From positions 62,001 through 126,000 of the forward strand of contig NZ_FOCX01000009.1 in the NCBI RefSeq assembly GCF_900110215.1: a stretch of 64,000 nt of DNA, given 5' to 3'. Positions 1 through 64,000 of the stretch are shown here, in pieces. Position 1 is the stretch's first letter. Each line of letters begins with the position of its first letter. The translations under genes and the position numbers were made by a program. The notes below the pieces were generated by a model that saw nothing but the letters and a program-made list of their open reading frames with translations, did no database searches and was not told where the DNA came from. The stretch comes from Halorientalis persicus. GTDB taxonomy: Archaea; Halobacteriota; Halobacteria; Halobacteriales; Haloarculaceae.

Positions 1-15
1 AGTGACGCAGATCAA

Positions 16-40
16 ATTGTGGATCTGCGAGGGGAGTGAG
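16..40 (+). promoter_or_regulatory. Shared 25-nt 5' motif, copy 1
   Basis: ATTGTGG-AT-CTGCGA-GGGGAGTGAG lies 10 nt before the ATG at 51. It matches copy 2 (13803) at 22 of 25 positions or better, although the downstream genes are unrelated. The fixed spacing between GTTGTGG and CTGCGA in all good copies is the reason for calling it a motif. Its function is inferred: a transcription-factor site or a 5'-leader RNA element. Confidence 0.6.
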
Positions 41-50
41 CGACAGAACC

Positions 51-668
51 ATGTTCTCACCAAACAATACTCGCCCCGGTCAGGTCATCAAGTCGGTCCT
101 CTCCAGTTCGCGAACGGACACGGGAGGGGGAGAGGACACAGCCAGTGGCGACGCGGCGAAGGTCAGGCCCCACCAGCATCTCGCGCCGGCCATAGACAAG
201 CACATCGAGACGCTGACCGGCAGCCGCCCCGTCCCTCCCCACGACCCTCTTGCCCAACTCGAACCGCTCTGCGTGCCGAACCTGCGCGACGATGATGCAA
301 TTGAACGGCTGATCGATGCATGGCTTGTCGAGATGACCGCTCGCGACGACGTCGTCATCCAGTACACCTCGCCAGAAGCGAACGCAAATCTGGTCCTCCA
401 GTATCTCGATATCACGCTGTTCAGCGACGAAGTGCCGCCAGGAACCCAGTACGTTCGCTTTTCGACACTCGCGTCTGGGCACGGTTCCTGGTCACGCCGG
501 CAACTCCACCGGGACGAGCTGGTCCAGGAACTCACCGATCGGCTCACCAGCAGGACGCCGATGGACACCACGCCAATCGGCTTCGATGGGACTGTGGACT
601 GGATCCGAATCGGCACTCGCGACGAACTCGGCTCGCCGATCAACGACGACCCCGATCCGAGTCGGTAG
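51..668 (+). CDS. Hypothetical protein of the accessory island
   Basis: This 205-residue acidic protein has no domain I recognise. A longer reading begins at GTG 36, but that codon lies inside the shared 5' motif, so the ATG at 51 (protein start MFSPNNTRPG) is preferred. The N-terminal 50 residues look disordered (Gly/Ser/Thr/Asp). The rest alternates predicted helices and strands, with a basic patch SWSRRQLHRDE near residue 145. There are no cysteines suggesting metal binding, no signal peptide and no membrane segment, so it should be cytoplasmic. It is the first gene here controlled by the motif shared with the PCNA-like, AAA+ and VWA genes, which suggests a role in the same process. Function unknown. 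Confidence 0.6.
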   Translation: MFSPNNTRPGQVIKSVLSSSRTDTGGGEDTASGDAAKVRPHQHLAPAIDKHIETLTGSRPVPPHDPLAQLEPLCVPNLRDDDAIERLIDAWLVEMTARDDVVIQYTSPEANANLVLQYLDITLFSDEVPPGTQYVRFSTLASGHGSWSRRQLHRDELVQELTDRLTSRTPMDTTPIGFDGTVDWIRIGTRDELGSPINDDPDPSR

Positions 669-678
669 CGACTGCCCG

Positions 679-688
679 ATATATTTAA
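679..688 (+). promoter_or_regulatory. TATA box for the winged-helix gene at 716
   Basis: ATATATTTAA is centred about 32 nt before the ATG at 716, the spacing expected for a leaderless haloarchaeal transcript. The perfect 8-nt palindrome AACCGGTT between the TATA box and the start codon could be an operator, possibly for autoregulation by the encoded winged-helix protein. That is inference. Confidence 0.5.
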
Positions 689-715
689 CAGTTTCAACCG
701 GTTACTCGGGGTTAC

Positions 716-1048
716 ATGCCCGTCCATCTCGAATCACACGACCCGGACGTAGACTTGACACCGGGAACGACAAAATCCGACATCGTCGGCTTCCTCTATC
801 GCAATGACGAGTATGGATACAGTCCCCAGGAAATCCGCGATGAACTCGATATCCCACACAGCACAGCGAAAGTGACGCTCAAGCGTCTCTTCGACACCGA
901 CTATATTGACAAAACGCCAGACGGGTACTACCATGCACGCTCGGAGCGTGAGGATCTCTACCGATATACCGCCGCTCTTGACGGTCTTGACCGGATGTTC
1001 ACTGACCATGAAGAAGGTGCAAGCACTGACGACAGCGAACAAACCTGA
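716..1048 (+). CDS. Small winged-helix (MarR-like) regulator
   Basis: This is a 110-residue protein. Residues about 22-72 form a winged helix: SDIVGFLYRNDEYGYSPQEI, then a recognition helix with HSTAKVTLKRL and a wing ending in DGYYHA. It matches the haloarchaeal MarR-like regulators often found beside toxins or mobile elements. The C-terminus is an acidic tail. It has its own TATA box, appears leaderless, and stands apart from the following gene by 76 nt. The likely role is a DNA-binding repressor of itself or of neighbouring island genes. No toxin partner is visible next to it. The fold assignment is firm; the target is unknown. Confidence 0.7.
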   Translation: MPVHLESHDPDVDLTPGTTKSDIVGFLYRNDEYGYSPQEIRDELDIPHSTAKVTLKRLFDTDYIDKTPDGYYHARSEREDLYRYTAALDGLDRMFTDHEEGASTDDSEQT

Positions 1049-1124
1049 ATCGTATTTTCCGCTGGTAGAACGTCTGTAACGCGGGGTTTCTTTTAATACG
1101 CTAGTGTCTCAACTCCGATACTAG

Positions 1125-1985
1125 ATGGCTCCTCCCCTGACTGGTCCCGTAGCGCGCGTCGAACCGCAGTGGTCCCATCACGAGTTCGTCGATGCAGTTC
1201 AGCCGACAGCAGTAATGTGTACGCTCAACGACGCCGAAACACTCGTCAAGCGGGGGGAGACAGCAGACACGTACTTCGGTTCCAAGCCGATCGTCATTAC
1301 AACGACGACCATGGCTGATCGGAAACTCACGCTCACGTCGTGGCAGTCCGAATTCGAGACGGTCGAAGCCTTCCAACCCGATTACCACATTCCCACGGAC
1401 GTTTCTGACTACGAGGACCTGCCAGCCGAGGAACGGGCCGAACGAATCCTCGAGTGCATGGACGGCACTCTCTGGATGGCGAACCGGATCACCGACGCCG
1501 GGCTGGACATCGACATTATCCCGTTGGTCAAAGGAAAAACAGCCCCAGAACGGCGGATTTGCTACAAAGCATTTGACCGCCTCGATGCCTCAATGGCTGC
1601 CTTCTACGCGGTTCGGTATTTCACGTCCGGCAACGGGAACCAGATTGCCGATCTCTACGAACACACCGAGGAAATCGCAGACGAGTATCCGATCAATCTC
1701 TTCTTGATCGGCTGTCTCAAGCCAAAGTACCTCTCGGACTGTGCCGATACCGTCACAGCGGCCGCCGGACAGAACCAGTGGCGAAACGTCGTCAAACCCC
1801 GCAAACAAGACGCCGAAACGATGCAAGCAACCTACAATGACTTGGCCAGCTCTGTTCGCGATGGACTCGATGTTAGCCGGCTTCGGCCAGAGAACGATCC
1901 GTTCTCCGACGCCGAAGTGACGCCCGACAGCGATGCACCAGTTGCAGCTGACCGCGATCCCGCCGCAACGGAGGTTGGTGACTAA
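1125..1985 (+). CDS. Hypothetical protein, possibly a TIM-barrel TGT/DpdA-like enzyme
   Basis: This 286-residue protein has its own TATA-like TTTTAATACG 25-34 nt upstream. Its order of elements recalls a TIM barrel of the tRNA-guanine transglycosylase class: PTDVSDYEDLP near residue 90, IIPLVKGKT near 127, AFYAVRYFTSGNG near 155, and LFLIGCLKPKYLSD near 185 followed by a glycine/aspartate-poor AAAGQNQW. DpdA, the DNA-modifying TGT paralogue of viruses and islands, has this layout. The usual TGT nucleophile motif is not obvious, and no preQ0-synthesis gene is nearby, so this is a guess rather than an identification. The last 30 residues are a disordered acidic tail. The stop overlaps the next start (TAATG), indicating co-translation with the zinc-ribbon gene. 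Confidence 0.55.
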   Translation: MAPPLTGPVARVEPQWSHHEFVDAVQPTAVMCTLNDAETLVKRGETADTYFGSKPIVITTTTMADRKLTLTSWQSEFETVEAFQPDYHIPTDVSDYEDLPAEERAERILECMDGTLWMANRITDAGLDIDIIPLVKGKTAPERRICYKAFDRLDASMAAFYAVRYFTSGNGNQIADLYEHTEEIADEYPINLFLIGCLKPKYLSDCADTVTAAAGQNQWRNVVKPRKQDAETMQATYNDLASSVRDGLDVSRLRPENDPFSDAEVTPDSDAPVAADRDPAATEVGD

Positions 1986-2395
1986 TGGGAACCCCTCTAT
2001 CGAAGTGTCCCTACTGCGGGTTCGAGCCCGGCTCGCCATCTGCCCAACGAGGACAGACCCAGAGCGGCAGTGGCTACAATCCATCCCAAACAGCAGCTAC
2101 CGAACGCACCGACCCGGCATCAGATCGGACTCGTCGGGATCAACAACGTCGCGAACAGCAGATGCGAGAGGAGTCCAGTGGCTCGCGCTGGATCGCCAAA
2201 CCAACGAGTACGCCCGCTGGAAACAGTGATATCAAGCAGTACAAGTGTCCCGAGTGTGGGAATCTCGTCCGGCCAGAACAGATGGACACGATCGACGACG
2301 AGAGCGATGGAAGCCCCGATGTCGACGTCGAGATTCCCGACGCTCTCCGGTTTGACGACCGACTGGACGACGAAACGGAGACGGAAACGGAGTAG
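1985..2395 (+). CDS. Double zinc-ribbon protein
   Basis: This 136-residue protein has two CxxC knuckles far apart. The N-terminal one is CPYCGF (residues 8-11) and the second is CPECGN (near 86), separated by a Ser/Gln/Arg-rich disordered segment containing RRDQQRREQQ. The layout suggests two independent half-ribbons or one split treble-clef ligand set that binds nucleic acid or a protein partner. The C-terminus is very acidic (DDETETETE). It overlaps the preceding gene by one base and lies 8 nt before the next, so genes 1125-4194 form an operon. No enzymatic motif is present. Confidence 0.65.
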   Translation: MGTPLSKCPYCGFEPGSPSAQRGQTQSGSGYNPSQTAATERTDPASDRTRRDQQRREQQMREESSGSRWIAKPTSTPAGNSDIKQYKCPECGNLVRPEQMDTIDDESDGSPDVDVEIPDALRFDDRLDDETETETE

Positions 2396-2403
2396 TACTC
2401 GCC

Positions 2404-4194
2404 ATGGCACACAAATCCCGATCTCGGTCCTCTACAAGTACTGTCGACGGGAGCCGTAGCGATGCACCAGATCGGGACGGAGACGCGCCAGACGAAGACG
2501 ACGAGCAAGCCCAACTTGATCGGGCGGAGTTCCGTGCTGACGCACAAGCCGACATTGCTGAAGCAGCGGCAGAAGACGACACAGACGCCGCCGAGCGGAG
2601 TGGCCACAGTCCAGAAGACGTAGACTCCCCCTACGCTGAAGGCTGGGACAAACACCAAGCTGCCAGGTCACGGGAGAACGGGGGCGAGATTGAGATATCG
2701 AACACGGGGCACGCCCCCGCTCCCGACCGTGATGCTGGGACTGCCAAGACCGCCCGTCGCGACTACCGAGAGAATATGCTCTCGGACGAGCCGCTCGAAC
2801 CCCAAGACCCTAACGTCGAACTCGTCATTTCTCGCGAACAGGAGCAAGACCGGGGCGGCGGTAGCCCCGCCGATCGCATGGCGGCACAGGACCCCTCGTT
2901 TGGGGAATCCGGCTACGGTCTCGGAATTGACGATGCCGAACAGGTGTTCGCTGCTCCCGACGTCGAAGAGATGCTCAAACCGGAGACTGAGAGTCTCGCT
3001 GGGGCTCTCCCGAGCGACATCGATAAGCCCTCCTGGACGCGCGCCAAGCAGGAAGAAGCACTTGGCAAGCAGAAACTCGAACTCAAACGCCGGGCAACAG
3101 CTGCCACCGTGGCCGACGCCGACCACGACCGAGCGGTCGCCGCTCGCGATGAAATCGTCGACGATACTCGCACCAACCGCGCCGAGCGCGAAGAACGGCT
3201 GGTTGAGCCCGAGCCAGACTGGGATACCGACGACTGGATCGAGCCAGTCGCAGATGTGGTCGATCCCGAACCGGACCCAGTGTCGGCACAGATCGACCCC
3301 GCCGAACTGCAGTCCACCGCTGAATTGCTCACCGAGCAGTTCCCCTCGTTGGAGGAAGACCAAGCTGGCCAGATCCTCTACGAGATGGCCCAGTCCGGAA
3401 TCGATCCCCAGCGCGGGGCCATGATCCTCTCAGAACGGCGCGGATCGCTCCGGATTCCCGACACCGTCGTCCCACTGGAAGGGCTCTCTTCGCAGGACAA
3501 GTGGGGCAAAAGCCCCTCCGACGGGTCGCCAAAGGTACGTGGCGAGGTCGTCGGCGCGTTCGAGCCAAATGATCCCGACACCCAACATCAGGTACTCGTC
3601 ATTCAGGACCAGTGGGGCGGCCGGTCCAAAGTGACGCTGTTCAACGGCTCGAAAGAGAGTGATGCCGGAGCGCCCTCATTCTCAGGCGGCCGTGCCACCG
3701 GCTTCGATATCGGTCGCGAAGAGGACGCTTCTGGTCTGGTTGAGGGTGAGCGGTACAAGAAAGGCGACGTGATCGAACTGGAAAACTTCGTAACGTCCGA
3801 GCTTGGCGCCACGACAACTAGTGAGTCAGGCGGTCCCGCCGAACGAACACACACGACAGGTCGTGTCGCCGTCGTTGCGACCTCCAATACAACCGTCCGT
3901 CGGGTTGAGGCTGGGGACGCTGATACGCCCACTGCCCCGACCGGCTTTGGCGGCAACTCCGTCCGCTCGTTCAAATCATCAGGGAGTAACTGGAGTAAAC
4001 CGCAAACCCAAGAGTCCGGTAGTTGGGCCATGGCCAGTAATCCCGACTACAGCGACACCTCCCGGGCGCTTCGGCGGCGGGAACGAAAAAGCAAGAAAGA
4101 AGGTCGGATCAGTGGCCGGACGCTCCTCGCGGACGAAGCAGAGGAAAGTGGTACCGATACAGATGTTGACGACCCCCACCACAATATGGCCTGA
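2404..4194 (+). CDS. Large acidic protein with probable OB-fold domain
   Basis: This 596-residue protein begins with about 280 residues of low-complexity, highly charged sequence. Around residues 300-345 is a UBA-like helical segment (LTEQFPSLEEDQAGQILYEM). Residues about 380-500 look like a nucleic-acid-binding OB fold: VRGEVVGAFEP, QVLVIQDQWGG, SKVTLFNG, YKKGDVIELENF and GRVAVVATSNT are successive strands, as in RPA-type single-strand binding proteins. The C-terminus is basic (RRRERKSKKEGR). The role is inferred to be DNA or RNA binding within the island's replication or repair set. It is the last gene of the 1125-4194 operon. No catalytic motif is seen. Confidence 0.55.
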   Translation: MAHKSRSRSSTSTVDGSRSDAPDRDGDAPDEDDEQAQLDRAEFRADAQADIAEAAAEDDTDAAERSGHSPEDVDSPYAEGWDKHQAARSRENGGEIEISNTGHAPAPDRDAGTAKTARRDYRENMLSDEPLEPQDPNVELVISREQEQDRGGGSPADRMAAQDPSFGESGYGLGIDDAEQVFAAPDVEEMLKPETESLAGALPSDIDKPSWTRAKQEEALGKQKLELKRRATAATVADADHDRAVAARDEIVDDTRTNRAEREERLVEPEPDWDTDDWIEPVADVVDPEPDPVSAQIDPAELQSTAELLTEQFPSLEEDQAGQILYEMAQSGIDPQRGAMILSERRGSLRIPDTVVPLEGLSSQDKWGKSPSDGSPKVRGEVVGAFEPNDPDTQHQVLVIQDQWGGRSKVTLFNGSKESDAGAPSFSGGRATGFDIGREEDASGLVEGERYKKGDVIELENFVTSELGATTTSESGGPAERTHTTGRVAVVATSNTTVRRVEAGDADTPTAPTGFGGNSVRSFKSSGSNWSKPQTQESGSWAMASNPDYSDTSRALRRRERKSKKEGRISGRTLLADEAEESGTDTDVDDPHHNMA

Positions 4195-4420
4195 TCGAAC
4201 TTCATACAAACTGCTGAGGACTAACTGTCGCTTCAAGCCTGAACGTGTGGGTTCTCACCGCCGATGTTCAGTTATCAAATTCATTGGACTTCTCTGATAC
4301 TGTGCAAGATACAGGGCTCGTATTGTGAATCTGACTACGTGGTTGAGCCAAGCCGAATACGGATTTCCTCTCTAGAGCCTGCCATAGAAGCGTCATGTAC
4401 GAAGCAGCAGGGTGCGGAAA
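4195..4420. other. Intergenic stretch before the composite transposon
   Basis: About 225 nt without a convincing gene. It separates the end of the first island operon from the left ISH8-like copy. No hairpin terminator or conserved motif stands out. Confidence 0.4.
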
Positions 4421-4430
4421 GTGTGTCCAA
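4421..4430 (+). repeat. 10-bp target-site duplication, left copy
   Basis: GTGTGTCCAA directly abuts the outer end of the left ISH8-like copy. The identical 10-mer follows the outer end of the right copy at 12706-12715, in direct orientation. Neither IS copy has a matching repeat on its inner side. Confidence 0.8.
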
Positions 4431-5833
4431 CATTCATCTTTAGCTAAGCCTCACACCTCGGTTGCGTAGCAGTAGCGAGCGTCTCTTGTAAGATCGGTCG
4501 TTGTTTGTGGATCTTCTGTGCGTCTTCGATCAGTCGCTCCAACAGCGGCTGAGGCGAATAGCCGAGGTACTCACCGAGTTTGTGGAGGAGGAGCTGGGCG
4601 TGCGACCGGAAGGTCGCCGCCCAGCGTTCCGGCGGAAACACGATCTCATCGTCGGCCTGCTCGGTGACTAGATCCAACAGCTCACGGCTCACCAGTAGTG
4701 ACAGCAACGCCGCGTACAGCAAAATTTCCACGACAACAGGGTTGGTCGTGTCGAATTCATCTAATTCGTACTGCGTCTTCAGCTCCCAGAACAGTACCTC
4801 TACCTCCCACCGGCATCGATACAGCGTCGCTAAGTCCGACGGCAAGAACTCCTCTCTCGGGAGGTTCGTGATGTACAAGTGGTAGTCGTCGGCGTCCTCG
4901 TCGCGGACGCCGACGACGCGGAACCGCTTCGTGTCCTGCGACTGAGTTCCCTCGTACTGACCCCGCTTGAACTCCGCTTCGACCTCAACGTCAACGTACT
5001 GCCGCGAGAGGTCATCGACCACATCGTGAATCTGCTCGTCTTCCAAGGGAATGGCGCGCCCGCGCCATTCCCGTAACTCCTCCGTTATCACCGGATTCGC
5101 GCTCTTCTTCAGCCGACTCACGAAGTAGCCGTCGTTCTCGTCGATCAACGCAAACCGGCGGTACTTGAAGTACGCCAGATCGAACAGAATGAGTCGGTCG
5201 CACAGCCACGAACCCGTCTTGAACAACGTGCTATCGTGCGTTTTCTCGTCGGTAACGTCGATGCGTTCAATCGTCTGTTCGGTGGCATTATGGAGCAGGT
5301 GGAGCTTCGCTCCAGCCTGCTCCTCGTGGCGGGCCTGGAACTCGTCAGAGAGGAACTCGTGCAGCCGCAACACGGTTCCATCAGCGATCATCACGTCCCT
5401 GAATCGGTCGATTTCAGCGTCAACAGCGTCAGGGACAGCGACCTCGTCGAGGCCGCGCTCGACGAGGTCGCGGAGGTACTCTGCGAGCGTCGGCGTCAAC
5501 CGGTGATAGAAGCCGCCGGGCGAGATCGGCTCGTCAGCTGTGGAGTTGTAGCTGCGTCTGAAGCCAGCGAGTGTTCGGCTCTCGCCTGCGGCGAAGCCGA
5601 ACACGAGCGCCCACACGAGGACAGGGATCTGGAGCTTGCCTTTTCGCTCGACCACGCCGAGTTCCTCGGCGTGCTCTTCGAGAAACTCGGAGGGAAACAG
5701 TGTAGTGAGCTGACGCATAATCCGAGATGAGGAGGTGTCGTTGTACACACTCGTCGCCTCCTCATTCCTCTCGAAAAGTAGCCTCGATAAGCCGCCGCTG
5801 TCACGTGGTTCTTCTCTTAGCTAAAGACGGATG
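4431..5833 (-). mobile_element. ISH8-like IS4-family element, left copy
   Basis: The terminal inverted repeats are CATTCATCTTTAGCTAAG at the left and the reverse complement of CATCCGTCTTTAGCTAAG at the right, 16 of 18 matching. One transposase gene fills the element. It has the same length as the copy at 11303. Confidence 0.8.
4444..5748 (-). CDS. IS4-family (ISH8-like) transposase
   Basis: This DDE transposase of 434 residues cuts and joins the IS ends. It shows the IS4 Y-(2)-R-(3)-E-(6)-K signature exactly, in YRCRWEVEVLFWELK near residue 320. The first catalytic aspartate is likely in MIADGTVLRL near residue 120. Reading from the GTG at 5748 gives MYND; the internal ATG at 5718 (MRQLTTLFPSEF) is an alternative start. 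It is over 90% identical by eye to the copy at 11388 and looks intact. It transcribes outward, toward the left end of the composite transposon. Confidence 0.85.
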   Translation of the reverse strand: MYNDTSSSRIMRQLTTLFPSEFLEEHAEELGVVERKGKLQIPVLVWALVFGFAAGESRTLAGFRRSYNSTADEPISPGGFYHRLTPTLAEYLRDLVERGLDEVAVPDAVDAEIDRFRDVMIADGTVLRLHEFLSDEFQARHEEQAGAKLHLLHNATEQTIERIDVTDEKTHDSTLFKTGSWLCDRLILFDLAYFKYRRFALIDENDGYFVSRLKKSANPVITEELREWRGRAIPLEDEQIHDVVDDLSRQYVDVEVEAEFKRGQYEGTQSQDTKRFRVVGVRDEDADDYHLYITNLPREEFLPSDLATLYRCRWEVEVLFWELKTQYELDEFDTTNPVVVEILLYAALLSLLVSRELLDLVTEQADDEIVFPPERWAATFRSHAQLLLHKLGEYLGYSPQPLLERLIEDAQKIHKQRPILQETLATATQPRCEA

Positions 5834-6181
5834 CTAACCAGCTTTGTGAGGTACTGAACCTGCTTCTCCTGGACCCTGATGCTCCACGATGACTCTGAGG
5901 AACGGTTTGAGATACTCGAAATTGTCGCCTCTTTCGATGGTGTCTGCTTCCCGACCCCAGTTGATGAACCCAGCATCATCGAGAAACGGAAAATGCACGT
6001 GATGTAGAGAGATCATGTACTCTGTCTCGCCCTCATCGTCTACAGTATCCGGTATAAACTCCTCTCTGCTGCGGGGATTATCCTGTGCAATCAGTAGTAG
6101 AATACGGCGACGGGTTACGTCGCTGAGAGCGTTTAGAATTTGGTCCACCATGACTGGTCCCAGGGTGAGTTTCTCTCCCAT
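5834..6181 (-). CDS. DUF7344-like winged-helix protein
   Basis: This 115-residue haloarchaeal winged-helix protein has the helix ILNALSDVTRRRILLLIAQ, then a long insertion, then MISLHHVHFPFLDDAGFINW, where the LHHVH..L...G pattern is typical of DUF7344-like regulators. A longer start at 6220 is possible, but the minus-strand TATA box at 6221-6230 would lie over it, so the ATG at 6181 is preferred. The stop codon touches the inner end of the left IS copy, so the original C-terminus may have been trimmed by the insertion. The likely role is a small transcription regulator that works with the sensor cargo. Confidence 0.65.
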   Translation of the reverse strand: MGEKLTLGPVMVDQILNALSDVTRRRILLLIAQDNPRSREEFIPDTVDDEGETEYMISLHHVHFPFLDDAGFINWGREADTIERGDNFEYLKPFLRVIVEHQGPGEAGSVPHKAG

Positions 6182-6514
6182 AGGTGGAGAAGCAGAGGGA
6201 TACGGATAAGCCGTATTCAAGATATTTTATCACCCTGGGACCCTGCTCTAAATTGATTTAATGCATTTACATACCCGATGGGAAGTTGAAATGCGCCTGC
6301 AATAACCAATGTAATCTTGAATAATGGAAATCTGTAAATGTTCCTTGATATATGGCCAGTGGATCGATGGCTACCCTCGCGTCCGGTTCTTGGCACAGAG
6401 TCGGTCAGTAAAGGCTGCGGCCATAACGACGGGAGCCAAGATGCAATGGTTTCGCAGTTATCGGTTCAACGTTTACCAAATAAGAGTTTTATCGGCCAGA
6501 ACATTTGGCCGTAT

Positions 6515-6814
6515 ATGGCTGATTCAGACAATGTCAGTGAGGAACAGGCAGATGTATACCATCGGAGCATCTTCGATAAGGCAGAGCAAAGTCCGGTACA
6601 GGAACTTGTGACCATTGTTGCGGAACTGAAAGGCGTCGAGCAGGACGAACTGGATCCGCTGTATTCGTGGGTTGATGGCTTAATAGATAGCCTGTATTCG
6701 TCACCACCGCCTGCCGAGGCACAGGGGATGGTTGAGTTCACATATGAGGGATATAGGATTACACTGTATCAGGACGGTCGGGCCATTTTCATGGGCCGAG
6801 GCTCCGCCGAATAG
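6515..6814 (+). CDS. HalOD1 output-domain protein
   Basis: This 99-residue protein consists mainly of a HalOD1 domain, a haloarchaeal signalling output module. Characteristic segments are SPVQELVTIVAELKGVEQDE, then DPLYSWVDGLIDSLY, and VEFTYEGYRITLYQDGRAIF at the end. The ATG at 6515 is chosen because the upstream reading has no coding character. Domains of this kind usually follow response-regulator or PAS modules. Here it stands alone, between the winged-helix gene and the sensor, so it may receive a signal from the 1271-aa protein encoded convergently. Confidence 0.75.
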   Translation: MADSDNVSEEQADVYHRSIFDKAEQSPVQELVTIVAELKGVEQDELDPLYSWVDGLIDSLYSSPPPAEAQGMVEFTYEGYRITLYQDGRAIFMGRGSAE

Positions 6815-6866
6815 CTGATCACTCTGTTCTGAGTATCCGTTGCAAAGCTCACGGTCAGTACGTACG

Positions 6867-9800
6867 CTAAGACGGTGTCTCGGCCGCTAGCAACGAGCCA
6901 AAGGCTTTCGCCTCGGCCTTTCTCAGGTGTTGATGGAACGTCGGTGGTGCTACCCCCAGCGAGTCGGCGAGTTCCTCACCAGAAACGTCCCGCGGCCAGC
7001 CGAAGAACCCCGCATGATAGGCGGCCTCAAGCGCGGCCCGCTGTTTCTCAGTCAGGTCAGCCAACAGTTTGCGCTGTATCCGTTGTGGGTCGGCGGCGGC
7101 GCGCGTAATCTGGCGTCGCCGGCGCATCTCAGCGGTCTGATACGCCGTTTCGACGACGTCGATGACACGGTGTACGTCGACGGTCGGTGCCAGGTGAATC
7201 CGGAGTTTGAAGTCGCCATCCGCGACGATGGCCTCTTCGACGTAGCCACCAAGAGAGGCAACCGTCGATAACACCGGTGGATCGCTCATCTGGAGTTCGA
7301 AGCGCAACGGATCACCATCATCGCGAAACTCGACCGACTCCCAGTAGTCGAGTACGTCGACGACATCGCGGACGGTCTCGACGGCACCTGGTGTCGCCGT
7401 CCCGTAGACGAGGAACTCGTCGCCGCCCAGAGGGACCGCGTGGTCGAGCGTGATTCGTTCGTTGGCCGGCATCGACACGTCCAGTTCGTCGAGAATTCCA
7501 TCCATGTGGAAGTCGAGTTCGACGAGTTCGTCGCTCATCAGCGCCTGCTTGCGCTCGGCGGAAGCGATGGCGTGGCCGACGATCTCGCCGAGCTGGCCGA
7601 TCACTTCCTTTTCGTGGCCTTCGAATGCAGTTGGTCGGTCTGCGTAGAGGCCGAGCAGCCCGTAGAGCGTGCCATTGTGGAGAATTGGAATAGCGGCCAT
7701 TGACCGGTAGCCATACGTTTTCGCCTGCTCCCGCCAGGGCTCGAAGTCGGGGTCGGTCAACGCGTTCTGGATCGTCTGTATCTCCCGTGTCCGAATTGCC
7801 TTGCCACCTGGCCCCTGTCCCGACGGCTCGTCCGGGTCCATCGAGGTGGGGACCTCCTCGAGGTAGCCCTCTACGCCAGCTTCGACGTGGGAATCGAGCG
7901 CCATCGTCTGGGGATCCACGTCGGCAATCCAGGCGAACTGGTAGGACTCTGACTCGGCCAGGCGCTCGCAGACAGTCGCCTCGATCTCCTCGCGTGTGGA
8001 CTGCTCAATGACAGCTTCCGTGATATCGCGTACGACTGCGTTCAAACTGTCGTGGGCGGCGAGTTCCTCATTGTTGCGGACGAGCCGGCGTTCGTGCTGG
8101 CGGCGTTCGATGGCCGTCGCGAGGATGGTCGCGACAGCCTGGACGAAGTCGACGTCTTGGTCAGAGAACTCCTTCGCCGTGGTGTCGTGAGTCCCGAGTA
8201 TGCCCCACGGGTCGTCGGACGGGCCGATGACGACACTGATGCCGCTTTTGACGTCGTGGTCCGTCAGCAGATCGGGCCCGGAAAACCGGGTCTCCGTCGT
8301 CAGGTCCTCGACGATCACCGGGTCGCGACTCTCTAGCGTATAGGCCGCCTGGGAATCGGCCTCGACGGCGGACACCGTCGCCGACCCGACGATGCCGTCG
8401 TCCCAGCCGACGCCCTGCCGGAGGAGGAGTTCGTCGGTGTCGCCGTCGAGGTCGAGCACTTTGCAGTACTCGTGGTCGAGCGCCTCGGCGATCATCTCTG
8501 CTGCCTCTGAAAACAACCCGTCGAGGTTCTCAATGTCGAGGGCGTCTTGCCCGAGGGTGGCAACCATTCTTTGCTGGCGGATGCGGCGTTTGAGTTCACG
8601 CTTGCGTTCCTTGCGCCCGCTGACGTCACGGACCACCCCACAACGACCGACGCGTCCGTCCTCATACTCGAATGGACCGAATCGGGATTCCACGGGCACG
8701 GTGTCACCGTCCGCAGTCTCGACCTCAAATTCAAGGACGCCCACTTCTCGATCGCCGGTGAGGACCTCCGATTCCAGTTCGTTTGCGGTCTCGTTCACCG
8801 CCTCGCTGTTTATGAGCGTCGGGTGTTCTCCGAGAATCTCCTCGCGGTCGTAACCGACGAGGTCACAGAACGCCTCGTTTACGAGCACAAAGTGATCGTT
8901 CTCATCGAGCGCGTATACGCCGTCCCAGACAGTCTCGACGAGTTGCTCGTACTGTTCGAGTCTCCGCTCGCGTTCCCTTCGCCGTGTAACGTCCCGCACA
9001 ACGCCGATGCGCTCGTGACCGCTGTCGGTCGCCATCACCGTGAAGGTCGCCTCACCGATCCACGGTTCCCCGTCCGGCCGCTGCAGTTCGGTTTCGAGCG
9101 TCGCCGAGTCTCTCTCCCCGTCGATCAGCTCCGCCTCAAGGCGTCTCGCCTGCTCCAGCGTCGACTCGTCGTCGATCACCGCTGAGACGTGGGCACCCTG
9201 GAGGGCATCTTTCGACCGGGCGACCATCGACGCATACTGGTCGTTGACGAGACTGAAGTAGCCGTCGTCGTCAACGATATACACTCCCTCGCTCATTGTC
9301 TCCACGACGCTGCGATAGCGTTCGAGTTCCTGCCGACGGTGCTTGCGCTCGGTGACGTCCCGGAAGTACACCGACAGGCCTGTCTCGGAGGGGTAGACGT
9401 GAGTCTCGAACCATGTCTCCATTGGTTCAGAATACTCCTCGAACGTCACCGACTCATCCGTTTCCAGGGCCGCCTCAAAGGCAGCCTCGGCCTTCAGACT
9501 GGGTTCGAGTGCGTCCCAGACGTGCTCGCCAATGAACTCGCTGGCGGCACGGTCGAACGCGTCTACCGCTTGGTCGTTGAGATGGACGAAACAGAGGTTC
9601 TTGTCCAGCGCAAAGAAGCCGTCGTCGATTCGCTCGAAAATCTCTCCCAGTTCGCTTTCCAGTTCGTCACGCTGGCGTCCGAGCTGTCGGGCTTGCGCCT
9701 TGAGTTGGGTGATATCCTCGCCTGCCACGACAACACGCTCGACCTCATCGTCCTCACCCTTCAGCGGGGCGGCATTCACCGTCAGCCAGCGGCGCCCCCC

Positions 9801-10682
9801 GTCGGGGTCTTCGATCTGACACTGCCACTCGTGTACAGACTCGCCGGTCGCGAACACCTGCGCGGAGGGCCGCTCTTCCGGGGGAACCGGGTCGCCATCT
9901 GCGTCGTAGAGCTGGCGGTCTTTGATCCGTGAGCCTTCCTTGGCGTCGTGTCCGCCGAGGATTACCTTCGCCCGTGTGCTCGTCTGGACGAGTTCACCCT
10001 CGGCGGTAACGATGCCGAGACCGACGGGAACCGTCTCGAGGATGCGCTCGACCAGGTCCCGCTCGCGACGGAGCTGCCGTTCTCTTTCGCGGCGATCGGT
10101 CATATCCCGGGTGACCTTTGCGAAGCCCTCCAGTTCGCCTTCGTCGTCGTAGATCGCCGTGATCGTCACGTTCGCCCAGAATTGCGTTCCGTCAGCGCGT
10201 ATGCGCCATCCCTCGTCCACGACGGAGCCGTCGCGGGCGGCCTGCGCGAGGTTCCGCTCAGGAACGCGGGCCTCGCGATCTTCCTCCGGGTAAAACGTCG
10301 AGAAGTGCTCGCCGACGATTTCTTCCTCGACGTAGCCCTTGATTTCCTCGGCCCCGGAATTCCACGTCCTGACGTACCCGTCGGGATCGAGCAGAAAGAT
10401 GGCATACTCCTCGACGGCGTCCACGAGGGAATGAAACTGTGGGTGTTTGTCTCCACCAGTACCGTCGTCATCAGACGGAGGTTGCCACCAGACACGGGCG
10501 TTTGCGCCCACCTTCTTCGTCCGCAAACGACCCTGGTCGACCAGCCGCTCGAGACGATCGTAGGTGCTCCGGCGGCCCAGGTCGAGTTCATTGGCGATCT
10601 CCGAGGTCGTCCGCGGCGCCACTGGGTTGTCAAAGAGGGCGAGTGTCTCCCGGAGTGCGCCCGTCAGTGCATTGTTTGCCAT
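6867..10682 (-). CDS. Bat-like multi-PAS/GAF transcriptional regulator
   Basis: This 1271-residue cytoplasmic sensor-regulator has the following order. A winged helix spans 1-60 (TSEIANELDLGRRSTYDRLE). Five PAS domains begin near 75, 210, 340, 460 and 585. A GAF domain lies at about 705-860 and a second at about 875-1040. A bacterio-opsin-activator region closes with HTH_10 near 1215-1265 (LTEKQRAALEAAYHAGFF...GVAPPTFHQHLRKAE). No histidine kinase is present, so signal sensed by PAS/GAF should act directly on DNA binding. The start at 10682 (MANNALTGAL) is taken at the first residue of the winged helix. The gene fills most of the cargo of the composite transposon. Confidence 0.85.
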   Translation of the reverse strand: MANNALTGALRETLALFDNPVAPRTTSEIANELDLGRRSTYDRLERLVDQGRLRTKKVGANARVWWQPPSDDDGTGGDKHPQFHSLVDAVEEYAIFLLDPDGYVRTWNSGAEEIKGYVEEEIVGEHFSTFYPEEDREARVPERNLAQAARDGSVVDEGWRIRADGTQFWANVTITAIYDDEGELEGFAKVTRDMTDRRERERQLRRERDLVERILETVPVGLGIVTAEGELVQTSTRAKVILGGHDAKEGSRIKDRQLYDADGDPVPPEERPSAQVFATGESVHEWQCQIEDPDGGRRWLTVNAAPLKGEDDEVERVVVAGEDITQLKAQARQLGRQRDELESELGEIFERIDDGFFALDKNLCFVHLNDQAVDAFDRAASEFIGEHVWDALEPSLKAEAAFEAALETDESVTFEEYSEPMETWFETHVYPSETGLSVYFRDVTERKHRRQELERYRSVVETMSEGVYIVDDDGYFSLVNDQYASMVARSKDALQGAHVSAVIDDESTLEQARRLEAELIDGERDSATLETELQRPDGEPWIGEATFTVMATDSGHERIGVVRDVTRRRERERRLEQYEQLVETVWDGVYALDENDHFVLVNEAFCDLVGYDREEILGEHPTLINSEAVNETANELESEVLTGDREVGVLEFEVETADGDTVPVESRFGPFEYEDGRVGRCGVVRDVSGRKERKRELKRRIRQQRMVATLGQDALDIENLDGLFSEAAEMIAEALDHEYCKVLDLDGDTDELLLRQGVGWDDGIVGSATVSAVEADSQAAYTLESRDPVIVEDLTTETRFSGPDLLTDHDVKSGISVVIGPSDDPWGILGTHDTTAKEFSDQDVDFVQAVATILATAIERRQHERRLVRNNEELAAHDSLNAVVRDITEAVIEQSTREEIEATVCERLAESESYQFAWIADVDPQTMALDSHVEAGVEGYLEEVPTSMDPDEPSGQGPGGKAIRTREIQTIQNALTDPDFEPWREQAKTYGYRSMAAIPILHNGTLYGLLGLYADRPTAFEGHEKEVIGQLGEIVGHAIASAERKQALMSDELVELDFHMDGILDELDVSMPANERITLDHAVPLGGDEFLVYGTATPGAVETVRDVVDVLDYWESVEFRDDGDPLRFELQMSDPPVLSTVASLGGYVEEAIVADGDFKLRIHLAPTVDVHRVIDVVETAYQTAEMRRRRQITRAAADPQRIQRKLLADLTEKQRAALEAAYHAGFFGWPRDVSGEELADSLGVAPPTFHQHLRKAEAKAFGSLLAAETPS

Positions 10683-10925
10683 TGTGCTCCGGAAGCATCC
10701 CAACGAATATGAAGACTCCGTCGTCGGAGAGTGGTTGAAAGACGCCACCTAATTTCACCAGGACATGAGTTGTAGACTTCCGATACCGAACCGGGTAGAA
10801 GTGGATAGCAACTGACTCCAGTTCCCGTCGCGGATACCTTACATTGTAGGCAATAGTACTACTGGCAGTGGTGCCCCTTGACAGAGTAGACCGGTTGAGG
10901 CCGGTTCGCTGAAGATGGAATCACT

Positions 10926-11240
10926 ATGAACCAGACTCAACAGTACAATTTGGAGACCTACGTAGGGACAGAGTCGTTAACTGAGGACGACTATCATCGA
11001 TTGATGGCGGTGAGGCGACGCCGGACGACGCTATCTGTCCTTGCCGTCTTAAGCGTCCCTATCGATCTTGAAGACCTCGCGGAGGCAGTCGTCAAATGGG
11101 AAGAAAACGAGGCTGCCATTGACGAGACCAGCATCGACCAGATCGAAATAGAACTGCATCACATCCATTTGCCGAAGATGGATAACCTCGACGTGATCGA
11201 TTATGATCGGGATAATAACCGTGTTGTGGCTTGGTCTTGA
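10926..11240 (+). CDS. DUF7344-like winged-helix protein
   Basis: This 104-residue protein shares the DUF7344-like pattern with the gene at 5834: VRRRRTTLSVLAVLSVPIDL as the helical start, and QIEIELHHIHLPKMDNLDVI as the LHH.HLP recognition segment. The C-terminal YDRDNNRVVAWS forms the wing. It is divergent from the PAS/GAF/Bat gene, with about 240 nt between. Both cargo ends therefore carry a small regulator of one family, which suggests that a regulatory module moved together. Confidence 0.7.
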   Translation: MNQTQQYNLETYVGTESLTEDDYHRLMAVRRRRTTLSVLAVLSVPIDLEDLAEAVVKWEENEAAIDETSIDQIEIELHHIHLPKMDNLDVIDYDRDNNRVVAWS

Positions 11241-11302
11241 GACCGCCTAGTCCCTGTTTCTCGTTCAGGATCTACTCGACGAATTTGCAGTTAATGAGAC
11301 GG

Positions 11303-12705
11303 CATCCGTCTTTAGTTAGGAGATGAATCGCTGTACGGCGGTAGCTTATCGAGGCTTCTTTTCGAGAGGAATGAGGAAGTCGAGTCTGTGTACAACCAGA
11401 CTTCCTCATCTCGCATTATGCGTCGGCTCACTACACTGTTTCCCTCCGAGTTCCTCGAAGAGCACGCCGAGGAACTCGGCGTGGTCGAACGCGACCGCAA
11501 GCTCCAGATTCCCGCCTTCGTCTTGGCATTCGTGTTCGGCTTCGCCGCAGGCGAAAGCCGAACACTCGCAGGGTTTCGACGCAGCTACAACTCGACAGCT
11601 GACGAGCCGATCTCACCGGGTGGGTTCTATCAGCGGTTGACGCCGACGCTCGCGGAGTACCTCCGCGACCTCGTCGAGCACGGTCTCGACGAGGTCGCTG
11701 TTCCCGACGTTGTTGAGGTTGACATCGACCGATTCAGTGATGTGATGATCGCTGATGGAACAGTGCTGCGGTTGCACGAGTTCCTCTCTGATGAGTTCCA
11801 AGCCCGTCACGAGGAGCAGGCTGGAGCGAAGCTCCACCTGCTCCACAATGCGACTGAGCAGACGATTGAACGGATCGACGTGACCGACGAGAAAACGCAC
11901 GACAGCACGCTGTTCAAGACTGGTTCGTGGCTGCAAGGACGGCTAGTTCTGCTCGACCTAGCGTACTTCAAGTACCGCCGCTTCGCGTTGATTGACGAGA
12001 ACAACGGCTACTTCGTGAGTCGGCTGAAGCAGAACGCAAATCCGGTGATAACGGCGGAATTACGGGAATGGCGCGGCCGCGCCATTCCCTTGGAAGGCGA
12101 GCAGATCCAGGATGTGGTCGGTGATCTCACACGGAAGTACATCGACGTAGAGGTCGAAGCGGAGTTCAAGCGAGGTCAGTACGAGGGAACTCGGTCGCTG
12201 GACACGAAGCGGTTCCGCGTCGTCGGCGTCCGCAACGAGGACGCCGACGACTACCATCTCTACATCACGAATCTGCCAAGAGAGGAGTTCCTCCCGGCGG
12301 ATCTAGCAACGCTGTATCGGTGTCGATGGGAGGTAGAAACGTTGTTCCGTGAGCTGAAGACGCAGTACGAACTGGACGAATTCGACACAAGCAACCCAGA
12401 TGTGGTGAAAATTCTGCTGTACGCGGCGTTGCTGTCGCTGTTAGTGAGCCGTGAGCTGTTGGATCTGGTCACCGAGCAAGCCGACGATGAGATCGTGTTC
12501 CCGCCGGAACGCTGGGCGGCGACCTTTCGGTCGCACGCCCAGCTCATCCTCCACGAACTCGGTGAGTACCTCGGCTACTCACCACCGCCGCTGTTGGAGC
12601 GGCTGATCGAAGACGCGCAGAAGATCCACCAGCAACGACCAATACTGCAAGAGACGCTCGCTACCGCTACACAACCGAGGTGTGAGTCTTAGCTAAAGAC
12701 GAATG
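11303..12705 (+). mobile_element. ISH8-like IS4-family element, right copy
   Basis: The ends are CATCCGTCTTTAGTTAGG at the left and the reverse complement of CATTCGTCTTTAGCTAAG at the right. It is 1403 bp, exactly the length of the left copy and in inverted orientation to it. It is followed directly by the direct repeat GTGTGTCCAA. Confidence 0.8.
11388..12692 (+). CDS. IS4-family (ISH8-like) transposase
   Basis: This 434-residue transposase is a near-identical partner of the left-copy enzyme. It has the same signature, YRCRWEVETLFRELK, satisfying Y-(2)-R-(3)-E-(6)-K. Differences are scattered substitutions (for example LCDRLILFDLAYF against LQGRLVLLDLAYF), so the two copies have diverged somewhat or arrived as slightly different lineages. 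The start is read from GTG 11388, with ATG 11418 as the alternative. Both copies appear functional, which would allow mobilisation of the whole cassette. Confidence 0.85.
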   Translation: MYNQTSSSRIMRRLTTLFPSEFLEEHAEELGVVERDRKLQIPAFVLAFVFGFAAGESRTLAGFRRSYNSTADEPISPGGFYQRLTPTLAEYLRDLVEHGLDEVAVPDVVEVDIDRFSDVMIADGTVLRLHEFLSDEFQARHEEQAGAKLHLLHNATEQTIERIDVTDEKTHDSTLFKTGSWLQGRLVLLDLAYFKYRRFALIDENNGYFVSRLKQNANPVITAELREWRGRAIPLEGEQIQDVVGDLTRKYIDVEVEAEFKRGQYEGTRSLDTKRFRVVGVRNEDADDYHLYITNLPREEFLPADLATLYRCRWEVETLFRELKTQYELDEFDTSNPDVVKILLYAALLSLLVSRELLDLVTEQADDEIVFPPERWAATFRSHAQLILHELGEYLGYSPPPLLERLIEDAQKIHQQRPILQETLATATQPRCES

Positions 12706-12715
12706 GTGTGTCCAA
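12706..12715 (+). repeat. 10-bp target-site duplication, right copy
   Basis: GTGTGTCCAA is identical to 4421-4430. A related 10-mer, GTGTATCGAA (8 of 10), follows the adjacent MITE at 12939-12948. Confidence 0.8.
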
Positions 12716-12716
12716 T

Positions 12717-12938
12717 CATCCATCTTTAGCTAATACTTACTGTAATACTATCTAGCCGTGATATTCGGCCGAATTTTAGCTCGAACACACGCCAAAACGC
12801 CGAAGAAACCACCACTCAATGTTTCTTATCGCCAGGTTTCACGATGAAAAGTGCCTCACCGGCTGGAATTGTCCTCCTAACATTTTAGTTATATTTTCTG
12901 CATTGAATATTACTATCAGTCTTAGCAAAAGACGAATG
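12717..12938. mobile_element. 222-bp MITE with ISH8-like ends
   Basis: The left end CATCCATCTTTAGCTAAT and the reverse complement of the right end, CATTCGTCTTTTGCTAAG, match the terminal repeats of the flanking ISH8-like elements. The interior is A+T-rich, has no transposase sequence and no gene. It lies one base beyond the composite transposon's target duplication. It was probably mobilised in trans by the ISH8-type transposase. Confidence 0.6.
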
Positions 12939-13070
12939 GTGTATCGAAGAGACGGAACACATGCCGGAGTGATGCGCTTCATCCCACCCACGGTGAGGCG
13001 GGGAACTTGCGCTGTTTTTCTATCCCTTCGTTTCGACGAGGATAGTTCAGCCGATGATGTATTCTCCTTG

Positions 13071-13439
13071 TCAAACCTGATTTTTGCAGCCTTCGATGAA
13101 GGTGGCCAGTTGTGGTCCGACGCTTGACTCGACACTCAGTAGAATGCTATGGCAGTCCTCGTGGGGAAATTGAAAGACGTATGCCTCTCGATGGTAGTGA
13201 ATGAGTGCCTCCTTTGCCTCAAGCGGGGATTTGTCTGTCCTGTGGATTTCCGCATTGATATCGACTCTGAACGATCCGGCAATCTGCTTGTACTGGGATG
13301 GGCTGTATGACTCTTGCAAATCGTCACGGAGATAGAGGACTTCACAGTCGTCTGCGAAGAGGACAGCCACAGTCCGCAGTGAATCGCCTATCTTTCGATC
13401 GGCATACTTTACCAACTGGATGCCAGTGTCGCGGGGCAT
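13071..13439 (-). CDS. Conserved haloarchaeal hypothetical protein
   Basis: This 122-residue protein has alternating strands and helices: TVAVLFADDCEVLYLRDDL, then YKQIAGSFRVDINAEIH, then AYVFQFPHEDCHSILLSVES. It resembles a family of short haloarchaeal proteins of unknown function that often sit beside sensors and regulators. I cannot name the family with certainty. A TTG start three codons upstream is possible; the ATG at 13439 (MPRDTGIQL) is preferred. It has no signal peptide or membrane segment. It lies between the MITE and the A+T-rich leader of the PCNA-like gene, on the opposite strand to the island operons. Confidence 0.65.
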   Translation of the reverse strand: MPRDTGIQLVKYADRKIGDSLRTVAVLFADDCEVLYLRDDLQESYSPSQYKQIAGSFRVDINAEIHRTDKSPLEAKEALIHYHREAYVFQFPHEDCHSILLSVESSVGPQLATFIEGCKNQV

Positions 13440-13449
13440 GCCGAACAAA

Positions 13450-13800
13450 TCGGTGCATCTCTACTTAGAATTACGGGATATCTTGACTCGTAGCCGAAAA
13501 AATTTTCTCACATCTGCTGTCCAGTTCCCCGCCGAGACGCAGTCGGTCTGAGAGGGCAGCAGAGTACTCGCGACAGAAGAGAGATGACTTCAGCCCTCGG
13601 CTCTGCGATATATTCTGGAGGTGGTGAGAACCTCACTGTTTGGCCTGCTATGGACAGACTCCGGTTCATATATCTGACGGATCGCGTTTATTTATCCATA
13701 CACGGACAGAATATATAGGAATACTAGAAACTTGTTTATTTATATATTCACAGTCGATTGACCACTAACTTTCCGAGCCCTTTTTCGCCTCTACCGCACC
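13450..13800. promoter_or_regulatory. A+T-rich intergenic region before the clamp gene
   Basis: About 350 nt lack a gene. The right half is very A+T-rich and contains the 10-mer GTTTATTTAT twice (near 13688 and 13733), with ATATATAGG and TATATATTC between and after. The best-supported use is a promoter region for the clamp gene, or a DNA-unwinding region. An origin function is possible but there is no adjacent Orc1/Cdc6 gene and no clear origin-box repeat. Confidence 0.35.
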
Positions 13801-13802
13801 GT

Positions 13803-13827
13803 GTTGTGGTTCTGCGAGGGGAGTGAG
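13803..13827 (+). promoter_or_regulatory. Shared 25-nt 5' motif, copy 2
   Basis: GTTGTGG-TT-CTGCGA-GGGGAGTGAG, 39 nt before the ATG of the clamp gene at 13867. The 16 nt CTGCGAGGGGAGTGAG are identical to copy 1. Confidence 0.6.
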
Positions 13828-13866
13828 CGGGAAACGGTGAGCAGATCCGCTTGCACTGATTCAACC

Positions 13867-15084
13867 ATGTCGAAAGCACAAACCGCCAGTGACGACAGTG
13901 GAACCGACGATATCGACGAAATGGACCACAACGACCTTCGGAGCCACGTGGCCGAGGAAACCGGGTACAAGGCCACGGGAGATGTCGACACCCTGCGGCA
14001 GAAGGCTCGCGGGGAGTTCGAACCCGAAGTCGAAGACGACAGCGAGGACGGCGTCGACGAGGCTGATCCCAGCGAAGAAGAAGCCGCCGTCGAAGAAGAC
14101 GACAAAGCCGACGCCGACGTCGAGGACGATTCAGAGGCGGGTGCAGAGGACAGCGACGACGCGGTCGACAGCGACGACGCGGTCGACAGCGACGATGGCG
14201 AAGACGCAGACGCCGAGGGCGAAGACGCCGACGAAAACGCTACTGGCGACGACGAAGCCAGTAGCGAGGACGACGACGCGATCCCGGACGTCCCCAACGA
14301 CAACCGCCCGGGCGTCCCCGGCGGGAAAGTCGGGCAGTTCAGTGCCGCAATCGAGGTCAACGACATGCAGTCGTTCATCTCGAAGCTGGATCCTCTCGTC
14401 GACGAGGCCAAGATCCACGTCTCCAACGACGGTATCCGAACCATCGCAGTCGATCCGGCCAACGTCGGGATGGTCGACGCTGGACTCTCGGTCGACGCGT
14501 TCCAGATGCTCGAAACCGACGGTGGCGTCCTCGGTATTAATCTGGACCGTCTGGACGAACTCGTCGGTCTCGCAGAGAACAAGAGCGATCTCATCCATCT
14601 CGAACTCGATGCCGCCAAGCGGAAACTCCGGGTGAGTGTCGGCAACATCGACGGGACGATGGCGCTGATCGACCCCGATTCGATCCGGCAGGAACCCGAA
14701 CTCCCTGCTCTCGAACTCCCGATGTACGCCAAGATGAAAGGCAAAGAACTCAAGCAGGGGCTCACGGCCGCCGACATGGTCTCTGACCACGTCCAGCTGC
14801 AAGCTGATCCGAACAGTGGTCACTTCACCCTCACCGCAGAGGGCGACACCGACTCGATCAGCAAGGAATTCGAGGAAGATCGCGACCTCGCACTCTACGA
14901 ACCCGGTGAGGCCAACTCGCTGTTCTCGCTGGAGTACCTGAAAGACATCGCCAAGCCGATCACCAAGCAGACCATCGTCTCGATGGAACTCGGCGAAGAG
15001 TTCCCCGTCATCCTCTCGCACGACTTCGCCGGCAACAACGGCACCTGCGTCAACATGATCGCGCCGCGTATCCAGGACACCTAG
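13867..15084 (+). CDS. PCNA-like sliding clamp with acidic N-terminal extension
   Basis: This 405-residue protein has a PCNA fold in residues about 155-400: KVGQFSAAIEVNDMQSFISK, then IRTIAVDPANVGMVDAGLS, then LGINLDRLDELVGLAENKSD, and LEYLKDIAKPITKQ near the end. A normal archaeal PCNA is about 247 residues and starts at that domain. The extra 155 residues begin with a possible SAP/HeH-like helix pair (DHNDLRSHVAEETGYKATGD). They continue as an Asp/Glu/Ala linker containing three imperfect DDAVDS repeats. It probably encircles DNA as a processivity clamp for island-encoded enzymes, with the extension recruiting or targeting. It is controlled by the shared 5' motif. Confidence 0.85.
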   Translation: MSKAQTASDDSGTDDIDEMDHNDLRSHVAEETGYKATGDVDTLRQKARGEFEPEVEDDSEDGVDEADPSEEEAAVEEDDKADADVEDDSEAGAEDSDDAVDSDDAVDSDDGEDADAEGEDADENATGDDEASSEDDDAIPDVPNDNRPGVPGGKVGQFSAAIEVNDMQSFISKLDPLVDEAKIHVSNDGIRTIAVDPANVGMVDAGLSVDAFQMLETDGGVLGINLDRLDELVGLAENKSDLIHLELDAAKRKLRVSVGNIDGTMALIDPDSIRQEPELPALELPMYAKMKGKELKQGLTAADMVSDHVQLQADPNSGHFTLTAEGDTDSISKEFEEDRDLALYEPGEANSLFSLEYLKDIAKPITKQTIVSMELGEEFPVILSHDFAGNNGTCVNMIAPRIQDT

Positions 15085-15117
15085 ACGGCACGATCTTTTC
15101 TTCTGCTGGCGGTCCAA

Positions 15118-15188
15118 CCGGAGCCTGCCTAGCCGATCCGAGCCCGACTATACACTTTGGATCGCGGGTGCGAATCCCGCACTCCGGC
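15118..15188 (+). tRNA. tRNA-like acceptor/T-arm structure, possibly degenerate
   Basis: CCGGAGC at 15118-15124 can pair with ACTCCGG at 15181-15187, six of seven positions. It encloses a perfect 5-bp stem, GCGGG/CCCGC, with the 7-nt loop TGCGAAT, close to the tRNA T-loop TTCGAAT. The middle is too irregular for a normal D-arm, and the anticodon stem would be weak (CCGA/TTGG). The total of 71 nt fits a short or decayed tRNA, or a tRNA-like element of a plasmid or virus. It sits between the clamp gene and the next gene. Confidence 0.3.
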
Positions 15189-15214
15189 GTTCTCTCTGCG
15201 GTTTTCTCCCGTCT

Positions 15215-15239
15215 CGTTGTGGCACTGCGACCGACATAG
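15215..15239 (+). promoter_or_regulatory. Shared 25-nt 5' motif, copy 3
   Basis: CGTTGTGG-CA-CTGCGA then CCGACATAG: the first two blocks are exact and the third is weak. It lies about 30 nt before the ATG at 15269. Confidence 0.5.
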
Positions 15240-15268
15240 CGGCGTTCCAACCAGACACGGTCAAAACC

Positions 15269-16813
15269 ATGAGTAGTAGCAACGACACCAGCACGTCGTC
15301 GACCACGGATACCCCCAACACGAGCGGGGGATCTGGGTCGGCAGACCACGATCGTATCGTTACCGTCCAGAGCCTCATCAAGAACGAAGGCGTCATTCCG
15401 TACCGCGGGCTCACAACCGAGAGCGACTATCCCGACGACCTCACGCCCGTCGGGGATCGGTTTCTGGATTCCGGCACTGATCGCCCATTCAAACAGGCAA
15501 TTCAGGTTCTCCCCAAAGCGGGATACGGAACCCTCTTCGCCGAAAACGAATTCGCCTCCCTCGCTGGGGACGGCGAAGTCGAGATCAATGTGGAAGCTAT
15601 TCGGGATGTTCACGGCTTCCCAGCCGAAGACCTCGAAGACGCCGTCGGCAAGTCTCTCGAACAGATCGCTGCCGACGCATCTCCCCCGACGCGAATCCGC
15701 GTCGACGACCACCAGGACATCATCGACCGGCGACGGCTCGCGCTTCGGGCGCTTGGCTTCGACGTCAAGTTCCGATGGCAAATCGCGTCGACCGGCTACG
15801 ACGCCGGCGACATGCAGGAGTTCCTGAACCGGAAAATCGCCGCTGCGCAGAAACGGGGATTCGACGACGCTTTCGGCTGGATTTCCCACTTCGACTGGGG
15901 CGGCTCGGCTCGGATAACCACCATCTACCCCAGTCTCAAGTACAACATCTCCCAGCCTGACGAGAGCGACATTACACTCGAACGCGGGGAACTGACCATC
16001 GCGAACAACCCCGTTGAGCAGGCAATCGAAGACGCCGATACGGACGACGCCGATCTGGATTCTGACGGCGAATTCTCCATCTACTACGGCGACCGGACAG
16101 CCTACGACTTTCGGGGCACCCAGACGATCTCCGCCAAACCGGTTATCTACATCCCCTCCGTCGATGTGACGATTCCGCTCCCCGGGCCGACATTCAACCG
16201 CAAGCACATCGGAGACGTGATGTCCGAAAGCCACGAGCGGAAAAATGACCGCGTCCCCCTCATCGAGTGGCACGAGCGGATCTTCAGCAAACTGGAAGAC
16301 CTCAGCACGCAGGTCAACCAGAACATCATTCGAGCCCGACTGGTCGCCATCGACTTCACTGACCTCCCGTTCGAAGTTGACGAGTTCTACCAGTGTCTCG
16401 GTATCCCCGCCAGCTACGCCGAGGATGCCGCGGACAGAGCAACCGCCCTCGCTCATCCCGAAACGGAACCAACGCTGTGGAACCTGCAACTGTCGCTAAA
16501 ACTCGCGCTCCTGAAAAACTACTCCGGGTCGTACGGATCCAACCGCTTCCACGAACTGCAAGAACTCGCTGGCCAGATCCTACAGTATCCGGCCCAGCAG
16601 ATTCAGACGGCTGTCGAACAGTGGGACCTCGAACACGCCAACGACGAAGACGAAGACGAGCAGGTCCTGCCGAACGACCAGCAGACGCTGGCCGAATCTC
16701 TCGATGATGTCCTCGATATCCCCGGCGTCAACGAAGCTGATATTTCGGCGGCTGGAGCACAGCAGATCGAAAACCGCGTCCAACAGCGACTCGGCGCTGC
16801 CGATCAAAACTGA
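15269..16813 (+). CDS. Large hypothetical protein, weakly DUF932-like
   Basis: This 514-residue protein is of unknown function. The N-terminal 30 residues are Ser/Thr-rich and disordered. The middle has ordered segments such as FGWISHFDWGGSARITTIYP and YYGDRTAYDFRGTQTISAKP. The C-terminal half is helical, with TLWNLQLSLKLALLKNYSG near 425. The overall order faintly recalls the DUF932 family of phage- and plasmid-borne proteins, but I cannot confirm it. No metal ligands, Walker motif, signal or membrane segment is seen. It follows the clamp gene and carries the same 5' motif, so it may act with the clamp. The C-terminal 90 residues are acidic and probably flexible. Confidence 0.65.
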   Translation: MSSSNDTSTSSTTDTPNTSGGSGSADHDRIVTVQSLIKNEGVIPYRGLTTESDYPDDLTPVGDRFLDSGTDRPFKQAIQVLPKAGYGTLFAENEFASLAGDGEVEINVEAIRDVHGFPAEDLEDAVGKSLEQIAADASPPTRIRVDDHQDIIDRRRLALRALGFDVKFRWQIASTGYDAGDMQEFLNRKIAAAQKRGFDDAFGWISHFDWGGSARITTIYPSLKYNISQPDESDITLERGELTIANNPVEQAIEDADTDDADLDSDGEFSIYYGDRTAYDFRGTQTISAKPVIYIPSVDVTIPLPGPTFNRKHIGDVMSESHERKNDRVPLIEWHERIFSKLEDLSTQVNQNIIRARLVAIDFTDLPFEVDEFYQCLGIPASYAEDAADRATALAHPETEPTLWNLQLSLKLALLKNYSGSYGSNRFHELQELAGQILQYPAQQIQTAVEQWDLEHANDEDEDEQVLPNDQQTLAESLDDVLDIPGVNEADISAAGAQQIENRVQQRLGAADQN

Positions 16814-16848
16814 AATTCTCGCGTTGCCGGATCACCGAGATGGTGAGA

Positions 16849-17067
16849 TCAAAAGAAGACATCGAAAAAACTCACGACGGCGAACAGCCCAGCAACGATG
16901 CCAAGGACGGTCAGCACCGCACCCCAGATGAACGTCCCGTCAACAAGTAGTTCGGCTATCATCAACACGACGCCAACAACGAGCAACAGGGCCGAAACAA
17001 ACAATTGGAGTCCGCCCTCCAACAGCTCGCTCAGGTCGAGTTCGAATACATCGAGTAACTCGTCCAT
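16849..17067 (-). CDS. Small membrane protein
   Basis: This 72-residue protein has two hydrophobic segments: LQLFVSALLLVVGVVLMIAE and then GAVLTVLGIVAGLFAVVSFF. They are connected by a short acidic/aromatic turn, with an acidic N-terminus (MDELLDVFELDLSELLE). The ATG at 17067 is chosen; an upstream reading adds 20 residues without support. It is the only minus-strand gene between 13.8 and 36 kb, convergent with the gene at 15269 and divergent from that at 17161. The family is not recognised. A stray chromosomal-type inner-membrane protein or a membrane-bound small effector are both possible. Confidence 0.6.
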   Translation of the reverse strand: MDELLDVFELDLSELLEGGLQLFVSALLLVVGVVLMIAELLVDGTFIWGAVLTVLGIVAGLFAVVSFFDVFF

Positions 17068-17160
17068 GACCGAGGCGTGTGCAGCCAATGACAAAAATCC
17101 AGTGTCGGGAGCATTCCCCCCTCGCATCTTGGTATGTTGAGGTCCAGCAGTTGAGATGAG

Positions 17161-17514
17161 ATGACGATCAGGAAAGGAGAGAAGAAACTCGTCGAATCAG
17201 TTGACCAATTCCAGAACTATCTCAACGTCAGCGAGGAAGAAATCTGCAAAAGTCTTCCAGACGATAAGCAGGAAACGCTCCTGGAAGAGTACAACCAACT
17301 CGCAAAGAACCTCAAACACGAAGCTGAAGAAACACCGGAAGCAGACACTGTGGACGACCTGCCCGACTGGGCCTTCGAAGAGTGGTATCAGCTCGTCGAG
17401 ATCGGCACGAACAACCTGATCATCAACGTCCTCGAATCGCGTGACGAAGAGTACATCCACCTCTACGACGGGATCATCCACACGATCGTCGAACTGCATC
17501 CGATGGAGGAGTGA
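17161..17514 (+). CDS. Acidic helical hypothetical protein
   Basis: This 117-residue, almost entirely helical protein (EEEICKSLPDDKQETLLEEY, then DWAFEEWYQLVEIGTNNLI) has a net strong negative charge. There is no recognisable domain. It lies one nucleotide before the methyltransferase gene and is very probably co-translated with it. An accessory subunit, a specificity helper or an anti-restriction DNA mimic are all compatible with its charge, none proven. Confidence 0.6.
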   Translation: MTIRKGEKKLVESVDQFQNYLNVSEEEICKSLPDDKQETLLEEYNQLAKNLKHEAEETPEADTVDDLPDWAFEEWYQLVEIGTNNLIINVLESRDEEYIHLYDGIIHTIVELHPMEE

Positions 17515-17515
17515 T

Positions 17516-18313
17516 ATGGCTGCGATACCAGACGACAGTGGCCCCTCTCCGTTTCCCACGCAGGAACAGTGCCTCCAAGCCATCAGCGAAACAGCTCGCG
17601 AAGACTACGAAGCCGTCGTTCTCGGCGACAAAACACCGAGCGAACAGGCAGCTAACCGTGGCGTCTACACATCAACTGTTGTCACCAACGTCGAACGGGG
17701 GAAAGGCGCTGTCCAGCAGACGATCAGCGAACACCTAGCGGGAGAAAGCGATCCCTCGTCGCAGTATCCTGTCCACGTCGTTCCAGTCGGCGGTCGCGAG
17801 CGCGACGGCTCACCCACGTACCTCGGCCGCTGGACGTTCGACTGTCGGCCAGTCCGAAAACGCGTTCAGTCCCATCTCCAAGGCCGGGTTCTCAATGCCA
17901 CAGCTGGGAAAACACGTCTCACCCACCCAGACGGCGAGATCGTCACGAACGACATCAACCCGAACATCGAGACCGACTACACAGAAGACGTCGTCACACT
18001 CGATCAATTCTTCGCCCCCAAATCCTTCGGCAGTGTAATATTTGATCCCCCCTTCGACAGCGACGAGGCAGCAAAGGTCTACGAGGGCTGGCACGCAAGC
18101 GACTACGCCGCCGCTCGCGAAGCCCTCGCCCCGCTCGTGAAACCGGGCGGGATCCTCATCGAGTTCGGATGGAATTCCCACGGAATCGCGACCGCCGCCG
18201 ACGGCTGGTCCCGCGACGCTCTGTATCTCTTCCAGCGTGGCCCGAACCGCCCCGATGTCTTCATGGCGGTCGATCGGAAGTTCCAGCTCACCCTCTCCGA
18301 AAGTCTGCGGTGA
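17516..18313 (+). CDS. DNA methyltransferase with DPPF motif
   Basis: This 265-residue protein is a probable SAM-dependent amino-methyltransferase acting on adenine or cytosine N4. The catalytic motif IV, DPPF, is at residues 177-180 in SVIFDPPFDSDEAAKVYEGW. It is followed by EALAPLVKPGGILIEFGWNS, where PGG is usual for the family. The N-terminal 65 residues contain a helix-turn-helix-like segment (PSEQAANRGVYTSTVVTNVE), possibly for DNA recognition. A glycine-rich SAM loop is not obvious; the region VTNDINPNIETDYTEDV may take that place. No restriction enzyme is adjacent, so it looks like a solitary modifier. The stop codon sits at the edge of an IS605-like end hairpin (18311). Confidence 0.7.
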   Translation: MAAIPDDSGPSPFPTQEQCLQAISETAREDYEAVVLGDKTPSEQAANRGVYTSTVVTNVERGKGAVQQTISEHLAGESDPSSQYPVHVVPVGGRERDGSPTYLGRWTFDCRPVRKRVQSHLQGRVLNATAGKTRLTHPDGEIVTNDINPNIETDYTEDVVTLDQFFAPKSFGSVIFDPPFDSDEAAKVYEGWHASDYAAAREALAPLVKPGGILIEFGWNSHGIATAADGWSRDALYLFQRGPNRPDVFMAVDRKFQLTLSESLR

Positions 18314-18350
18314 ATCGCCTCGGGGGTCAAGCCCCCGGGACACTCGCCTC
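18311..18350 (-). repeat. IS605-type right-end hairpin, remnant
   Basis: CGGGGG-TCAAG-CCCCCG forms a 6-bp stem with a 5-nt loop. Read on the minus strand, the segment ends CTTGACCCCCGAGGCGATTCACC, nearly the same as the end of the tnpB element at 33605-33633. It overlaps the methyltransferase stop codon and could also serve as its terminator. Confidence 0.5.
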
Positions 18351-18490
18351 GATCACCTGTAATATCAGATCACTACCATAGCAATATGCTAACTACGCCA
18401 CTGCAGTCTATCTCTTTGTACCATATCTTATCTGGTAATACCATACCAAATACTTATTAGTATGTAGACATATAGTGGATAGTGGAAGCA

Positions 18491-18583
18491 ATGACGAACC
18501 CCACCCACTCACCAACGAATCGCGAGAAAAACACCCTCAGAATGGATTCAGACCGGCCACAAACTGGTGGTTCCAATGTCTGA
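18491..18583 (+). CDS. Possible 30-residue leader ORF
   Basis: This short reading frame (MTNPTHSPTNREKN...) stops inside the start region of the next gene, overlapping it by 8 nt. It lies behind an A+T-rich stretch (18400-18480) likely to hold a promoter. Codon choice is not distinctive. It may be a translated leader coupled to the gene at 18576, or not a gene at all. Confidence 0.3.
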   Translation: MTNPTHSPTNREKNTLRMDSDRPQTGGSNV

Positions 18584-18962
18584 AGCCAGCCCTGGACGCG
18601 ATAACTCCGAGGTCACGGCTGCAGTTCAGGGCCAAGATGCAGCTAAAGACTCGGACGCCCCCGAGATCAAGCAAGTGCAGACTTCGGGGCAGTCAGCCGC
18701 TGTTCCGAACAGCATCGAGGTAGACGTGCGGTTCTTCGCGCGACAAGAACACGGTGCGCCCTACACCGCGACCGTGGAATACGAGGTGTCTGATGGAGTT
18801 GCCGTGTTGGCTGACGTGTCCAGCGGGGCCTCGTTCGCAGACGAGATCCGGGCAGTTCTGAAAGCGACTGATGAAGTGTACCGCCATCCTGCAGTCGGGG
18901 AAGTCAACGGTATCGAGGAGCTCAAGACGACGGCCCGCTCGAAAATCGCGGTCAAAGCATAG
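18576..18962 (+). CDS. Hypothetical protein
   Basis: This 128-residue protein has about 45 residues of flexible Ser/Ala/Gln/Asp sequence and then a compact C-terminal domain: SIEVDVRFFARQEHGAPYTA, YEVSDGVAVLADVSSGAS, and HPAVGEVNGIEELKTTARS. That order of strands and helices suggests a small alpha/beta fold. No catalytic or metal-binding residues stand out. It precedes the zinc-ribbon gene by 2 nt and belongs to the small-gene operon 18.5-19.3 kb. Family not recognised. Confidence 0.6.
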   Translation: MSEASPGRDNSEVTAAVQGQDAAKDSDAPEIKQVQTSGQSAAVPNSIEVDVRFFARQEHGAPYTATVEYEVSDGVAVLADVSSGASFADEIRAVLKATDEVYRHPAVGEVNGIEELKTTARSKIAVKA

Positions 18963-18964
18963 TC

Positions 18965-19255
18965 ATGTCTCGATACGGTTGCCCTGACTGCGGCCAAATC
19001 TTGGAACCGTTTCCAGGAGATCCGGTCTGTTGCGTTACCTGTGGGTGGGTAGGCGATCTGGAAGAGGCAGACCTCGTTGCGGCCTGTCCCTTCCAGGTCA
19101 ACTCCGAAGGTGGGAACGTTACTGTGGGGCTCGGGGATTCTGATCTCCAACATCTGCCGCCAAGCCGCGCTGAAGCCCTCGCTGACGCCCTGCTTCGCGA
19201 AGCCGAAGCAGCACGCCACGAAGAAACAACACACGAACCTCCCCTCCAGCACTAG
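18965..19255 (+). CDS. Zinc-ribbon protein
   Basis: This 96-residue protein opens with a zinc ribbon: CPDCG at residues 6-9 and CCVTCGW at 21-25, a C4 knuckle pair as in RNA-polymerase-type ribbons. It is followed by AACPFQVNSEGGNVTVGL and a helical, alanine-rich, acidic tail (SRAEALADALLREAEAARHE). It probably binds nucleic acid or a protein partner. It is co-transcribed with the gene at 18576. The fifth cysteine (AACPF) is a likely spare ligand. Confidence 0.65.
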   Translation: MSRYGCPDCGQILEPFPGDPVCCVTCGWVGDLEEADLVAACPFQVNSEGGNVTVGLGDSDLQHLPPSRAEALADALLREAEAARHEETTHEPPLQH

Positions 19256-19290
19256 TCGCAGACCCTCTCTGTAGCACGTTTAGCGGGTAC

Positions 19291-19300
19291 TTTTATACTC
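19291..19300 (+). promoter_or_regulatory. TATA box for the histone-fold gene
   Basis: TTTTATACTC lies 25-34 nt before the ATG at 19325, the spacing of a leaderless transcript. Confidence 0.5.
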
Positions 19301-19324
19301 CAGGCCTCTGAGTAGCCAAACGCA

Positions 19325-19492
19325 ATGGCTGATCTTGTGGTTAAATCGACTGTGAAGGAAGCGCTCGACGACAAAAACGTGGCCGGCGACTTCTACGAGG
19401 CTCTCAACGACGAGGTCGAAGAAGTCCTTGAAGATGCCGCCCGCCGTGCCGAAGAAAACGACCGAAAGACCGTCCAGCCCCGCGATCTATAG
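19325..19492 (+). CDS. DUF1931-type histone-fold mini-protein
   Basis: This 55-residue protein matches the short haloarchaeal DUF1931-type histone fold: an N-terminal MADLVVKSTVKEALDD, a long helix FYEALNDEVEEVLEDAARRA, and the closing NDRKTVQPRDL, the histone loop-2/alpha-3 signature (RKTVxPRD). It should dimerise and may bind DNA or act as a small nucleoid or clamp-associated protein. It has its own TATA box and is expressed separately from the genes upstream. Such proteins are normally chromosomal housekeeping genes, so a copy inside a mobile-looking island is notable. Confidence 0.8.
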   Translation: MADLVVKSTVKEALDDKNVAGDFYEALNDEVEEVLEDAARRAEENDRKTVQPRDL

Positions 19493-19574
19493 CGGCGCTT
19501 CTCAACATTTTGGTGGCGGCTACAACGCCCGGACAGCCTAGCGTTTTTGCGGTTCGTCTCTTCGACAAACTGCG

Positions 19575-19676
19575 ATGAAAGAGTGCGTCGAATGTGGAAA
19601 CGAAGAGCCGGACGACATGAGCATCTGCCCGAAATGCGGAAGTCAAGAGTTCTCGCCAGTCTCAACGCCACACTGA
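19575..19676 (+). CDS. 33-residue zinc-finger peptide
   Basis: MKECVECGNEEPDD followed by MSICPKCGSQEF gives a compact CxxC-x(12)-CxxC finger in 33 residues. The family (minimal zinc-ribbon proteins) is common in haloarchaea. It lies 82 nt after the histone-fold gene and 67 nt before the AAA+ ATPase gene. The size is at the lower limit for a gene, but the four cysteines in the right spacing and the ATG with an in-frame stop make it believable. Confidence 0.6.
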   Translation: MKECVECGNEEPDDMSICPKCGSQEFSPVSTPH

Positions 19677-19708
19677 TCGTTTGATTTTCCGGTCGCTGTC
19701 CCCTGTCT

Positions 19709-19734
19709 CGTTGTGATCCTGCGAGAGTAGTGAG
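19709..19734 (+). promoter_or_regulatory. Shared 25-nt 5' motif, copy 4
   Basis: CGTTGTGA-TC-CTGCGA-GAGTAGTGAG, 9 nt before the ATG of the AAA+ gene at 19744. One substitution is in the first block. Confidence 0.6.
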
Positions 19735-19743
19735 GTAATCACA

Positions 19744-21516
19744 ATGGCATCCAGCGCAGCGTCCGGCAGTACGATCAGTACCCAAATCGCTCACATCGCC
19801 AAACGGCTACTCGAAGAAGAAGGTGGCTCAGTTCCCGTGCAGCGGATCGCAGTTCGGGCCGAGTCCATCCTCGATATCGAGAGTACCGACGTCGCGTCGA
19901 TCACTGTCGACACGGCTGATGAAATCAGTACCACCCAGACAGACGATGGGCAGACCCTCGTCACAGATGTCGGAACTATCTCAGAACCCGAGCCGGATCC
20001 AATCACGGAGGCATTCGAAGGGAAAGCGGTCTTCTTCGATCTGGATCCGATCCCCAGTGAGTTGGCTCCGATCATCGCAGACCTCGGCTACCACTCACTC
20101 GAAGACCTTGCAGCGCGGTCGCCAGCTGAATTCAAGACCGAGATCAACAACCATCTCGATGTCGCAGCGCCCGACGCCCATCTCGAACAGATCAGTCTGG
20201 TCACCGGCAGCATCGCAGACTCGCTTACCAACGCTGGGTACACGTCGTTTCACGACCTCGCGACTGCCGACGCTGACGCACTAAGCGGTGTCCACACGAC
20301 GCTAACGGAAGCCAAGGCAGAGAAGATCATCACTACCGCTAACAACCAAGCTCTCACTGTCACCGACGAAGAGGCCAAGCAGATCGTCCACTCGGCCGAA
20401 ATGGAACTGCCCGTCGGGGATACACTCGCTCAAAAAGCCCTCCAGAGCTACAAAGACGACCTGGATGGCAGTGGATCGGGCGCGGCGTCGATCACACAAA
20501 TCGAGCGAACCGAGCAGACGGTCGGAGACCCCAAAGCCCTCACGAGCGGCGAAGCACCCGAGGATCATCAATACGTGAGCGACATCGGCGCGAATGATTC
20601 CGATCCCGTGGCCTGCGGACTCCAAGTCCTCGATGACGAACACCACCCGCAGGTTCCGAAGGCTGAAACGCACCCCGACGCAGGCCCAGGTGCGCTCCCG
20701 GTCGACGAAAACGGCGACGTCGTCGCGCCAGCTGTCCCGGTCGAGCCCGAACTGCAGGTCCCGGTCGATGAACTCGTCGCGAAGGCGCTCCACGACCACA
20801 CCGCACTCCGGTTGATCGGGCCCCGTGGGTCAGGGAAGAACTACCTCCTGAAATACATCCACCATCAGACCAACCGAGCCTACGTCTCAATCGACGTCGA
20901 CGCGGCCACCACACCCGAAGACCTGTTTGGCCCGCTCACTCCCGACGAAAACGGTGTGATCAAGCCACGGAACGCCGCCGTCAAGCAGACGCTCATCAAC
21001 GGCGGTACGGTCGTCCTCAACGAGTTCCCCGTGATGCAGGCCGGCGCGGCAATCGCACTGCATCGCTACTTCAACGAAGGCTCGCTGCTGATCAAGGCCC
21101 ACGGCGAACTCATCGAACCGCACCCGGCGGCTCGTGTCGTCATCACGATGAACCCGCCGACAGTCGAGTATCGTGACTCCGAACCGATGAACGCCGCTAC
21201 CCGCGGTCGATTCCTTACCTACCAAGTGCCGTATATCCAGTCGGTGGAACAAGAAGTGGACACGCTGGACCAGCAGGTGAACTCGCCGCGTACCATCGTC
21301 GATCGGGACACGCTTACCAAGATCGTTAAGTTCGCTCACGCCACTCGCGATGAAAGCAGTTACCCAACGCTGTCAACGCGGAACCTGACGCTACTCTGCA
21401 AGAATATCGACTACGGAGCCACGCCGAAGGCGGCCGTCAAGAACGAACTGCGGGCCGTCTCAGAGCCAAACCAATCCCACGAAGCAACTTACGACGAGCT
21501 GAACCGATACCTGTAA
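19744..21516 (+). CDS. MoxR/CobS-type AAA+ ATPase with helix-hairpin-helix N-terminus
   Basis: This 590-residue protein is an ATP-driven remodeller of the MoxR/CobS class. The Walker A motif is GPRGSGKN at 359-366. Walker B is VVLNEF, with Asn-Glu at 426-427 instead of Asp-Glu. Sensor 1 is VVITMNPP, and the arginine-finger region is TRGRFLTYQVPY. Residues about 95-220 hold two DUF4332/HhH-like repeats (LGYHSLEDLAARSPAEF and AGYTSFHDLATADADAL) that may bind DNA. MoxR ATPases work with a VWA partner, and such a gene follows at 24157, separated by a small operon and a transposon. Both carry the shared 5' motif. No CobN is present, so it is not a cobaltochelatase. Confidence 0.85.
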   Translation: MASSAASGSTISTQIAHIAKRLLEEEGGSVPVQRIAVRAESILDIESTDVASITVDTADEISTTQTDDGQTLVTDVGTISEPEPDPITEAFEGKAVFFDLDPIPSELAPIIADLGYHSLEDLAARSPAEFKTEINNHLDVAAPDAHLEQISLVTGSIADSLTNAGYTSFHDLATADADALSGVHTTLTEAKAEKIITTANNQALTVTDEEAKQIVHSAEMELPVGDTLAQKALQSYKDDLDGSGSGAASITQIERTEQTVGDPKALTSGEAPEDHQYVSDIGANDSDPVACGLQVLDDEHHPQVPKAETHPDAGPGALPVDENGDVVAPAVPVEPELQVPVDELVAKALHDHTALRLIGPRGSGKNYLLKYIHHQTNRAYVSIDVDAATTPEDLFGPLTPDENGVIKPRNAAVKQTLINGGTVVLNEFPVMQAGAAIALHRYFNEGSLLIKAHGELIEPHPAARVVITMNPPTVEYRDSEPMNAATRGRFLTYQVPYIQSVEQEVDTLDQQVNSPRTIVDRDTLTKIVKFAHATRDESSYPTLSTRNLTLLCKNIDYGATPKAAVKNELRAVSEPNQSHEATYDELNRYL

Positions 21517-21660
21517 CAGTGACCAAACACCGATTTGACAACATCTGAACTCTGCGAAAGATATATTCGGACCTCGGACTATATGTTACACTACGATGGG
21601 TGACAGCGGCGGTGATGAAACCGCAGATCATGCCAGATCAGGCTAGAATACGAGTTATAC

Positions 21661-22182
21661 ATGAATCACAACCCAATTGAAGAATACGACGACGTCAATG
21701 AGGCAGCAGTTGCCGAATGGAAGGCGGAGACGACAACACGAGAGCGGATCAAGGAAATCGTCAAGCGCACGACTGAACCCACACCGGCGTCAGATATCGC
21801 GGAGAAAGCAAACGCTAGTCAGCCAGTGGTGCGTGACGAACTCACGGAACTCGCTGAAATTGGTCTGGTTGAAAAAATCGATGGCGCTCAGGGCGCACTC
21901 TACAAGCGGAACGACCAGATGTATATCTACCAGCAGGTGCTGAAACTGCACGAAGAGTACTCGAAAGAAGAACTGATTGAGACGCTTCAGGGCCTGAAAC
22001 AGACCGTCAACAAAATTAGAACGAAACACGGGGTTGAATCCCCTGCAGAACTCGCCCAGCAACTTGATCCGGACGACCACGAGGGATGGGAAGACCACAC
22101 AACGTGGCAGACCGCCCAGAAAAATCTCTATCTCGCAAAAGCGGCGATCAGCTTCTACGACGCCCAACAAGTGGTCGTGTGA
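21661..22182 (+). CDS. Winged-helix regulator (DUF7342-like)
   Basis: This 173-residue protein has a winged helix in residues 20-80: RERIKEIVKRTTEPTPASDI, then NASQPVVRDELTELAEIGLV. A helical C-terminal half follows (YSKEELIETLQGLKQTVNKI ... NLYLAKAAISFYDAQQ), which probably mediates dimerisation. The pattern fits the haloarchaeal DUF7342-like regulators. It lies 3 nt before the gene at 22186, and pairs of this kind are widespread in haloarchaea, so it is likely the antitoxin or regulator of that partner. Confidence 0.7.
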   Translation: MNHNPIEEYDDVNEAAVAEWKAETTTRERIKEIVKRTTEPTPASDIAEKANASQPVVRDELTELAEIGLVEKIDGAQGALYKRNDQMYIYQQVLKLHEEYSKEELIETLQGLKQTVNKIRTKHGVESPAELAQQLDPDDHEGWEDHTTWQTAQKNLYLAKAAISFYDAQQVVV

Positions 22183-22185
22183 ACT

Positions 22186-22629
22186 ATGTCCTATCTCACA
22201 GGAGATACAGGGCCGGTCGACTACGAAGCATTACAGCGAATCCGCGACATTTTCCTTGCGAACGAACCGCTGGTTACCCACCACGCTCTTAGCGGTCGGC
22301 TTGACCCTCAACCCGAACTCAATGTCACAGTCGGCGAAGGATTCGGCTCAAGCCCGTCCGGTCGATTTGATATTGTCTGGACCGAACGCGACTGCTACAA
22401 CTTTCACTACACCGAGACGGATGGTGTCGACCTCCGGTTCGACCGTCACCCCGAGCCAAACGCACCAGAAAAACACTTTCACGAACCCCCCGATGCGAAC
22501 ACAACAGTCCCGTCATGTATCGAGGTTGAACCAGTGGATGTCGTCACTTGGGCAGTGCTGAAATGCTGGCGAACAGCATTGGAACATGATGATCCGTCTC
22601 TCGTGAATACCCGGTCAAACCCCCCTTAG
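22186..22629 (+). CDS. DUF6516/DUF7718-like partner protein, C-terminus cut by IS605-type element
   Basis: This 147-residue protein has a core typical of the compact haloarchaeal DUF6516/DUF7718-like proteins: LNVTVGEGFGSSPSGRFDIV, then YNFHYTETDGVDLRFDRHP, then a His-rich KHFHEPPD. Some bacterial DUF6516 proteins (TumE) are toxins, so with the winged-helix gene 3 nt upstream this could be a toxin-antitoxin pair. That is inference. The stop codon lies inside the left end of the tnpB element (22626), so the native C-terminus has probably been replaced by a few residues from the element. A decayed paralogue lies at 55322. Confidence 0.55.
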   Translation: MSYLTGDTGPVDYEALQRIRDIFLANEPLVTHHALSGRLDPQPELNVTVGEGFGSSPSGRFDIVWTERDCYNFHYTETDGVDLRFDRHPEPNAPEKHFHEPPDANTTVPSCIEVEPVDVVTWAVLKCWRTALEHDDPSLVNTRSNPP

Positions 22630-24101
22630 CTGAATGCAGGCGGTAATCCCCCTTCCTCAACGAGCAGCGCAGTCCGCGCAAGCGGACAAGCAGCGCAGTA
22701 GGGAGGGGATACACCGCCGTCATCGTCTCTCAGACACCTGCTTGTTACCGGATCACAGGCCCACGGGGAGACTACTTTCACTCCGGACGGCAAGGATTGA
22801 TACGTCTGTCACGTCTCTCTCGGCGTGCGTGGAATGAATTACAACTACAGGTATCGCCTCACGCCCACAGAAGACCAGCGAGAGACGCTGGACTACCACC
22901 GCGATACCTGTAGACAGCTCTACAACCACGCTCTGTACCGTTTTAATCAGATTCTCGACGACGAGGGCACCGTCAAACAGCGTGTCCGGAAGATTCGTGA
23001 CGAGCTTCCAGACCTCAAAGACTGGTGGGACGCGCTTACCGACGTGTACTCGAAAGTGCTCCAGCCCACCGTCATGCGGGTCGCCAAGAATATCAACGCA
23101 CTCGGGAAGCTCAAAGCACAGGGCTACAACGTCGGTGAACTTCGGTGGAAGTCACCTCGGGAGTTCCGCAGTTTCACCTACAATCAGTCTGGCTTCGAAC
23201 TCGACAAGAAGAGTGGTCAGACTGTGCTGTCGCTGTCGAAACTCGCAGATATACCCATCGAACTCCATCGACCGCTCCCCGACGATGCCACAGTCAAGGA
23301 AGTCACGCTCAAAAAAGAGAAAACCGGCGAGTGGTTCGCTATCTTCGGTATCGAAATGAACACAGAACCGCCAGCCAAGCCACCGCTGGAGGACATCGAC
23401 ACCGACGAGATGGTTGGGATTGACGTGGGTATTCTGACGTATGCCCACGATACAGACGGCACAGCGGTCGAATCACTCGACCTCTCAGAAGAACGCGACA
23501 GGCTCGAACGAGAGCAAGGGAAACTCTCCCGGAAAGAGCATGGGTCGAACAACTGGGAGACCCAACGTCGGCGTGTCGCTGCGTGTCACCTCCAAATCAA
23601 GCGCAAGCGGCGTGATTTCCTGCACAAACTCTCGAACTACTACGCTCGGGCGTACGACCTGGTGGCCGTCGAAGACCTTGACGTGAAAGGGATGCTCGAA
23701 TCACCCCGCAACAGCCGTAACACAGCGTCGGCGGCGTGGAATACCTTCACTGATATGCTCGAATACAAGTGTGAACGGGAAGGCACGCACTTCGTGGAGG
23801 TTGACCCCGACGGCACCACCAAAGAATGCGCTCAGTGTGGCGTCGAAACCGAGAAACCGCTGTGGGTACGTGAACATTCCTGTCCTGCCTGTGGCTTCAA
23901 GGCCGACAGAGACGCAAACGCGGCGTGCAACATTCTTTCTCGCGGACTCACCGACCTAGGAGTGGGTCACTCCGAAGGAACGCCTGTGGAGACTGCGCTC
24001 CCTGCGGGAACTGCGGTTGTTCCTGCAAAGCGCGTCGTGGAAGCAGGAAGCCCCTGCCTCAAGGAGCCGCCGAAGGCGGCGAGTAGGCCGGGGTAGTTCA
24101 C
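22626..24101 (+). mobile_element. IS605-type element carrying tnpB only
   Basis: The left end TTAGCTGAATGCAGGCGG is followed by a long imperfect palindrome (about 22636-22735). The right end holds the hairpin GCCGCCGAAGGCGGC and closes GGGGTAGTTCAC. Both ends recur in the 147-bp element at 51612-51758, which defines the borders. There is no tnpA, so it needs a transposase in trans. Confidence 0.7.
22834..24096 (+). CDS. tnpB: TnpB, RNA-guided nuclease of an IS605-type element
   Basis: This 420-residue TnpB has the split RuvC triad visible: Asp in EMVGIDVGILTY, Glu in LVAVEDLDVKGM, and Asp in ADRDANAACNIL. The four-cysteine zinc finger CAQCG ... CPACGF lies between the last two. TnpB uses an RNA derived from the element's right end to cut the excised donor site and so keep the element in place. 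The right-end hairpin overlaps the last codons (KEPPKAASRPG), as expected for an omegaRNA read through the 3' end. The gene appears intact. Start taken at ATG 22834 (MNYNYRYRL). Confidence 0.85.
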   Translation: MNYNYRYRLTPTEDQRETLDYHRDTCRQLYNHALYRFNQILDDEGTVKQRVRKIRDELPDLKDWWDALTDVYSKVLQPTVMRVAKNINALGKLKAQGYNVGELRWKSPREFRSFTYNQSGFELDKKSGQTVLSLSKLADIPIELHRPLPDDATVKEVTLKKEKTGEWFAIFGIEMNTEPPAKPPLEDIDTDEMVGIDVGILTYAHDTDGTAVESLDLSEERDRLEREQGKLSRKEHGSNNWETQRRRVAACHLQIKRKRRDFLHKLSNYYARAYDLVAVEDLDVKGMLESPRNSRNTASAAWNTFTDMLEYKCEREGTHFVEVDPDGTTKECAQCGVETEKPLWVREHSCPACGFKADRDANAACNILSRGLTDLGVGHSEGTPVETALPAGTAVVPAKRVVEAGSPCLKEPPKAASRPG

Positions 24102-24106
24102 TTCGT

Positions 24107-24132
24107 CGTTGTGGTATCGCAGTGGGAATGAG
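24107..24132 (+). promoter_or_regulatory. Shared 25-nt 5' motif, copy 5
   Basis: CGTTGTGG-TA-TCGCAG-TGGGAATGAG, 24 nt before the ATG at 24157 and only 6 nt beyond the right end of the tnpB element. The insertion stopped just short of it. Confidence 0.5.
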
Positions 24133-24156
24133 ATAGCGGTTCCGGGCACTACAACC

Positions 24157-26979
24157 ATGTCACACCAACCGATCCACCAGCCCCAGTCACAACTCTCGGA
24201 AGCGGGCATCAACACGACCGATCCAGATGCGATACGGGGCAGTGAGTCACGACGAAAGCGACTCAAACGCTACCTCAACGGCGCACTGCCTCCATCGGTT
24301 TCGGCATCGATCGACGTCCACCTCACGCCGGCTATCGACACGGCTCTGATCATGCCAGTCAGTGAGGATGCGGTTCTCGAGTCCAGTAGTTCTCCCCTTG
24401 ACGACGCTTCTGTCCAGGCACAGCAACTCATCAACCAGTCCGACGGCGATTACCTAGTCGTAATCTCCAGTCAGCCGGCTCCACTGTCAGACCTCCCCTG
24501 CACAACGCAGTTAGCCGCCGATCGCTATCGCCAGTTCGGTGCGGCTACGCACGAACTGCTCCACGCGCTAAAAACCGCCAACGGCGCGGTCGCGGATCTC
24601 ATCGACGACGGGGTCGAAGACCAGTACACCGACCACGTCCACGAGCTGTTCAACATCGTCGAGGACGGCGCCATCGAAAACGAAGCCATCACCGGCGAAA
24701 ACTTCGGCCCCGCTATCCGAGATCGACTCCACATTCTCCGGAAGGACATCACCGACACCACTGACAGGATTCCAGACGGCAAGTCACTAACCTACAGCTG
24801 GTGGGATGCCGTCACCTCTGCTCTCTACGAATACGCAATCTACTCCCCACCGACAGGGAACCTGCTCTACTCCCTCACCAACCCCAACAACCAAACGGTC
24901 ACATTCGAGTCGGATACCGACCGCGAAGCCTTCTTCAAGGTTGATCAGGCCCTCCGCTCATTGGCCGTAGATGTACTCACGATCCGGAGCGCTAATCCAG
25001 ACGATGTTTCCGACCACCACGACAAGACAGCCTCTCTCGCCCGCGCCAAGCGCCTCCTCTCAACGTGGCACGACACACTCCGGCCCATCATAGACCAGCA
25101 CTCGCAACCAGACCAATCTGGTTCTGACAACGCTGGCGGCGGAGATCAGTCCAACGGAGAGAGTCAATCCGACCAATCCGGGCGGGGAGGCCAAGACAGC
25201 GAGTCCTCCGACCTCAATAGCGATCACAATGACCAGTCCACACCCGGTCAAGACGTACTGGATCGCCCGTCGATCGGAGATGAGCCGGATGCCGACGCAG
25301 TGGACATAGATCCAAGCGAACACCAACAGCGCCCGGATACGAGCGAATCCCAGCCCGACAGCACCTCCGAACAAGCACACAACTCGGAGTCATCCAGCCA
25401 AGATCAGTCTGAGGGCCCAACTCCATCGCCTTCCGATACCGAAACGTCCCCAGATCAGTCGCCTGACTCTGCCCCAGACGATAACACCTCCGAAAGTCGC
25501 AGTGACCAGTCAGGCGGTAGTCAGGCGGACAACGACAGTGACAGGGGCTCAGACAGTGCAGACGGTACCGACGCTGGTGATGATTCAGCCAGGACCGAAG
25601 ATGAGCCATCCAGCCCCGACAGCCCTTCGCCGTCGACGGGACGGCCAAGCCAATCTCGGCTCGGGGAGTTCGCCTCAGCAGGACAAGACGAGGACGAAAA
25701 TGACGACACCGCCGAAGAATCCGACACCGAGCCGGCCAGATCTGAAGACGAAGGCAGTAACTCAGAAAGCAGCGACGAGAATCCCGTTGATGCAGACGTT
25801 ACGGACGGCGATGATGGAGCAGATCCCGACGCCAGCGAAGAACAAGCCAGCCAGAGCGACGATAGCCAGGACGACCCAGCCAGCGGTGGCAAGCAGGCCG
25901 ACCAACGATCCAACGAAGAAACCGGCAGTGACGGAAACGACTCTCCCTCGCAACCGTCGTCCCCTGCTTCGGCAGCTGATCAGGACGATGCCGGCGACCA
26001 GTCGGATGCTGAATCCCAGCCGACACCGAAACACACCGAGATCGCCGCCAACGGCGACAGTAGCCCTGAAACGGAATCTGCCGAAGCCAAACGGGCAGAA
26101 GCCGACGCCGAACCACCCGAGTTTGCCGACGACGAACTCGAACGTGAACTCGGGCGTCTGGATACCAAACTCGATCAGGCCAGTACCACGACCGAGGGCG
26201 GCCCAGGCTCGCTCGATGAACTCTCTATCCTTCCCGGAATCACCGAAGACAGTGAACCCACTACCGAGTGGGATGCCATCGAACAGGACGCCCAGTCGAT
26301 AGCAGATACGCTCGCGAAGGCTCTCAGTCTCGATCGGCAAACTAACTCCCGCAGCGGCCTCACCAGCGGGGCCTACGATACCAGTCAGGGATACAAACTT
26401 TCATACGGCGATCCGTCCGTGTTCAAGCGAGACCTCCCCGGCCGTGAGAAGCGATACGCCCTCGTGATCATTCTCGACCGGTCGTACTCGATGCAGCGCG
26501 ACGGGAAAATCGAAGCCGCGAGTCAAGCTGTCGCCCAACTCGCTGCGGCCGCCGAGTCACTGGACATCGACGTGGCCGTTATCGACTTCATCCGAGACGA
26601 TGCTAGGCTCGTCAAGCCGTTCTCTGTCGATACAAAGTTCGTCGGCGAGACGCTAACTGAATCAGATGTTGGTGGCGGGACGCCACTCTCAGATGCGCTC
26701 GAACTGGGCACAACGCTCGTGCAGGAACAGCAGTACGAGCCGCTCATCATCAACATCACCGACGACAAGCCCGACGACGTAGACGCCGTCGGGTCGATCG
26801 TCGACAACACTCTCACTCCCATTTGCTCGCTCACGATTGCGACAGACAAAGCCCACGGCAACGCGCCGGCATCTGCTGCCCAACTCGAAGATAAGTACGC
26901 CCGGACGACGACCGTCTACGACGCGGCGAATCTCACCCCGAAACTGGACGAACTCGCCAGCCTGCTCGTCGGATTCTGA
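24157..26979 (+). CDS. Giant VWA-domain protein (CobT-like), AAA+ partner
   Basis: This 940-residue protein has an ordered N-terminal domain (1-310) containing AATHELLHALKTANGAVADL and VEDGAIENEAITGENFGPAI, as in CobT-type proteins. A 380-residue linker follows, built almost wholly of Ser, Asp, Glu, Gln and Pro. The C-terminal VWA domain (about 750-940) has the metal-ion-dependent adhesion site ILDRSYSMQ (DxSxS from residue 774), GGGTPLSDAL and NITDDKPDD, so all MIDAS residues are present. Such proteins deliver substrates to MoxR/CobS ATPases; the likely partner is the ATPase at 19744. An upstream TTG would add residues from the regulatory motif, so the ATG is preferred. Confidence 0.85.
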   Translation: MSHQPIHQPQSQLSEAGINTTDPDAIRGSESRRKRLKRYLNGALPPSVSASIDVHLTPAIDTALIMPVSEDAVLESSSSPLDDASVQAQQLINQSDGDYLVVISSQPAPLSDLPCTTQLAADRYRQFGAATHELLHALKTANGAVADLIDDGVEDQYTDHVHELFNIVEDGAIENEAITGENFGPAIRDRLHILRKDITDTTDRIPDGKSLTYSWWDAVTSALYEYAIYSPPTGNLLYSLTNPNNQTVTFESDTDREAFFKVDQALRSLAVDVLTIRSANPDDVSDHHDKTASLARAKRLLSTWHDTLRPIIDQHSQPDQSGSDNAGGGDQSNGESQSDQSGRGGQDSESSDLNSDHNDQSTPGQDVLDRPSIGDEPDADAVDIDPSEHQQRPDTSESQPDSTSEQAHNSESSSQDQSEGPTPSPSDTETSPDQSPDSAPDDNTSESRSDQSGGSQADNDSDRGSDSADGTDAGDDSARTEDEPSSPDSPSPSTGRPSQSRLGEFASAGQDEDENDDTAEESDTEPARSEDEGSNSESSDENPVDADVTDGDDGADPDASEEQASQSDDSQDDPASGGKQADQRSNEETGSDGNDSPSQPSSPASAADQDDAGDQSDAESQPTPKHTEIAANGDSSPETESAEAKRAEADAEPPEFADDELERELGRLDTKLDQASTTTEGGPGSLDELSILPGITEDSEPTTEWDAIEQDAQSIADTLAKALSLDRQTNSRSGLTSGAYDTSQGYKLSYGDPSVFKRDLPGREKRYALVIILDRSYSMQRDGKIEAASQAVAQLAAAAESLDIDVAVIDFIRDDARLVKPFSVDTKFVGETLTESDVGGGTPLSDALELGTTLVQEQQYEPLIINITDDKPDDVDAVGSIVDNTLTPICSLTIATDKAHGNAPASAAQLEDKYARTTTVYDAANLTPKLDELASLLVGF

Positions 26980-27129
26980 ATCCAAACAGAAATTATATAT
27001 TTCTATTGGGTGCGAGCGTCAGGACTGGACTAAATCCGGTGAAACCCAGCATACTACGCGGTTCGTTTACACCGAAAACTAACAGAATAATTAGGTAAGT
27101 TAAAGTGAGAGTAATTCATAGTGATAGAT

Positions 27130-27462
27130 ATGAGCGCCTGGGGAACTGAACAGACAGCGGACGAAAGAGAGCAAACGGGAGACAGCTCGTCGGCACCGCA
27201 CGAAGAGCGCCGGCTAGACCCAAAAGAGTTAGCAAAGCGGGGGATTCCAGACGAGACCGAACCACTCGGTGTCGATGCCGATGGGTTCGAGTATCGATTT
27301 TCAGCGCCTCGGTGGCGAGTCTACCGGCTAGATGATGGGGCCCTCGAAACCGTATTCAACGTTGAACCGGGGAGAGCTGGCCGGCTCGTCGAAAAAATCG
27401 GCGATGAGATCGGCTGGGAAACGAACAACTATCAGTCGGATTTCCTGTTCGCCCCGGACTGA
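27130..27462 (+). CDS. Hypothetical protein
   Basis: This 110-residue protein has a disordered first third (TEQTADEREQTGDSSS) and a small folded part: GVDADGFEYRFSAPRWRVYR, then ETVFNVEPGRAGRLVEKIGD and WETNNYQSDFLFAPD. A GTG start at 27121 would add three residues. An A+T-rich AGAATAATTA lies upstream as a possible TATA box. It has no domain I recognise. It stands 150 nt after the VWA gene and opens the run of unknown genes. Confidence 0.55.
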   Translation: MSAWGTEQTADEREQTGDSSSAPHEERRLDPKELAKRGIPDETEPLGVDADGFEYRFSAPRWRVYRLDDGALETVFNVEPGRAGRLVEKIGDEIGWETNNYQSDFLFAPD

Positions 27463-27484
27463 TGGAAGGCGTGGGCGCTCAAAC

Positions 27485-27510
27485 GGTTGTGGCACTGCGA
27501 TTGGACTGAG
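27485..27510 (+). promoter_or_regulatory. Shared 25-nt 5' motif, copy 6
   Basis: GGTTGTGG-CA-CTGCGA-TTGGACTGAG, 5 nt before the ATG at 27516. Both core blocks are exact. Confidence 0.6.
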
Positions 27511-27515
27511 CAGTC

Positions 27516-27896
27516 ATGTCCAGGTCATCACGGGCTCACGAGACGGTCAATCCCCGCACAGACGAGGTTGGCGATGAGTTCACGCCCCGCGCTGTCGCTG
27601 TTCGAAACCATATTTTTGACCATATGCAGTGGCCGCCCCTCGTCGACGTCGAGCTCCTAAACGAGTCGGGTGCCGACCTGTTCGTGGAATTGGGAATCGA
27701 TCTTGATCCCGGTGAGGAATACACGTTTGCCATCCCTGAAGGCCAGCTGCAACGGCTCGGGATCATAGGCGAGATCATTACGATCAAGACCGGGACGCCA
27801 GGGCGAGACGGTCAAGAACCCGCCCTCGTCTGCAAAGTCGACCTCCAGGAAAGCAACATCGAACAGGTCGAGTCCAACACTCTCGCCGAGAGTTGA
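27516..27896 (+). CDS. Hypothetical protein
   Basis: This 126-residue protein appears to be a single beta-rich domain: PPLVDVELLNESGADLFVEL, then PGEEYTFAIPEGQLQRLGII, and EIITIKTGTPGRDGQEPALV. It may be an OB-like or small barrel fold, but no family can be assigned. It carries the shared 5' motif very close to its start and heads a tight run of at least four genes to 29722, with spacings from 20 nt down to a 10-nt overlap. Confidence 0.6.
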   Translation: MSRSSRAHETVNPRTDEVGDEFTPRAVAVRNHIFDHMQWPPLVDVELLNESGADLFVELGIDLDPGEEYTFAIPEGQLQRLGIIGEIITIKTGTPGRDGQEPALVCKVDLQESNIEQVESNTLAES

Positions 27897-27916
27897 GGCC
27901 CGGCTACCGTCCCAGA

Positions 27917-28294
27917 ATGGACTTGGAAAACCCAGAACACGCTGATCAAGATGACAACGGGCGGTATTTCGATGATGTCACAGAAGCTGTCAGTACTCTC
28001 ACGGAAGAGATCGACCGGCTGACCGACGTTGTCAACACGATCGAGCGGATCAACAGGCAGTTCAAAGATATCGACTGCGATCACGGCTGTGCAACAGTCG
28101 CTGTCTCTCGGGAGTCCCAGCACATCAAAATTACCGGAGAAGCGTGGGTTCCACCAGAAGACGTCGGCGAATTCAACCTCCTCCGGACAGACGCGTGGGA
28201 CGACCAGTCCCTTGAGTGGGACGGCGATCGGTCTCTCGCGGGAGTGACGGTCGAGAAGACAATCTCACTGGAGGAGGATCACGATGCAGAGTAG
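27917..28294 (+). CDS. Coiled-coil hypothetical protein
   Basis: This 125-residue protein has an N-terminal heptad region (YFDDVTEAVSTLTEEIDRLT, DVVNTIERINRQFKDIDCDH) followed by a small beta-rich domain. Its start could also be the TTG at 27893, overlapping the previous stop; the ATG at 27917 is favoured. It overlaps the next gene by 11 nt, so the two are probably co-translated. Function unknown. Confidence 0.6.
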   Translation: MDLENPEHADQDDNGRYFDDVTEAVSTLTEEIDRLTDVVNTIERINRQFKDIDCDHGCATVAVSRESQHIKITGEAWVPPEDVGEFNLLRTDAWDDQSLEWDGDRSLAGVTVEKTISLEEDHDAE

Positions 28295-29102
28295 CACGGC
28301 TATCCCAATTTTCTACAAGACAACAAATCTCGACACTGGTGAACCGTTCAACGCACGGGCCTTCCTCAGCAATGCTGTCGGCCAGATCGAAGCCCGTCTC
28401 GATATCGAACCAGGGGACTTCCCCCCAGCGGTCCCCGATGACGAGGTCGGAGAAGCGGTACTAGAGCAGACGGCCAACGCCCAGACCAACGGTAGTAGCC
28501 AACTCCCTTCGACACTCACAGAGCAGACGTTCTTGATCGAGTACTGCGCGTCCAAACACCCACTCCGTGCCGCCATCGCAACGGATCAGCTCACCGACCA
28601 CGCCGACGGGCCAGTGAGAGACGTGCTTCCGGACCTGACCACCGGAGTGCTTCGTGAGACGGTTCGGTGCGAACTCGGTGTGCAGGACGACTTCCCGGAA
28701 GTAATGCTCGAGTCGCAGTCACCGCCTGATCCGCTTCACGTTGACCCCCTGATGATGGTCGGGTCGCTCTGTGCAACGGCAAATGCAGTCGAAATCCGTT
28801 CGGACGAAGACACCGATCGGGACAAACTTGCAGACGACCTCGTTTCGATATTCGCTCCCCAACTCGGGAATTTCTCACTTACGGGGCAGATGTGGATGTA
28901 CGAGGAAATCGGTGCAACGGAGGCCCGTGCTTACCTGTCTCATTACCAGTCGCCAATTCCCTCTGACCAGTTTCTCACGGATATGCTCAGGGAAGAAAAC
29001 GCTCTCGGAACGTACGTCTGGGAAGTCCTTGGACACACGCTCCGAGAACTCCTAGCCCATCCAGAAGCACGACAGGCCGTGATCGACGCCGGGGAGTGGT
29101 GA
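28284..29102 (+). CDS. Hypothetical protein, mostly helical
   Basis: This 272-residue helical protein has no family I recognise. Representative segments are FNARAFLSNAVGQIEARLDI, LTEQTFLIEYCASKHPLRAA and LGTYVWEVLGHTLRELLAHP. It contains an acidic, proline-containing patch in the first 60 residues. No metal site, nucleotide loop, signal or membrane stretch is evident. It sits in the middle of an operon with the coiled-coil protein (11-nt overlap upstream) and the cysteine-rich protein (2 nt downstream). Confidence 0.6.
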   Translation: MQSSTAIPIFYKTTNLDTGEPFNARAFLSNAVGQIEARLDIEPGDFPPAVPDDEVGEAVLEQTANAQTNGSSQLPSTLTEQTFLIEYCASKHPLRAAIATDQLTDHADGPVRDVLPDLTTGVLRETVRCELGVQDDFPEVMLESQSPPDPLHVDPLMMVGSLCATANAVEIRSDEDTDRDKLADDLVSIFAPQLGNFSLTGQMWMYEEIGATEARAYLSHYQSPIPSDQFLTDMLREENALGTYVWEVLGHTLRELLAHPEARQAVIDAGEW

Positions 29103-29104
29103 TC

Positions 29105-29722
29105 ATGGCGAGCGAATCGCTGTCCGACTTCGGCGTCGTCGACGAGGGCGACGAAACCCCGACACTCGAAATCCGCCCGAAGGAACGCAACCACAAATCA
29201 GGGTGCGTGTGTCCGGAGTGTGAGCAAAACATCGGCCCCACTCACGGAGAGTTCGAGCTGCCAGTATCGGCAGTCTACGATAGCAGGCTCCAAGATGCAC
29301 TCGAAGAACGAATGTCCACCGTGACGGTCAACGGCTGGGAGTGCGAGGACTGCACTCTCATCGCCCCACGAAACATGGAGTCCTCCAATTCGGTATGGGT
29401 CAATCGAGACAACAGAGCAAACCGCTTTTCGGGTGTCGCGGTCCAGTTGACGACTTCCGGTGGGATCCTCGCTCCGATGCTGTCTGAAGAGATTCCTCCA
29501 GCATTCGAGGATGAGTTCGGTACCGTCTGCCCGTCGTGTGAAATCGAGTATCCTGGTTGTTGTGTCGAAGCCCGCGCCCCATGCGGAGTCTGTCGGGGAG
29601 ATACGGATCGGCACACTGCAACGTATTCCAAACCATGGAACGAGAACTGGTCGAGGCAAGCAGCCGTGAGTGACCGGAATCGGGAGAAGCCCGAGTACGG
29701 CTGTTCGATGCAATCTCTCTGA
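29105..29722 (+). CDS. Cysteine-rich, multi-zinc-site protein
   Basis: This 205-residue protein has several cysteine pairs: CVCPECEQN near residue 39, CEDCTL near 80, CPSCEIEYPGCC near 145, and CGVCRG near 162. That makes at least ten cysteines, enough for two or three zinc sites of ribbon or treble-clef type. Between them lies SVWVNRDNRANRFSGVAVQL. Such proteins usually bind nucleic acid or scaffold a complex. Its stop codon overlaps the next copy of the shared 5' motif, closing the operon begun at 27516. Confidence 0.6.
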   Translation: MASESLSDFGVVDEGDETPTLEIRPKERNHKSGCVCPECEQNIGPTHGEFELPVSAVYDSRLQDALEERMSTVTVNGWECEDCTLIAPRNMESSNSVWVNRDNRANRFSGVAVQLTTSGGILAPMLSEEIPPAFEDEFGTVCPSCEIEYPGCCVEARAPCGVCRGDTDRHTATYSKPWNENWSRQAAVSDRNREKPEYGCSMQSL

Positions 29723-29738
29723 GTTGTGGCTTTGCGGC
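29722..29738 (+). promoter_or_regulatory. Shared 5' motif, copy 7 (shortened)
   Basis: AGTTGTGG-CT-TTGCGG directly before the start region at 29740-29746. The third block (CGATGGTGAT) overlaps the start codons, so it is the weakest of the clear copies. Confidence 0.4.
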
Positions 29739-29739
29739 G

Positions 29740-30300
29740 ATGGTGATGCCAGAATCTGACAGCAGCGATCAGTTCGAGTTACCAGACTCAGCGCCAGTGT
29801 ACGGGAGCGAACACGTCGAGGTCGGCATAGAAGACGGCGACGGATATATCACCATCTCGCCCAGTCGTGGAGAACCGTTCACGTTCAGTGGCGATACTGA
29901 CGAGATAGAAGCGTTCTGCAGGCAGCAACAGCGCGGTATCACTCTCCCAGAACCGCCTGAAGGGTTCGAAGAGGTCCAAGACGGACCCGATGGGTGGGGG
30001 CCCGGGAAGTTGATCCACACTGGCGGCGGTATCTGGTGCCGGGTCTGGGAGCGCCCACTGGACGAGAACGAGAACGGCCCCCGCATCCAAGTCCTCTACC
30101 CCGTCCCGGACTGCATCGGTGTCACGGCCGAACTGCACGATTCTGACGGCTACCACATCGGCACGATCACCGACAAACACGTCAAAACCGAGCTAAACAA
30201 AATCGACGAACACTGTGCAAAGCTCGCCAACGACATCATGACAGAAATCGACGCCGGCGAACACGACGAAACGATCAGCGAGATCACCGGCGGAGAGTAA
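29740..30300 (+). CDS. Hypothetical protein
   Basis: This 186-residue acidic protein has a beta-rich first half (VEVGIEDGDGYITISPSRGE, GDTDEIEAFCRQQQRGITL) and a compact alpha/beta second half (GIWCRVWERPLDENENGPRI, VTAELHDSDGYHIGTITDKH). The start may be 29740 or the in-frame ATG at 29746. It lies 4 nt before the next gene. No known family. Confidence 0.55.
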   Translation: MVMPESDSSDQFELPDSAPVYGSEHVEVGIEDGDGYITISPSRGEPFTFSGDTDEIEAFCRQQQRGITLPEPPEGFEEVQDGPDGWGPGKLIHTGGGIWCRVWERPLDENENGPRIQVLYPVPDCIGVTAELHDSDGYHIGTITDKHVKTELNKIDEHCAKLANDIMTEIDAGEHDETISEITGGE

Positions 30301-30304
30301 TTCT

Positions 30305-31000
30305 ATGGCCAACTCCCAACCACTGCCACCGGAGCATCAGTCCACGATTAGCAGTATCATCGAAGACGAAGAACCCAGTGAAGACTCCCTCAAGGCCTGC
30401 CTTGACTGGTTGGAAAACCAGAATCCCGCCAACTCCACTCTCATCTCTCACTTCAGAAACCTAACCGATCAAGCTCCATCAACCGACTCAGACCCAGATC
30501 CCTACTCACTCTACTACGAGGTGGCCGAAATATATCCGGCGGCGCTTCCGAATCCGCTCCCAGAGAAAGCCCAGTCCAGTGTGATCGCCGCGCGATTCCA
30601 TCAAAAAGAACGGTCAGACTACAGTTCGTTCTCTATCTCCACGCAGGACAACCAGGCACGTCTCACCACGACGGTCAACGACACCCACTTCGGCGACCTG
30701 CAGACTGTCTGGCTACTGCACGAAATCTTCGAGGACTCTGACGACTGGGAGAAAGCCTACGCCCTCTACTGGCAGGATCGCGACCTGCCAGCATGGGTGG
30801 ACGGCGAAACTCCCGTCGACGATATCGAATTCGAACGTGGTCAGGGATTCCCCAAGATCCAGGTGGAATTCGACGACGATCGCGACCACGTTCTTCTGTT
30901 TTCTCTCGCCCATGTCCATTCCGATGAGACGGGGCAGCTGCTGTACGAAAACGAGGATGTGAAGAAGAGCGCAAACGATCGGCTTCTCAGTGCCGAGTAG
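30305..31000 (+). CDS. Hypothetical protein
   Basis: This 231-residue protein starts with a helical segment (SISSIIEDEEPSEDSLK-like spacing in its first 30 residues, then KACLDWLENQNPANSTLISH). Further helices and strands follow (SLYYEVAEIYPAALPNPLPE, FGDLQTVWLLHEIFEDSDDW), ending in an acidic beta-rich portion (GFPKIQVEFDDDRDHVLLFS). It is coupled to the gene upstream (4 nt) and probably acts with it. No recognisable motif. Confidence 0.55.
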   Translation: MANSQPLPPEHQSTISSIIEDEEPSEDSLKACLDWLENQNPANSTLISHFRNLTDQAPSTDSDPDPYSLYYEVAEIYPAALPNPLPEKAQSSVIAARFHQKERSDYSSFSISTQDNQARLTTTVNDTHFGDLQTVWLLHEIFEDSDDWEKAYALYWQDRDLPAWVDGETPVDDIEFERGQGFPKIQVEFDDDRDHVLLFSLAHVHSDETGQLLYENEDVKKSANDRLLSAE

Positions 31001-31031
31001 CCGGGTTGTGTCAAGGCAATAGGATTGAACA

Positions 31032-31472
31032 ATGACGGTACAGCCAACGGAATACGAGACAGTTGAGACACCCAAAGACGCGATCCGAACTCTTCCCTTC
31101 TCGGAACGGGGCGACTGTTTAGCCCAGTTCGTTCGCAAGCGAGTCCAAGAGCCGGACAACAGAGCACTTCGGGACGCCGCTGCTACTGTTGCAGTCCGCG
31201 AAGCAGTGGGTGTCTCGGAGATGGCCGGGATGCTCTCGCTCGTGGAAGTGTACGACCATCTTGGTGACTTCGCGGAGCATTATGATGGGTTTGGAGTTGT
31301 CGGGAACAACAATGGCGATCTCCTGGAATCGCTGGCAGTCGAACTCCCGCCGATCGACGATATCTCCCACGTTCCGTATCATACGCTCCAGACACTATAT
31401 GTCAGGTTGACACTAGAAGCACTCCCACTATACGATGGGGCTCTCCCACCGGAATGGGAGCCTCAACAGTGA
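31032..31472 (+). CDS. Hypothetical protein
   Basis: This 146-residue helical protein (AIRTLPFSERGDCLAQFVRK, NRALRDAAATVAVREAVGVS, HTLQTLYVRLTLEALPLYD) is of unknown family. It lies 31 nt after the preceding gene, likely the third gene of the operon from 29740. No cysteines, metal ligands or membrane segments. The run of co-directional unknown genes and their small size suggest components of one complex. Confidence 0.55.
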   Translation: MTVQPTEYETVETPKDAIRTLPFSERGDCLAQFVRKRVQEPDNRALRDAAATVAVREAVGVSEMAGMLSLVEVYDHLGDFAEHYDGFGVVGNNNGDLLESLAVELPPIDDISHVPYHTLQTLYVRLTLEALPLYDGALPPEWEPQQ

Positions 31473-31484
31473 GCAGCTACCAGC

Positions 31485-31513
31485 GGATTGCGGACCCGCG
31501 ATCGAAGTAGAGG
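31485..31513 (+). promoter_or_regulatory. Degenerate copy of the shared 5' motif
   Basis: GGATTGCGG-ACC-CGCGA-TCGAAGTAGAG, 5 nt before the ATG at 31519, resembles GTTGTGG-N2-CTGCGA-N4-RNTGAG with several mismatches and one extra base. Confidence 0.25.
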
Positions 31514-31518
31514 TTACC

Positions 31519-31806
31519 ATGTCAGAAAATTCAGAGACAGACCGTTTCGCCGGAACGTACTACGTGCTGATCAATACCGAACCGATCGGGACAAAGGCCG
31601 ATCAGCCGTTCTTGCCCGTCAACAAGCTCATTCTGATCGATGAGTCGGACAATCCCGAAGACATTCCTGAATCCCACAGCCCCGAACCCAGCTCCGAAGA
31701 TGCGATCTTCTACGACCGTGAAACCGCAGAGGCGCACCGGGACGCGTACCACGCCGCCGGCAAAGAGCATATCGAACTCCGGGAAATGACCCTATCTCCT
31801 GCTTAG
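31519..31806 (+). CDS. Hypothetical protein
   Basis: This 95-residue acidic protein is a single small domain: FAGTYYVLINTEPIGTKADQ, KLILIDESDNPEDIPES, then FYDRETAEAHRDAYHAAGKE. The start at 31519 is chosen over an upstream reading because the latter would overlap the preceding gene. It is preceded by the weak motif copy. Family unknown. Confidence 0.55.
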   Translation: MSENSETDRFAGTYYVLINTEPIGTKADQPFLPVNKLILIDESDNPEDIPESHSPEPSSEDAIFYDRETAEAHRDAYHAAGKEHIELREMTLSPA

Positions 31807-31850
31807 GCAGTCTAAAGCCCGGTGTTGAGAGCTGGCCAGTAGAGCGGACC

Positions 31851-32060
31851 ATGGAAGATCAGCCGGTCAACTTTAAGGACATCCGAGAATCGTTCGAGTT
31901 AGCACTGCAGGAACACGACGTTCCTACGACACTATCGACGAGGTCGTGGCGACGGTCGAAGAAGCAGTCGCAAACAACGAGCAACACCTGATGTAGCAGG
32001 ACGACTTCGACGAACTCGTCAGCCACGTCAACGGGCTTTGCGACAGCGTCTACAGGCGGA
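31851..32060 (+). pseudogene. Decayed coiled-coil gene
   Basis: An ATG at 31851 opens MEDQPVNFKDIRESFELALQ, then a one-base frame change near 31922 is needed to continue as YDTIDEVVATVEEAVANNEQ. A TAG at about 31996 interrupts before QDDFDELVSHVNGLCDS. The readable residues keep a heptad-like acidic pattern, similar in style to the protein at 27917. The sequence runs directly into the hairpin and tnpB element at 32065. Confidence 0.35.
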
Positions 32061-32064
32061 GCAG

Positions 32065-32100
32065 GCCGAGTGCCTCGGGGCTTGACCCCGAGGGTGAAGG
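32065..32100 (+). repeat. IS605-type end hairpin
   Basis: CCTCGGGG-CTTGA-CCCCGAGG is an 8-bp perfect stem with a 5-nt loop, preceded by GCCGAGTG and followed by GTGAAGGCC. The same segment occurs inverted at 60861-60895. Confidence 0.5.
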
Positions 32101-32161
32101 CCGTACGCTCCAGTGACCAAACCCCGTTGCGTTCAAGTATATTCAAAATATATACTTTTGT

Positions 32162-32317
32162 ATGGGGAATCGGTTTGAAATCGACGGCGAAGAAGTCCTT
32201 GACGGCGAAGTCAAAGAGTTCGGCAACAGCGCTCACGTCACCGTTCCAAAGCGGTGGCGTGGGGCTGACGTGAAAGTTGTCCGTATCTCAGACCCCACCG
32301 AAACCGACCAAGAATGA
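32162..32317 (+). CDS. DUF2080 transposase-associated protein
   Basis: This 51-residue protein of the DUF2080 family (AbrB-like swapped hairpin) has MGNRFEIDGEEVLDGEVKEF, then GNSAHVTVPKRWRGADVKVV. These proteins are found directly upstream of haloarchaeal tnpB genes and probably regulate the element. Its stop overlaps the tnpB start (ATGA at 32314). A TATA-like inverted repeat lies 5-27 nt upstream, so it is leaderless or nearly so. Confidence 0.8.
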   Translation: MGNRFEIDGEEVLDGEVKEFGNSAHVTVPKRWRGADVKVVRISDPTETDQE

Positions 32318-33591
32318 CGCAGACACAGGCTCTCACCAAGACACTCGTGTTCCCGCTGGACGTGCAGAGTGGCAACGAGAGCCTGCTTCACGACGCTCGA
32401 TTGGAGTGTCGCCGTGTCTTCAACGAGGTGCTACGCCTCAATTATGACGGGTGGGGCTGGAACGAAATCGAAGATGTTGTCGAACAGAACGCCGACCTCG
32501 TGCAAAACACCGCACAGCGCGTCATCGACAAAGCTTTTGACGCACTCGACAACTACTACGACAACGACGATTGGGGACGCCCGTGGTACAAACACGAGAC
32601 TTTCCCATTGCGGATGAACTACAGCGAAGGCTACAACCTTTTTCTCGAAGACGAAGCGGTCCGGTTCCGTATTTCAACGAAACCGTATAACCACGTCAAA
32701 GGCAAACTTCGTGGCACACAAGACTAATTCGACCTGCTTAGACAGGCAATTAACGATGGTGACTGGCACGTCGGCACTGCCGAAGCACTTTGCCGAAAGG
32801 GACGCGAAGAGTTGCACGTCACGGTCACAAACGAAACCGCCGAAGTTGATGCAAAAACGGCGACAGAAACCGTTGTCGGGGTCGATATTAACGAAGGCTG
32901 CGTTGCACTGGCGGCACTGACTGAGAGCGGTATCGAAGATTCCATCGTCATTGACTACCCAGAAATCAAAGAAGAGCGACACCGCTACTTCACGATGCGG
33001 AAGCGGATGCAGAAAGCCGAACAGACCGCATTCAATGACGTGTTCCGCGACAAGGAGCAACGGTTCGTTCACGACCAACTCCACACGGTGTCACGGCGGG
33101 TGGTAGAGTGGATTCAGCGGTTCGACAGTCCCGTGATTATCTTTGAAGACCTCAAAGATATACGAGACGACATCGAGTACGGGCCTCGCATGAACCGCCG
33201 TCTGCACTCGCTCCCGTTCGCCAAACTTCGGGATTTCATCAGCTACAAAGCCGCATGGAAAGGAATCCCTTCAGATGATGTTGACCCGGAGTACACCAGC
33301 CAGCAATGCCCGCTGTGTGGACACACAGAACGGGCGAATCGTAACGGAAAGCGGTTCAAGTGCTGTGAGTGCGAGCATCAAGACCACGCCGACCGTGGTG
33401 CTGGTGTAAGTGTCGCGCAGAAGTGGCTGAGAACGCAAGACGATAGAAATGTGCCTGCTCTCAACACACTCCCGCAAGTGCGGAAATGGGAGTTGCGACG
33501 GCAGGCATCGGGGTCTGTGGACGGCCCGACCGTGACCTCTGATACCGGTCGAGGTAACCAGACCGATGGTATCCGAGGCGTGTCCGACTAA
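32314..33591 (+). pseudogene. tnpB: tnpB with an in-frame stop codon
   Basis: The frame is continuous from 32314 to 33591 except for TAA at 32725-32727, after KGKLRGTQD. Past it the same frame continues FDLLRQAINDGDWHVGT and then VVGVDINEGC, with the RuvC aspartate. The remaining motifs are intact: VIIFEDLKDIRDD carries the glutamate, CPLCGH ... CCECEH is the zinc finger, and HADRGAGVSVAQ holds the last aspartate. A single nonsense mutation has therefore split an otherwise whole 426-codon gene. A truncated protein starting at 32812 could still hold the whole catalytic part. Confidence 0.75.
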
Positions 33592-33643
33592 TCCACGGGA
33601 AGAAGCCTCGGTGCTTGACCCCGAGGCGGTTCACCAAGATACA

Positions 33644-33907
33644 ATGCTTCATGGATATAGCGACGCAATCAGAGACAACCGGAAAGTAGTAATCGCGAAT
33701 TCAAAATGGGTCGAGCGGTGTCTCACCAGTTTAGTGATCGGAGTACTCTACATGTTAGGCGGAGCAGTATTGGTAGTCCTTCCAAACCACATCTACGTCA
33801 GTGGGCTCGTTTTTGCCGGGATATCCGGTGCAGCCCTGCTGATCGGCAAATACATCCTACGGGAAGAGTATTTAACCCTTGAACGAGAACACCCTGATAA
33901 TGACTGA
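33644..33907 (+). CDS. Small membrane protein
   Basis: This 87-residue protein has two hydrophobic segments, LVIGVLYMLGGAVLVVLP and YVSGLVFAGISGAALLIGKY. The N-terminus is soluble, with basic and polar residues, and the tail is charged (REEYLTLEREHPDND). The start at 33644 is chosen because upstream codons fall in the right end of the tnpB element. It overlaps the next small gene by 8 nt. Family not recognised. Confidence 0.55.
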   Translation: MLHGYSDAIRDNRKVVIANSKWVERCLTSLVIGVLYMLGGAVLVVLPNHIYVSGLVFAGISGAALLIGKYILREEYLTLEREHPDND

Positions 33908-34025
33908 CCCAGACGACCTCGATTTCGACGTCGAGGACTCCGATGCGTTCACGGTCGACGAGGACGGAAACGCTCGGGTCAAGATGGAAACGCTCCAGAA
34001 GAACGGGAGCGACACCGACGACTAA
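33900..34025 (+). CDS. Small acidic protein
   Basis: This 41-residue acidic protein (MTDPDDLDFDVEDSDAF, then ARVKMETLQKNGSDTDD) overlaps the membrane-protein gene by 8 nt. Its composition is typical of haloarchaeal small proteins. The overlapping start (ATG inside GATAATGAC) suggests translational coupling. No known family. Confidence 0.45.
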   Translation: MTDPDDLDFDVEDSDAFTVDEDGNARVKMETLQKNGSDTDD

Positions 34026-34145
34026 CGGGTTTTCTGCCTCGCGTACACCCTCAACAGGGTAGTCTGTGCCATTTTCCACCGGCCCATAGGTACCTCCCAA
34101 GTGTCCTGTTCGTACAACTTGGGGCGGTAGCTGTGGAACCGACTT

Positions 34146-34520
34146 ATGACGTTAAAAATAGAGACGGGAAAGAGTGGTGACGAGATCCACCGTAATATCA
34201 CTAAACACACTCTCGAAGAACCGGACGGCACCACAAAAGCGCTCCCTCGTATTCGGACCGCCGAATTCGATGGCATCGGGGACGAGTGTCCCTTCTGTGG
34301 CAGTCTCGAATTCACACGTCTCGCGACACGCGGTGACCATATGGGCGGGTCTCCGGCAATGTCTCGGACGGACTACGGCAGTGCCACTCGGGCACTATTC
34401 ATCAGCTGCAAGGAGTGCCAGCGCAGGCTTTTCCAGGAACCCCTCGCCGGTCAAATGTTCGACCTCTCGAAGTACACCGACGAGCAGGTGGCCGATCTTG
34501 TGGGTCAGCAGGAGCTGTGA
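34146..34520 (+). CDS. Zinc-binding protein with TFIIS-like cysteine pairs
   Basis: This 124-residue protein has CPFCGSLEF near residue 48 and CKECQRR near 91. The intervening RGDHMGGSPAMSRTDYGSA is rich in polar and charged residues. The spacing and the RTDYGSATRAL segment recall the C-terminal zinc ribbon of TFIIS and RPB9, where a DE or DY pair follows. It probably interacts with RNA polymerase, DNA or a nuclease partner. It is the first of a run of four genes to 35748, with the next beginning 2 nt later. Confidence 0.6.
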   Translation: MTLKIETGKSGDEIHRNITKHTLEEPDGTTKALPRIRTAEFDGIGDECPFCGSLEFTRLATRGDHMGGSPAMSRTDYGSATRALFISCKECQRRLFQEPLAGQMFDLSKYTDEQVADLVGQQEL

Positions 34521-34522
34521 CG

Positions 34523-34642
34523 ATGTCTGGTGAAGAATCCGAGCCGGTACAATTCGAGCCAGGAGTAAAGCGCGACGGAACCATCGGAGACCTGTGGGTC
34601 GAAGATGGGGATGAACACTTCGTCCCGCTGTTCGACCAATGA
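34523..34642 (+). CDS. Small acidic protein
   Basis: This 39-residue protein (MSGEESEPVQFEPGVKRD, then GTIGDLWVEDGDEHFVPLFDQ when counted across its short length) starts 2 nt after the zinc-protein stop. Its own stop overlaps the next start (ATGA at 34639), so translational coupling is likely. Too short for a family assignment. Confidence 0.45.
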   Translation: MSGEESEPVQFEPGVKRDGTIGDLWVEDGDEHFVPLFDQ

Positions 34643-34965
34643 CTGAAGTCCGAATCGAAGCAGACCCGCAAGAGGAGTTTGAAGAGTATCTTTCCGAAGT
34701 GGTTGAAGGCTTGCAGGACCATGCTGCCACAGAAGAGATTTCCACACGGGGTGTCGCCAACTCGCTCATCGTGAGCGCAGTGTTCGTCGACGACGAACCA
34801 ACGGTTGCACTGACTACAAGCGGGATGCCGTACGTCCACGAGCGGATCTGGCCGAAAGATGTCCTGCGAGGGAGCGACAAATATCCCTACCACACAACCA
34901 GCTCGTCGCTTCGCGAAGTCGCCGTCGACGTCCTCGCTGACGAACTTGATGAACGGCTCTCCTGA
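34639..34965 (+). CDS. Hypothetical protein
   Basis: This 108-residue alpha/beta protein (EEFEEYLSEVVEGLQDHAAT, NSLIVSAVFVDDEPTVALTT, YHTTSSSLREVAVDVLADEL) has a leading acidic helix, strands, then a closing helix. It is unrecognised. It overlaps the preceding mini-gene and lies 24 nt before the nuclease-like gene, so it could be a helper of the GIY-YIG/methyltransferase pair. Confidence 0.5.
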   Translation: MTEVRIEADPQEEFEEYLSEVVEGLQDHAATEEISTRGVANSLIVSAVFVDDEPTVALTTSGMPYVHERIWPKDVLRGSDKYPYHTTSSSLREVAVDVLADELDERLS

Positions 34966-34989
34966 TCGGTCATCACAGCACACGAGCCC

Positions 34990-35748
34990 ATGCTCAGTTC
35001 CGCATACACCGGTCGCAACACAGCACACAGCCGGCTCCAGTCCATTTTAGCTACGCTGCAGGACAACTGTGGTGGGCCATTCTATCTCGAAAACGCCACG
35101 GGAAACCAAGACTGGCCAGACGCTGGCATCTACTTTTTCTTCGATCCGACGACGGACTTTTCCCAACCACCATCTCAGTGGCGGCTTGTTCGGATCGGAA
35201 CCGTTGGCGTGAGTGCTGGTTCGAGCAACGGACTTTGGTCCCGTCTGCGACAGCACCGAGGGAACACGGAGCGGGCAGAACACCCGAATGGCGGCAACCA
35301 CCGTGGATCTGTCTGGCGGCGACACGTCGGGCGGGCCCTCATCGAACGGGACGGACTACACGAGCAGTTTTCCCACTGGGGCACGCCCCACCGAGATGGA
35401 ATCCCGATCGAAACAACGGAACTGCGAGAACAGGAACACCCGCTCGAACTCGCAGTGAGTGCGTACATCCGCCGGCTGCCGTTCCTGGTCGTCGATATTC
35501 CCGGCGAGCCGGGCCCAAAATCGGACCGGGCCTTCATCGAGAAGAATACGATCGCTCTCGTGAGCCAGTCGCGATTGCGTGGCGATCAGCAGATTCCAGA
35601 CGGCTGGCTCGGCAACCACGCGGCGGCCGGAGAAATACGACAATCCGGGCTGTGGAACATCGACCACGTCGGCGGGTTCCACACAACCGCTGCCCTCGAT
35701 CTGCTTGAAGACTACACAGCCAGTACCGATCCGGTCGCAAACGAGTAG
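34990..35748 (+). CDS. GIY-YIG-like nuclease
   Basis: This 252-residue protein carries the GIY-YIG pattern. GIYFFFD (residues 46-52) is the GIY strand. The second strand is RLVRIGTVGVSA, and LWSRLRQHRG holds the conserved arginine and a helix, followed by WRRHVGRALIERD. A glutamate in a later helix (EQEHPLELAVSAYI) would be the metal ligand. GIY-YIG domains cleave DNA in restriction, repair and homing enzymes. It is followed 40 nt later by a methyltransferase gene, which suggests a restriction-modification pair. The C-terminal part (DGWLGNHAAAGEIRQSGLWN) looks like a specificity domain. Confidence 0.65.
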   Translation: MLSSAYTGRNTAHSRLQSILATLQDNCGGPFYLENATGNQDWPDAGIYFFFDPTTDFSQPPSQWRLVRIGTVGVSAGSSNGLWSRLRQHRGNTERAEHPNGGNHRGSVWRRHVGRALIERDGLHEQFSHWGTPHRDGIPIETTELREQEHPLELAVSAYIRRLPFLVVDIPGEPGPKSDRAFIEKNTIALVSQSRLRGDQQIPDGWLGNHAAAGEIRQSGLWNIDHVGGFHTTAALDLLEDYTASTDPVANE

Positions 35749-35788
35749 CACGCTCCCACATTGAGACTTCGAGAACTAACCAAGTCAG

Positions 35789-36547
35789 ATGGTTTCGATC
35801 ACCTACCGACTAGCAGATGCCCTCGAAACACTCCATTCTCGTCCCAACAACAGCGTATCGCTCATCCACCTGGACGATGCGTGGGCGAGGCCGATGCGGA
35901 ATGGACAATTTGGCGTGGAATACCCGACACATTCGTTTTCCGAGTCGGACGACCATCACGACGACCATGACACGTCCCTCACTACCTCCGCCCTCATCGA
36001 CGCTGTCCACGGGTGTCTCGAACCCGGCGGTGTTCTCATTGCCGACGTCGACGATTGGCTACTCCCTCGGCTCTGGGACTACATTCAAGACACGTGGGGG
36101 GAGTCGAGAATCCGAACCGGGCAGGTGACGGAGCTGACCCAAGATGGTGAACCGGACAAATCCACAGCCGGAATGTATCTCACCAACGGCGGGTATTCCG
36201 TCCTGTTTGCCTGGAAACAAGCCTGTCCGATCCCGGCTGACCACCCGGTCGGAAGCAACCTCCGACTCAACATTCCCTGCGGCCGGCAACGAGAGAACTT
36301 CGACTGGGGGACAGCGAAACCCCTCGCACCGTACCGGAGCTACCTCTCGCAGTTAACCACTTCCGGGGACACGGTCATGGTCCCCTGCGCTGGAACCGCC
36401 CCCCTCGCAATCGCCGCTGAACTCGAGTACGACGACGAAACCCCTCTCACCGTCAAGTGCATCGATATCGAAGACGAAGCGAAGGAAGCGTACGAGCGCC
36501 GGCGAAAAGAGGAACTGGACCGGCAGGTATCGATCGCTGATTTCTAG
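35789..36547 (+). CDS. Beta-class-like DNA methyltransferase, DDAW variant
   Basis: This 252-residue protein has motif IV before motif I, the order of beta-class amino-methyltransferases. SVSLIHLDDAWARP (residues 22-35) has DDAW in place of DPPY. Near the C-terminus, PLAPYRSYLSQLTTSGDTVM then VPCAGTAPLAIAAELE (from residue 198) has the PCAGTA SAM-binding loop in place of PxxGSGT. GCLEPGGVLIADVDDW lies between. The aspartate and aromatic residue of the active site are kept. It probably modifies adenine or cytosine in host or element DNA and protects it from the neighbouring GIY-YIG enzyme. The end overlaps the convergent thioredoxin-like gene by 4 nt. Confidence 0.7.
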   Translation: MVSITYRLADALETLHSRPNNSVSLIHLDDAWARPMRNGQFGVEYPTHSFSESDDHHDDHDTSLTTSALIDAVHGCLEPGGVLIADVDDWLLPRLWDYIQDTWGESRIRTGQVTELTQDGEPDKSTAGMYLTNGGYSVLFAWKQACPIPADHPVGSNLRLNIPCGRQRENFDWGTAKPLAPYRSYLSQLTTSGDTVMVPCAGTAPLAIAAELEYDDETPLTVKCIDIEDEAKEAYERRRKEELDRQVSIADF

Positions 36548-37197
36548 AGTTGGCTCTGGATTTCCGCCCGAATCGCATCCTGATACGTACGGTCACCCTC
36601 TGGCGGCGATACGACCGTCCCGTTGACAACGACACCCGGCGTTCCAGAGATACCATGAGAATTCCCGCGCTCTTTGTCCGCTTCGACTGGTTTTCGATAG
36701 TACTGGTTTTGGACATCCTCCCAGACCGAATCTGAAACGCCTGCCGTCTCTTCGAGTGTCGTCCGGATCAGGTCCGTTGACGCGTTCTGGGACTCGAACA
36801 TCTGGTCGCGATACGACACGTGGGCAGATGCCCCCGCTTCGACACCAGCTGTAACGCCCGCCATCGCAGCCAACCATGAGTTGTTACCGACTGGGATTGG
36901 GTAGTCATAGAACTGGAACTGCACGTTCGGATCGGACGACGATCGGACAAACTCGTCGACTAGCTGTTGTTCGGTGCCACTGTGGAAATCGTGGCAGTGC
37001 GGGCACTCGTAATCGGTGTAGAGTTCGACAGTAACAGACGCGTCCTCGGGGCCACGAGACGGCCGCGGAGCAGCAGACGGCGCAACACCGTCCGGTGCTG
37101 GCGTAGCATTCTCACCAGATCCACCAAGACAGCCAGCAACCGAGCTGATAGCGACAGCAGTACCAGACAAAACCGCTCTTCGGGACCAATTATCCAT
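36544..37197 (-). CDS. Exported DsbA-like thiol-disulfide oxidoreductase
   Basis: This 217-residue protein has an N-terminal twin-arginine leader, NWSRRAVLSGTAVAISSVAGC, ending in a lipobox (VAGC). It is probably a membrane-anchored lipoprotein on the outer face of the cell membrane. The thioredoxin-like domain starts with VTVELYTDYECPHCHDFHSG (CPHC active site), and the cis-proline segment is SGTPGVVVNGT. DsbA-like enzymes form or reshuffle disulfides in secreted proteins. The start at 37197 is the one that makes the leader. It looks unrelated to the surrounding DNA-metabolism genes and is convergent with the methyltransferase gene. Confidence 0.85.
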   Translation of the reverse strand: MDNWSRRAVLSGTAVAISSVAGCLGGSGENATPAPDGVAPSAAPRPSRGPEDASVTVELYTDYECPHCHDFHSGTEQQLVDEFVRSSSDPNVQFQFYDYPIPVGNNSWLAAMAGVTAGVEAGASAHVSYRDQMFESQNASTDLIRTTLEETAGVSDSVWEDVQNQYYRKPVEADKERGNSHGISGTPGVVVNGTVVSPPEGDRTYQDAIRAEIQSQL

Positions 37198-37343
37198 ACT
37201 GCAAGTTACTAGACGGAAGACCTTGATCATGACGGTTGGGTTCTCAAATTTTGTATCAAGAGCCCCCTCATCGACAAAATAGAAGCTCAAGAACAGCTAC
37301 CGACAGATTGACAGACACCGGGATAATCAGCTACAATAATCAG

Positions 37344-38975
37344 ATGGAGCCGGGTCGTATCCACCAGGAGTTTCCCGCGCCGAGTTATCGCGGCTATCAG
37401 AAGCAGTCACTCACCCAAATCAAGAAGGCGTACCAGGACGGCAATGACGTGGTCCTGATCCGAGCCCCGACAGGCAGTGGGAAGAGTCTCTTGGCCCGCG
37501 CCATCGCCGGGTGTGCAGATCACGCTTCGGAAGTTGACAGTGATGATGCCGCCACAGATGCCTATTACACCACGCCCCAGGTGTCCCAGATCGACGACGT
37601 CGCCGAAGACGAGTTACTCTCAGATTTTGACGTCCTGAAGGGGAAAGGCAACTACGACTGCATTCATCCCGACGTTTCCGACGGTGTCCCCGTTCACGAA
37701 GCCCCCTGCAACCTGCAGAGTAGCTTCGATTGTGACATCAAGCACCGCTGTCCCTACTACGAGGATCGGGAAGTGGCAGAGACTGGCCGCTTTGCCGCGA
37801 TGACGCTCGCCCTGTTTCTCGAGTCTGCTATCACTGGCATCTTCGAGGACCGAGACGTGATCGTGATCGACGAAGCCCACGGCCTCCCCAAGTGGGCCGA
37901 GATGTACGGCTCCATCACGCTCGGTCCCGATACCGTGCCGAACTGGAATCGGATTCCAACCCCCTCGATCAACAGCATCACCGACGCCGCCCAGTTCGCC
38001 GGCCACATTAACGCCGAACTGGAGCAGACAAGGATTGACCTGAAAGGAAAACCGAACCTCAATCCCGACGAAGGGGCCCAGCTGAACGAAACCGAGCGCC
38101 TCCTGCGAGACCTCTCGTGGTTCCTCAACGAGTACCACAACTCCGAGACGGAAACGCAGTGGCACGTCAGTCAGGGAGACGACGGCGCCGTGACGGTCAA
38201 GCCGATCAACCCCGAACGCCTGCTCTACCACACACTGTGGGACCGAGGCAACAAATTCGCCCTGCTGTCAGCAACGATTCTCAGCCGTCGGTCATTCTGC
38301 CGGGAAGTCGGACTCGACCCCGATCGAGTCGCGCTGGTCGATATCGATCACACGTTCCCCCTCGAACACCGGCCCCTATACGATATCATGCAGGGGAAGA
38401 TGACGATGGACGAGCGCGACGAGACAATTCCAGACATTGCCGAAGCCATCGCGAGGGTCATGGCTAAACACCCGGACGAAAAGGGGCTGATCCACTGCCA
38501 CTCGTATGGAATTCAACAGAGACTGTATGATTATCTTACATATATCGCCGGCACATCCCGGCTCAGAGATCACGATAGCGCCGACCGAGACCCCGCGCTC
38601 GCTGATTGGAAACGGTCCAGCGACCCCGACGTCTTCCTGAGTGTCAAGATGGAGGAAGCGCTCGATCTCAAGGACGATCTCGCTCGGTGGCAAGTCCTCT
38701 GCAAAGCGCCATACCCGAATACGATGGACCCCACCGTCGACAAACGAGTCAACGAGAACGGCGACTGGGCATGGTACTACGGGACAACGCTCGCGACCGT
38801 CATGCAAGCCTGTGGACGAGTTGTCCGGTCCCCAGACGACTGGGGCGCAACGTACGTAGCCGACACAAGTTTTGAGGACCTCTTCAACCAAACTCGAGAT
38901 CGGATGCCTGGCTGGTTCCGGGAACAAGTCGAAGCCATGGAACAGCCAGACCTCCCCCAGATCGCTCAACACTAA
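37344..38975 (+). CDS. XPD/Rad3-like DEAH helicase with Fe-S cysteines
   Basis: This 543-residue superfamily 2 helicase has Walker A APTGSGKSLL (41-50) and DEAH at 176-179 (VIDEAHGLPKWAE). Four cysteines in between (YDCIHPDVSDG ... EAPCNLQSSFDC ... RCPYYED) could hold a 4Fe-4S cluster, as in XPD, DinG and FANCJ. Motif V-VI-like QACGRVVRSPDDWGATYVAD closes the C-terminal domain. It should unwind DNA 5'-to-3', in repair, R-loop removal or element replication. It is shorter than a typical XPD (about 700 residues). Start ATG 37344, after ACAATAATCAG. Confidence 0.85.
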   Translation: MEPGRIHQEFPAPSYRGYQKQSLTQIKKAYQDGNDVVLIRAPTGSGKSLLARAIAGCADHASEVDSDDAATDAYYTTPQVSQIDDVAEDELLSDFDVLKGKGNYDCIHPDVSDGVPVHEAPCNLQSSFDCDIKHRCPYYEDREVAETGRFAAMTLALFLESAITGIFEDRDVIVIDEAHGLPKWAEMYGSITLGPDTVPNWNRIPTPSINSITDAAQFAGHINAELEQTRIDLKGKPNLNPDEGAQLNETERLLRDLSWFLNEYHNSETETQWHVSQGDDGAVTVKPINPERLLYHTLWDRGNKFALLSATILSRRSFCREVGLDPDRVALVDIDHTFPLEHRPLYDIMQGKMTMDERDETIPDIAEAIARVMAKHPDEKGLIHCHSYGIQQRLYDYLTYIAGTSRLRDHDSADRDPALADWKRSSDPDVFLSVKMEEALDLKDDLARWQVLCKAPYPNTMDPTVDKRVNENGDWAWYYGTTLATVMQACGRVVRSPDDWGATYVADTSFEDLFNQTRDRMPGWFREQVEAMEQPDLPQIAQH

Positions 38976-39041
38976 CCTTTCGTTGACGGGCGCGCTGGAC
39001 ACGGCGTAGTACTTATACTACAATAGCACATGTAATACACC

Positions 39042-39299
39042 ATGGGGAGTGTCAGTTTCCGTGTGCCCGACGAGGTGAAAGCACGGATGGAAGAACACGA
39101 CGAGGTGAACTGGAGTGCAGTCCTCCGTGACCACATCGAGGAGGAACTACACAGTCTGGAATCGCGAAATATCGCCCACGCAGTTGCGACCAGCGAGCGA
39201 CTGAGCAGTGCCGTCGACGCCGACGAGGTGGCGACGACCAACACGGCAGAACAGATCCGTGAGTTCCGCGACACCCGATACGGAGAGGAACAGACCTGA
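39042..39299 (+). CDS. vapB: VapB-like antitoxin
   Basis: This 85-residue ribbon-helix-helix antitoxin (GSVSFRVPDEVKARMEEHD, NWSAVLRDHIEEELHSLESR) should bind DNA through the strand SVSFRV and neutralise the toxin through its C-terminal half. It overlaps the toxin gene by one base (TGATG at 39297). A TATA-like ACTTATACTAC lies about 30 nt upstream of the start. It is an ordinary type II pair and may stabilise the island. Confidence 0.85.
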   Translation: MGSVSFRVPDEVKARMEEHDEVNWSAVLRDHIEEELHSLESRNIAHAVATSERLSSAVDADEVATTNTAEQIREFRDTRYGEEQT

Positions 39300-39718
39300 T
39301 GGCGGACATCGTCGTCGACACTAGCACTGTCGTGAAGTGGTACATTCCCGAACAGCATCACGAGCAAGCCCGAACACTTCGTGACGATTTCCTCAACGGC
39401 AAACACGACCTGTGCGCACCGGCGCTCATGCCCTTCGAGGCCGTCAATGCACTCAACTACAGCGGCCACTACGATGGTGAGCGCCTTCGCGAGGCCGCAC
39501 ACTCGCTGGACAACTACGGTATCGAACTTGTCGCGTTCGGGTCGGTCGGCCCCATCGCGGAGATCACGAATGCTGTGGACATCACGGCGTACGACGCTGC
39601 CTATGTGGCACTCGCCGTCGAACGGGATGAGATAGCCTACACCGCTGATGGAAATCTCTTACAGGATCTGGACGGGAGTGAGTACGAGGACACCGTCGCC
39701 CACATCCAGACCTACTGA
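39299..39718 (+). CDS. vapC: VapC-like PIN-domain toxin
   Basis: This 139-residue PIN ribonuclease has its acidic site visible: Asp in IVVDTSTVVKWY, Glu in MPFEAVNALNY, and Asp in ITAYDAAYVALAV. A C-terminal TADGNLLQDL fits the fourth ligand region. VapC toxins cut tRNA or other RNAs until blocked by VapB. It is co-transcribed with the antitoxin, starting 1 nt before its stop ends. It appears intact. Confidence 0.85.
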   Translation: MADIVVDTSTVVKWYIPEQHHEQARTLRDDFLNGKHDLCAPALMPFEAVNALNYSGHYDGERLREAAHSLDNYGIELVAFGSVGPIAEITNAVDITAYDAAYVALAVERDEIAYTADGNLLQDLDGSEYEDTVAHIQTY

Positions 39719-39779
39719 GCGATGAGTTGCGTTTCCTGCTGCATACACTCTCTATATTGCCTACACCGACAGAACAGCG

Positions 39780-40433
39780 CTACTGATTTTGAACCAACTG
39801 GAATATCCATTCAGAGAGTTCATCCGATGTGATCGGGTCGATCTCTCCGTCATTACCCACCAACGGTGATATCTTGTCGCCAGCCATCAACAGCGAAAAG
39901 TCAAGATCCTTCTTTGCAGGGCGGAGCAGATACGTTCGGTTCCCGTTGTGGACAGTCGCTTCACGTCGAATCTCTCCCTTTTCTTCGAGTTTGCTGGCGA
40001 TCCGACTTCCAGTCCGACTACTCACGTCGAGTTCCTTCCACAACTCGCTCTGATAGAGGGCTCTGCGATCCTTGATCAATTCGAGAGCGCGGTCCTGTTG
40101 GGAGTCCGATTGTGAGTCCCCAGCTGCACTGGACGCAGGTTGAGATACCTCCTCGGTTGCCGATTGTCGAGTCTGAGAATCCTCGTCGGGTGACTCGTCA
40201 GTGTTTGCTGTCTGGGCATCCGTTGGCGATAGAAGATAGGTCCGTCGCCCATTTCGCGTGGTTTCGGTTCGTTCGATTAATCCCTTCTCGGCAAGCGCAG
40301 TCGCAAGGCGACTGCCTGCCCGACTGTTGGCGTCTAGCGCTTTCCAAAGTTCGCTCTGGGTGATTTCGCCCCGCTCCTGGATCAACTCCAAAGCCCGTTG
40401 TTGTTGCGTCGTAAGATCAGCAGTCGCATTCAT
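39780..40433 (-). CDS. Tandem winged-helix (MarR-like) protein
   Basis: This 217-residue protein is built from two homologous winged helices. The first (residues about 8-70) runs QQQRALELIQERGEITQSEL, LWKALDANSRAGSRLATALA, NGRRTYLL. The second (about 110-175) runs QDRALELIKDRRALYQSEL, LWKELDVSSRTGSRIASKLE, NGNRTYLL. A glutamine/serine linker connects them. The repeats are close enough to suggest internal duplication. The C-terminal 45 residues (FSLLMAGDKISPLVGNDGEI) are separate. It is likely a regulator, convergent with vapBC. It lies at the right edge of the island. Confidence 0.75.
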   Translation of the reverse strand: MNATADLTTQQQRALELIQERGEITQSELWKALDANSRAGSRLATALAEKGLIERTETTRNGRRTYLLSPTDAQTANTDESPDEDSQTRQSATEEVSQPASSAAGDSQSDSQQDRALELIKDRRALYQSELWKELDVSSRTGSRIASKLEEKGEIRREATVHNGNRTYLLRPAKKDLDFSLLMAGDKISPLVGNDGEIDPITSDELSEWIFQLVQNQ

Positions 40434-40504
40434 TAACTAGATTCACTAATTTGTTAGCCATCCGTCTTATGATCTCTTTTTCTTGTGTCCTCGCGATTGG
40501 AGCG

Positions 40505-40777
40505 ATGGTCAACCAAGTCCCGCTCGCGATCGATCGTTCCAGCAGTGTCCAAGACCTCAAAGACGCTGTTCGACACCACCTCGCTGACGATTCGTACGGG
40601 CGACCGCCAATCGAATACGATGCGCCGCCCCGGATCAGCGACCCTCTCGAAGCCGAGAAAGCCCTCAGTCGGCCAGGGCACAACTGCAGTGGTCGCAATC
40701 TCGGCGTCGTGATCAGTTTCAGGGGGAACCGGCCGTTCGCAACGGTCGGCCGTGGTGAATCGCCAGACGGAACTTGA
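40505..40777 (+). pseudogene. Gene fragment cut off by the IS5 element
   Basis: This open frame (MVNQVPLAIDRSSSVQDLKD, then DDSYGRPPIEYDAPPRISDP) runs into the left end of the IS5-family element at about 40770 and stops within it. It looks like the N-terminal part of a longer gene. No family can be assigned and no continuation is found on the far side of the IS. A small intact gene is the alternative. Confidence 0.35.
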
Positions 40778-41643
40778 TTTCACTGGTTCACTGCCTGCGT
40801 GATGTTGTAAACTGCACACATCAAGACGAGTTCTCGAAATTCACCGTACCAAGTTCGCGCACGCACGGTGTCGCCGAGCGTGCGCTTGATCGTCGAGAAA
40901 ACGGTCTCACACATCGCTCGTTGGCGGTATCGAGGCCCATCGATCCGCGCGTTGTGCGCGTGGTCGATGGGCCGGAACTCACGATGTTTGATCAGCGGTC
41001 TTACGCCCTCTTCGCGGAGTTTTTCGCGCGAATCCATCCAGTCGTAGCCTTTGTCGGCGGCGAGGCTGGCAAGGTCGCCCGCGTTACGGCGGGCGACCTG
41101 CCAGCCGAGCTGTGTGTCGTGCGTTTTCTCGGTCGTACAGTGAACGTCCAGAATCGCGTGACTGTCTGTGTCCACGAGAGCTGTTGTTTTGAGCGTTTGA
41201 ACCCGGTAATTCGTCCGGCGGCAGTAGTGTTTGCTGGCGTTTTCGCGGTCGAAGAACGTCGCGTCGATGGCGGCGTGTCCACTCGGGTCGTGCAGCTGCG
41301 CCGAATGGCGCAGCAGCACTCGCCAGAGTGCTGTCTTGATCCTGTCAAACCACTTCACTAGCGTTGAGTAATGTGGGAGATCGGCCGCTTCGAGGCCGAT
41401 CTCCCCGAGAATATGTGGCATCTCGCTCAGCAAATCAAGTGCTTCTCGGTAGGATTTCTCCAGGTAAACCCGCAGAAAGTGCAGCGACAGCACCGCAGAC
41501 TCGGCGAAGCCGCCACCCCCTTCGGGGGCGGCGACTTCGCCTTGCCCACCAACAGCATTTTTAGCCAACTGAACGACTTTGCTCGTGAAGCGGGAGATCT
41601 TCGACATGGACATCGCCGGTTTCCCGCTTCTTACTCCTAGTTC
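40770..41643 (-). mobile_element. IS5-family element
   Basis: The putative ends are GAACTTGATTTCAC at the left and the reverse complement of GAACTAGGAGTAAG at the right, sharing GAACT and little more, so the borders are approximate. It contains one transposase gene. It separates the island side from a decayed aldo/keto reductase. No target duplication could be recognised. Confidence 0.6.
40780..41613 (-). CDS. IS5-family transposase
   Basis: This 277-residue DDE transposase shows the first aspartate in GHAAIDATFFDRENASK, the second in ADKGYDWMDSREKLREEG, and the glutamate in RAMCETVFSTIKRTLGDT. The last matches the IS5-type Y/R-E-K region. The sequence fits the common haloarchaeal IS5 group of about 270-280 residues. 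Starts at 41613 or 41607 (MSKISRF) are equally possible. It appears intact. Confidence 0.85.
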   Translation of the reverse strand: MSMSKISRFTSKVVQLAKNAVGGQGEVAAPEGGGGFAESAVLSLHFLRVYLEKSYREALDLLSEMPHILGEIGLEAADLPHYSTLVKWFDRIKTALWRVLLRHSAQLHDPSGHAAIDATFFDRENASKHYCRRTNYRVQTLKTTALVDTDSHAILDVHCTTEKTHDTQLGWQVARRNAGDLASLAADKGYDWMDSREKLREEGVRPLIKHREFRPIDHAHNARIDGPRYRQRAMCETVFSTIKRTLGDTVRARTWYGEFRELVLMCAVYNITQAVNQ

Positions 41644-41649
41644 TAACGG

Positions 41650-42557
41650 TCCAGGCCGACGCGGTCCAGCGATTCACCAGAGCCGGACGAACTTCTTCGA
41701 CACAGCGAACGATTACTCTACCGGCGAATGCGAGTCAATCTTCGGTAGTTACTGGCGGACGCTTATCTGTAGAAGCGAATATTTGGGGTTTTGACTCTCT
41801 CTAATTACAGGTCCCGGTTTTCGTCACTCGGACAACTCACCCCCGATCTTCCGAAGGTATCGACGGCTACAGATGAATGCTATCGGATGACGACCGCGAA
41901 GAACATCCGAACCTCCAGCAGGCACTCGTACAGGGCGATCAAACATGAACGCTCATACAGCCTTGAGCTGCTGGGTGGACGCAATTGACCTCTACCAAGT
42001 ATCGTTAGGGACTACAGACGCCAATCGAACAGACGCTTCGCACCTGGCTGCATCGGCGATGTGGACCTACCAGTTCGTAGACGTGCTACACAGCAGGGAC
42101 ACACCCGGTCTTGAACGGTTCGCGACCAAGAGCACCACTACAACGGGCTCCACCGAGAGGATGCGATATTTCCCGCTGGCGAAAAAGGAGGCCATTGGGC
42201 CCCACTCCGTGGAGTCCGCTCGCACGCGGCGCCCCGGCCCGCCAGCACGAACAGTTGGACGGGGCAACGTGCGGTGAGACCATATCCTACTTCCATGACA
42301 TGCCCCATCTCCAGGGTGGTGGCGACATGATCGACGAACAGCTTGGGGAACTCGCTGCGGAGGCGGGGGTGACGATGGCACGGATAGATCTCGCATGGTT
42401 CCTCCGGCAGAACACGATCGACGTTACGATTATCGGTACCACCAGGATCGAGTACCTCGAAGATGCCGTTGGGGCGACCGACCTCGGTCTCTCGAACTCG
42501 GAGATTGAGTCCCTCGAGGAACCGTACGAACCGCTCCCTGTAGCCAGCCAAGACTGA
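41650..42557 (+). pseudogene. Decayed aldo/keto reductase
   Basis: Pieces of one reductase appear in order but in different frames. TNFFDTANDYSTGECESIFG lies near 41690. DAIDLYQVSLGTTDANRTD is near 41975 and AMWTYQFVDVLHSRDTPG near 42065. YFPLAKKEAIGPHSVESA lies near 42170. The C-terminus ARIDLAWFLRQNTIDVTIIG ... IESLEEPYEPLPV ends at 42557. The FDTAN and final EEPY motifs are family hallmarks. The N-terminal strands with the glycine-rich start are missing, possibly lost with the IS5 insertion. Several frameshifts and stops separate the parts, so no active enzyme is expected. Confidence 0.75.
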
Positions 42558-42598
42558 GGAGTGACAGGGACCGCCTGCCCAAGAATGGCCTGCGGAAC

Positions 42599-43264
42599 TC
42601 AGAACAGATCGACGGTGATCTCTCGTGTTTCGAGGTCGTCGACGAACGCCTCGGCGTCGGTTTCGATGGCCTCGAACGTGTCGTAGTGGACGGGTAAGAC
42701 AAGATCTGGGTCGACCGATACGGCGAACTCGGCGGCCTCGTGGCGGTCCATCGTGAAGTGTCCACCAATCGGTGGGATGAACACGTCAGCCTGAATCCCC
42801 TCGTGTTCTGGAAGAAAGTCAGTGTCGCTCGTGAAGTAGATGGTCGTGCCGTCGATGTCGAGTAGGAGGCCGACGACTTCACTTTCGGCGTGGAACGGGG
42901 CGCCGTCCTCGTCGACGTGCGGCCCGTCCGCCGCATTGTATGCGGGGACCGCCTCGACATCGATGCCACCAACTGTAACCGACTCGCCGTACGGGAGTTC
43001 GATGACGTCCCTATCGAGTGCTGTAGTGTCGATGGTCTCGTAGGCGACAACCGTGGCGTTGGGACTGGCGACGGCGTCGATCCCGTCGGGGTCGTAGTGG
43101 TCGGGGTCGTCGTGAGTGCTGAACACGACATCCCCGTCGTGGGGTTCGTCGTCGAGAACGTCGCTCCAGGGGTCGATGTAGAGGACGCGACCGTCGTCGG
43201 TTTCGATTCGAACCGAAGCATGTCCGAGGCGCTCGAACGTCAAGCCGCCTAACTTACTACTCAT
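42599..43264 (-). CDS. Metallo-beta-lactamase-fold hydrolase (UlaG-like)
   Basis: This 221-residue cytoplasmic protein has the UlaG-like arrangement. LGHASVRIET is the first strand with the conserved GHA. DVVFSTHDDPDHYDPDG corresponds to the metal-binding HxHxDH loop, here HDDPDH. The third part is FTSDTDFLPEHEGIQ, where the aspartate bridges the metals, and VLPVHYDTFEAIE closes it. Substrate unknown. The start is taken at ATG 43264. The gene lies between the decayed reductase and the alcohol dehydrogenase on the same strand as the latter, 114 nt apart. Confidence 0.8.
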   Translation of the reverse strand: MSSKLGGLTFERLGHASVRIETDDGRVLYIDPWSDVLDDEPHDGDVVFSTHDDPDHYDPDGIDAVASPNATVVAYETIDTTALDRDVIELPYGESVTVGGIDVEAVPAYNAADGPHVDEDGAPFHAESEVVGLLLDIDGTTIYFTSDTDFLPEHEGIQADVFIPPIGGHFTMDRHEAAEFAVSVDPDLVLPVHYDTFEAIETDAEAFVDDLETREITVDLF

Positions 43265-43378
43265 ACGGGGTGGTGTTGTAGCGTTCCGATTATGAATGTG
43301 TTCCACGCCGAACTCTTGCGGTTGACCGGTGGAAACACGGTCTCGACTATTGCGGCAGTGTTTGTCGGCAGCGTTCGC

Positions 43379-44395
43379 TCAGGGTTCTAGGACGACCCGG
43401 AACCGCGCCTCATTCTCGACCATGCGCTCGTAGGCCGCCGCGACCTGGTCCAGCGGATAGGTCTCGATTTCGGGGGACACGTCGCGCAGCGCACTGAATT
43501 CCAGGGTGTCTTGGGAGTCACGGGCGTGGCCGGAGGCCCACCCTTCAACGCCGCCGCGGGTCTGGACAAGCGTGTTGGCGTCTACCTCGATAGGGCCACC
43601 GGGAACGCCGACCACGACTACGGAGCCGTCGATGCCGACGCCGTCGACCACCGATGAGATGGCGTCGCTGGAGGGGGCCGTGGCGAGGACGACCTGTGCG
43701 CCGCCGAGGGCTTGTAACCGCTCGGCGGGGTCAGTCTCGGCGGCGTTCACGAAGTGGTCTGCACCAAGCGAGCGCGCGAGGTCCTCCTTATCGGGGCTCT
43801 GTGAGATCGCGACGGTTTCGTAGCCGGCGGCGTGGGCGTACTGGAGTCCGAGGTGGCCAAGACCTCCCACGCCCTGGACGGCCACGAGGTCGCCCGGTCG
43901 GGCGTCGCTGTTCCGCAGGGCGTTGAACGTCGTGACGCCGGCACAGAGCAGCGGCGCGGCGTCGGCTGCATCAAGCTCCTCGGGCACCGCTGCGACGGCC
44001 TCGCTCGGAACGGTCACGTACTCGGCGTACCCGCCGTCGAACGTGATGCCCGTTATCTCGCCGTTCTCACACTGGAGAAAGTTCCCGCGGCGGCAGGGCT
44101 CGCAGGTGAAACAGTGGCCGCCGTGCCAGCCTGCGCCGACTCGGTCGCCCTCGGCCCAGGTGGTGACGCCCTCACCCGTCGCATCGACGCAACCGGCGAT
44201 CTCGTGACCGGGGACGTGGGGAAAGCTGATTCCTGGATACGTTCCTTCCTTGGCGAAGACGTCGCTGTGACAGATTCCACAGGCTTCAACGGCGATCCTG
44301 ACCTCGTCTGGGCCGGGGTCGGGAACGTCACGTTCGACGAGTTCGAAGTCCCCGCCCGCTTCCGGAACGATTACGGCACGCATCGTATCAGACAT
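43379..44395 (-). CDS. Zinc-dependent alcohol dehydrogenase (MDR family)
   Basis: This 338-residue medium-chain dehydrogenase has catalytic zinc ligands CGICHSDVFAKEG and GHE in HVPGHEIAGCVDATG. The structural zinc loop CFTCEPCRRGNFLQCENG has four cysteines, and the Rossmann motif is AVQGVGGLGHLGLQYAHAAG. It oxidises a primary alcohol or reduces an aldehyde with NAD(P). The start at 44395 could also be 44383. It is divergent from the LLM-type oxidoreductase, with about 110 nt between, so a shared regulatory region is likely. Confidence 0.9.
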   Translation of the reverse strand: MSDTMRAVIVPEAGGDFELVERDVPDPGPDEVRIAVEACGICHSDVFAKEGTYPGISFPHVPGHEIAGCVDATGEGVTTWAEGDRVGAGWHGGHCFTCEPCRRGNFLQCENGEITGITFDGGYAEYVTVPSEAVAAVPEELDAADAAPLLCAGVTTFNALRNSDARPGDLVAVQGVGGLGHLGLQYAHAAGYETVAISQSPDKEDLARSLGADHFVNAAETDPAERLQALGGAQVVLATAPSSDAISSVVDGVGIDGSVVVVGVPGGPIEVDANTLVQTRGGVEGWASGHARDSQDTLEFSALRDVSPEIETYPLDQVAAAYERMVENEARFRVVLEP

Positions 44396-44508
44396 AACAC
44401 CGGTCTTATGTCTTGGATGCCGAAAAAGACTGTCATCTCGGGTTTTTCGATAGAATCCGTGGCGATTCTATCAGGGGATTTTTTGGGGTACTCGTCCGCA
44501 TTGTTTGT

Positions 44509-45468
44509 ATGCGACTCGGCTATCACTGTGCGTCGTTTCACTTTCCCGAAAGCGATGCGTCGGCGTTTGAATCGGCGATATCGCTGGCGCGACGGCTCGA
44601 TGAGGCCGGCTTCGATTGGTTTTCGACGATGGACCACCTCTGGCAGTTGCCCTTCGTTGGACAGCGCGACGAACCCTACTTCGACGCGTACACGACCCTC
44701 CCGGCCGTCGCTCGGGAGACTGACCGGATGGAGATGGGCGCGCTGGTTACTAGTCCCCACTACCGGAACCCGGCCATGCTTGGCCGCCAGCTGACGACGC
44801 TCGACCACGCCAGCGACGGGCGGGCGGTATTCGGGATCGGTGCCGGCTGGTTCGAAGAGGAGTACGACGCCTACGGCTTCGAGTACCCCGATCCGGAACG
44901 ACGCGTCCACGATCTCCGGGACACTGTCTCGCTCGTCCAGGCAATGTGGCGCAAGTCCTCCCCACTGAGCCACGAGACGGACAGGCACAGCGTCGAGGAC
45001 CTGTATCTGGAACCCAAGCCCGTACAGGATGGTGGACCCGACGTACTGGTCGGCGGGGGTGGCGAGGATCTGCTCCTGAAGGCTGTTGCCGACCTCGCCG
45101 ACCGGTGGAACGTCCCGGGAGTGAGTCCTGATGCCTTCGAGCGGAAGCTCGGGATCCTTGCGGAATACTGCGAGCGGTTCGGCACGGATTTCGACGCGAT
45201 CGAAAAGACCGTCCTGCAGACGGCAGTCATTCGTGACTCGGCCGAGGCAGCGCATGACGCCTACGAGCGCCTCCAGCGGGAGACCGCGGCTGCTGACCCG
45301 ACACCCCGTGACGATCACCGGGGGCTCGTTGGCACTCCCGAGGAGGTGCTCGATGGGCTGGAGACGTTTGACGAGCTCGGTGCCGAGATGGTCATGGTCC
45401 GGGCCGAGCGGAACGATCCCGAAACGATTGACCATCTCGTCGAGGACGTCCTCACGAGTATGGACTGA
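44509..45468 (+). CDS. LLM-class F420-type oxidoreductase
   Basis: This 319-residue luciferase-like TIM barrel begins MRLGYHCASFHFPESDASAF. The family segment GFDWFSTMDHLWQLP follows, then MEMGALVTSPHYRNPAMLGR and RAVFGIGAGWFEEEYDAYGF (the GxGWxExE motif). GPDVLVGGGGEDLLLKAVAD lies near the end. Haloarchaeal members use F420H2 with a small organic substrate. The start at 44509 is set by the conserved first strand. Its neighbour, the alcohol dehydrogenase, is divergent. Confidence 0.85.
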   Translation: MRLGYHCASFHFPESDASAFESAISLARRLDEAGFDWFSTMDHLWQLPFVGQRDEPYFDAYTTLPAVARETDRMEMGALVTSPHYRNPAMLGRQLTTLDHASDGRAVFGIGAGWFEEEYDAYGFEYPDPERRVHDLRDTVSLVQAMWRKSSPLSHETDRHSVEDLYLEPKPVQDGGPDVLVGGGGEDLLLKAVADLADRWNVPGVSPDAFERKLGILAEYCERFGTDFDAIEKTVLQTAVIRDSAEAAHDAYERLQRETAAADPTPRDDHRGLVGTPEEVLDGLETFDELGAEMVMVRAERNDPETIDHLVEDVLTSMD

Positions 45469-45493
45469 CTGGCGCCGTCGAAACCTACGGCGG

Positions 45494-45580
45494 CTGCTAG
45501 CCGCTCTGTGACATCCTCACACGGCCTACTGTGAAGCCGTGGGATTCCCACGTTGGGATATTAGGGTCTACCCCAGTCTT
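45494..45580. mobile_element. IS200/IS605-type left-end remnant
   Basis: GACATCCTCACACGG ... GAAGCCGTGGGATTCCCACG, then TTGGGATATTAGG, has the form of the left end of haloarchaeal IS200/IS605 elements. No open reading frame is attached. Confidence 0.4.
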
Positions 45581-45623
45581 CATCAGCACGAATGTTCTTC
45601 GGATCGCCGATTGCTATCTTTGC

Positions 45624-46250
45624 TCAATTATATACACCGTTTTCAAGATAGGAATGGATACTCTGGTGAACTGGTGTTAGGTCTGGTTGGGTTCTTGTTG
45701 CACGTCGAGAAAATGTACCGAGAATAAACGTACTCAGTGTCGTAGCGACATGATTTGGATCTACGTCTCTGAACTCACCTTCATCAATCCCGCGCTGAAT
45801 AATCGTTGCTAAGTGCTCCTCATGACGGTTATCAATCGCTAAAATTCGATCTCTGTAGTCCGGATCATGAGTTGCTTGTGCCCGAACCTGAATGAAAACT
45901 CTAAGTAGATCATCAGATGGGGGGTTAATTTCAACAGCAGATGAAGAAGCACGTTCACCTAATAATATGCTATCTAAGATGGCTTCTAAGTGCGTTTTTG
46001 GATCTATATCTGATGTTTGAATTAGGTCTGATTCGATCATGTCAAGAACATACTCAACAAATGATAATAGTAGATCGTCTTTGTCTGAGTAGTGATGATA
46101 GACAGATGCCTTCTGCAAACCAACTTCATCTGCAATACGCTTGATAGAGAGTCCAGAATATCCCTCTTCCTGTAAAACTTCAAATGCAGCCTGCAGTATC
46201 TCTTCTTGTGTATCCGTTGGCGGATCAGCAAAGAGATCTTCCGAAACCAT
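45624..46250 (-). CDS. TetR/AcrR-family regulator
   Basis: This 208-residue protein has the TetR DNA-binding helices in residues 10-58: TQEEILQAAFEVLQEEGYSG, LSIKRIADEVGLQKASVYHH and YSDKDDLLLSFVEYVLDMI. A long ligand-binding domain follows. The start MVSEDLF at 46250 is preferred over an upstream ATG. Its base composition is more A+T-rich than neighbouring genes. It is divergent from the S-layer-like protein and RND gene at 46490-50448 and probably represses them and itself through the palindrome at 46327. Confidence 0.85.
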   Translation of the reverse strand: MVSEDLFADPPTDTQEEILQAAFEVLQEEGYSGLSIKRIADEVGLQKASVYHHYSDKDDLLLSFVEYVLDMIESDLIQTSDIDPKTHLEAILDSILLGERASSSAVEINPPSDDLLRVFIQVRAQATHDPDYRDRILAIDNRHEEHLATIIQRGIDEGEFRDVDPNHVATTLSTFILGTFSRRATRTQPDLTPVHQSIHSYLENGVYN

Positions 46251-46326
46251 ACTATTGTAGTTGAGGAACGAGATTGTGAAGATTCCGGTCACCAGTTCGC
46301 GAAGCTGAATATAAAAATTTTTAATC

Positions 46327-46341
46327 AACCAAGCGTTCGTT
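46327..46341. promoter_or_regulatory. Candidate TetR operator
   Basis: AACCAAGCGTTCGTT has the dyad AACnAA-N3-TTnGTT. It lies between the TetR gene and the exporter operon, next to the A+T-rich AATATAAAAATTTTTA. Confidence 0.4.
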
Positions 46342-46489
46342 AGTCCTGTTATAGCCAATGGCCATCACTAAGCCAGCATTCTACAGTAACATAGACTTAG
46401 AAAGGCAACTAAACTCGCATCGTCACGATCAGCTGTCAAACGGATTTTCGTTGATGCAGCACAACTAAGTCACCGACTTCTTGAAACAA

Positions 46490-48142
46490 ATGTCACGTAC
46501 GTTACCATACTCATATGTATCGTCCCGGCATATGATTATTATTGTTGCAGTGCTGGTTGCACTGGCTACAGTACCACTTCCAGTAGTAGCAGCTGAAAAT
46601 CTCGTAACAGGCGAGCCAGAGATCAGTATTTCATCGCCTGATGCGACATTCGAGGCTAGCTCCTCACAGACTCTGTCACTGAGTGTCACCAATGATGGGG
46701 AAATCCGCAAAGGTGGACAACCAGAATACGAACAGGAAGTCCAAACGGCGCGTAACATGCGGATTGAAGTCTTAGAGGATCGCATTGATGCGCCGATTGA
46801 TATCAAAACGGGGTCTCAGACTGTCAGCAGGTTAGCTAGTGGTGGGACCGCATCATTACAATACCAACTTGAGATCGGCGATGCGAAGCCAGGTACATAT
46901 CGGATTCCTGTCGAGGTTTCGTATGAGCACACTCGTGCGATTACATATGGACCGTATCGTGATACAGAACGTACAGAATCAGAAGACGATGACATACAAT
47001 ACATCACAATTACAATAGAAGATAAACCTCAGTTCAGCATCGTCGACACTGATACCAATGCTATCCATGCAGGCGACAATGGTGAATTTGCGTTTTCGCT
47101 CAAAAACACTGGAACCAGAGAAGCGACCGATACACGCGTTACACTATCGACACAGACATCCGGGGTCTACTTCGGGACGGGGGCTAGCCCCTCACAGACC
47201 ACATCCGTGTTTCTGTCCTCGCTTGCGCCAAATGAGACACGCCGCCTCTCGACTGAGATGGGAGCCAGCACCGATGTCTCGGCTGGTACATACCCAATTG
47301 TAGTAACTGCCGAATACGAGAATGACAACGGAATTACTGAAACATCGGATCAGCTACAGACGGGGATAACTATTCAATCGGAGCGTAAATTCACCCTTCA
47401 GAACCTGTCCACGACGGATTTCCGCGTTGACGAGCCAGAAGCACAAATCCAAGGGGAGCTAGTTAACGAGGGTGATAGTACTGTCCATAACGCCGTTGTC
47501 CAGATGAATCAAAAACAGGGGATCACTATCACAAACGGTGAGTCTGCAGTCGGTGATCTCGGTCCCGGCGACGCAGTGCCTATCTCATTTACTGTAGATA
47601 TTCCTCCATCTGTCGAGCCAAGTACCCAGTCGTTTAGCTACACAGTTGAGTACGAAAACGCCGATGGTGATGTGCTCACAACTTCGACGCCAATCCGAAA
47701 ATCGCTCCAGATCGAACCAGAACGCGATCGGTTCAAGGTTGTAGGAGTTAACACCTCAGTTGCATCTGGAGGAAGCGGCACACTCACTGTGAGCCTGCGT
47801 TACACTGGGTCTGAGCCTGTCAAGAATGCAAATGCGAAACTATTCACGAGTGACCCACTTTCGGCATCTGATGATGGTGCCTACCTTGGAAGGGTTGAAC
47901 CGAACGAAACTGTGTCTGCAACATTCCAAGTCAGCGCTACAGACGATGCACTCAACAAGTCATACAGTTCCTCGATTGAGGTTCGATATGACGAACAGGA
48001 TGGCGATACACGCTTTACAGGCTCACTCTCTGTAGGTGTGCCTGTCAAGGAATCATCCGGTGGGATTCCGTTCCTCCCAGTTGGCCTCCTTGCGGGTGGG
48101 ATTATTCTCGCTGGTGGATTTGTCGTCTATAAACGGAGATAG
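46490..48142 (+). CDS. Membrane-anchored extracellular protein with repeated beta domains (COG1361-like)
   Basis: This 550-residue protein has a signal sequence MIIIVAVLVALATVPLPVVA near residues 15-35 and several immunoglobulin-like (CARDB/COG1361) repeats. Examples are FSIVDTDTNAIHAGDNGEFA, then FTLQNLSTTDFRVDEPEAQI, then FKVVGVNTSVASGGSGTLTV. The C-terminal membrane helix is FLPVGLLAGGIILAGGFVVY followed by KRR. The bulk should be outside the cell. Genes like this commonly accompany RND transporters in haloarchaea, where they may act as a periplasm-like adaptor. It lies 11 nt before the RND gene in one operon. Confidence 0.8.
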   Translation: MSRTLPYSYVSSRHMIIIVAVLVALATVPLPVVAAENLVTGEPEISISSPDATFEASSSQTLSLSVTNDGEIRKGGQPEYEQEVQTARNMRIEVLEDRIDAPIDIKTGSQTVSRLASGGTASLQYQLEIGDAKPGTYRIPVEVSYEHTRAITYGPYRDTERTESEDDDIQYITITIEDKPQFSIVDTDTNAIHAGDNGEFAFSLKNTGTREATDTRVTLSTQTSGVYFGTGASPSQTTSVFLSSLAPNETRRLSTEMGASTDVSAGTYPIVVTAEYENDNGITETSDQLQTGITIQSERKFTLQNLSTTDFRVDEPEAQIQGELVNEGDSTVHNAVVQMNQKQGITITNGESAVGDLGPGDAVPISFTVDIPPSVEPSTQSFSYTVEYENADGDVLTTSTPIRKSLQIEPERDRFKVVGVNTSVASGGSGTLTVSLRYTGSEPVKNANAKLFTSDPLSASDDGAYLGRVEPNETVSATFQVSATDDALNKSYSSSIEVRYDEQDGDTRFTGSLSVGVPVKESSGGIPFLPVGLLAGGIILAGGFVVYKRR

Positions 48143-48153
48143 TAGAACCAACG

Positions 48154-50448
48154 ATGTGGGACCTTCGCGATCTCTTCCGAAAGTTGGGAAAGACCATTCA
48201 AGCCCGGCCAGTCCTCACGCTTCTCTTCGCTATTGGATTGGTTGGAATTGCCATCACTGGCGCTGCACAGATTGAAAATGTTACTGGCACCGAAGCCTTC
48301 GTTGGCAGTAATCCGACACTCGATACCTATCAGGAGACATTTGATCGTGGGAGTGTTGCAACACTAGTCAGAGGTGAGGTTTCAGAGCCTGCAACAATGC
48401 GGGCGATCGATCGCTATGATCGGCGGCTGTCACAGACTGAGAACGTAGAGCAGGTTGTCAGTCCTGCTGATCGCGTTCGTCGTGAGTATGGACGCATTCC
48501 GGATTCGGAGGCAAAAATCAGGGCAGTCGTTGGGACCTCTGACTCCACGATTGTAACCACCGTTCTCAGCTCGGATCTAAGCCAGCAAGAAACCCGGCCA
48601 GTCTACACGAAGGCCACAGAAGCGCGTGATTGGGCGCAGTTCCCGAGTGATATCGAAGTCACGATCACAGGCCAACCAGCCTTCTCGGCACAGCTATCGT
48701 CGCTAATCCAGCAGAGTACACAACAACTCTTGGGGCTGGCGGTTGGTCTAATGATTATTGCTCTGTTTTTCTTGTTCCGCGGGGTTCGACTACGTCTCCT
48801 TCCAATTGTTGCTGTCTTTACTGGCGTCATCTGGACGTTCGGAGCGATGGGGTATGCTGGCGTCCCGAACTCGACGCTGACAAGCGCTGTGTTCCCGATT
48901 CTTATCGGATTGGGGATTGACTATTCAGTCCAGTTCCATGAACGGTATGAAGAGGAACTCAGCAACGCTCCACCAAAAAAAGCACTACCAAAGGCGTTGA
49001 GTGGTATCGGACCACCGGTTCTGATCGCTGTTATCGCAGCTGCCCTCGGGTTTGGGGCGACATGGTTCTCGACGCTTGGAACGCCAGCCTTTGTCTGGTT
49101 CGCCCAGACTGCCATACTTGGTGTACTCCTCACATTTATAGCTGCGATACTAATACTACTACCACTTCTAACGCTATATACACGGTGGCGGAAGCCGGAT
49201 GAGGGTTCGTCAGACACAGCAGCATCGCCAGATGCTAAAGACCAGCAAGCCCACGACACTGCGTCAACCACGCAGTCTGATATTGGCACGATGGGACAAA
49301 CCCTTGGACGAATCTCTCGAATTATGGCGTCGCATCCCTTTGCTGTCCTTGGTATTGCACTTATCCTCACAACGGGTGGCTTCTATGCGGGGTCTGATCT
49401 GGAGACGCTGGCTGATACCGAGGAGTTCATTCCACAGGATCTCCCTGCTCTGACTGATCTGCAGCAGTTCCGGTCAGAAACTGGTGGTGGCAGCAGTGTT
49501 CAGTATAGTGTCCTGGTGAGTGGCGACCAACTTCAAGATCCAGAGACATTACGTTGGATGGAGCGCTATCGCGCTGTGGCTGTCGGGAAACCCTTGATCA
49601 CAGGAATGGAGACGCCAGCAACGACGATCAAGGAATACAATAACGGAACACTGCCCAAAACTAAGGGTGGTGTCGACCGAACCCTAGCCCGGATTCCAGC
49701 AGAGGATAAACAGCGCTTCTACAACGACGGGTATGCCCACATCACAGTTATCGGTGCCCAGAATATGAACACCCAGGAGCAACTGGACCTCCTCGATAAT
49801 GTTGACACAGCAACAGATCTGAGTCAACCACCTGCTGGAGTTGAGGCTGAGATCACTGGCCAAGCAGCAGCTGCGACTCCAGCAATCATCTCCCAGATCG
49901 AACAGCGGAACTTCACCACAGGGCTTGGGGTTGTGCTTGTCTTTGCAGCCCTATTGCTCTATTACCGGAATCTGCTCCGTGCCGTTGCTCCACTGGTTCC
50001 GATGCTGTTCGTGATCGGCTGGCAGAACCTATACATGGCCGTACTCTCGATTCCAGTATCGCCATTAGGCGCATCGCTTGGTGCGATGACTGTCGGCATC
50101 GGCGCAGAGTATACGATCATCGTCATGGAGCGATACTTCGAGGAAGTCAAGCAGGCTGGTGTGTCACGTCTCGATGCTGTTGAGACGGCTGGAGCACGCG
50201 TTGGTAAAGCCATTAGCGTTTCTGGTCTTACGACGATATTTGGGTTCTCAGCGCTAACGCTGTCACCCTTCCCGATGCTCTCGGACTTTGGCTTTCTTAC
50301 TGTTGGCGTCATCTTCCTGACGCTCGTGGCGGCCATCGCAACGTTGCCACCAACACTGATTGTTCTCGGTCGCTTGTCTGATGTGATTGAAGAGCTTTGG
50401 ACTTCAGAGCCAGCCCCACGTACGGTTGCTGAACAGTCAGACAAATAG
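48154..50448 (+). CDS. RND/MMPL-family transporter
   Basis: This 764-residue integral membrane exporter has N-terminal helix PVLTLLFAIGLVGIAITG followed by a large extracellular loop. The helix set LLGLAVGLMIIALFFLFRGV, then TSAVFPILIGLGIDYSVQFH (GLGIDYSVQFHERY, RND motif), carries the first half. The second half repeats this pattern (FTTGLGVVLVFAALLLYY, then GAMTVGIGAEYTIIVMERYF). It is two homologous halves with about 12 helices, as in MMPL and hopanoid-type RND exporters. It likely exports a lipophilic substrate by proton antiport. Regulated by the divergent TetR. Confidence 0.85.
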   Translation: MWDLRDLFRKLGKTIQARPVLTLLFAIGLVGIAITGAAQIENVTGTEAFVGSNPTLDTYQETFDRGSVATLVRGEVSEPATMRAIDRYDRRLSQTENVEQVVSPADRVRREYGRIPDSEAKIRAVVGTSDSTIVTTVLSSDLSQQETRPVYTKATEARDWAQFPSDIEVTITGQPAFSAQLSSLIQQSTQQLLGLAVGLMIIALFFLFRGVRLRLLPIVAVFTGVIWTFGAMGYAGVPNSTLTSAVFPILIGLGIDYSVQFHERYEEELSNAPPKKALPKALSGIGPPVLIAVIAAALGFGATWFSTLGTPAFVWFAQTAILGVLLTFIAAILILLPLLTLYTRWRKPDEGSSDTAASPDAKDQQAHDTASTTQSDIGTMGQTLGRISRIMASHPFAVLGIALILTTGGFYAGSDLETLADTEEFIPQDLPALTDLQQFRSETGGGSSVQYSVLVSGDQLQDPETLRWMERYRAVAVGKPLITGMETPATTIKEYNNGTLPKTKGGVDRTLARIPAEDKQRFYNDGYAHITVIGAQNMNTQEQLDLLDNVDTATDLSQPPAGVEAEITGQAAAATPAIISQIEQRNFTTGLGVVLVFAALLLYYRNLLRAVAPLVPMLFVIGWQNLYMAVLSIPVSPLGASLGAMTVGIGAEYTIIVMERYFEEVKQAGVSRLDAVETAGARVGKAISVSGLTTIFGFSALTLSPFPMLSDFGFLTVGVIFLTLVAAIATLPPTLIVLGRLSDVIEELWTSEPAPRTVAEQSDK

Positions 50449-50462
50449 GCTGCTACAGTGAA

Positions 50463-50496
50463 CGCACCCCGGGGTCAAGCCCCGGGGCAGTCGCCT
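50463..50496 (+). terminator. Strong hairpin after the RND gene, IS605-end-like
   Basis: CCCCGGGG-TCAAG-CCCCGGGG is an 8-bp stem with a 5-nt loop, 18 nt after the transporter stop. It may end the operon. Its sequence and loop are those of the IS605-type hairpins at 18311, 32065 and 60861. Confidence 0.5.
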
Positions 50497-50574
50497 TGAC
50501 CGCGCGTACAACTTCGGCCTTTTATTTCTATTTTTTTGAGAGTCGGGCTATAGTAGTCGCTAGAAATAATTACT

Positions 50575-51615
50575 ATGAAAGAGCTCAATAGCATAAGGTC
50601 CTTAACCACCAATGTGTCTTCGAATCGATTGACACGCCGTCGACTGTTAGCGTCTAGCGTCGCTATCACACTCGGAGTAGCTGGCTGTGCGGAGTCTGAC
50701 TCGACCTCGACGACGACCGCACCGCCGACCGAGGTGACGGGGACACCATCAGAGACGCAATCGCCGACTGCAACGGACACTGTACAGACAGTTGTGTCGA
50801 TTCCCGGCGAGCGAGTTCCAGAGAACCTCGCTTTCGATAGCGACGGGGCGCTCTACTTCGGTATCACTACTGGTGAAGTCCGACGGTTGCCAGCAGAGCG
50901 CCTCAGTGATACCGGGTTGACGATCGACGACACAGAGCAGGTCGGGACGCTCCCAGAGGCTATAGGTGTTGAAGTCGGACCTGATGGAACAGTCTTTGTG
51001 GCTGTTGCAACTCAAGACGACCGTGCTGGCGTCTGGACTATCCCACCAGACAGTGAGGCGAATCAACTCGTCCAGATAAGTGGGTTCCCCAATGACATCC
51101 TCTATGACAGCGATGAGGACCGGGTGTTGGTCACAGAGTCGAGTAATGGTCTGGTCTATGCAGTGAGCAAAGATGGCACTCGCGAGACGTGGCTCGACGA
51201 TAACCGATTAAGTACTGAGAGCTTCGGGGCTAATGGAATTACCCGCACCGCCGACGGAACAATCTATGTCGCTGTAACGCGAGCAGCGAACCAGACCGGC
51301 CGACTGATAGAAGTACCTGTCCAATCAGACGGCAGTGCCGGTAACGCGACGACATTCTTCGAGGGGGAGGCCGTCTTCGGCGCGGATGGCATCACGGCTC
51401 AAGACGGTGCTATCTACGTCGCTGCGAACAGTCAGAATCGAATCCTTCGAGTCACTGAGGATGGCGACACGACGGTGTTAGCTACCAGCGATGACGGACT
51501 TGTATTCCCGTCAGATGTACTGTTTAGGCCATCCAGTAATGATCTCTATATCTGCAACTTCGCGAGTGATTCTCCGGAGGATGGTGCAATCCTCAGAACG
51601 CGGCTCCGAGTGTGA
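50575..51615 (+). CDS. Exported lipoprotein with beta-propeller (SMP-30/gluconolactonase-like)
   Basis: This 346-residue protein has a twin-arginine leader, LTRRRLLASSVAITLGVAGC, whose cysteine is the likely lipid site (lipobox GVAGC). A Ser/Thr-rich spacer follows. The rest is a six-bladed propeller: ENLAFDSDGALYFGITTGEV, AIGVEVGPDGTVFVAVATQD, GANGITRTADGTIYVAVTRA, ADGITAQDGAIYVAANSQNR. It acts outside the membrane, possibly as a lactone hydrolase or binding protein. Its C-terminal stop codon lies at the edge of a MITE. A TATA-like CTTTTATTT is about 55 nt upstream. Confidence 0.8.
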   Translation: MKELNSIRSLTTNVSSNRLTRRRLLASSVAITLGVAGCAESDSTSTTTAPPTEVTGTPSETQSPTATDTVQTVVSIPGERVPENLAFDSDGALYFGITTGEVRRLPAERLSDTGLTIDDTEQVGTLPEAIGVEVGPDGTVFVAVATQDDRAGVWTIPPDSEANQLVQISGFPNDILYDSDEDRVLVTESSNGLVYAVSKDGTRETWLDDNRLSTESFGANGITRTADGTIYVAVTRAANQTGRLIEVPVQSDGSAGNATTFFEGEAVFGADGITAQDGAIYVAANSQNRILRVTEDGDTTVLATSDDGLVFPSDVLFRPSSNDLYICNFASDSPEDGAILRTRLRV

Positions 51616-51758
51616 ACTACCCCTGCCTACTCGCCGCCTTCGGCGGCTCCTTGAGCTGAATAGCAGGCGCTGTATCCCCTCCCTACTGCGCTACTCGGTC
51701 GCTCCGCTCCCTGCGTTGCTCCTTGAGGAAGGGGGCTTAGCGCCTGCTATTCAGCTAA
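51612..51758 (-). mobile_element. 147-bp non-autonomous IS605-type element (PATE/MITE-like)
   Basis: Read on the minus strand it has TTAGCTGAATAGCAGGCGC at the left end and the palindrome with AGCCCCCTTCC ... GGGAGGGGATAC. It then passes directly to the right-end hairpin GCCGCCGAAGGCGGC and GGGGTAGTTCAC. These are the left and right ends of the tnpB element at 22626 with the gene deleted. It overlaps the stop codon of the propeller gene. Confidence 0.65.
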
Positions 51759-51892
51759 TTTATAGACTGAACAGGCGAAATACCACGCCGTTCACGGCGT
51801 GGATACGCGCCGTCACTTCGGGAAACAGACCACCGTTCAACCGCCTGCCCTGAGTTTCCCACGGTGACGTTTAAGTGATAGGCCGCCCAACT

Positions 51893-52335
51893 TGTGAGTA
51901 GGAATCAGTCGGAACGGAGCGGATTCCGACCCGTCCTTCGGAGGCGGCCTGTCCGCCCACGTAACGAGGTCGTTCGGAAATCGAAGATTTCAGTGATCAC
52001 GAGAAGCTCCGCTTCTCGGACGACAGTATCCGAAAGAGCAGGCGGTGAACGTCACATCCTCGTAGGGTGTGCCTCTGTGCCGACTGCTCACAGCGACTCA
52101 AAAGGTACCCCCAAGTCTGCCGACGCCTGCTGGGGTCCCCGTGGCAAAAACAACACCGGGACGCCGTACATGGCTGAGGATAGGGGTAACGGCCACTTGG
52201 CATGGCCAGCAGTCCACCAGTCCGATACCGTGGGACTACCCGTGCCCGAAAGGTCTAGTGGTCCGGTGACTGGACTGCACACCTGAAACTCCCACCGCTC
52301 GGGATTCCCCCGCGTTCACGCGGAGGAGTATGTCA
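51893..52335 (+). mobile_element. Truncated IS1341-type tnpB remnant
   Basis: An open stretch gives GTPYMAEDRGNGHLAWPAVH and SDTVGLPVPERSSGPVTGLH. A tail follows, GAAACTCCCACCGCTCGGGA then CCCCCGCGTTCACGCGG, as in the 3' end of haloarchaeal IS1341-type elements. The RuvC and zinc-finger parts are missing or scrambled, so this is a scar. Confidence 0.45.
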
Positions 52336-52456
52336 AACGTTAAAAAGCGCAACAACGAACAGAGTATCTACTCCCCCCTAGCGTGTTGCCTCGAGTGGTG
52401 TTTTTCGCACCCAGAGAGGGCGAGGGCTCCATTGAGAGTCCTCAGGGGTAACAACC

Positions 52457-52675
52457 GTGAGTCAACAACAGAGAGTCGACAACGTCTCAATCGACGACTT
52501 CCCTGTCGATATCAACAACACGCAATCAGGGAAGGTCGATTCCGGCGACGTCCCTGACGAAATCGAGTCCATCACCCGTGGGTTCTTCCAGAACGACGGA
52601 TGGTGCTTTCGTCTTGTCCCAATCGGTACATCCGCTATCGCTGTGTCCGAAATCCGAAGGCCTTTCACTGACTAA
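52457..52675 (+). CDS. Small hypothetical protein
   Basis: This 72-residue protein from a GTG start (MSQQQRVDNVSIDDFPVDIN, then GFFQNDGWCFRLVPIGTSAI) follows the IS remnant. It has a plausible beta-hairpin at the end. It has no family I recognise, and could be a fragment left by the transposon. Its stop codon lies in the operator at 52669. Confidence 0.35.
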   Translation: MSQQQRVDNVSIDDFPVDINNTQSGKVDSGDVPDEIESITRGFFQNDGWCFRLVPIGTSAIAVSEIRRPFTD

Positions 52676-52686
52676 CCAGTTAGTCA
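52669..52686. promoter_or_regulatory. 18-bp palindromic operator upstream of the MATE gene
   Basis: TGACTAACCAGTTAGTCA is a perfect inverted repeat (TGACTAAC-CA-GTTAGTCA). Two near-identical sites occur at 54405 (17 of 18) and 61032, the latter just before a TetR-family gene. It is about 190 nt before the MATE start codon. Confidence 0.65.
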
Positions 52687-52878
52687 ATACTGAGAACACC
52701 TGATGACCTCCACAGTTGCTGCTCACCGCAGACCGGGACGTTGGAATCTGTCGATATCTCGATTCCACGGTCCCCGATTAGCTCTAGCTGGTGACGGGCC
52801 TACTACCCTCATCCCAGCACTGACCGGCAGCCGTACAACGTTGGGCACCTGGTCGCAGTTCACCCGGAGGTGGCCGTG

Positions 52879-54309
52879 ATGAGCGTTCGAGAACGGGTGA
52901 GTTCTCTGTTCAAGGGGCACGAGGAGTTCGATCTCACGTCGGGGGGCATTGGGAAGCCTCTGTTCTTCCTGTCGCTCCCAATCGTCATCACGAACCTCTT
53001 CCAGACCGCATACAATCTCGCGGACACGTTCTGGCTCGGCCAATACAGCACGAATGCACTGGCGGCGATCAGCTTCGCATTCCCGATGGTGTTCTTGCTC
53101 ATTTCGCTGGGAATGGGTCTTTCCGTCGCTGGTAGCGTCCTCGTCGCACAGCATACCGGGGCCGAGGAAGAAGCCGAGGCCGAATACGCGGCCTCGCAGA
53201 CGATTACGTTCGCGATTCTCGCGTCGATTCTCCTCGGCGCGGTCGGATACGTCCTCGTCGAGGAGTTGCTTGGACTGCTCGGTGCATCTCCGGCTGTCCT
53301 CCCAATGGCCACCAGCTACATGGAGGTCATCTCACTGGGGCTGCCCTTCATGTTCGGCTTTTTTGTTTTCATCGCGCTCATGCGGGGCTACGGGGATACG
53401 ATCACTCCGATGCTCGTGATGTTCGGCTCGGTGGTCCTCAATATCGTCCTGGACCCATTCATGATCTTCGGCTGGGGGCCGTTACCTGAGCTCGGGATCG
53501 AGGGTGCTGCAATCGCGACCGTATTCTCACGTGGGCTCGCGATGCTGGTCGGACTCGCGATCATGTTCCAGGGCACTCGTGGTGTGCAGATCAATCTGCG
53601 CGATATGGCACCCGATCTCACGTATCTCCGGCGGCTGGTTCGGATCGGGCTCCCTGCATCTATCGAAGGCACGGGTCGTGCACTCTCGATCAACCTGCTG
53701 TTGTTCATCGTGGGGATGTTCCCGACGACGGTCGTCGCCGCTTTCGGGATCGGGACGCGCGTATTTTCGGTGATTTTCCTGCCGGCGGTCGCGGTGGCCC
53801 GCGGGGTCGAGACGATGACCGGACAGAACATCGGCGCGGACAAACCCGACCGTGCCGAGCAGGCGGCCGGCCTGGCAGCGAAAGTCCTCTTTGGCGTTCT
53901 CTCCGGAGCGGGCATCCTCGTGTGGGTTGGTGCAGCACCGATTGCGAGCGTGTTCACGACGGATCCCGCTGTCGTCGGTGTGACCGAAGAGTTCTTGCGC
54001 TACGTCGCGCTCACCTTCGGCTTCATCGGTGTAATGCGAGCGTACACGGGGAGCTTCCGGGGGGCCGGGAAGACCCTGACCGCCGCAGCGATTTCTGTGG
54101 TGATGCTCGGCGTGATCCGCTTACCCATCGCTTGGGTTGCGGCCGGGGCGATCGGTGAGACCGGCATTTGGCTGGCGTTCGCCATCTCGAACATCGCTGG
54201 GGCCGTGATCGCCTACCTGTGGTATCAGCGCGGGACCTGGCGAGAGGCCGACCTCACAGAGCGCGGGCCTGACATTGACGCGTCCGAATCAACGGCGACG
54301 GATGATTAA
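52879..54309 (+). CDS. MATE-family multidrug exporter
   Basis: This 476-residue membrane protein has 12 predicted helices in two halves. Helix 1 is GKPLFFLSLPIVITNLFQTA, then NALAAISFAFPMVFLLISLG with the MATE-like SISF. The second half begins with ASIEGTGRALSINLLLFIVG and VVAAFGIGTRVFSVIFLPAV. MATE exporters expel cationic drugs or metabolites using sodium or proton gradients. A GTG three codons upstream is possible; the ATG at 52879 (MSVRERVSSL) is taken. The TetR regulator at 61052 is a probable repressor, as its operator sequence also lies upstream here. Confidence 0.85.
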   Translation: MSVRERVSSLFKGHEEFDLTSGGIGKPLFFLSLPIVITNLFQTAYNLADTFWLGQYSTNALAAISFAFPMVFLLISLGMGLSVAGSVLVAQHTGAEEEAEAEYAASQTITFAILASILLGAVGYVLVEELLGLLGASPAVLPMATSYMEVISLGLPFMFGFFVFIALMRGYGDTITPMLVMFGSVVLNIVLDPFMIFGWGPLPELGIEGAAIATVFSRGLAMLVGLAIMFQGTRGVQINLRDMAPDLTYLRRLVRIGLPASIEGTGRALSINLLLFIVGMFPTTVVAAFGIGTRVFSVIFLPAVAVARGVETMTGQNIGADKPDRAEQAAGLAAKVLFGVLSGAGILVWVGAAPIASVFTTDPAVVGVTEEFLRYVALTFGFIGVMRAYTGSFRGAGKTLTAAAISVVMLGVIRLPIAWVAAGAIGETGIWLAFAISNIAGAVIAYLWYQRGTWREADLTERGPDIDASESTATDD

Positions 54310-54403
54310 CCCAGATCATTCTACCAGCAGGAAATCCCGGCGTTCGCTCCGGGGAGGGGCCACTGTCAGAACACCTAAGTCTGGTCTGTCCCAATATTCG
54401 ATT

Positions 54404-54802
54404 ATGACTAACCAGTCAGTCAGTCTCCCTGCTGGATGGTCACCAGCGTCCGGAGGTGATCTCGACGGGGCGAAAGTCTACGTGTACGATGTAACTGATT
54501 CGAAGCGCATCCTCGTTGGCCTCCACTCCCAGTCAAAGGAAGATACGGGACCCATTCAGCTTCGCGCCTCGACTATCGAGGAGAAAGCATCGGTCAACCG
54601 CCACGATTTCGTCGTCGCTGAGTACGACGACCCCTCAACGGCCATAGACGAGGTAGAAGCATTTATGGACCTTCTGAGCGAGTCGCTTTCGGCCGACCAG
54701 ACAGAGGACGAACGACTCTTCGTCAGCGTACAGGAGCTCATCACTGAGTTCACGGCAGCCGAGTGTGGGTGGCGGTCGATCTTTTCACGAGGGGGGCTAT
54801 GA
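54404..54802 (+). CDS. Hypothetical protein
   Basis: This 132-residue protein is a small alpha/beta domain: VYVYDVTDSKRILVGLHSQS, RHDFVVAEYDDPSTAIDEVE and ERLFVSVQELITEFTAAECG. There is no family I recognise. The start codon lies within a copy of the TetR-type operator (54405-54422), so its expression is probably repressed together with the MATE gene. It overlaps the stress-protein gene by 4 nt (ATGA), so the two should be co-translated. Confidence 0.6.
   Translation: MTNQSVSLPAGWSPASGGDLDGAKVYVYDVTDSKRILVGLHSQSKEDTGPIQLRASTIEEKASVNRHDFVVAEYDDPSTAIDEVEAFMDLLSESLSADQTEDERLFVSVQELITEFTAAECGWRSIFSRGGL
54405..54422. promoter_or_regulatory. TetR-type operator overlapping the start codon
   Basis: TGACTAACCAGTCAGTCA differs from the 52669 site at one base. 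It includes the last two bases of the ATG at 54404 and the next five codons, so a bound repressor would block initiation if the transcript is leaderless. Confidence 0.5.
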
Positions 54803-55320
54803 CTGATACTCACACCGACGACGATGGAGCGAGCAGAAAGAATGGCTCGGCGTATTCACGGATTTTGGTTCCGACGGATGGCAGCGACCTAGCGCGCCGA
54901 GCGCTCGAGGAGGCATGCACGATTGCCGGACTTACCGATGCGACGATTCACGTCCTGTATGTCGTCGACGATGCGGCGATCGCCGAACTCGCAACGGACG
55001 CGAGTCTCGATGAGGTGAGTCTCGACGCCGATGTCCACCGACTCTTCGATCGGTTTGAGGCGGTCGGCGAACACGCGATCGAGGACATCCAAACGACGGC
55101 AGGTGAACGAGGCGTCGACATCGTCACGGCGGTCCGACGCGGGATCCCCGACGAGGAGATTCTCGCATACGTAAACGAGCAGGACATCGACCTTATCGTG
55201 ATGGGGACCCATGGGCGCCGTGGCGTCCAGCGGTATCTCCTCGGAAGTACGACGGAACGAGTCCTCCGGCGTGTAACAACGCCCGTCCTCGCAGTCCACG
55301 AGCAGAACGACAAAATGTGA
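54799..55320 (+). CDS. Universal stress protein (UspA family)
   Basis: This 173-residue UspA-fold protein has RILVPTDGSDLARRALEEAC as its first strand and helix. DLIVMGTHGRRGVQRYLLGS holds the G-x2-G-x9-G-S/T ATP-binding motif, followed by TTERVLRRVTTPVLAVHEQ. The ATP-binding type is expected. It is cytoplasmic and usually induced by stress. Translation is coupled to the preceding gene by a 4-nt overlap, so it probably belongs to the TetR regulon. Confidence 0.9.
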   Translation: MTDTHTDDDGASRKNGSAYSRILVPTDGSDLARRALEEACTIAGLTDATIHVLYVVDDAAIAELATDASLDEVSLDADVHRLFDRFEAVGEHAIEDIQTTAGERGVDIVTAVRRGIPDEEILAYVNEQDIDLIVMGTHGRRGVQRYLLGSTTERVLRRVTTPVLAVHEQNDKM

Positions 55321-55321
55321 C

Positions 55322-55530
55322 CTGTGGTTCGAACTCGAGTCGCTCGTCGACGAAACGGCGTACGACGACGTCGTCGCCCCCACGGAACTGCAGATCAGTC
55401 TCAGCGATGGGTTGGACGACGCCGAGAGCGCTCGGCTCGATATCCAGTGAAGCGAACTGGGGATGTATTCGTTCCACTACGTCGATTGCGACGGCGTCAA
55501 CTGGCGCTTCGATCCACCACACCGGGTTAG
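55322..55530 (+). pseudogene. Remnant of a DUF7718/DUF6516-like gene
   Basis: No start codon is present after the stress-protein stop. The frame reads LWFELESLVDETAYDDVVAP, TELQISLSDGLDDAESARLD, then a TGA at 55448, then SELGMYSFHYVDCDGVNWRF. The pattern L.(V/I)(G/D)(D/E)G ... YxFHYxDxDGVxxRFD is also in the protein at 22186, so this is a decayed paralogue. Its 5' end and probably its 3' end are gone. Confidence 0.55.
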
Positions 55531-55567
55531 CTCTTTTCCCGCTGGCACGCCCGGAGCCGGCGGGACC

Positions 55568-57019
55568 TCACCCGTCCCAGAAGAAGGCGGTATCGAGGTC
55601 GTGGGGTTCGTGCCCGCCGCCCGTCAGCGCGCGGTCGAGATACGACTCCAGGCGGTCTCCGTAGTCGGGGTGTGCACACTCGTCGACTAGAAGACGAGCG
55701 CGCTCGCGGGGGCTGGTCCCCCGGAGGTCCGCGACACCGCGTTCGGTGACGACGGCGTCGACGTCGTGTTCGGTGTGGTCGACGTGGGGCACCATCGGGA
55801 CGATCCGCGAGACGTCGCCGCTGGCTGCCGTTGAGGGAAGTGCGATCACCGACAGCGCGGCGTTGCGGGTGAAGTCGGCGCTCCCGCCGATCCCGTTGAG
55901 CGCGATCGAGCCGTCGACATGCGTGGAGTTGGTGTGCCCGTACAGGTCCACTTCCAGAGCGCTGTTGACCGCGATCACACCGAACCGGTCGATCAGCGCG
56001 GGGCTGTTGGACACGTCTGCGGGTCGCAGGACAACGTCCTCGGCGTACCGGTCGGCGTCGGCGAACAGGCGGTCCTGGCCCTCGGCCGAGAGTGCCAGCG
56101 ACGTAGCACTCGCACACTTGAGCTGGCCCGCATCGAGCAGGTCGAGCAGGCCGTCCTGGATCACTTCGCCGTAGTAGATCAGGTCCCGGTCGCCGAAGTC
56201 CGCGTCGCCGAACGCGCTCATCAGGGCGTTGCCGAGACTGCCGACGCCGAACTGGAGGCGCACCGAATCACCGTGGATCGGTGAGCGCTCGACCTCCGTT
56301 TCGAGGAACGCCCGGAGGTTGTCCGCGATCGCCCGGTCAGTCTCCGTCGGATCGCGGAACTCGTAGGGCTCGTCGCGGTGATCCGTCTCGACCACCGCAG
56401 TCAGGGAATCTGGATCGAACTCGATCCGGGACCCCCCGATCCGCTCGCCGGGGCTCGAAAGCGGGACCGGATCGCGATCCGGCGGGAGCCCCGGCCGATA
56501 CACGTCGTGAAACGCCGCCAGGTCCAGCGGCTGTGAACGGTTCAGTTCGACGATCAGTTCGTCGGCGTGGTCGACCCAGGCCGGCGTGTGCCCGAGCGAC
56601 GTGGAGGGGATCAGCCAGTCCTCGCCGACGGCGACGGCCTCGACGACGGCCACGTCGGCCTCGGCGAGGTCGCCGAAGCCCACGTCGTCGGCGAGCGTCG
56701 AGATGTGGCGGTCGGCGAAGGCGATTCGCCCGTCGTTGAGCGCATCGCGGACCTGCGGGCGCGCCTGGTAGGGGAACCGCCTGGCGATGGCGTCGGCCTC
56801 CACGAGAGCCACGTCGATCTCCTCGCCGACGCTCCCGCCGCTGACGACGGTGAGCGCGAGGTCCCGGTCAGAGTCCGCCAGCGCCAGCGGGACGGCCTTG
56901 GGGTAACCGACGCTGCCGAACCCGCTCGTCAGCAGGGTGGCGTCGGCCGCGATCCGTACGGCCGCGGTCGCGGCGTCGACGGTCGGGAGGTCGCCCTCGG
57001 TGCGGGAGAGGTGACTCAC
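55568..57019 (-). CDS. Acetyl-CoA hydrolase/CoA-transferase family protein
   Basis: This 483-residue protein is of the Cat1/acetyl-CoA hydrolase type, which moves CoA between carboxylates. Seen are FGSVGYPKAVPLALADSDRD, LRVGSLGNALM-like FGVGSLGNALMSAF, the loop SALEVDLYGHTNSTHVDGS where the glutamate is the usual CoA-carrying residue, and RIVPMVPHVDHTEHDVDAVV then TERGVADLRG. The GTG at 57019 overlaps the MaoC stop (GTGA), so it starts there and is co-translated. The Pseudomonas itaconate CoA-transferase belongs to this family, and the neighbours support that role. Confidence 0.8.
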   Translation of the reverse strand: MSHLSRTEGDLPTVDAATAAVRIAADATLLTSGFGSVGYPKAVPLALADSDRDLALTVVSGGSVGEEIDVALVEADAIARRFPYQARPQVRDALNDGRIAFADRHISTLADDVGFGDLAEADVAVVEAVAVGEDWLIPSTSLGHTPAWVDHADELIVELNRSQPLDLAAFHDVYRPGLPPDRDPVPLSSPGERIGGSRIEFDPDSLTAVVETDHRDEPYEFRDPTETDRAIADNLRAFLETEVERSPIHGDSVRLQFGVGSLGNALMSAFGDADFGDRDLIYYGEVIQDGLLDLLDAGQLKCASATSLALSAEGQDRLFADADRYAEDVVLRPADVSNSPALIDRFGVIAVNSALEVDLYGHTNSTHVDGSIALNGIGGSADFTRNAALSVIALPSTAASGDVSRIVPMVPHVDHTEHDVDAVVTERGVADLRGTSPRERARLLVDECAHPDYGDRLESYLDRALTGGGHEPHDLDTAFFWDG

Positions 57020-57591
57020 TTCAGGTCCTCCGGTTGGGTGCCGACGCCGTCGGGCCACCCCGTCGGCTGTGCGGCGGAAGGGTTGGCGGACTCACGTTTC
57101 AATACCATGGGCGTCCGCTCAAGCGAGAGGACGAGGTCGTCGTCCTGGTTGTACGCGCGGAGTTCGGTGGTGACGATACCGACGTGATCGCGGGACTCGG
57201 ACTCGCGCGTGTCGATCACCTCGCTCTCGGCGAAGATTGTGTCGCCGTGGAAGACGGGCGCGTGGTGGCGGATGTTATCGTAGCCGAGGTTCGCCGTGGC
57301 GTTGGCCGAGACGTCGACGACGCTCATGCCGACCGCGAGCGCGATGACGAATGTGCCATCGACGAGGCGCTCGCCGAACTCCGTCTCGCTAGCGTAGGCC
57401 TCGTTGAAGTGCATCGGGTTGAGGTTCATCGTCAGGTTGGTGAACCAGACGTTGTCCGTCTCGGTCACCGTCCGCCCGTAGGGGTGTTTGTATACGTCGC
57501 CGACGCTGAAGTCCTCGAAGAATCGGCCCTGCCAGCCCTGGACCAGTCGTCTGTCCTGTTCGCCGTTCGTGGTATCGTCGGTGTCTGTCAT
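57016..57591 (-). CDS. MaoC-family hydratase
   Basis: This 191-residue hotdog-fold enzyme has RFFEDFSVGDVYKHPYGRTV, then LTMNLNPMHFNEAYASETEF, where the MaoC Asp is replaced by Asn in the N.NP.H motif (NPMHF), the form in mesaconyl- and itaconyl-CoA hydratases. NIRHHAPVFHGDTIFAESEV follows. It adds water to an unsaturated acyl-CoA. It is shorter than the two-domain mesaconyl-CoA hydratases (about 350 residues). It overlaps the CoA-transferase gene and lies 20 nt after the dehydrogenase stop. Confidence 0.8.
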   Translation of the reverse strand: MTDTDDTTNGEQDRRLVQGWQGRFFEDFSVGDVYKHPYGRTVTETDNVWFTNLTMNLNPMHFNEAYASETEFGERLVDGTFVIALAVGMSVVDVSANATANLGYDNIRHHAPVFHGDTIFAESEVIDTRESESRDHVGIVTTELRAYNQDDDLVLSLERTPMVLKRESANPSAAQPTGWPDGVGTQPEDLK

Positions 57592-57611
57592 TGGTCTCTC
57601 GGTGTCGTCTA

Positions 57612-58814
57612 TCAGTACGAGCGGGGCAGATCGAGTACGTTCTCGCCAATGTAGTTGAGCACGAGCTGCTGGGTGATCGGGACCAGCCGCGTCAGCCGCG
57701 CCTCCCGGAAATACCGCTCGACATCGTACTCGCGGGCGACGCCGAAGCCGCCGTGGGCCTGGACCGCCGCGTCGGCGGCCTCGAAGGCCGCGTCGGCTGC
57801 GAGGTACTTTGAGACGTTCGCCCGCGCCCCGACGGCCTTTGCGTCGCCGTCCCGTTCGCTGGCTGTGGCCGCGCTGTACGTCGTCTGTTTGGCGGCCTGG
57901 ACCCGGGCGTAGGCCTCCGCTAGCGGGTGCTGGATCGCTTGGTTCTTCCCGATGGAGCGGCCGAACACCTCCCGCTCGGCGGCGTAATCGACGCCCGCTT
58001 CGAGTGCTGCCTCGCCGAGGCCGACGCACTCGGCAGCGATGACCAGCCGCTCCTCGTTGAGGCCGTCGAGCATCTGATAGAAGCCCTCGTCTGCCTCGCC
58101 GACGAGGCGGTCCGCCGGCAAGCGGAGGTCCTCGAACCACATCTCGTAGGAGTGGACGAAGTTGCTGGCGGTCTTGTCGATCCGTTCGATCGTCAGCCCG
58201 CCCCGGTCGAAGGCCTCCTCCAAGTCGATCAGGAACATCGAGATGCCCCTGGTGCGCTTCTCGACCTCTCCTTTGGGCGTCGTCCGGGCCATCAGGAGGA
58301 TGTAGTCGCTGGCGTCGACCCGCGATATCCAGATTTTCTGGCCGTTGACGACGTACTCGTCGCCGTCGCGCTCGGCGCGGGTCGCTATCGATGTGGAGTC
58401 AGACCCCGCGTTCGGTTCGGTGAGGCCGAACGACTGGATCACCTCCTCGCCGCTGGCAAGTTTCGGCAGGAGTTCCTCCCTGAGGGACTCGCTCCCGTAG
58501 TTGACCAGCGGTGGGGTGTTGTAGATTGCGCCGTGGACCGCCTGCGCGGCGCTGAACCCGCCGCCGCTGGCGGCGATCTCCTCCATCATGACGATGACCT
58601 CCTCGGTCCCCATACCGGCCCCGTCGTACTCTTCGGGGATCAGCGCCCCGAACCAGCCTCCGTCGGCCAGTTCGTCGACGAACTCCTGTGGGTACTCCCC
58701 GGCGGCGTCCTTCTCGCGCCAGTACGACGCCTCGAAGTCGTCGCAGATGTCCCGTATCGAGTCCCGGACCAGCCGTTGCTGGTCGGTGAGCCGTACCGTG
58801 TCTCGCTGTACCAT
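57612..58814 (-). CDS. Acyl-CoA dehydrogenase
   Basis: This 400-residue FAD enzyme has FGLTEPNAGSDSTSIATRAE and KIWISRVDASDYILLMART as its middle beta domain. The C-terminal helical domain has REVFGRSIGKNQAIQHPLAE and QAHGGFGVAREYDVERYFRE. The usual medium-chain catalytic glutamate position (YEGT) reads VPIT here. A glutamate in NEERLVIAA instead fits the isovaleryl- and long-chain type base. It probably dehydrogenates a branched or dicarboxylic acyl-CoA with an electron-transfer flavoprotein. Confidence 0.85.
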   Translation of the reverse strand: MVQRDTVRLTDQQRLVRDSIRDICDDFEASYWREKDAAGEYPQEFVDELADGGWFGALIPEEYDGAGMGTEEVIVMMEEIAASGGGFSAAQAVHGAIYNTPPLVNYGSESLREELLPKLASGEEVIQSFGLTEPNAGSDSTSIATRAERDGDEYVVNGQKIWISRVDASDYILLMARTTPKGEVEKRTRGISMFLIDLEEAFDRGGLTIERIDKTASNFVHSYEMWFEDLRLPADRLVGEADEGFYQMLDGLNEERLVIAAECVGLGEAALEAGVDYAAEREVFGRSIGKNQAIQHPLAEAYARVQAAKQTTYSAATASERDGDAKAVGARANVSKYLAADAAFEAADAAVQAHGGFGVAREYDVERYFREARLTRLVPITQQLVLNYIGENVLDLPRSY

Positions 58815-58858
58815 CTGACCACTTAAACCTGTATGAGAGCAGATATTAAAGGCACGGA

Positions 58859-60193
58859 CTACTGTCCGTCGACGGTCACTGCCGCGGTCGCGTCCTCGGC
58901 GGTCCGGAGCGAGGAGAGCCGATCGTAGAGCGTGTCGACGGCGGTTTCAGTCAGCACAACGCCGGCACACTCCGCGAACTTCGTCCGCAGTTCCCCGTCG
59001 GAAAGGGGGTTCTCGTGAGTCCCCGGCGGGTCCTCCTGGCGGCGCTCGCGCGTCCCGTCGGTGGTATCGACCCGGACCACCGACGCGTGAGAGTCGTAGG
59101 GCAGCGACTCGTCGACGTCGAAGGCGACCCGCTCGCGGACGCGCTGGACGCCGGGGTCGTCGATGGCGTCGTCGCGGAACGCCGCCAGCCCGACCCGGTC
59201 GCGGACGACGCCGCTCGCGACGCAGTACTCCATGGAGAACTTCGCCTCAAGCCCGGTATCGGGGTCCGCGTGGTGGAGCGCGTCGGCAGCGCCCCGGGCG
59301 GCCGCGACCTCGATGCGATCGACAGCGTCGGGGGCCAGGTCCGCAGTCAGCGCCTGGGTGGCTGCGATGGCCGTGTGGGTGAAATAACAGCAAGGGAAGG
59401 CCTTGACGTGGATTCCCTCCTCACGGAGGCGAAAGCGTTCGCCGATCGAGAAGGTCCCGCGCTCGTCGGGCCCGTACAGGTCCCAGAATCCGCGTTCGCC
59501 GCTGATCGCGGCGTCGTCGGCGGTCAGTCCCTCGTGGGCGAGTCGCGCCGCCGTGACGCCGGCCCGCGAACACAGTCCCGCGTGGAGGGGTTTGGTCTCC
59601 GAGCCGAAGTTGCGTTTGAGGCCCGCTGGCATCGAGGCGGCCGCGGTCAGCGCGCGTTCGATGGCCGCGGCGTCCTGGTCCAGCAGGTGCGCGACTGCGG
59701 CCGCGGCTCCGAAGGTCCCGAACGTGGCCGTGGCGTGCCATCCGGCCTCGTAGTGAGCTGGACTGACCGGCCCCGCGACGGCGCACTCGGTCTCGAAGCC
59801 CGCGACGAAGGCGGTGATCAGGTCGCGGCCGTTGGCGTCGGCCATTTCGGCGACCGCGAGCAGCGGCGGTACGAGCGTCACGCTTGGGTGACCGTCCATC
59901 GCCCACGAGAGGTCGTCGTAGTCCAGCGCGTGACTGGCGGTCCCGACCCGCAACGCCGCCTCGGCCGGCGACTCATCGGTGGTGACGCCCAGCAGCGTCC
60001 CGGCCGCGGCGTCTCCGAGCGTGATCTCCGCGGCCGAGGCCACGGTCCGTCCAGCCCCCTCGACGGCTCCTGCCAGCGTCACGCCCACAGTGTCGAGGAA
60101 CGCCCGCTCGACGGTCTTGACGACGCTCTTGGGGAGGTCCGCGTAGGAAAGGTCGGCGACGAATTCGCTCGCCACCGCTTCAGGTCGTGTCAT
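58859..60193 (-). CDS. MmgE/PrpD-family protein
   Basis: This 444-residue member of the MmgE/PrpD fold groups with 2-methylcitrate dehydratase and cis-aconitate decarboxylase. Visible family segments are RAFLDTVGVTLAGAVEGAGR, ALDYDDLSWAMDGHPSVTLV (the DYDD and HPS motif), AGWHATATFGTFGAAAAVAH and KRNFGSETKPLHAGLCSRAG. KAFPCCYFTHTAIAATQAL lies near 300. The substrate cannot be read from the sequence. It heads the minus-strand operon with acyl-CoA dehydrogenase (44 nt), MaoC and CoA-transferase. Start at 60193, with an IclR-like gene divergent upstream. Confidence 0.85.
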   Translation of the reverse strand: MTRPEAVASEFVADLSYADLPKSVVKTVERAFLDTVGVTLAGAVEGAGRTVASAAEITLGDAAAGTLLGVTTDESPAEAALRVGTASHALDYDDLSWAMDGHPSVTLVPPLLAVAEMADANGRDLITAFVAGFETECAVAGPVSPAHYEAGWHATATFGTFGAAAAVAHLLDQDAAAIERALTAAASMPAGLKRNFGSETKPLHAGLCSRAGVTAARLAHEGLTADDAAISGERGFWDLYGPDERGTFSIGERFRLREEGIHVKAFPCCYFTHTAIAATQALTADLAPDAVDRIEVAAARGAADALHHADPDTGLEAKFSMEYCVASGVVRDRVGLAAFRDDAIDDPGVQRVRERVAFDVDESLPYDSHASVVRVDTTDGTRERRQEDPPGTHENPLSDGELRTKFAECAGVVLTETAVDTLYDRLSSLRTAEDATAAVTVDGQ

Positions 60194-60299
60194 GGCGCGT
60201 AGTGACCGACGCCGGTGGTTAAGCGTTTGGTCGGCAGCCGTCGTTCCGGAAGATCGAACGATATGTATTGTGTGATATTCTGCCACGTAGCACGGACGA

Positions 60300-60546
60300 A
60301 GGCGACGATGCGGGGGGACGGTCCGGACCGTCGCGACCATCTTCGATGTCGTCGAGGCGCTGAAACGCCCGGGCGCGCGAGGGCGTCGGCACTCGCGGCC
60401 GACCTCGGCGTCGCGAAGAGCACGGCCAACCGGCACCTCTCGACGCCTCTATACCTTGAGTACGTCACCCGCGAAGACGACGTGATCCACGTCGAGTTGC
60501 GGTTCCTCGACCTCGGGCAGCAGCGCAAATTCGATGTGTCTCACTG
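60300..60546 (+). pseudogene. Broken IclR-family regulator
   Basis: TVATIFDVVEALKRPG is read in one frame (from about 60327). ARASALAADLGVAKSTANRH, then YLEYVTREDDVIHVELRFLD, is in another, so a frameshift lies near 60372. Together they form the IclR N-terminal helix-turn-helix. The effector domain is missing: the frame ends DVSH at 60546, next to IS605-type debris. It is divergent from the MmgE/PrpD operon and was probably its regulator. Confidence 0.7.
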
Positions 60547-60900
60547 AATCGAACAGTGAAGTACCTCTGGGACAAGCCCTGAGGCTTCACCGTCTTGGGA
60601 CCACACCGCTCCCACAAGTAAATCTAATTCCCCTCCACCTTCTCAGTCTAGGAGTCGGCTGGAAGTCACACCCGAACCAACCAGGTCCGTGAGGGTCGGT
60701 GGCTCCACTCCACCCGACAACTCCCGTCGCACCGCCAGTAGCGGATTTTGAGAGGTGTCGCATTTCCAGTCGACACGACCGCTTCGGATTAAGGCCTTTA
60801 ACCCGCGTCACGGTCGGTAAACCACTATACATGACGTGGCAAATTCAACGTGGTGACGGGCTTCACCCTCGGGGTCGAACCCCGAGGCACTCGCCCTGAA
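60547..60900. repeat. IS605-type element debris
   Basis: The left part resembles an IS200/IS605 left end (GAAGTACCTCTGGG ... CCTGAGGCTTCACC, then TTGGGACCAC). The right part is the hairpin CCTCGGGG-TCGAA-CCCCGAGG (60868-60888) followed by CACTCGCCC. No intact gene lies between. It truncates the IclR-like gene. Confidence 0.45.
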
Positions 60901-61031
60901 CAGCCTATAGCGGTCGCCGTCGTCGACGCTGTTCCTCGAACAGAAGGCTGGCGAGATTGCAGTCGGGTCGATGCACTCGGTCGATCAGCTCTTCGATAAC
61001 GTCTCATAACCGTAATGCCTTTGGAACATCC

Positions 61032-61049
61032 TGACTAACTAGTTAGTTA
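61032..61049. promoter_or_regulatory. TetR operator before its own gene
   Basis: TGACTAACTAGTTAGTTA is nearly perfectly palindromic (17 of 18) and ends 2 nt before the ATG at 61052. It is almost the same as the sites at 52669 and 54405, so autoregulation is likely. Confidence 0.65.
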
Positions 61050-61051
61050 AG

Positions 61052-61657
61052 ATGGGCGATGGCGACACCGAAGCGGCCCACGAAGCGATCATGCAGGCGA
61101 CGTACCGGGCCCTCTGCGAGCACGGATATGCTGACCTCACCATGAAGGCAATCGCCGAGGAGACGGGAAAAAGCAAAGCGACCCTCCACTACTACTACGA
61201 CACGAAGCAGGACCTGCTCGTCGCCTTCCTCGAATACCTCCTCGAGAGTTTCCACGAAAAAGTCCAGCTACGCGACGATGAGAACCCGGCGGCACAGTTG
61301 ACCACGATTCTGGAGAAACTGGTCTTCGGCCCGGACGACTACAAGGAGTTCCAGACGGCGATGCTGGAGCTGCGTTCGCAAGCACCCTATAGTGACGCGT
61401 ATCGGGCCCAGCTCCGGGCCAATAACGAAGAACTCACGGCCCTCCTCGCGGGAATCATCGAGCGCGGCATCGAAGACGGCGTCTTCCAGGACGTCGATCC
61501 GAATCGGACAGCCAGTTATTTGCTCTCGACAATCGACGGCGCACGGACGCGGTGGATCGTTCTTGATGACGACGACGTGTTGACAACGGTCAACGAGGAG
61601 CTCCAAGACTATCTAGCCGAGCGGGTCCTCGTCGACGGCCAAGAGCAAATCGAGTAG
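61052..61657 (+). CDS. TetR/AcrR-family repressor
   Basis: This 201-residue protein has the TetR N-terminus: EAIMQATYRALCEHGYADLT, then MKAIAEETGKSKATLHYYYD and TKQDLLVAFLEYLLESF. The remainder is the ligand-binding helical domain (LRANNEELTALLAGIIERGI, NRTASYLLSTIDGARTRWIV). Its operator sits at its start codon and recurs upstream of the MATE gene and at the start of the gene at 54404. It probably senses a toxic compound and releases those genes. The exporter is about 8 kb away, separated by the metabolic operon. Confidence 0.9.
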   Translation: MGDGDTEAAHEAIMQATYRALCEHGYADLTMKAIAEETGKSKATLHYYYDTKQDLLVAFLEYLLESFHEKVQLRDDENPAAQLTTILEKLVFGPDDYKEFQTAMLELRSQAPYSDAYRAQLRANNEELTALLAGIIERGIEDGVFQDVDPNRTASYLLSTIDGARTRWIVLDDDDVLTTVNEELQDYLAERVLVDGQEQIE

Positions 61658-62081
61658 TCTCACCGGTTCTACCCGGATACTGCCAAATACTACTGAAAAC
61701 TAGAACGGTAGCGAAGCATTGCTCACTGGGACACCAGTATTCAGGTCTACAGCGCACATTCCAGTTCGTCGCGTTGATGCAAACGACATCCGCCATCGTT
61801 TCGACCGACGGTTAGGCGATGCGAGAACCCACGTCGAGCACATTGGAAACTCGGGGCCACAACTCGTGCTTACGGAGATCCTGGACCGAGCTCGCTCAAC
61901 GCTCGCCTGACCGTCGAGTAGTTGCCCGGGAGTGATTCCTTCCCAACCTGTTCCTCCTCGGTCCCGACCAGCGGAACACTCGCCACTCACGGGAAGGGCG
62001 GGATTCTCTCAGTGTATCAAGATAGTTACCGCGGCGATTCACGACACCACCGAGCGCGTCGAATGCGTCACCCGCGAGTAG
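61658..62081. other. Intergenic region with a doubtful 63-codon frame
   Basis: About 420 nt without a confident gene. A frame at 61719-61910 (MLTGTPVFRSTAHIPVRRVD, HRFDRRLGDARTHVEHIGNS) may be the end of a lost gene. It has no start signal and no family. Confidence 0.3.
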
Positions 62082-62810
62082 TCAGAGGGAGGCTTCCAGG
62101 CCGCCGTCGACGTCCAGCTTGGCGCCGACGACGTAGTCGGCGTCATCAGAGACGAGAAACGAGACGGCCGCAGCGACGTCCTCGGGATCGCCGGGATGCC
62201 CGGCGGGGATGCGATCGATCTCGTCCGGGCGGCCCGCCATCTCCTCGTAGCCGACAGGCGTGCCGACGAGGCCGCTCCCGACCGCATTCACGCGAATCCC
62301 CTCGCCGATGAGATCGAGCGCGGCGGCTCTCGTGAGGTACGTGACGCCGCCTTTCGAGGTCATGTACGAGAACTTCTCTGGCAGGCCGCGCGTGCTCGAT
62401 ACTGTCACGTTTACGATCGCACCGCCGTCGTCCATTAGGGTGGCGGCGTGTTTCGTCGTGAGGAAGTAGCTCCGGAGGTTCGTCTGTATCGTCCGCTCCC
62501 ACGTCTCGAGGTCGCAGTCAAGGATGGATTCGTTCGCCGTGTAGGCAACGTTATTCACGAGCGCGTCGAGACGGCCGAGCGTCGCGTCCACGTGCTCAAA
62601 GAGCCCCTCGACCTCGGCGGGTTCGGTGACGTCGACTTCGAACCCGGTGCCCTCTCCGGGGAGGTCGGCAGCGACCCGCTCGGCATCTTCCCCATGTCTC
62701 GAGGTCACGACGACGTGGTAGCCGTCGGCGGAGAGGCGCTCGGCGATGGTACGCCCGATGTTTCTGGTCGACCCGACGACCACTGCTACTGGGCGGTCAG
62801 CGTTATCCAT
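62082..62810 (-). CDS. Short-chain dehydrogenase/reductase
   Basis: This 242-residue Rossmann enzyme has VAVVVGSTRNIGRTIAERLS as the cofactor-binding start, LDALVNNVAYTANESILDCD with the family NN.A motif, IVNVTVSSTRGLPEKFSYMT with the catalytic serine and tyrosine, and SKGGVTYLTRAAALDLIGEG with the lysine (Y-M-T-S-K). The tail LDVDGGLEASL is typical. The GSTRNIG form (not GxxxGIG) and the arginine suggest NADP use. The start at 62810 gives a normal N-terminus. It is divergent from the MBL enzyme. Confidence 0.85.
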   Translation of the reverse strand: MDNADRPVAVVVGSTRNIGRTIAERLSADGYHVVVTSRHGEDAERVAADLPGEGTGFEVDVTEPAEVEGLFEHVDATLGRLDALVNNVAYTANESILDCDLETWERTIQTNLRSYFLTTKHAATLMDDGGAIVNVTVSSTRGLPEKFSYMTSKGGVTYLTRAAALDLIGEGIRVNAVGSGLVGTPVGYEEMAGRPDEIDRIPAGHPGDPEDVAAAVSFLVSDDADYVVGAKLDVDGGLEASL

Positions 62811-62978
62811 GGACGGGGGACGTGCGCCAGCGTCATGTACTTGAGGGGTCGAGGGATTTGAACGCCCGGGTGGCATTACCGTGGTCCGACACGATAGTCA
62901 AGGGTCGATTAGTGGATTGGGTAGTACCTGAGTATTGAGATGCAAGCGTTCAAATTCTCGTGAGCCGTACTGTTGGGT

Positions 62979-63653
62979 ATGGTGACAGCACTGACCGAGG
63001 ACGTGTGGCAGTTTGAGTTACGTGGCGTCAACGCCTATTTTGTCGACGATGATGTCCCGACGCTGGTCGATGCCGGGACGCCGTGGGATGAGGACTCGCT
63101 TCGCGAGGGGCTCGATGAAATCGGAGTGGCGGTCAGTGACATCGGACGCGTGTTGCTGACGCACTACGATCTCGACCACGTCGGGACCCTCGCATCGCTC
63201 ACCCCCGAACTGGACGCCACAGTCTATGCCGGGGCATTCGACGCGGATATCCTGGGGAACCGTCGAAGGCCCCCGCTCACGAACCACAAGGGCGCGTTCC
63301 AGCGGCTTGTCGGCCTCTTCATGACCCATCCTGCACTCGACATCGAGACCGTCGACGACGGCGAGACGATCGGGACGTTCACCGCCTACCACACGCCTGG
63401 CCATACGCCGGGCCACGTCGCGTATGTGAGCGCGGAGCTGGGTGTCGGGTTGTTGGGCGACCTAGTGTCCGAGTCCGGCGGTGCACTCGAGGCATCGGGC
63501 TGGGCGCTGAGTTACGATACCAGCGACGTCCGCGAGAGTATCGTCCGGCTGTCCGAGGAGGCGCCGCCGTTCGACGTGGCGTGTATCGGGCACGGAACGC
63601 CACTCACGACTGGCGGCAGTGAGGCCCTCGCGGTGCTGGCCCGAGCGGAGTGA
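62979..63653 (+). CDS. MBL-fold metallohydrolase
   Basis: This 224-residue enzyme has the metallo-beta-lactamase loop as LLTHYDLDHVGTLASL, with THYDLDH in place of the usual THxHxDH, so the first histidine ligand position is changed to Tyr. FTAYHTPGHTPGHVAYVSAE is the second metal site. LLGDLVSESG and CIGHGTPLTTGGSEAL give the remaining ligands. VNAYFVDDDVPTLVDAGTPW is the first strand pair. Glyoxalase-II-like or another hydrolase; the substrate is not deducible. Start ATG 62979. Confidence 0.8.
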   Translation: MVTALTEDVWQFELRGVNAYFVDDDVPTLVDAGTPWDEDSLREGLDEIGVAVSDIGRVLLTHYDLDHVGTLASLTPELDATVYAGAFDADILGNRRRPPLTNHKGAFQRLVGLFMTHPALDIETVDDGETIGTFTAYHTPGHTPGHVAYVSAELGVGLLGDLVSESGGALEASGWALSYDTSDVRESIVRLSEEAPPFDVACIGHGTPLTTGGSEALAVLARAE

Positions 63654-63940
63654 TCCAACAACGTCGCCGGTGTCGTTCACAAGACCCGATGAGCGGTGCA
63701 GCGATAGCGGTCTAAGCCGACGTGACACGACAGGAATTCTGTGACCTCCCACTGTCAGCAGTTGAGACACTGAATCAAATTACGGTCCTCCGCGAAGACG
63801 CCGCCGGGGACGCCACCCGCTGAGGCGACACCCCCTGCCGACGAGCGCCACCCGGTGCATCGACGGCACACGCCCGCCGGCGAGCGCCTTGCCGGTGCTC
63901 CGAACCTTATCCGACTCGAAACCAACTATGTCATGCTTCC
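63654..63940. other. Intergenic region
   Basis: About 290 nt between the MBL gene and the next start. No gene or recognisable element is seen. Confidence 0.4.
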
Positions 63941-64000
63941 ATGAGCGACTCCGACTACGCGCTGCTGGCACAGTTCGAGGCCAAAGAGGGGAAAGCCGAG
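63941..64000 (+). CDS. Partial gene, ABM-like monooxygenase start
   Basis: The first 20 codons of a gene running off the window: MSDSDYALLAQFEAKEGKAE. The pattern (A.L..F.AKEGK.E) resembles the first strand and helix of antibiotic-biosynthesis-type monooxygenases, but the piece is too short to be certain. Confidence 0.4.
   Translation, partial: MSDSDYALLAQFEAKEGKAE

Follow-up and report, generated by a model that had tools for sequence, protein, structure and literature searches.

Two complete ISH8-type insertion sequences, ISL and ISR, are present in inverted orientation in the 64-kb window, which is the whole stretch of DNA that was analysed. They enclose about 5.5 kb of cargo that is not insertion sequence and that contains the gene of a Bat-like regulator, a DUF7344 gene, a gene of a HalOD1 protein, and a DUF7344-type ORF (Table 1). 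The segment limited by the outer ends of ISL and ISR, positions 4431-12705, is 8,275 bp long (approximately 8.3 kb). The coordinates and the inverted arrangement of the two 1403-bp copies given in an earlier, sequence-only reading of this DNA were confirmed. We correct this reading in one respect: the identity of the two copies is 88% (1234 of 1403 bases), which is less than near-identity.

Table 1 Features of the proposed composite unit and its surroundings, and the related unit of Halobacterium salinarum. Positions are those of the window unless a locus is named.
Feature	Position	Strand	Remarks
ISNpe2-like IS5-family left-end fragment, left target DNA	4375-4430	+	85% match to left end of a Halorientalis marina IS
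Target duplication GTGTGTCCAA, left copy, 10 bp	4421-4430	.	
ISL, left ISH8-type insertion sequence, 1403 bp	4431-5833	-	88% to ISR; IS4 model NF033592
ISL transposase, 424 aa	4444-5718	-	D113/D180 and Y..R...E......K present
ISL inner flank CTAACCAGCT	5834-5843	.	
DUF7344-type ORF, partial domain match	5834-6220	-	Pfam PF24035 at cut-off; stop codon abuts ISL
HalOD1 protein, 99 aa	6515-6814	+	Pfam PF18545; start codon chosen in the analysis
Bat-like regulator, 1271 aa	6867-10682	-	PAS repeats, two GAF, BAT, C-terminal HTH_10
DUF7344 gene	10926-11240	+	Divergent from Bat-like gene; pairing conserved in other genomes
ISR inner flank AATGAGACGG	11293-11302	.	
ISR, right ISH8-type insertion sequence, 1403 bp	11303-12705	+	
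ISR transposase, 424 aa	11418-12692	+	Catalytic motifs intact
Target duplication GTGTGTCCAA, right copy, 10 bp	12706-12715	.	
ISH8-type MITE, ~222 bp	12717-12938	.	Copies in Halorubrum and Haloarcula plasmids
IS200/IS605 tnpA C-terminal-end remnant, right target DNA	12939-13020	+	85-86% to copies in genomes G005 and G007
ISH8A-cargo-ISH8B unit	L173 (pHS3) 1419-5124; L174 (pHS2) 1495-5655		

Insertion sequences and cargo genes

The outward-facing end of each insertion sequence is the 3' end of its transposase gene. Both elements have intact CAT...ATG termini and encode transposases of the DDE type (PF01609), which score far above the cut-off of the IS4 model NF033592 and contain D113, D180, and the Y..R...E......K motif at residue 300. 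Members of the ISH8 subgroup of the IS4 family are 1400-1800 bp long and have CAT ends, 10-bp duplications, and a YREK motif (PMC2266710). ISL and ISR belong to this subgroup, as shown by their length of 1403 bp, CAT...ATG termini, YREK motif, and relatives with 10-bp duplications. The two transposases are identical in 382 of 424 residues. Codon differences between them are mostly synonymous (88, versus 42 non-synonymous), which suggests constraint and fits selection for function.

In a tree of 90 elements, ISL and ISR are not sisters, and ISR is placed outside a supported set of 34 elements that includes ISL. The 88% identity and the unpaired positions in the tree indicate that ISL and ISR represent two lineages and rule out that the unit originated from the recent duplication of one insertion sequence. 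ISL and ISR have diverged and have a mosaic structure: over its first 100 bp, ISL is 98% identical to the C86 copy. The longest exact stretch common to ISL and ISR is 38 bp, and the longest that either of them has in common with other full copies in the genome is 71 bp. Therefore, a misassembly caused by the repeats is unlikely.

The Bat-like protein is a predicted regulator of the bacterio-opsin activator type, with matches to PF15915 (7.5e-33) and PF04967 (6.1e-21) and several PAS and GAF domains. A possible helix-turn-helix domain at its N-terminus (HTH_20) scores below the cut-off. The match of the HalOD1 protein to the DdfA family of disk-determining factors is also sub-threshold (38 bits; cut-off, 70 bits). 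The cargo genes are presumably expressed. Matches to the cargo occur in many genomes and involve mainly the Bat-like ORF, which is matched piecewise and with low DNA identity; no close DNA-level relative of the cargo was found in the searched genomes. Among the retrieved loci that contain both genes, the Bat-like and DUF7344 genes are on opposite strands in 11, of which, counted by eye from the coordinates, ten appear divergent and one (L180) convergent. The two genes may constitute a conserved functional pair, as their arrangement suggests. DUF7344 genes adjoin Bat-like genes, mostly in divergent orientation, in many haloarchaeal genomes (L175-L193; window positions 6867-11240).

Borders of the unit and flanking DNA

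The 10-mer GTGTGTCCAA is present, without mismatch, at both outer borders of the unit. The inner 10-mers, CTAACCAGCT next to ISL and AATGAGACGG next to ISR, match neither each other nor GTGTGTCCAA, in agreement with the sequence-only reading, which had located the identical 10-mer at the outer borders only. The locus thus has two hallmarks of a composite transposon: two related complete insertion sequences around cargo other than insertion sequence, and a target duplication restricted to the outer borders. The 4.87-Mb genome contains six copies of GTGTGTCCAA, two of which are the unit borders. Another one, on the - strand at position 29029 of the window, is unrelated. The copy in contig C57 is part of a 5' fragment of an ISH8 element and was taken as a chance variant.

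ISH8 elements generate 10-bp repeats and have no apparent target specificity (PMC2266710). The 10-mers of 36 haloarchaeal ISH8 copies with strict 10-bp duplications are all different, with a weak base preference, and two single ISH8 copies elsewhere in the genome of the unit are each enclosed by a separate 10-bp duplication, CCACGAAGAC and GTTGACCAAC. The probability that two independent insertions have an identical 10-mer ranges from 1.1e-6, for opposite orientation, to 4.4e-6. The possibility that GTGTGTCCAA is a target hot-spot was rejected, since it is not preferred (position weight matrix score of 0.3, and -3.5 in the other orientation).

The left target DNA is the ISNpe2-like fragment, whose relative in Halorientalis marina reads on as ...GTGTGTCCAACACAAG and aligns to ISNpe2. 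The right flank is not a continuation of this IS5-type element. Instead, it consists of a single T, the MITE, and the tnpA remnant. Therefore, the target was rearranged, either before or after the insertion. The MITE, which was missed in the sequence-only reading, is separated from the right copy of GTGTGTCCAA only by the T. It is not enclosed by an exact duplication of its own, its flanks being TGTGTCCAAT and GTGTATCGAA; an intact copy in genome G002 has the 10-bp duplication CTGATCATGG. The ten bases to the right of the MITE, GTGTATCGAA, agree with GTGTGTCCAA at eight of ten positions, with a chance probability of about 4e-4 per register. Because the MITE is bordered by remnants of unrelated insertion sequences without an exact duplication, it probably marks an older rearrangement. 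In the simplest reading, the rearranged junction would already have been marked by the MITE when the composite inserted beside it.

The genes at window positions 13801-40000 are mostly on one strand; their products include a transposase, a helicase, an AAA ATPase, a VWA protein, and a PCNA-like sliding clamp. Since sliding-clamp genes of this sort occur on haloarchaeal megaplasmids, the unit possibly resides on a plasmid or in an integrated element. A region with an ISNpe2-like insertion sequence on a Halorientalis marina plasmid (L170, positions 4500-5900) recurs on plasmids of Natronomonas marina and Halorarius halobius with 99.9-100% identity over 1.4 kb, which suggests recent transfer.

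Probable movement of the unit and alternative histories

Pairs of ISH8 elements with other histories served as controls. Two independently inserted copies located approximately 17 kb apart in genome G008 (L194) have both kept their own duplications. In genome G067 (L196), where an inversion occurred, one inner flank is the reverse complement of one outer flank. Two ISH8B copies of pHS3 (L173 and L213) have exchanged flanks, and a similar exchange was found in genome G022 (L202 and L203). The signatures of all these pairs are unlike that of positions 4421-12715. The sequence-only reading had argued that independently inserted copies would each have their own repeats, as is the case in L194, and that an inversion between the copies would leave different 10-mers outside, for which L196, L173/L213, and L202/L203 served as the controls.

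The near-random targets of ISH8, the individual duplications of single copies, and the different signatures of the controls indicate movement of the entire unit in one piece. We propose that positions 4431-12705 constitute a composite transposon of the ISH8 subgroup of the IS4 family, mobilised as one unit, and assign this a probability of about 0.88. The transposition most likely took place, as deduced from the anatomy of the locus. Movement as a whole, which was already suspected from the sequence, is thus supported by the target statistics, the single copies, the control pairs, and the precedent of the Halobacterium salinarum plasmid pHS2 described below. An ISH8 transposase would pair the two outermost ends of the unit, the 3' end of ISL and that of ISR. 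The 8,275-bp segment would then be excised and inserted at GTGTGTCCAA by a cut-and-paste mechanism, with GTGTGTCCAA as the staggered 10-bp target that would be duplicated in the process. At the inner borders, CTAACCAGCT and AATGAGACGG would be relics of the earlier insertions of the individual elements; for CTAACCAGCT, an origin in ISL's own earlier duplication is probable by analogy with pHS3 and pHS2. Three observations speak against this proposal: neither an empty site nor a second copy of the cargo was detected in the searched sequences, the right flank does not continue the IS5-type element of the left, and the insertion sequences are diverged by 12%, so that one transposase may or may not act well on both ends.

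Other histories of the locus differ in which events they require. It is very unlikely that two ISH8 elements inserted independently into the same 10-mer, with the inner copies of the duplications lost later by deletion or another change. Insertions of the ISH8 type can cluster, since the ISH8B and ISH2 sites in H. salinarum strains are 11 bp apart (PMC10264941), and the MITE lies within one base of the right GTGTGTCCAA. However, identical 10-mers would be expected with a probability of only about 1-4e-6, two deletions would be required, each ending exactly at the inner end of an insertion sequence, and the genuine independent pair of L194 retains both of its duplications. It is very unlikely, too, that a composite-like unit inserted with a different interior, or that homologous recombination through the insertion sequences replaced its interior afterwards, so that the regulator cargo did not travel with it. 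The divergence and mosaic structure of ISL and ISR imply gene conversion or recombination between insertion sequences, signatures of which are common among ISH8 relatives, but this history needs an extra event, and a related structure with another interior was not seen.

An inversion or the integration of a plasmid by homologous recombination between ISH8 copies, without transposition of the unit, is hardly conceivable. Such events are real in ISH8 elements, as documented by L196 in G067 and L173/L213 in pHS3. However, an inversion would place different 10-mers outside the pair, and the integration of a circle would result in direct repeats with matching inner flanks, whereas here the copies are inverted, the outer flanks are equal, and the inner flanks are unequal. 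With a transposase 3' end at each outer border, recombination into a single pre-existing insertion sequence is excluded by geometry.

The search for an empty site with joined flanks in eight Halorientalis genomes gave no match; the rearranged flanks alone are insufficient for this test. Junction patterns of an empty site were absent from viral contigs, as were proteins related to those of the flanks. Neither an empty site nor another copy of the unit was detected in the eight genomes of the genus, 391 genomes of the class, plasmids, and viral contigs, a set limited to one genome per species.

Related composites and the regulator cargo

The plasmid pHS2 of H. salinarum R1 carries an ISH8A-cargo-ISH8B unit, in which the diverged insertion sequences are inverted, with their 3' ends outward. 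Each outer border of the unit has the 11-bp sequence GCGGTCTAGAG; its inner flanks do not match. The unit is inserted in ISH6, and intact copies of ISH6 with a single uninterrupted GCGGTCTAGAG represent a paralogous empty site. A second copy, on pHS3, has identical inner flanks and does not contain a 531-bp insert. In a table by Pfeiffer et al. (2023), the ISH8A/ISH8B unit is listed as a "4161 bp transposon cassette" with an 11 bp overlap against pHcu229 (PMC10264941). Judging from the flanks that L213 has exchanged, CTTCGAGGCGG seems to have been the first duplication of ISH8B itself and is now an inner flank. Together, the flank exchange in pHS3 and the 11-bp duplication in pHS2 allow the life history of a composite transposon that arose naturally in archaea to be read.

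The pHS2/pHS3 unit resembles the one described here in its ISH8 subgroup, inverted diverged pair, outward 3' ends, and duplication at the outer borders only. It differs in its size of approximately 4.15 kb and in its cargo of hypothetical genes with an inserted 531-bp element, probably ISH2. Furthermore, it has an empty site and a second copy, neither of which was found for the 8,275-bp unit. In H. salinarum 63-R2, ISH2 and a partial ISH8A moved together in one 10-bp duplication (PMC10264941, special case A). Like ISL and ISR, these are two ISH8-type elements inside a common 10-bp duplication, but they are adjacent, without cargo, and one is a MITE and the other partial. According to its title, a study by Dyall-Smith and Doolittle (1994) dealt with composite transposons constructed for halophilic archaea (cited in PMC3235422), which are artificial, unlike the unit described here.

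Similarly to this unit, Tn5 (IS50) and Tn10 (IS10) consist of inverted cut-and-paste insertion sequences of the IS4 family, cargo, and a short outer duplication. They are bacterial, belong to the IS50 and IS10 subgroups, and have 8-9 bp duplications, near-identical insertion sequences, whose divergence is smaller than the 12% between ISL and ISR, and resistance cargo. In contrast, the unit described here is of the ISH8 subgroup and has a 10 bp duplication, insertion sequences diverged by 12%, and a regulator as cargo. The IS4-family membership and composite status of Tn5 and Tn10 are established (PMC2266710).

The pHS2/pHS3 unit, the 63-R2 pair, and the engineered transposons of 1994 make composite transposons an already known kind of element in haloarchaea. 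The sequence-only reading knew of no described composite transposon with a Bat-like regulator in haloarchaea; this seems to stand for the Bat-like cargo and not for the ISH8 composite, which has its precedent in pHS2. No description of an archaeal composite transposon with cargo of the Bat-like type was found in the open-licence literature. What is new here seems to be the Bat-like cargo only, since the mechanism and the architecture were already known. The Bat-like gene with its divergent DUF7344 neighbour is an ordinary haloarchaeal pair that appears to be mobilised here.

Beside pHS2, the unit would be a second clear natural case showing that diverged ISH8 pairs, arranged as in Tn5 and Tn10, can mobilise kilobases of haloarchaeal host DNA. 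This suggests one route by which the many haloarchaeal Bat-like regulators could reach plasmids and other replicons. We tentatively speculate that the unit, as a composite transposon occurring naturally in an archaeon, carries a complete sensor/transcription-factor module, by which a regulatory circuit spreads between replicons, although this is rather doubtful. If it were true, a regulatory circuit would be spreading, and not a resistance or metabolic gene.

The loci L106/L074 were considered as a composite and rejected, since they contain an ISH8 inside another element with ISH8 ends. In Natronococcus jeotgali (L141, positions 4491-9504), an ISH8-type pair in direct orientation, the first element of which is interrupted, is enclosed by two copies of GAAGTAAACC, and its inner flanks do not match; this pair is a possible further composite.
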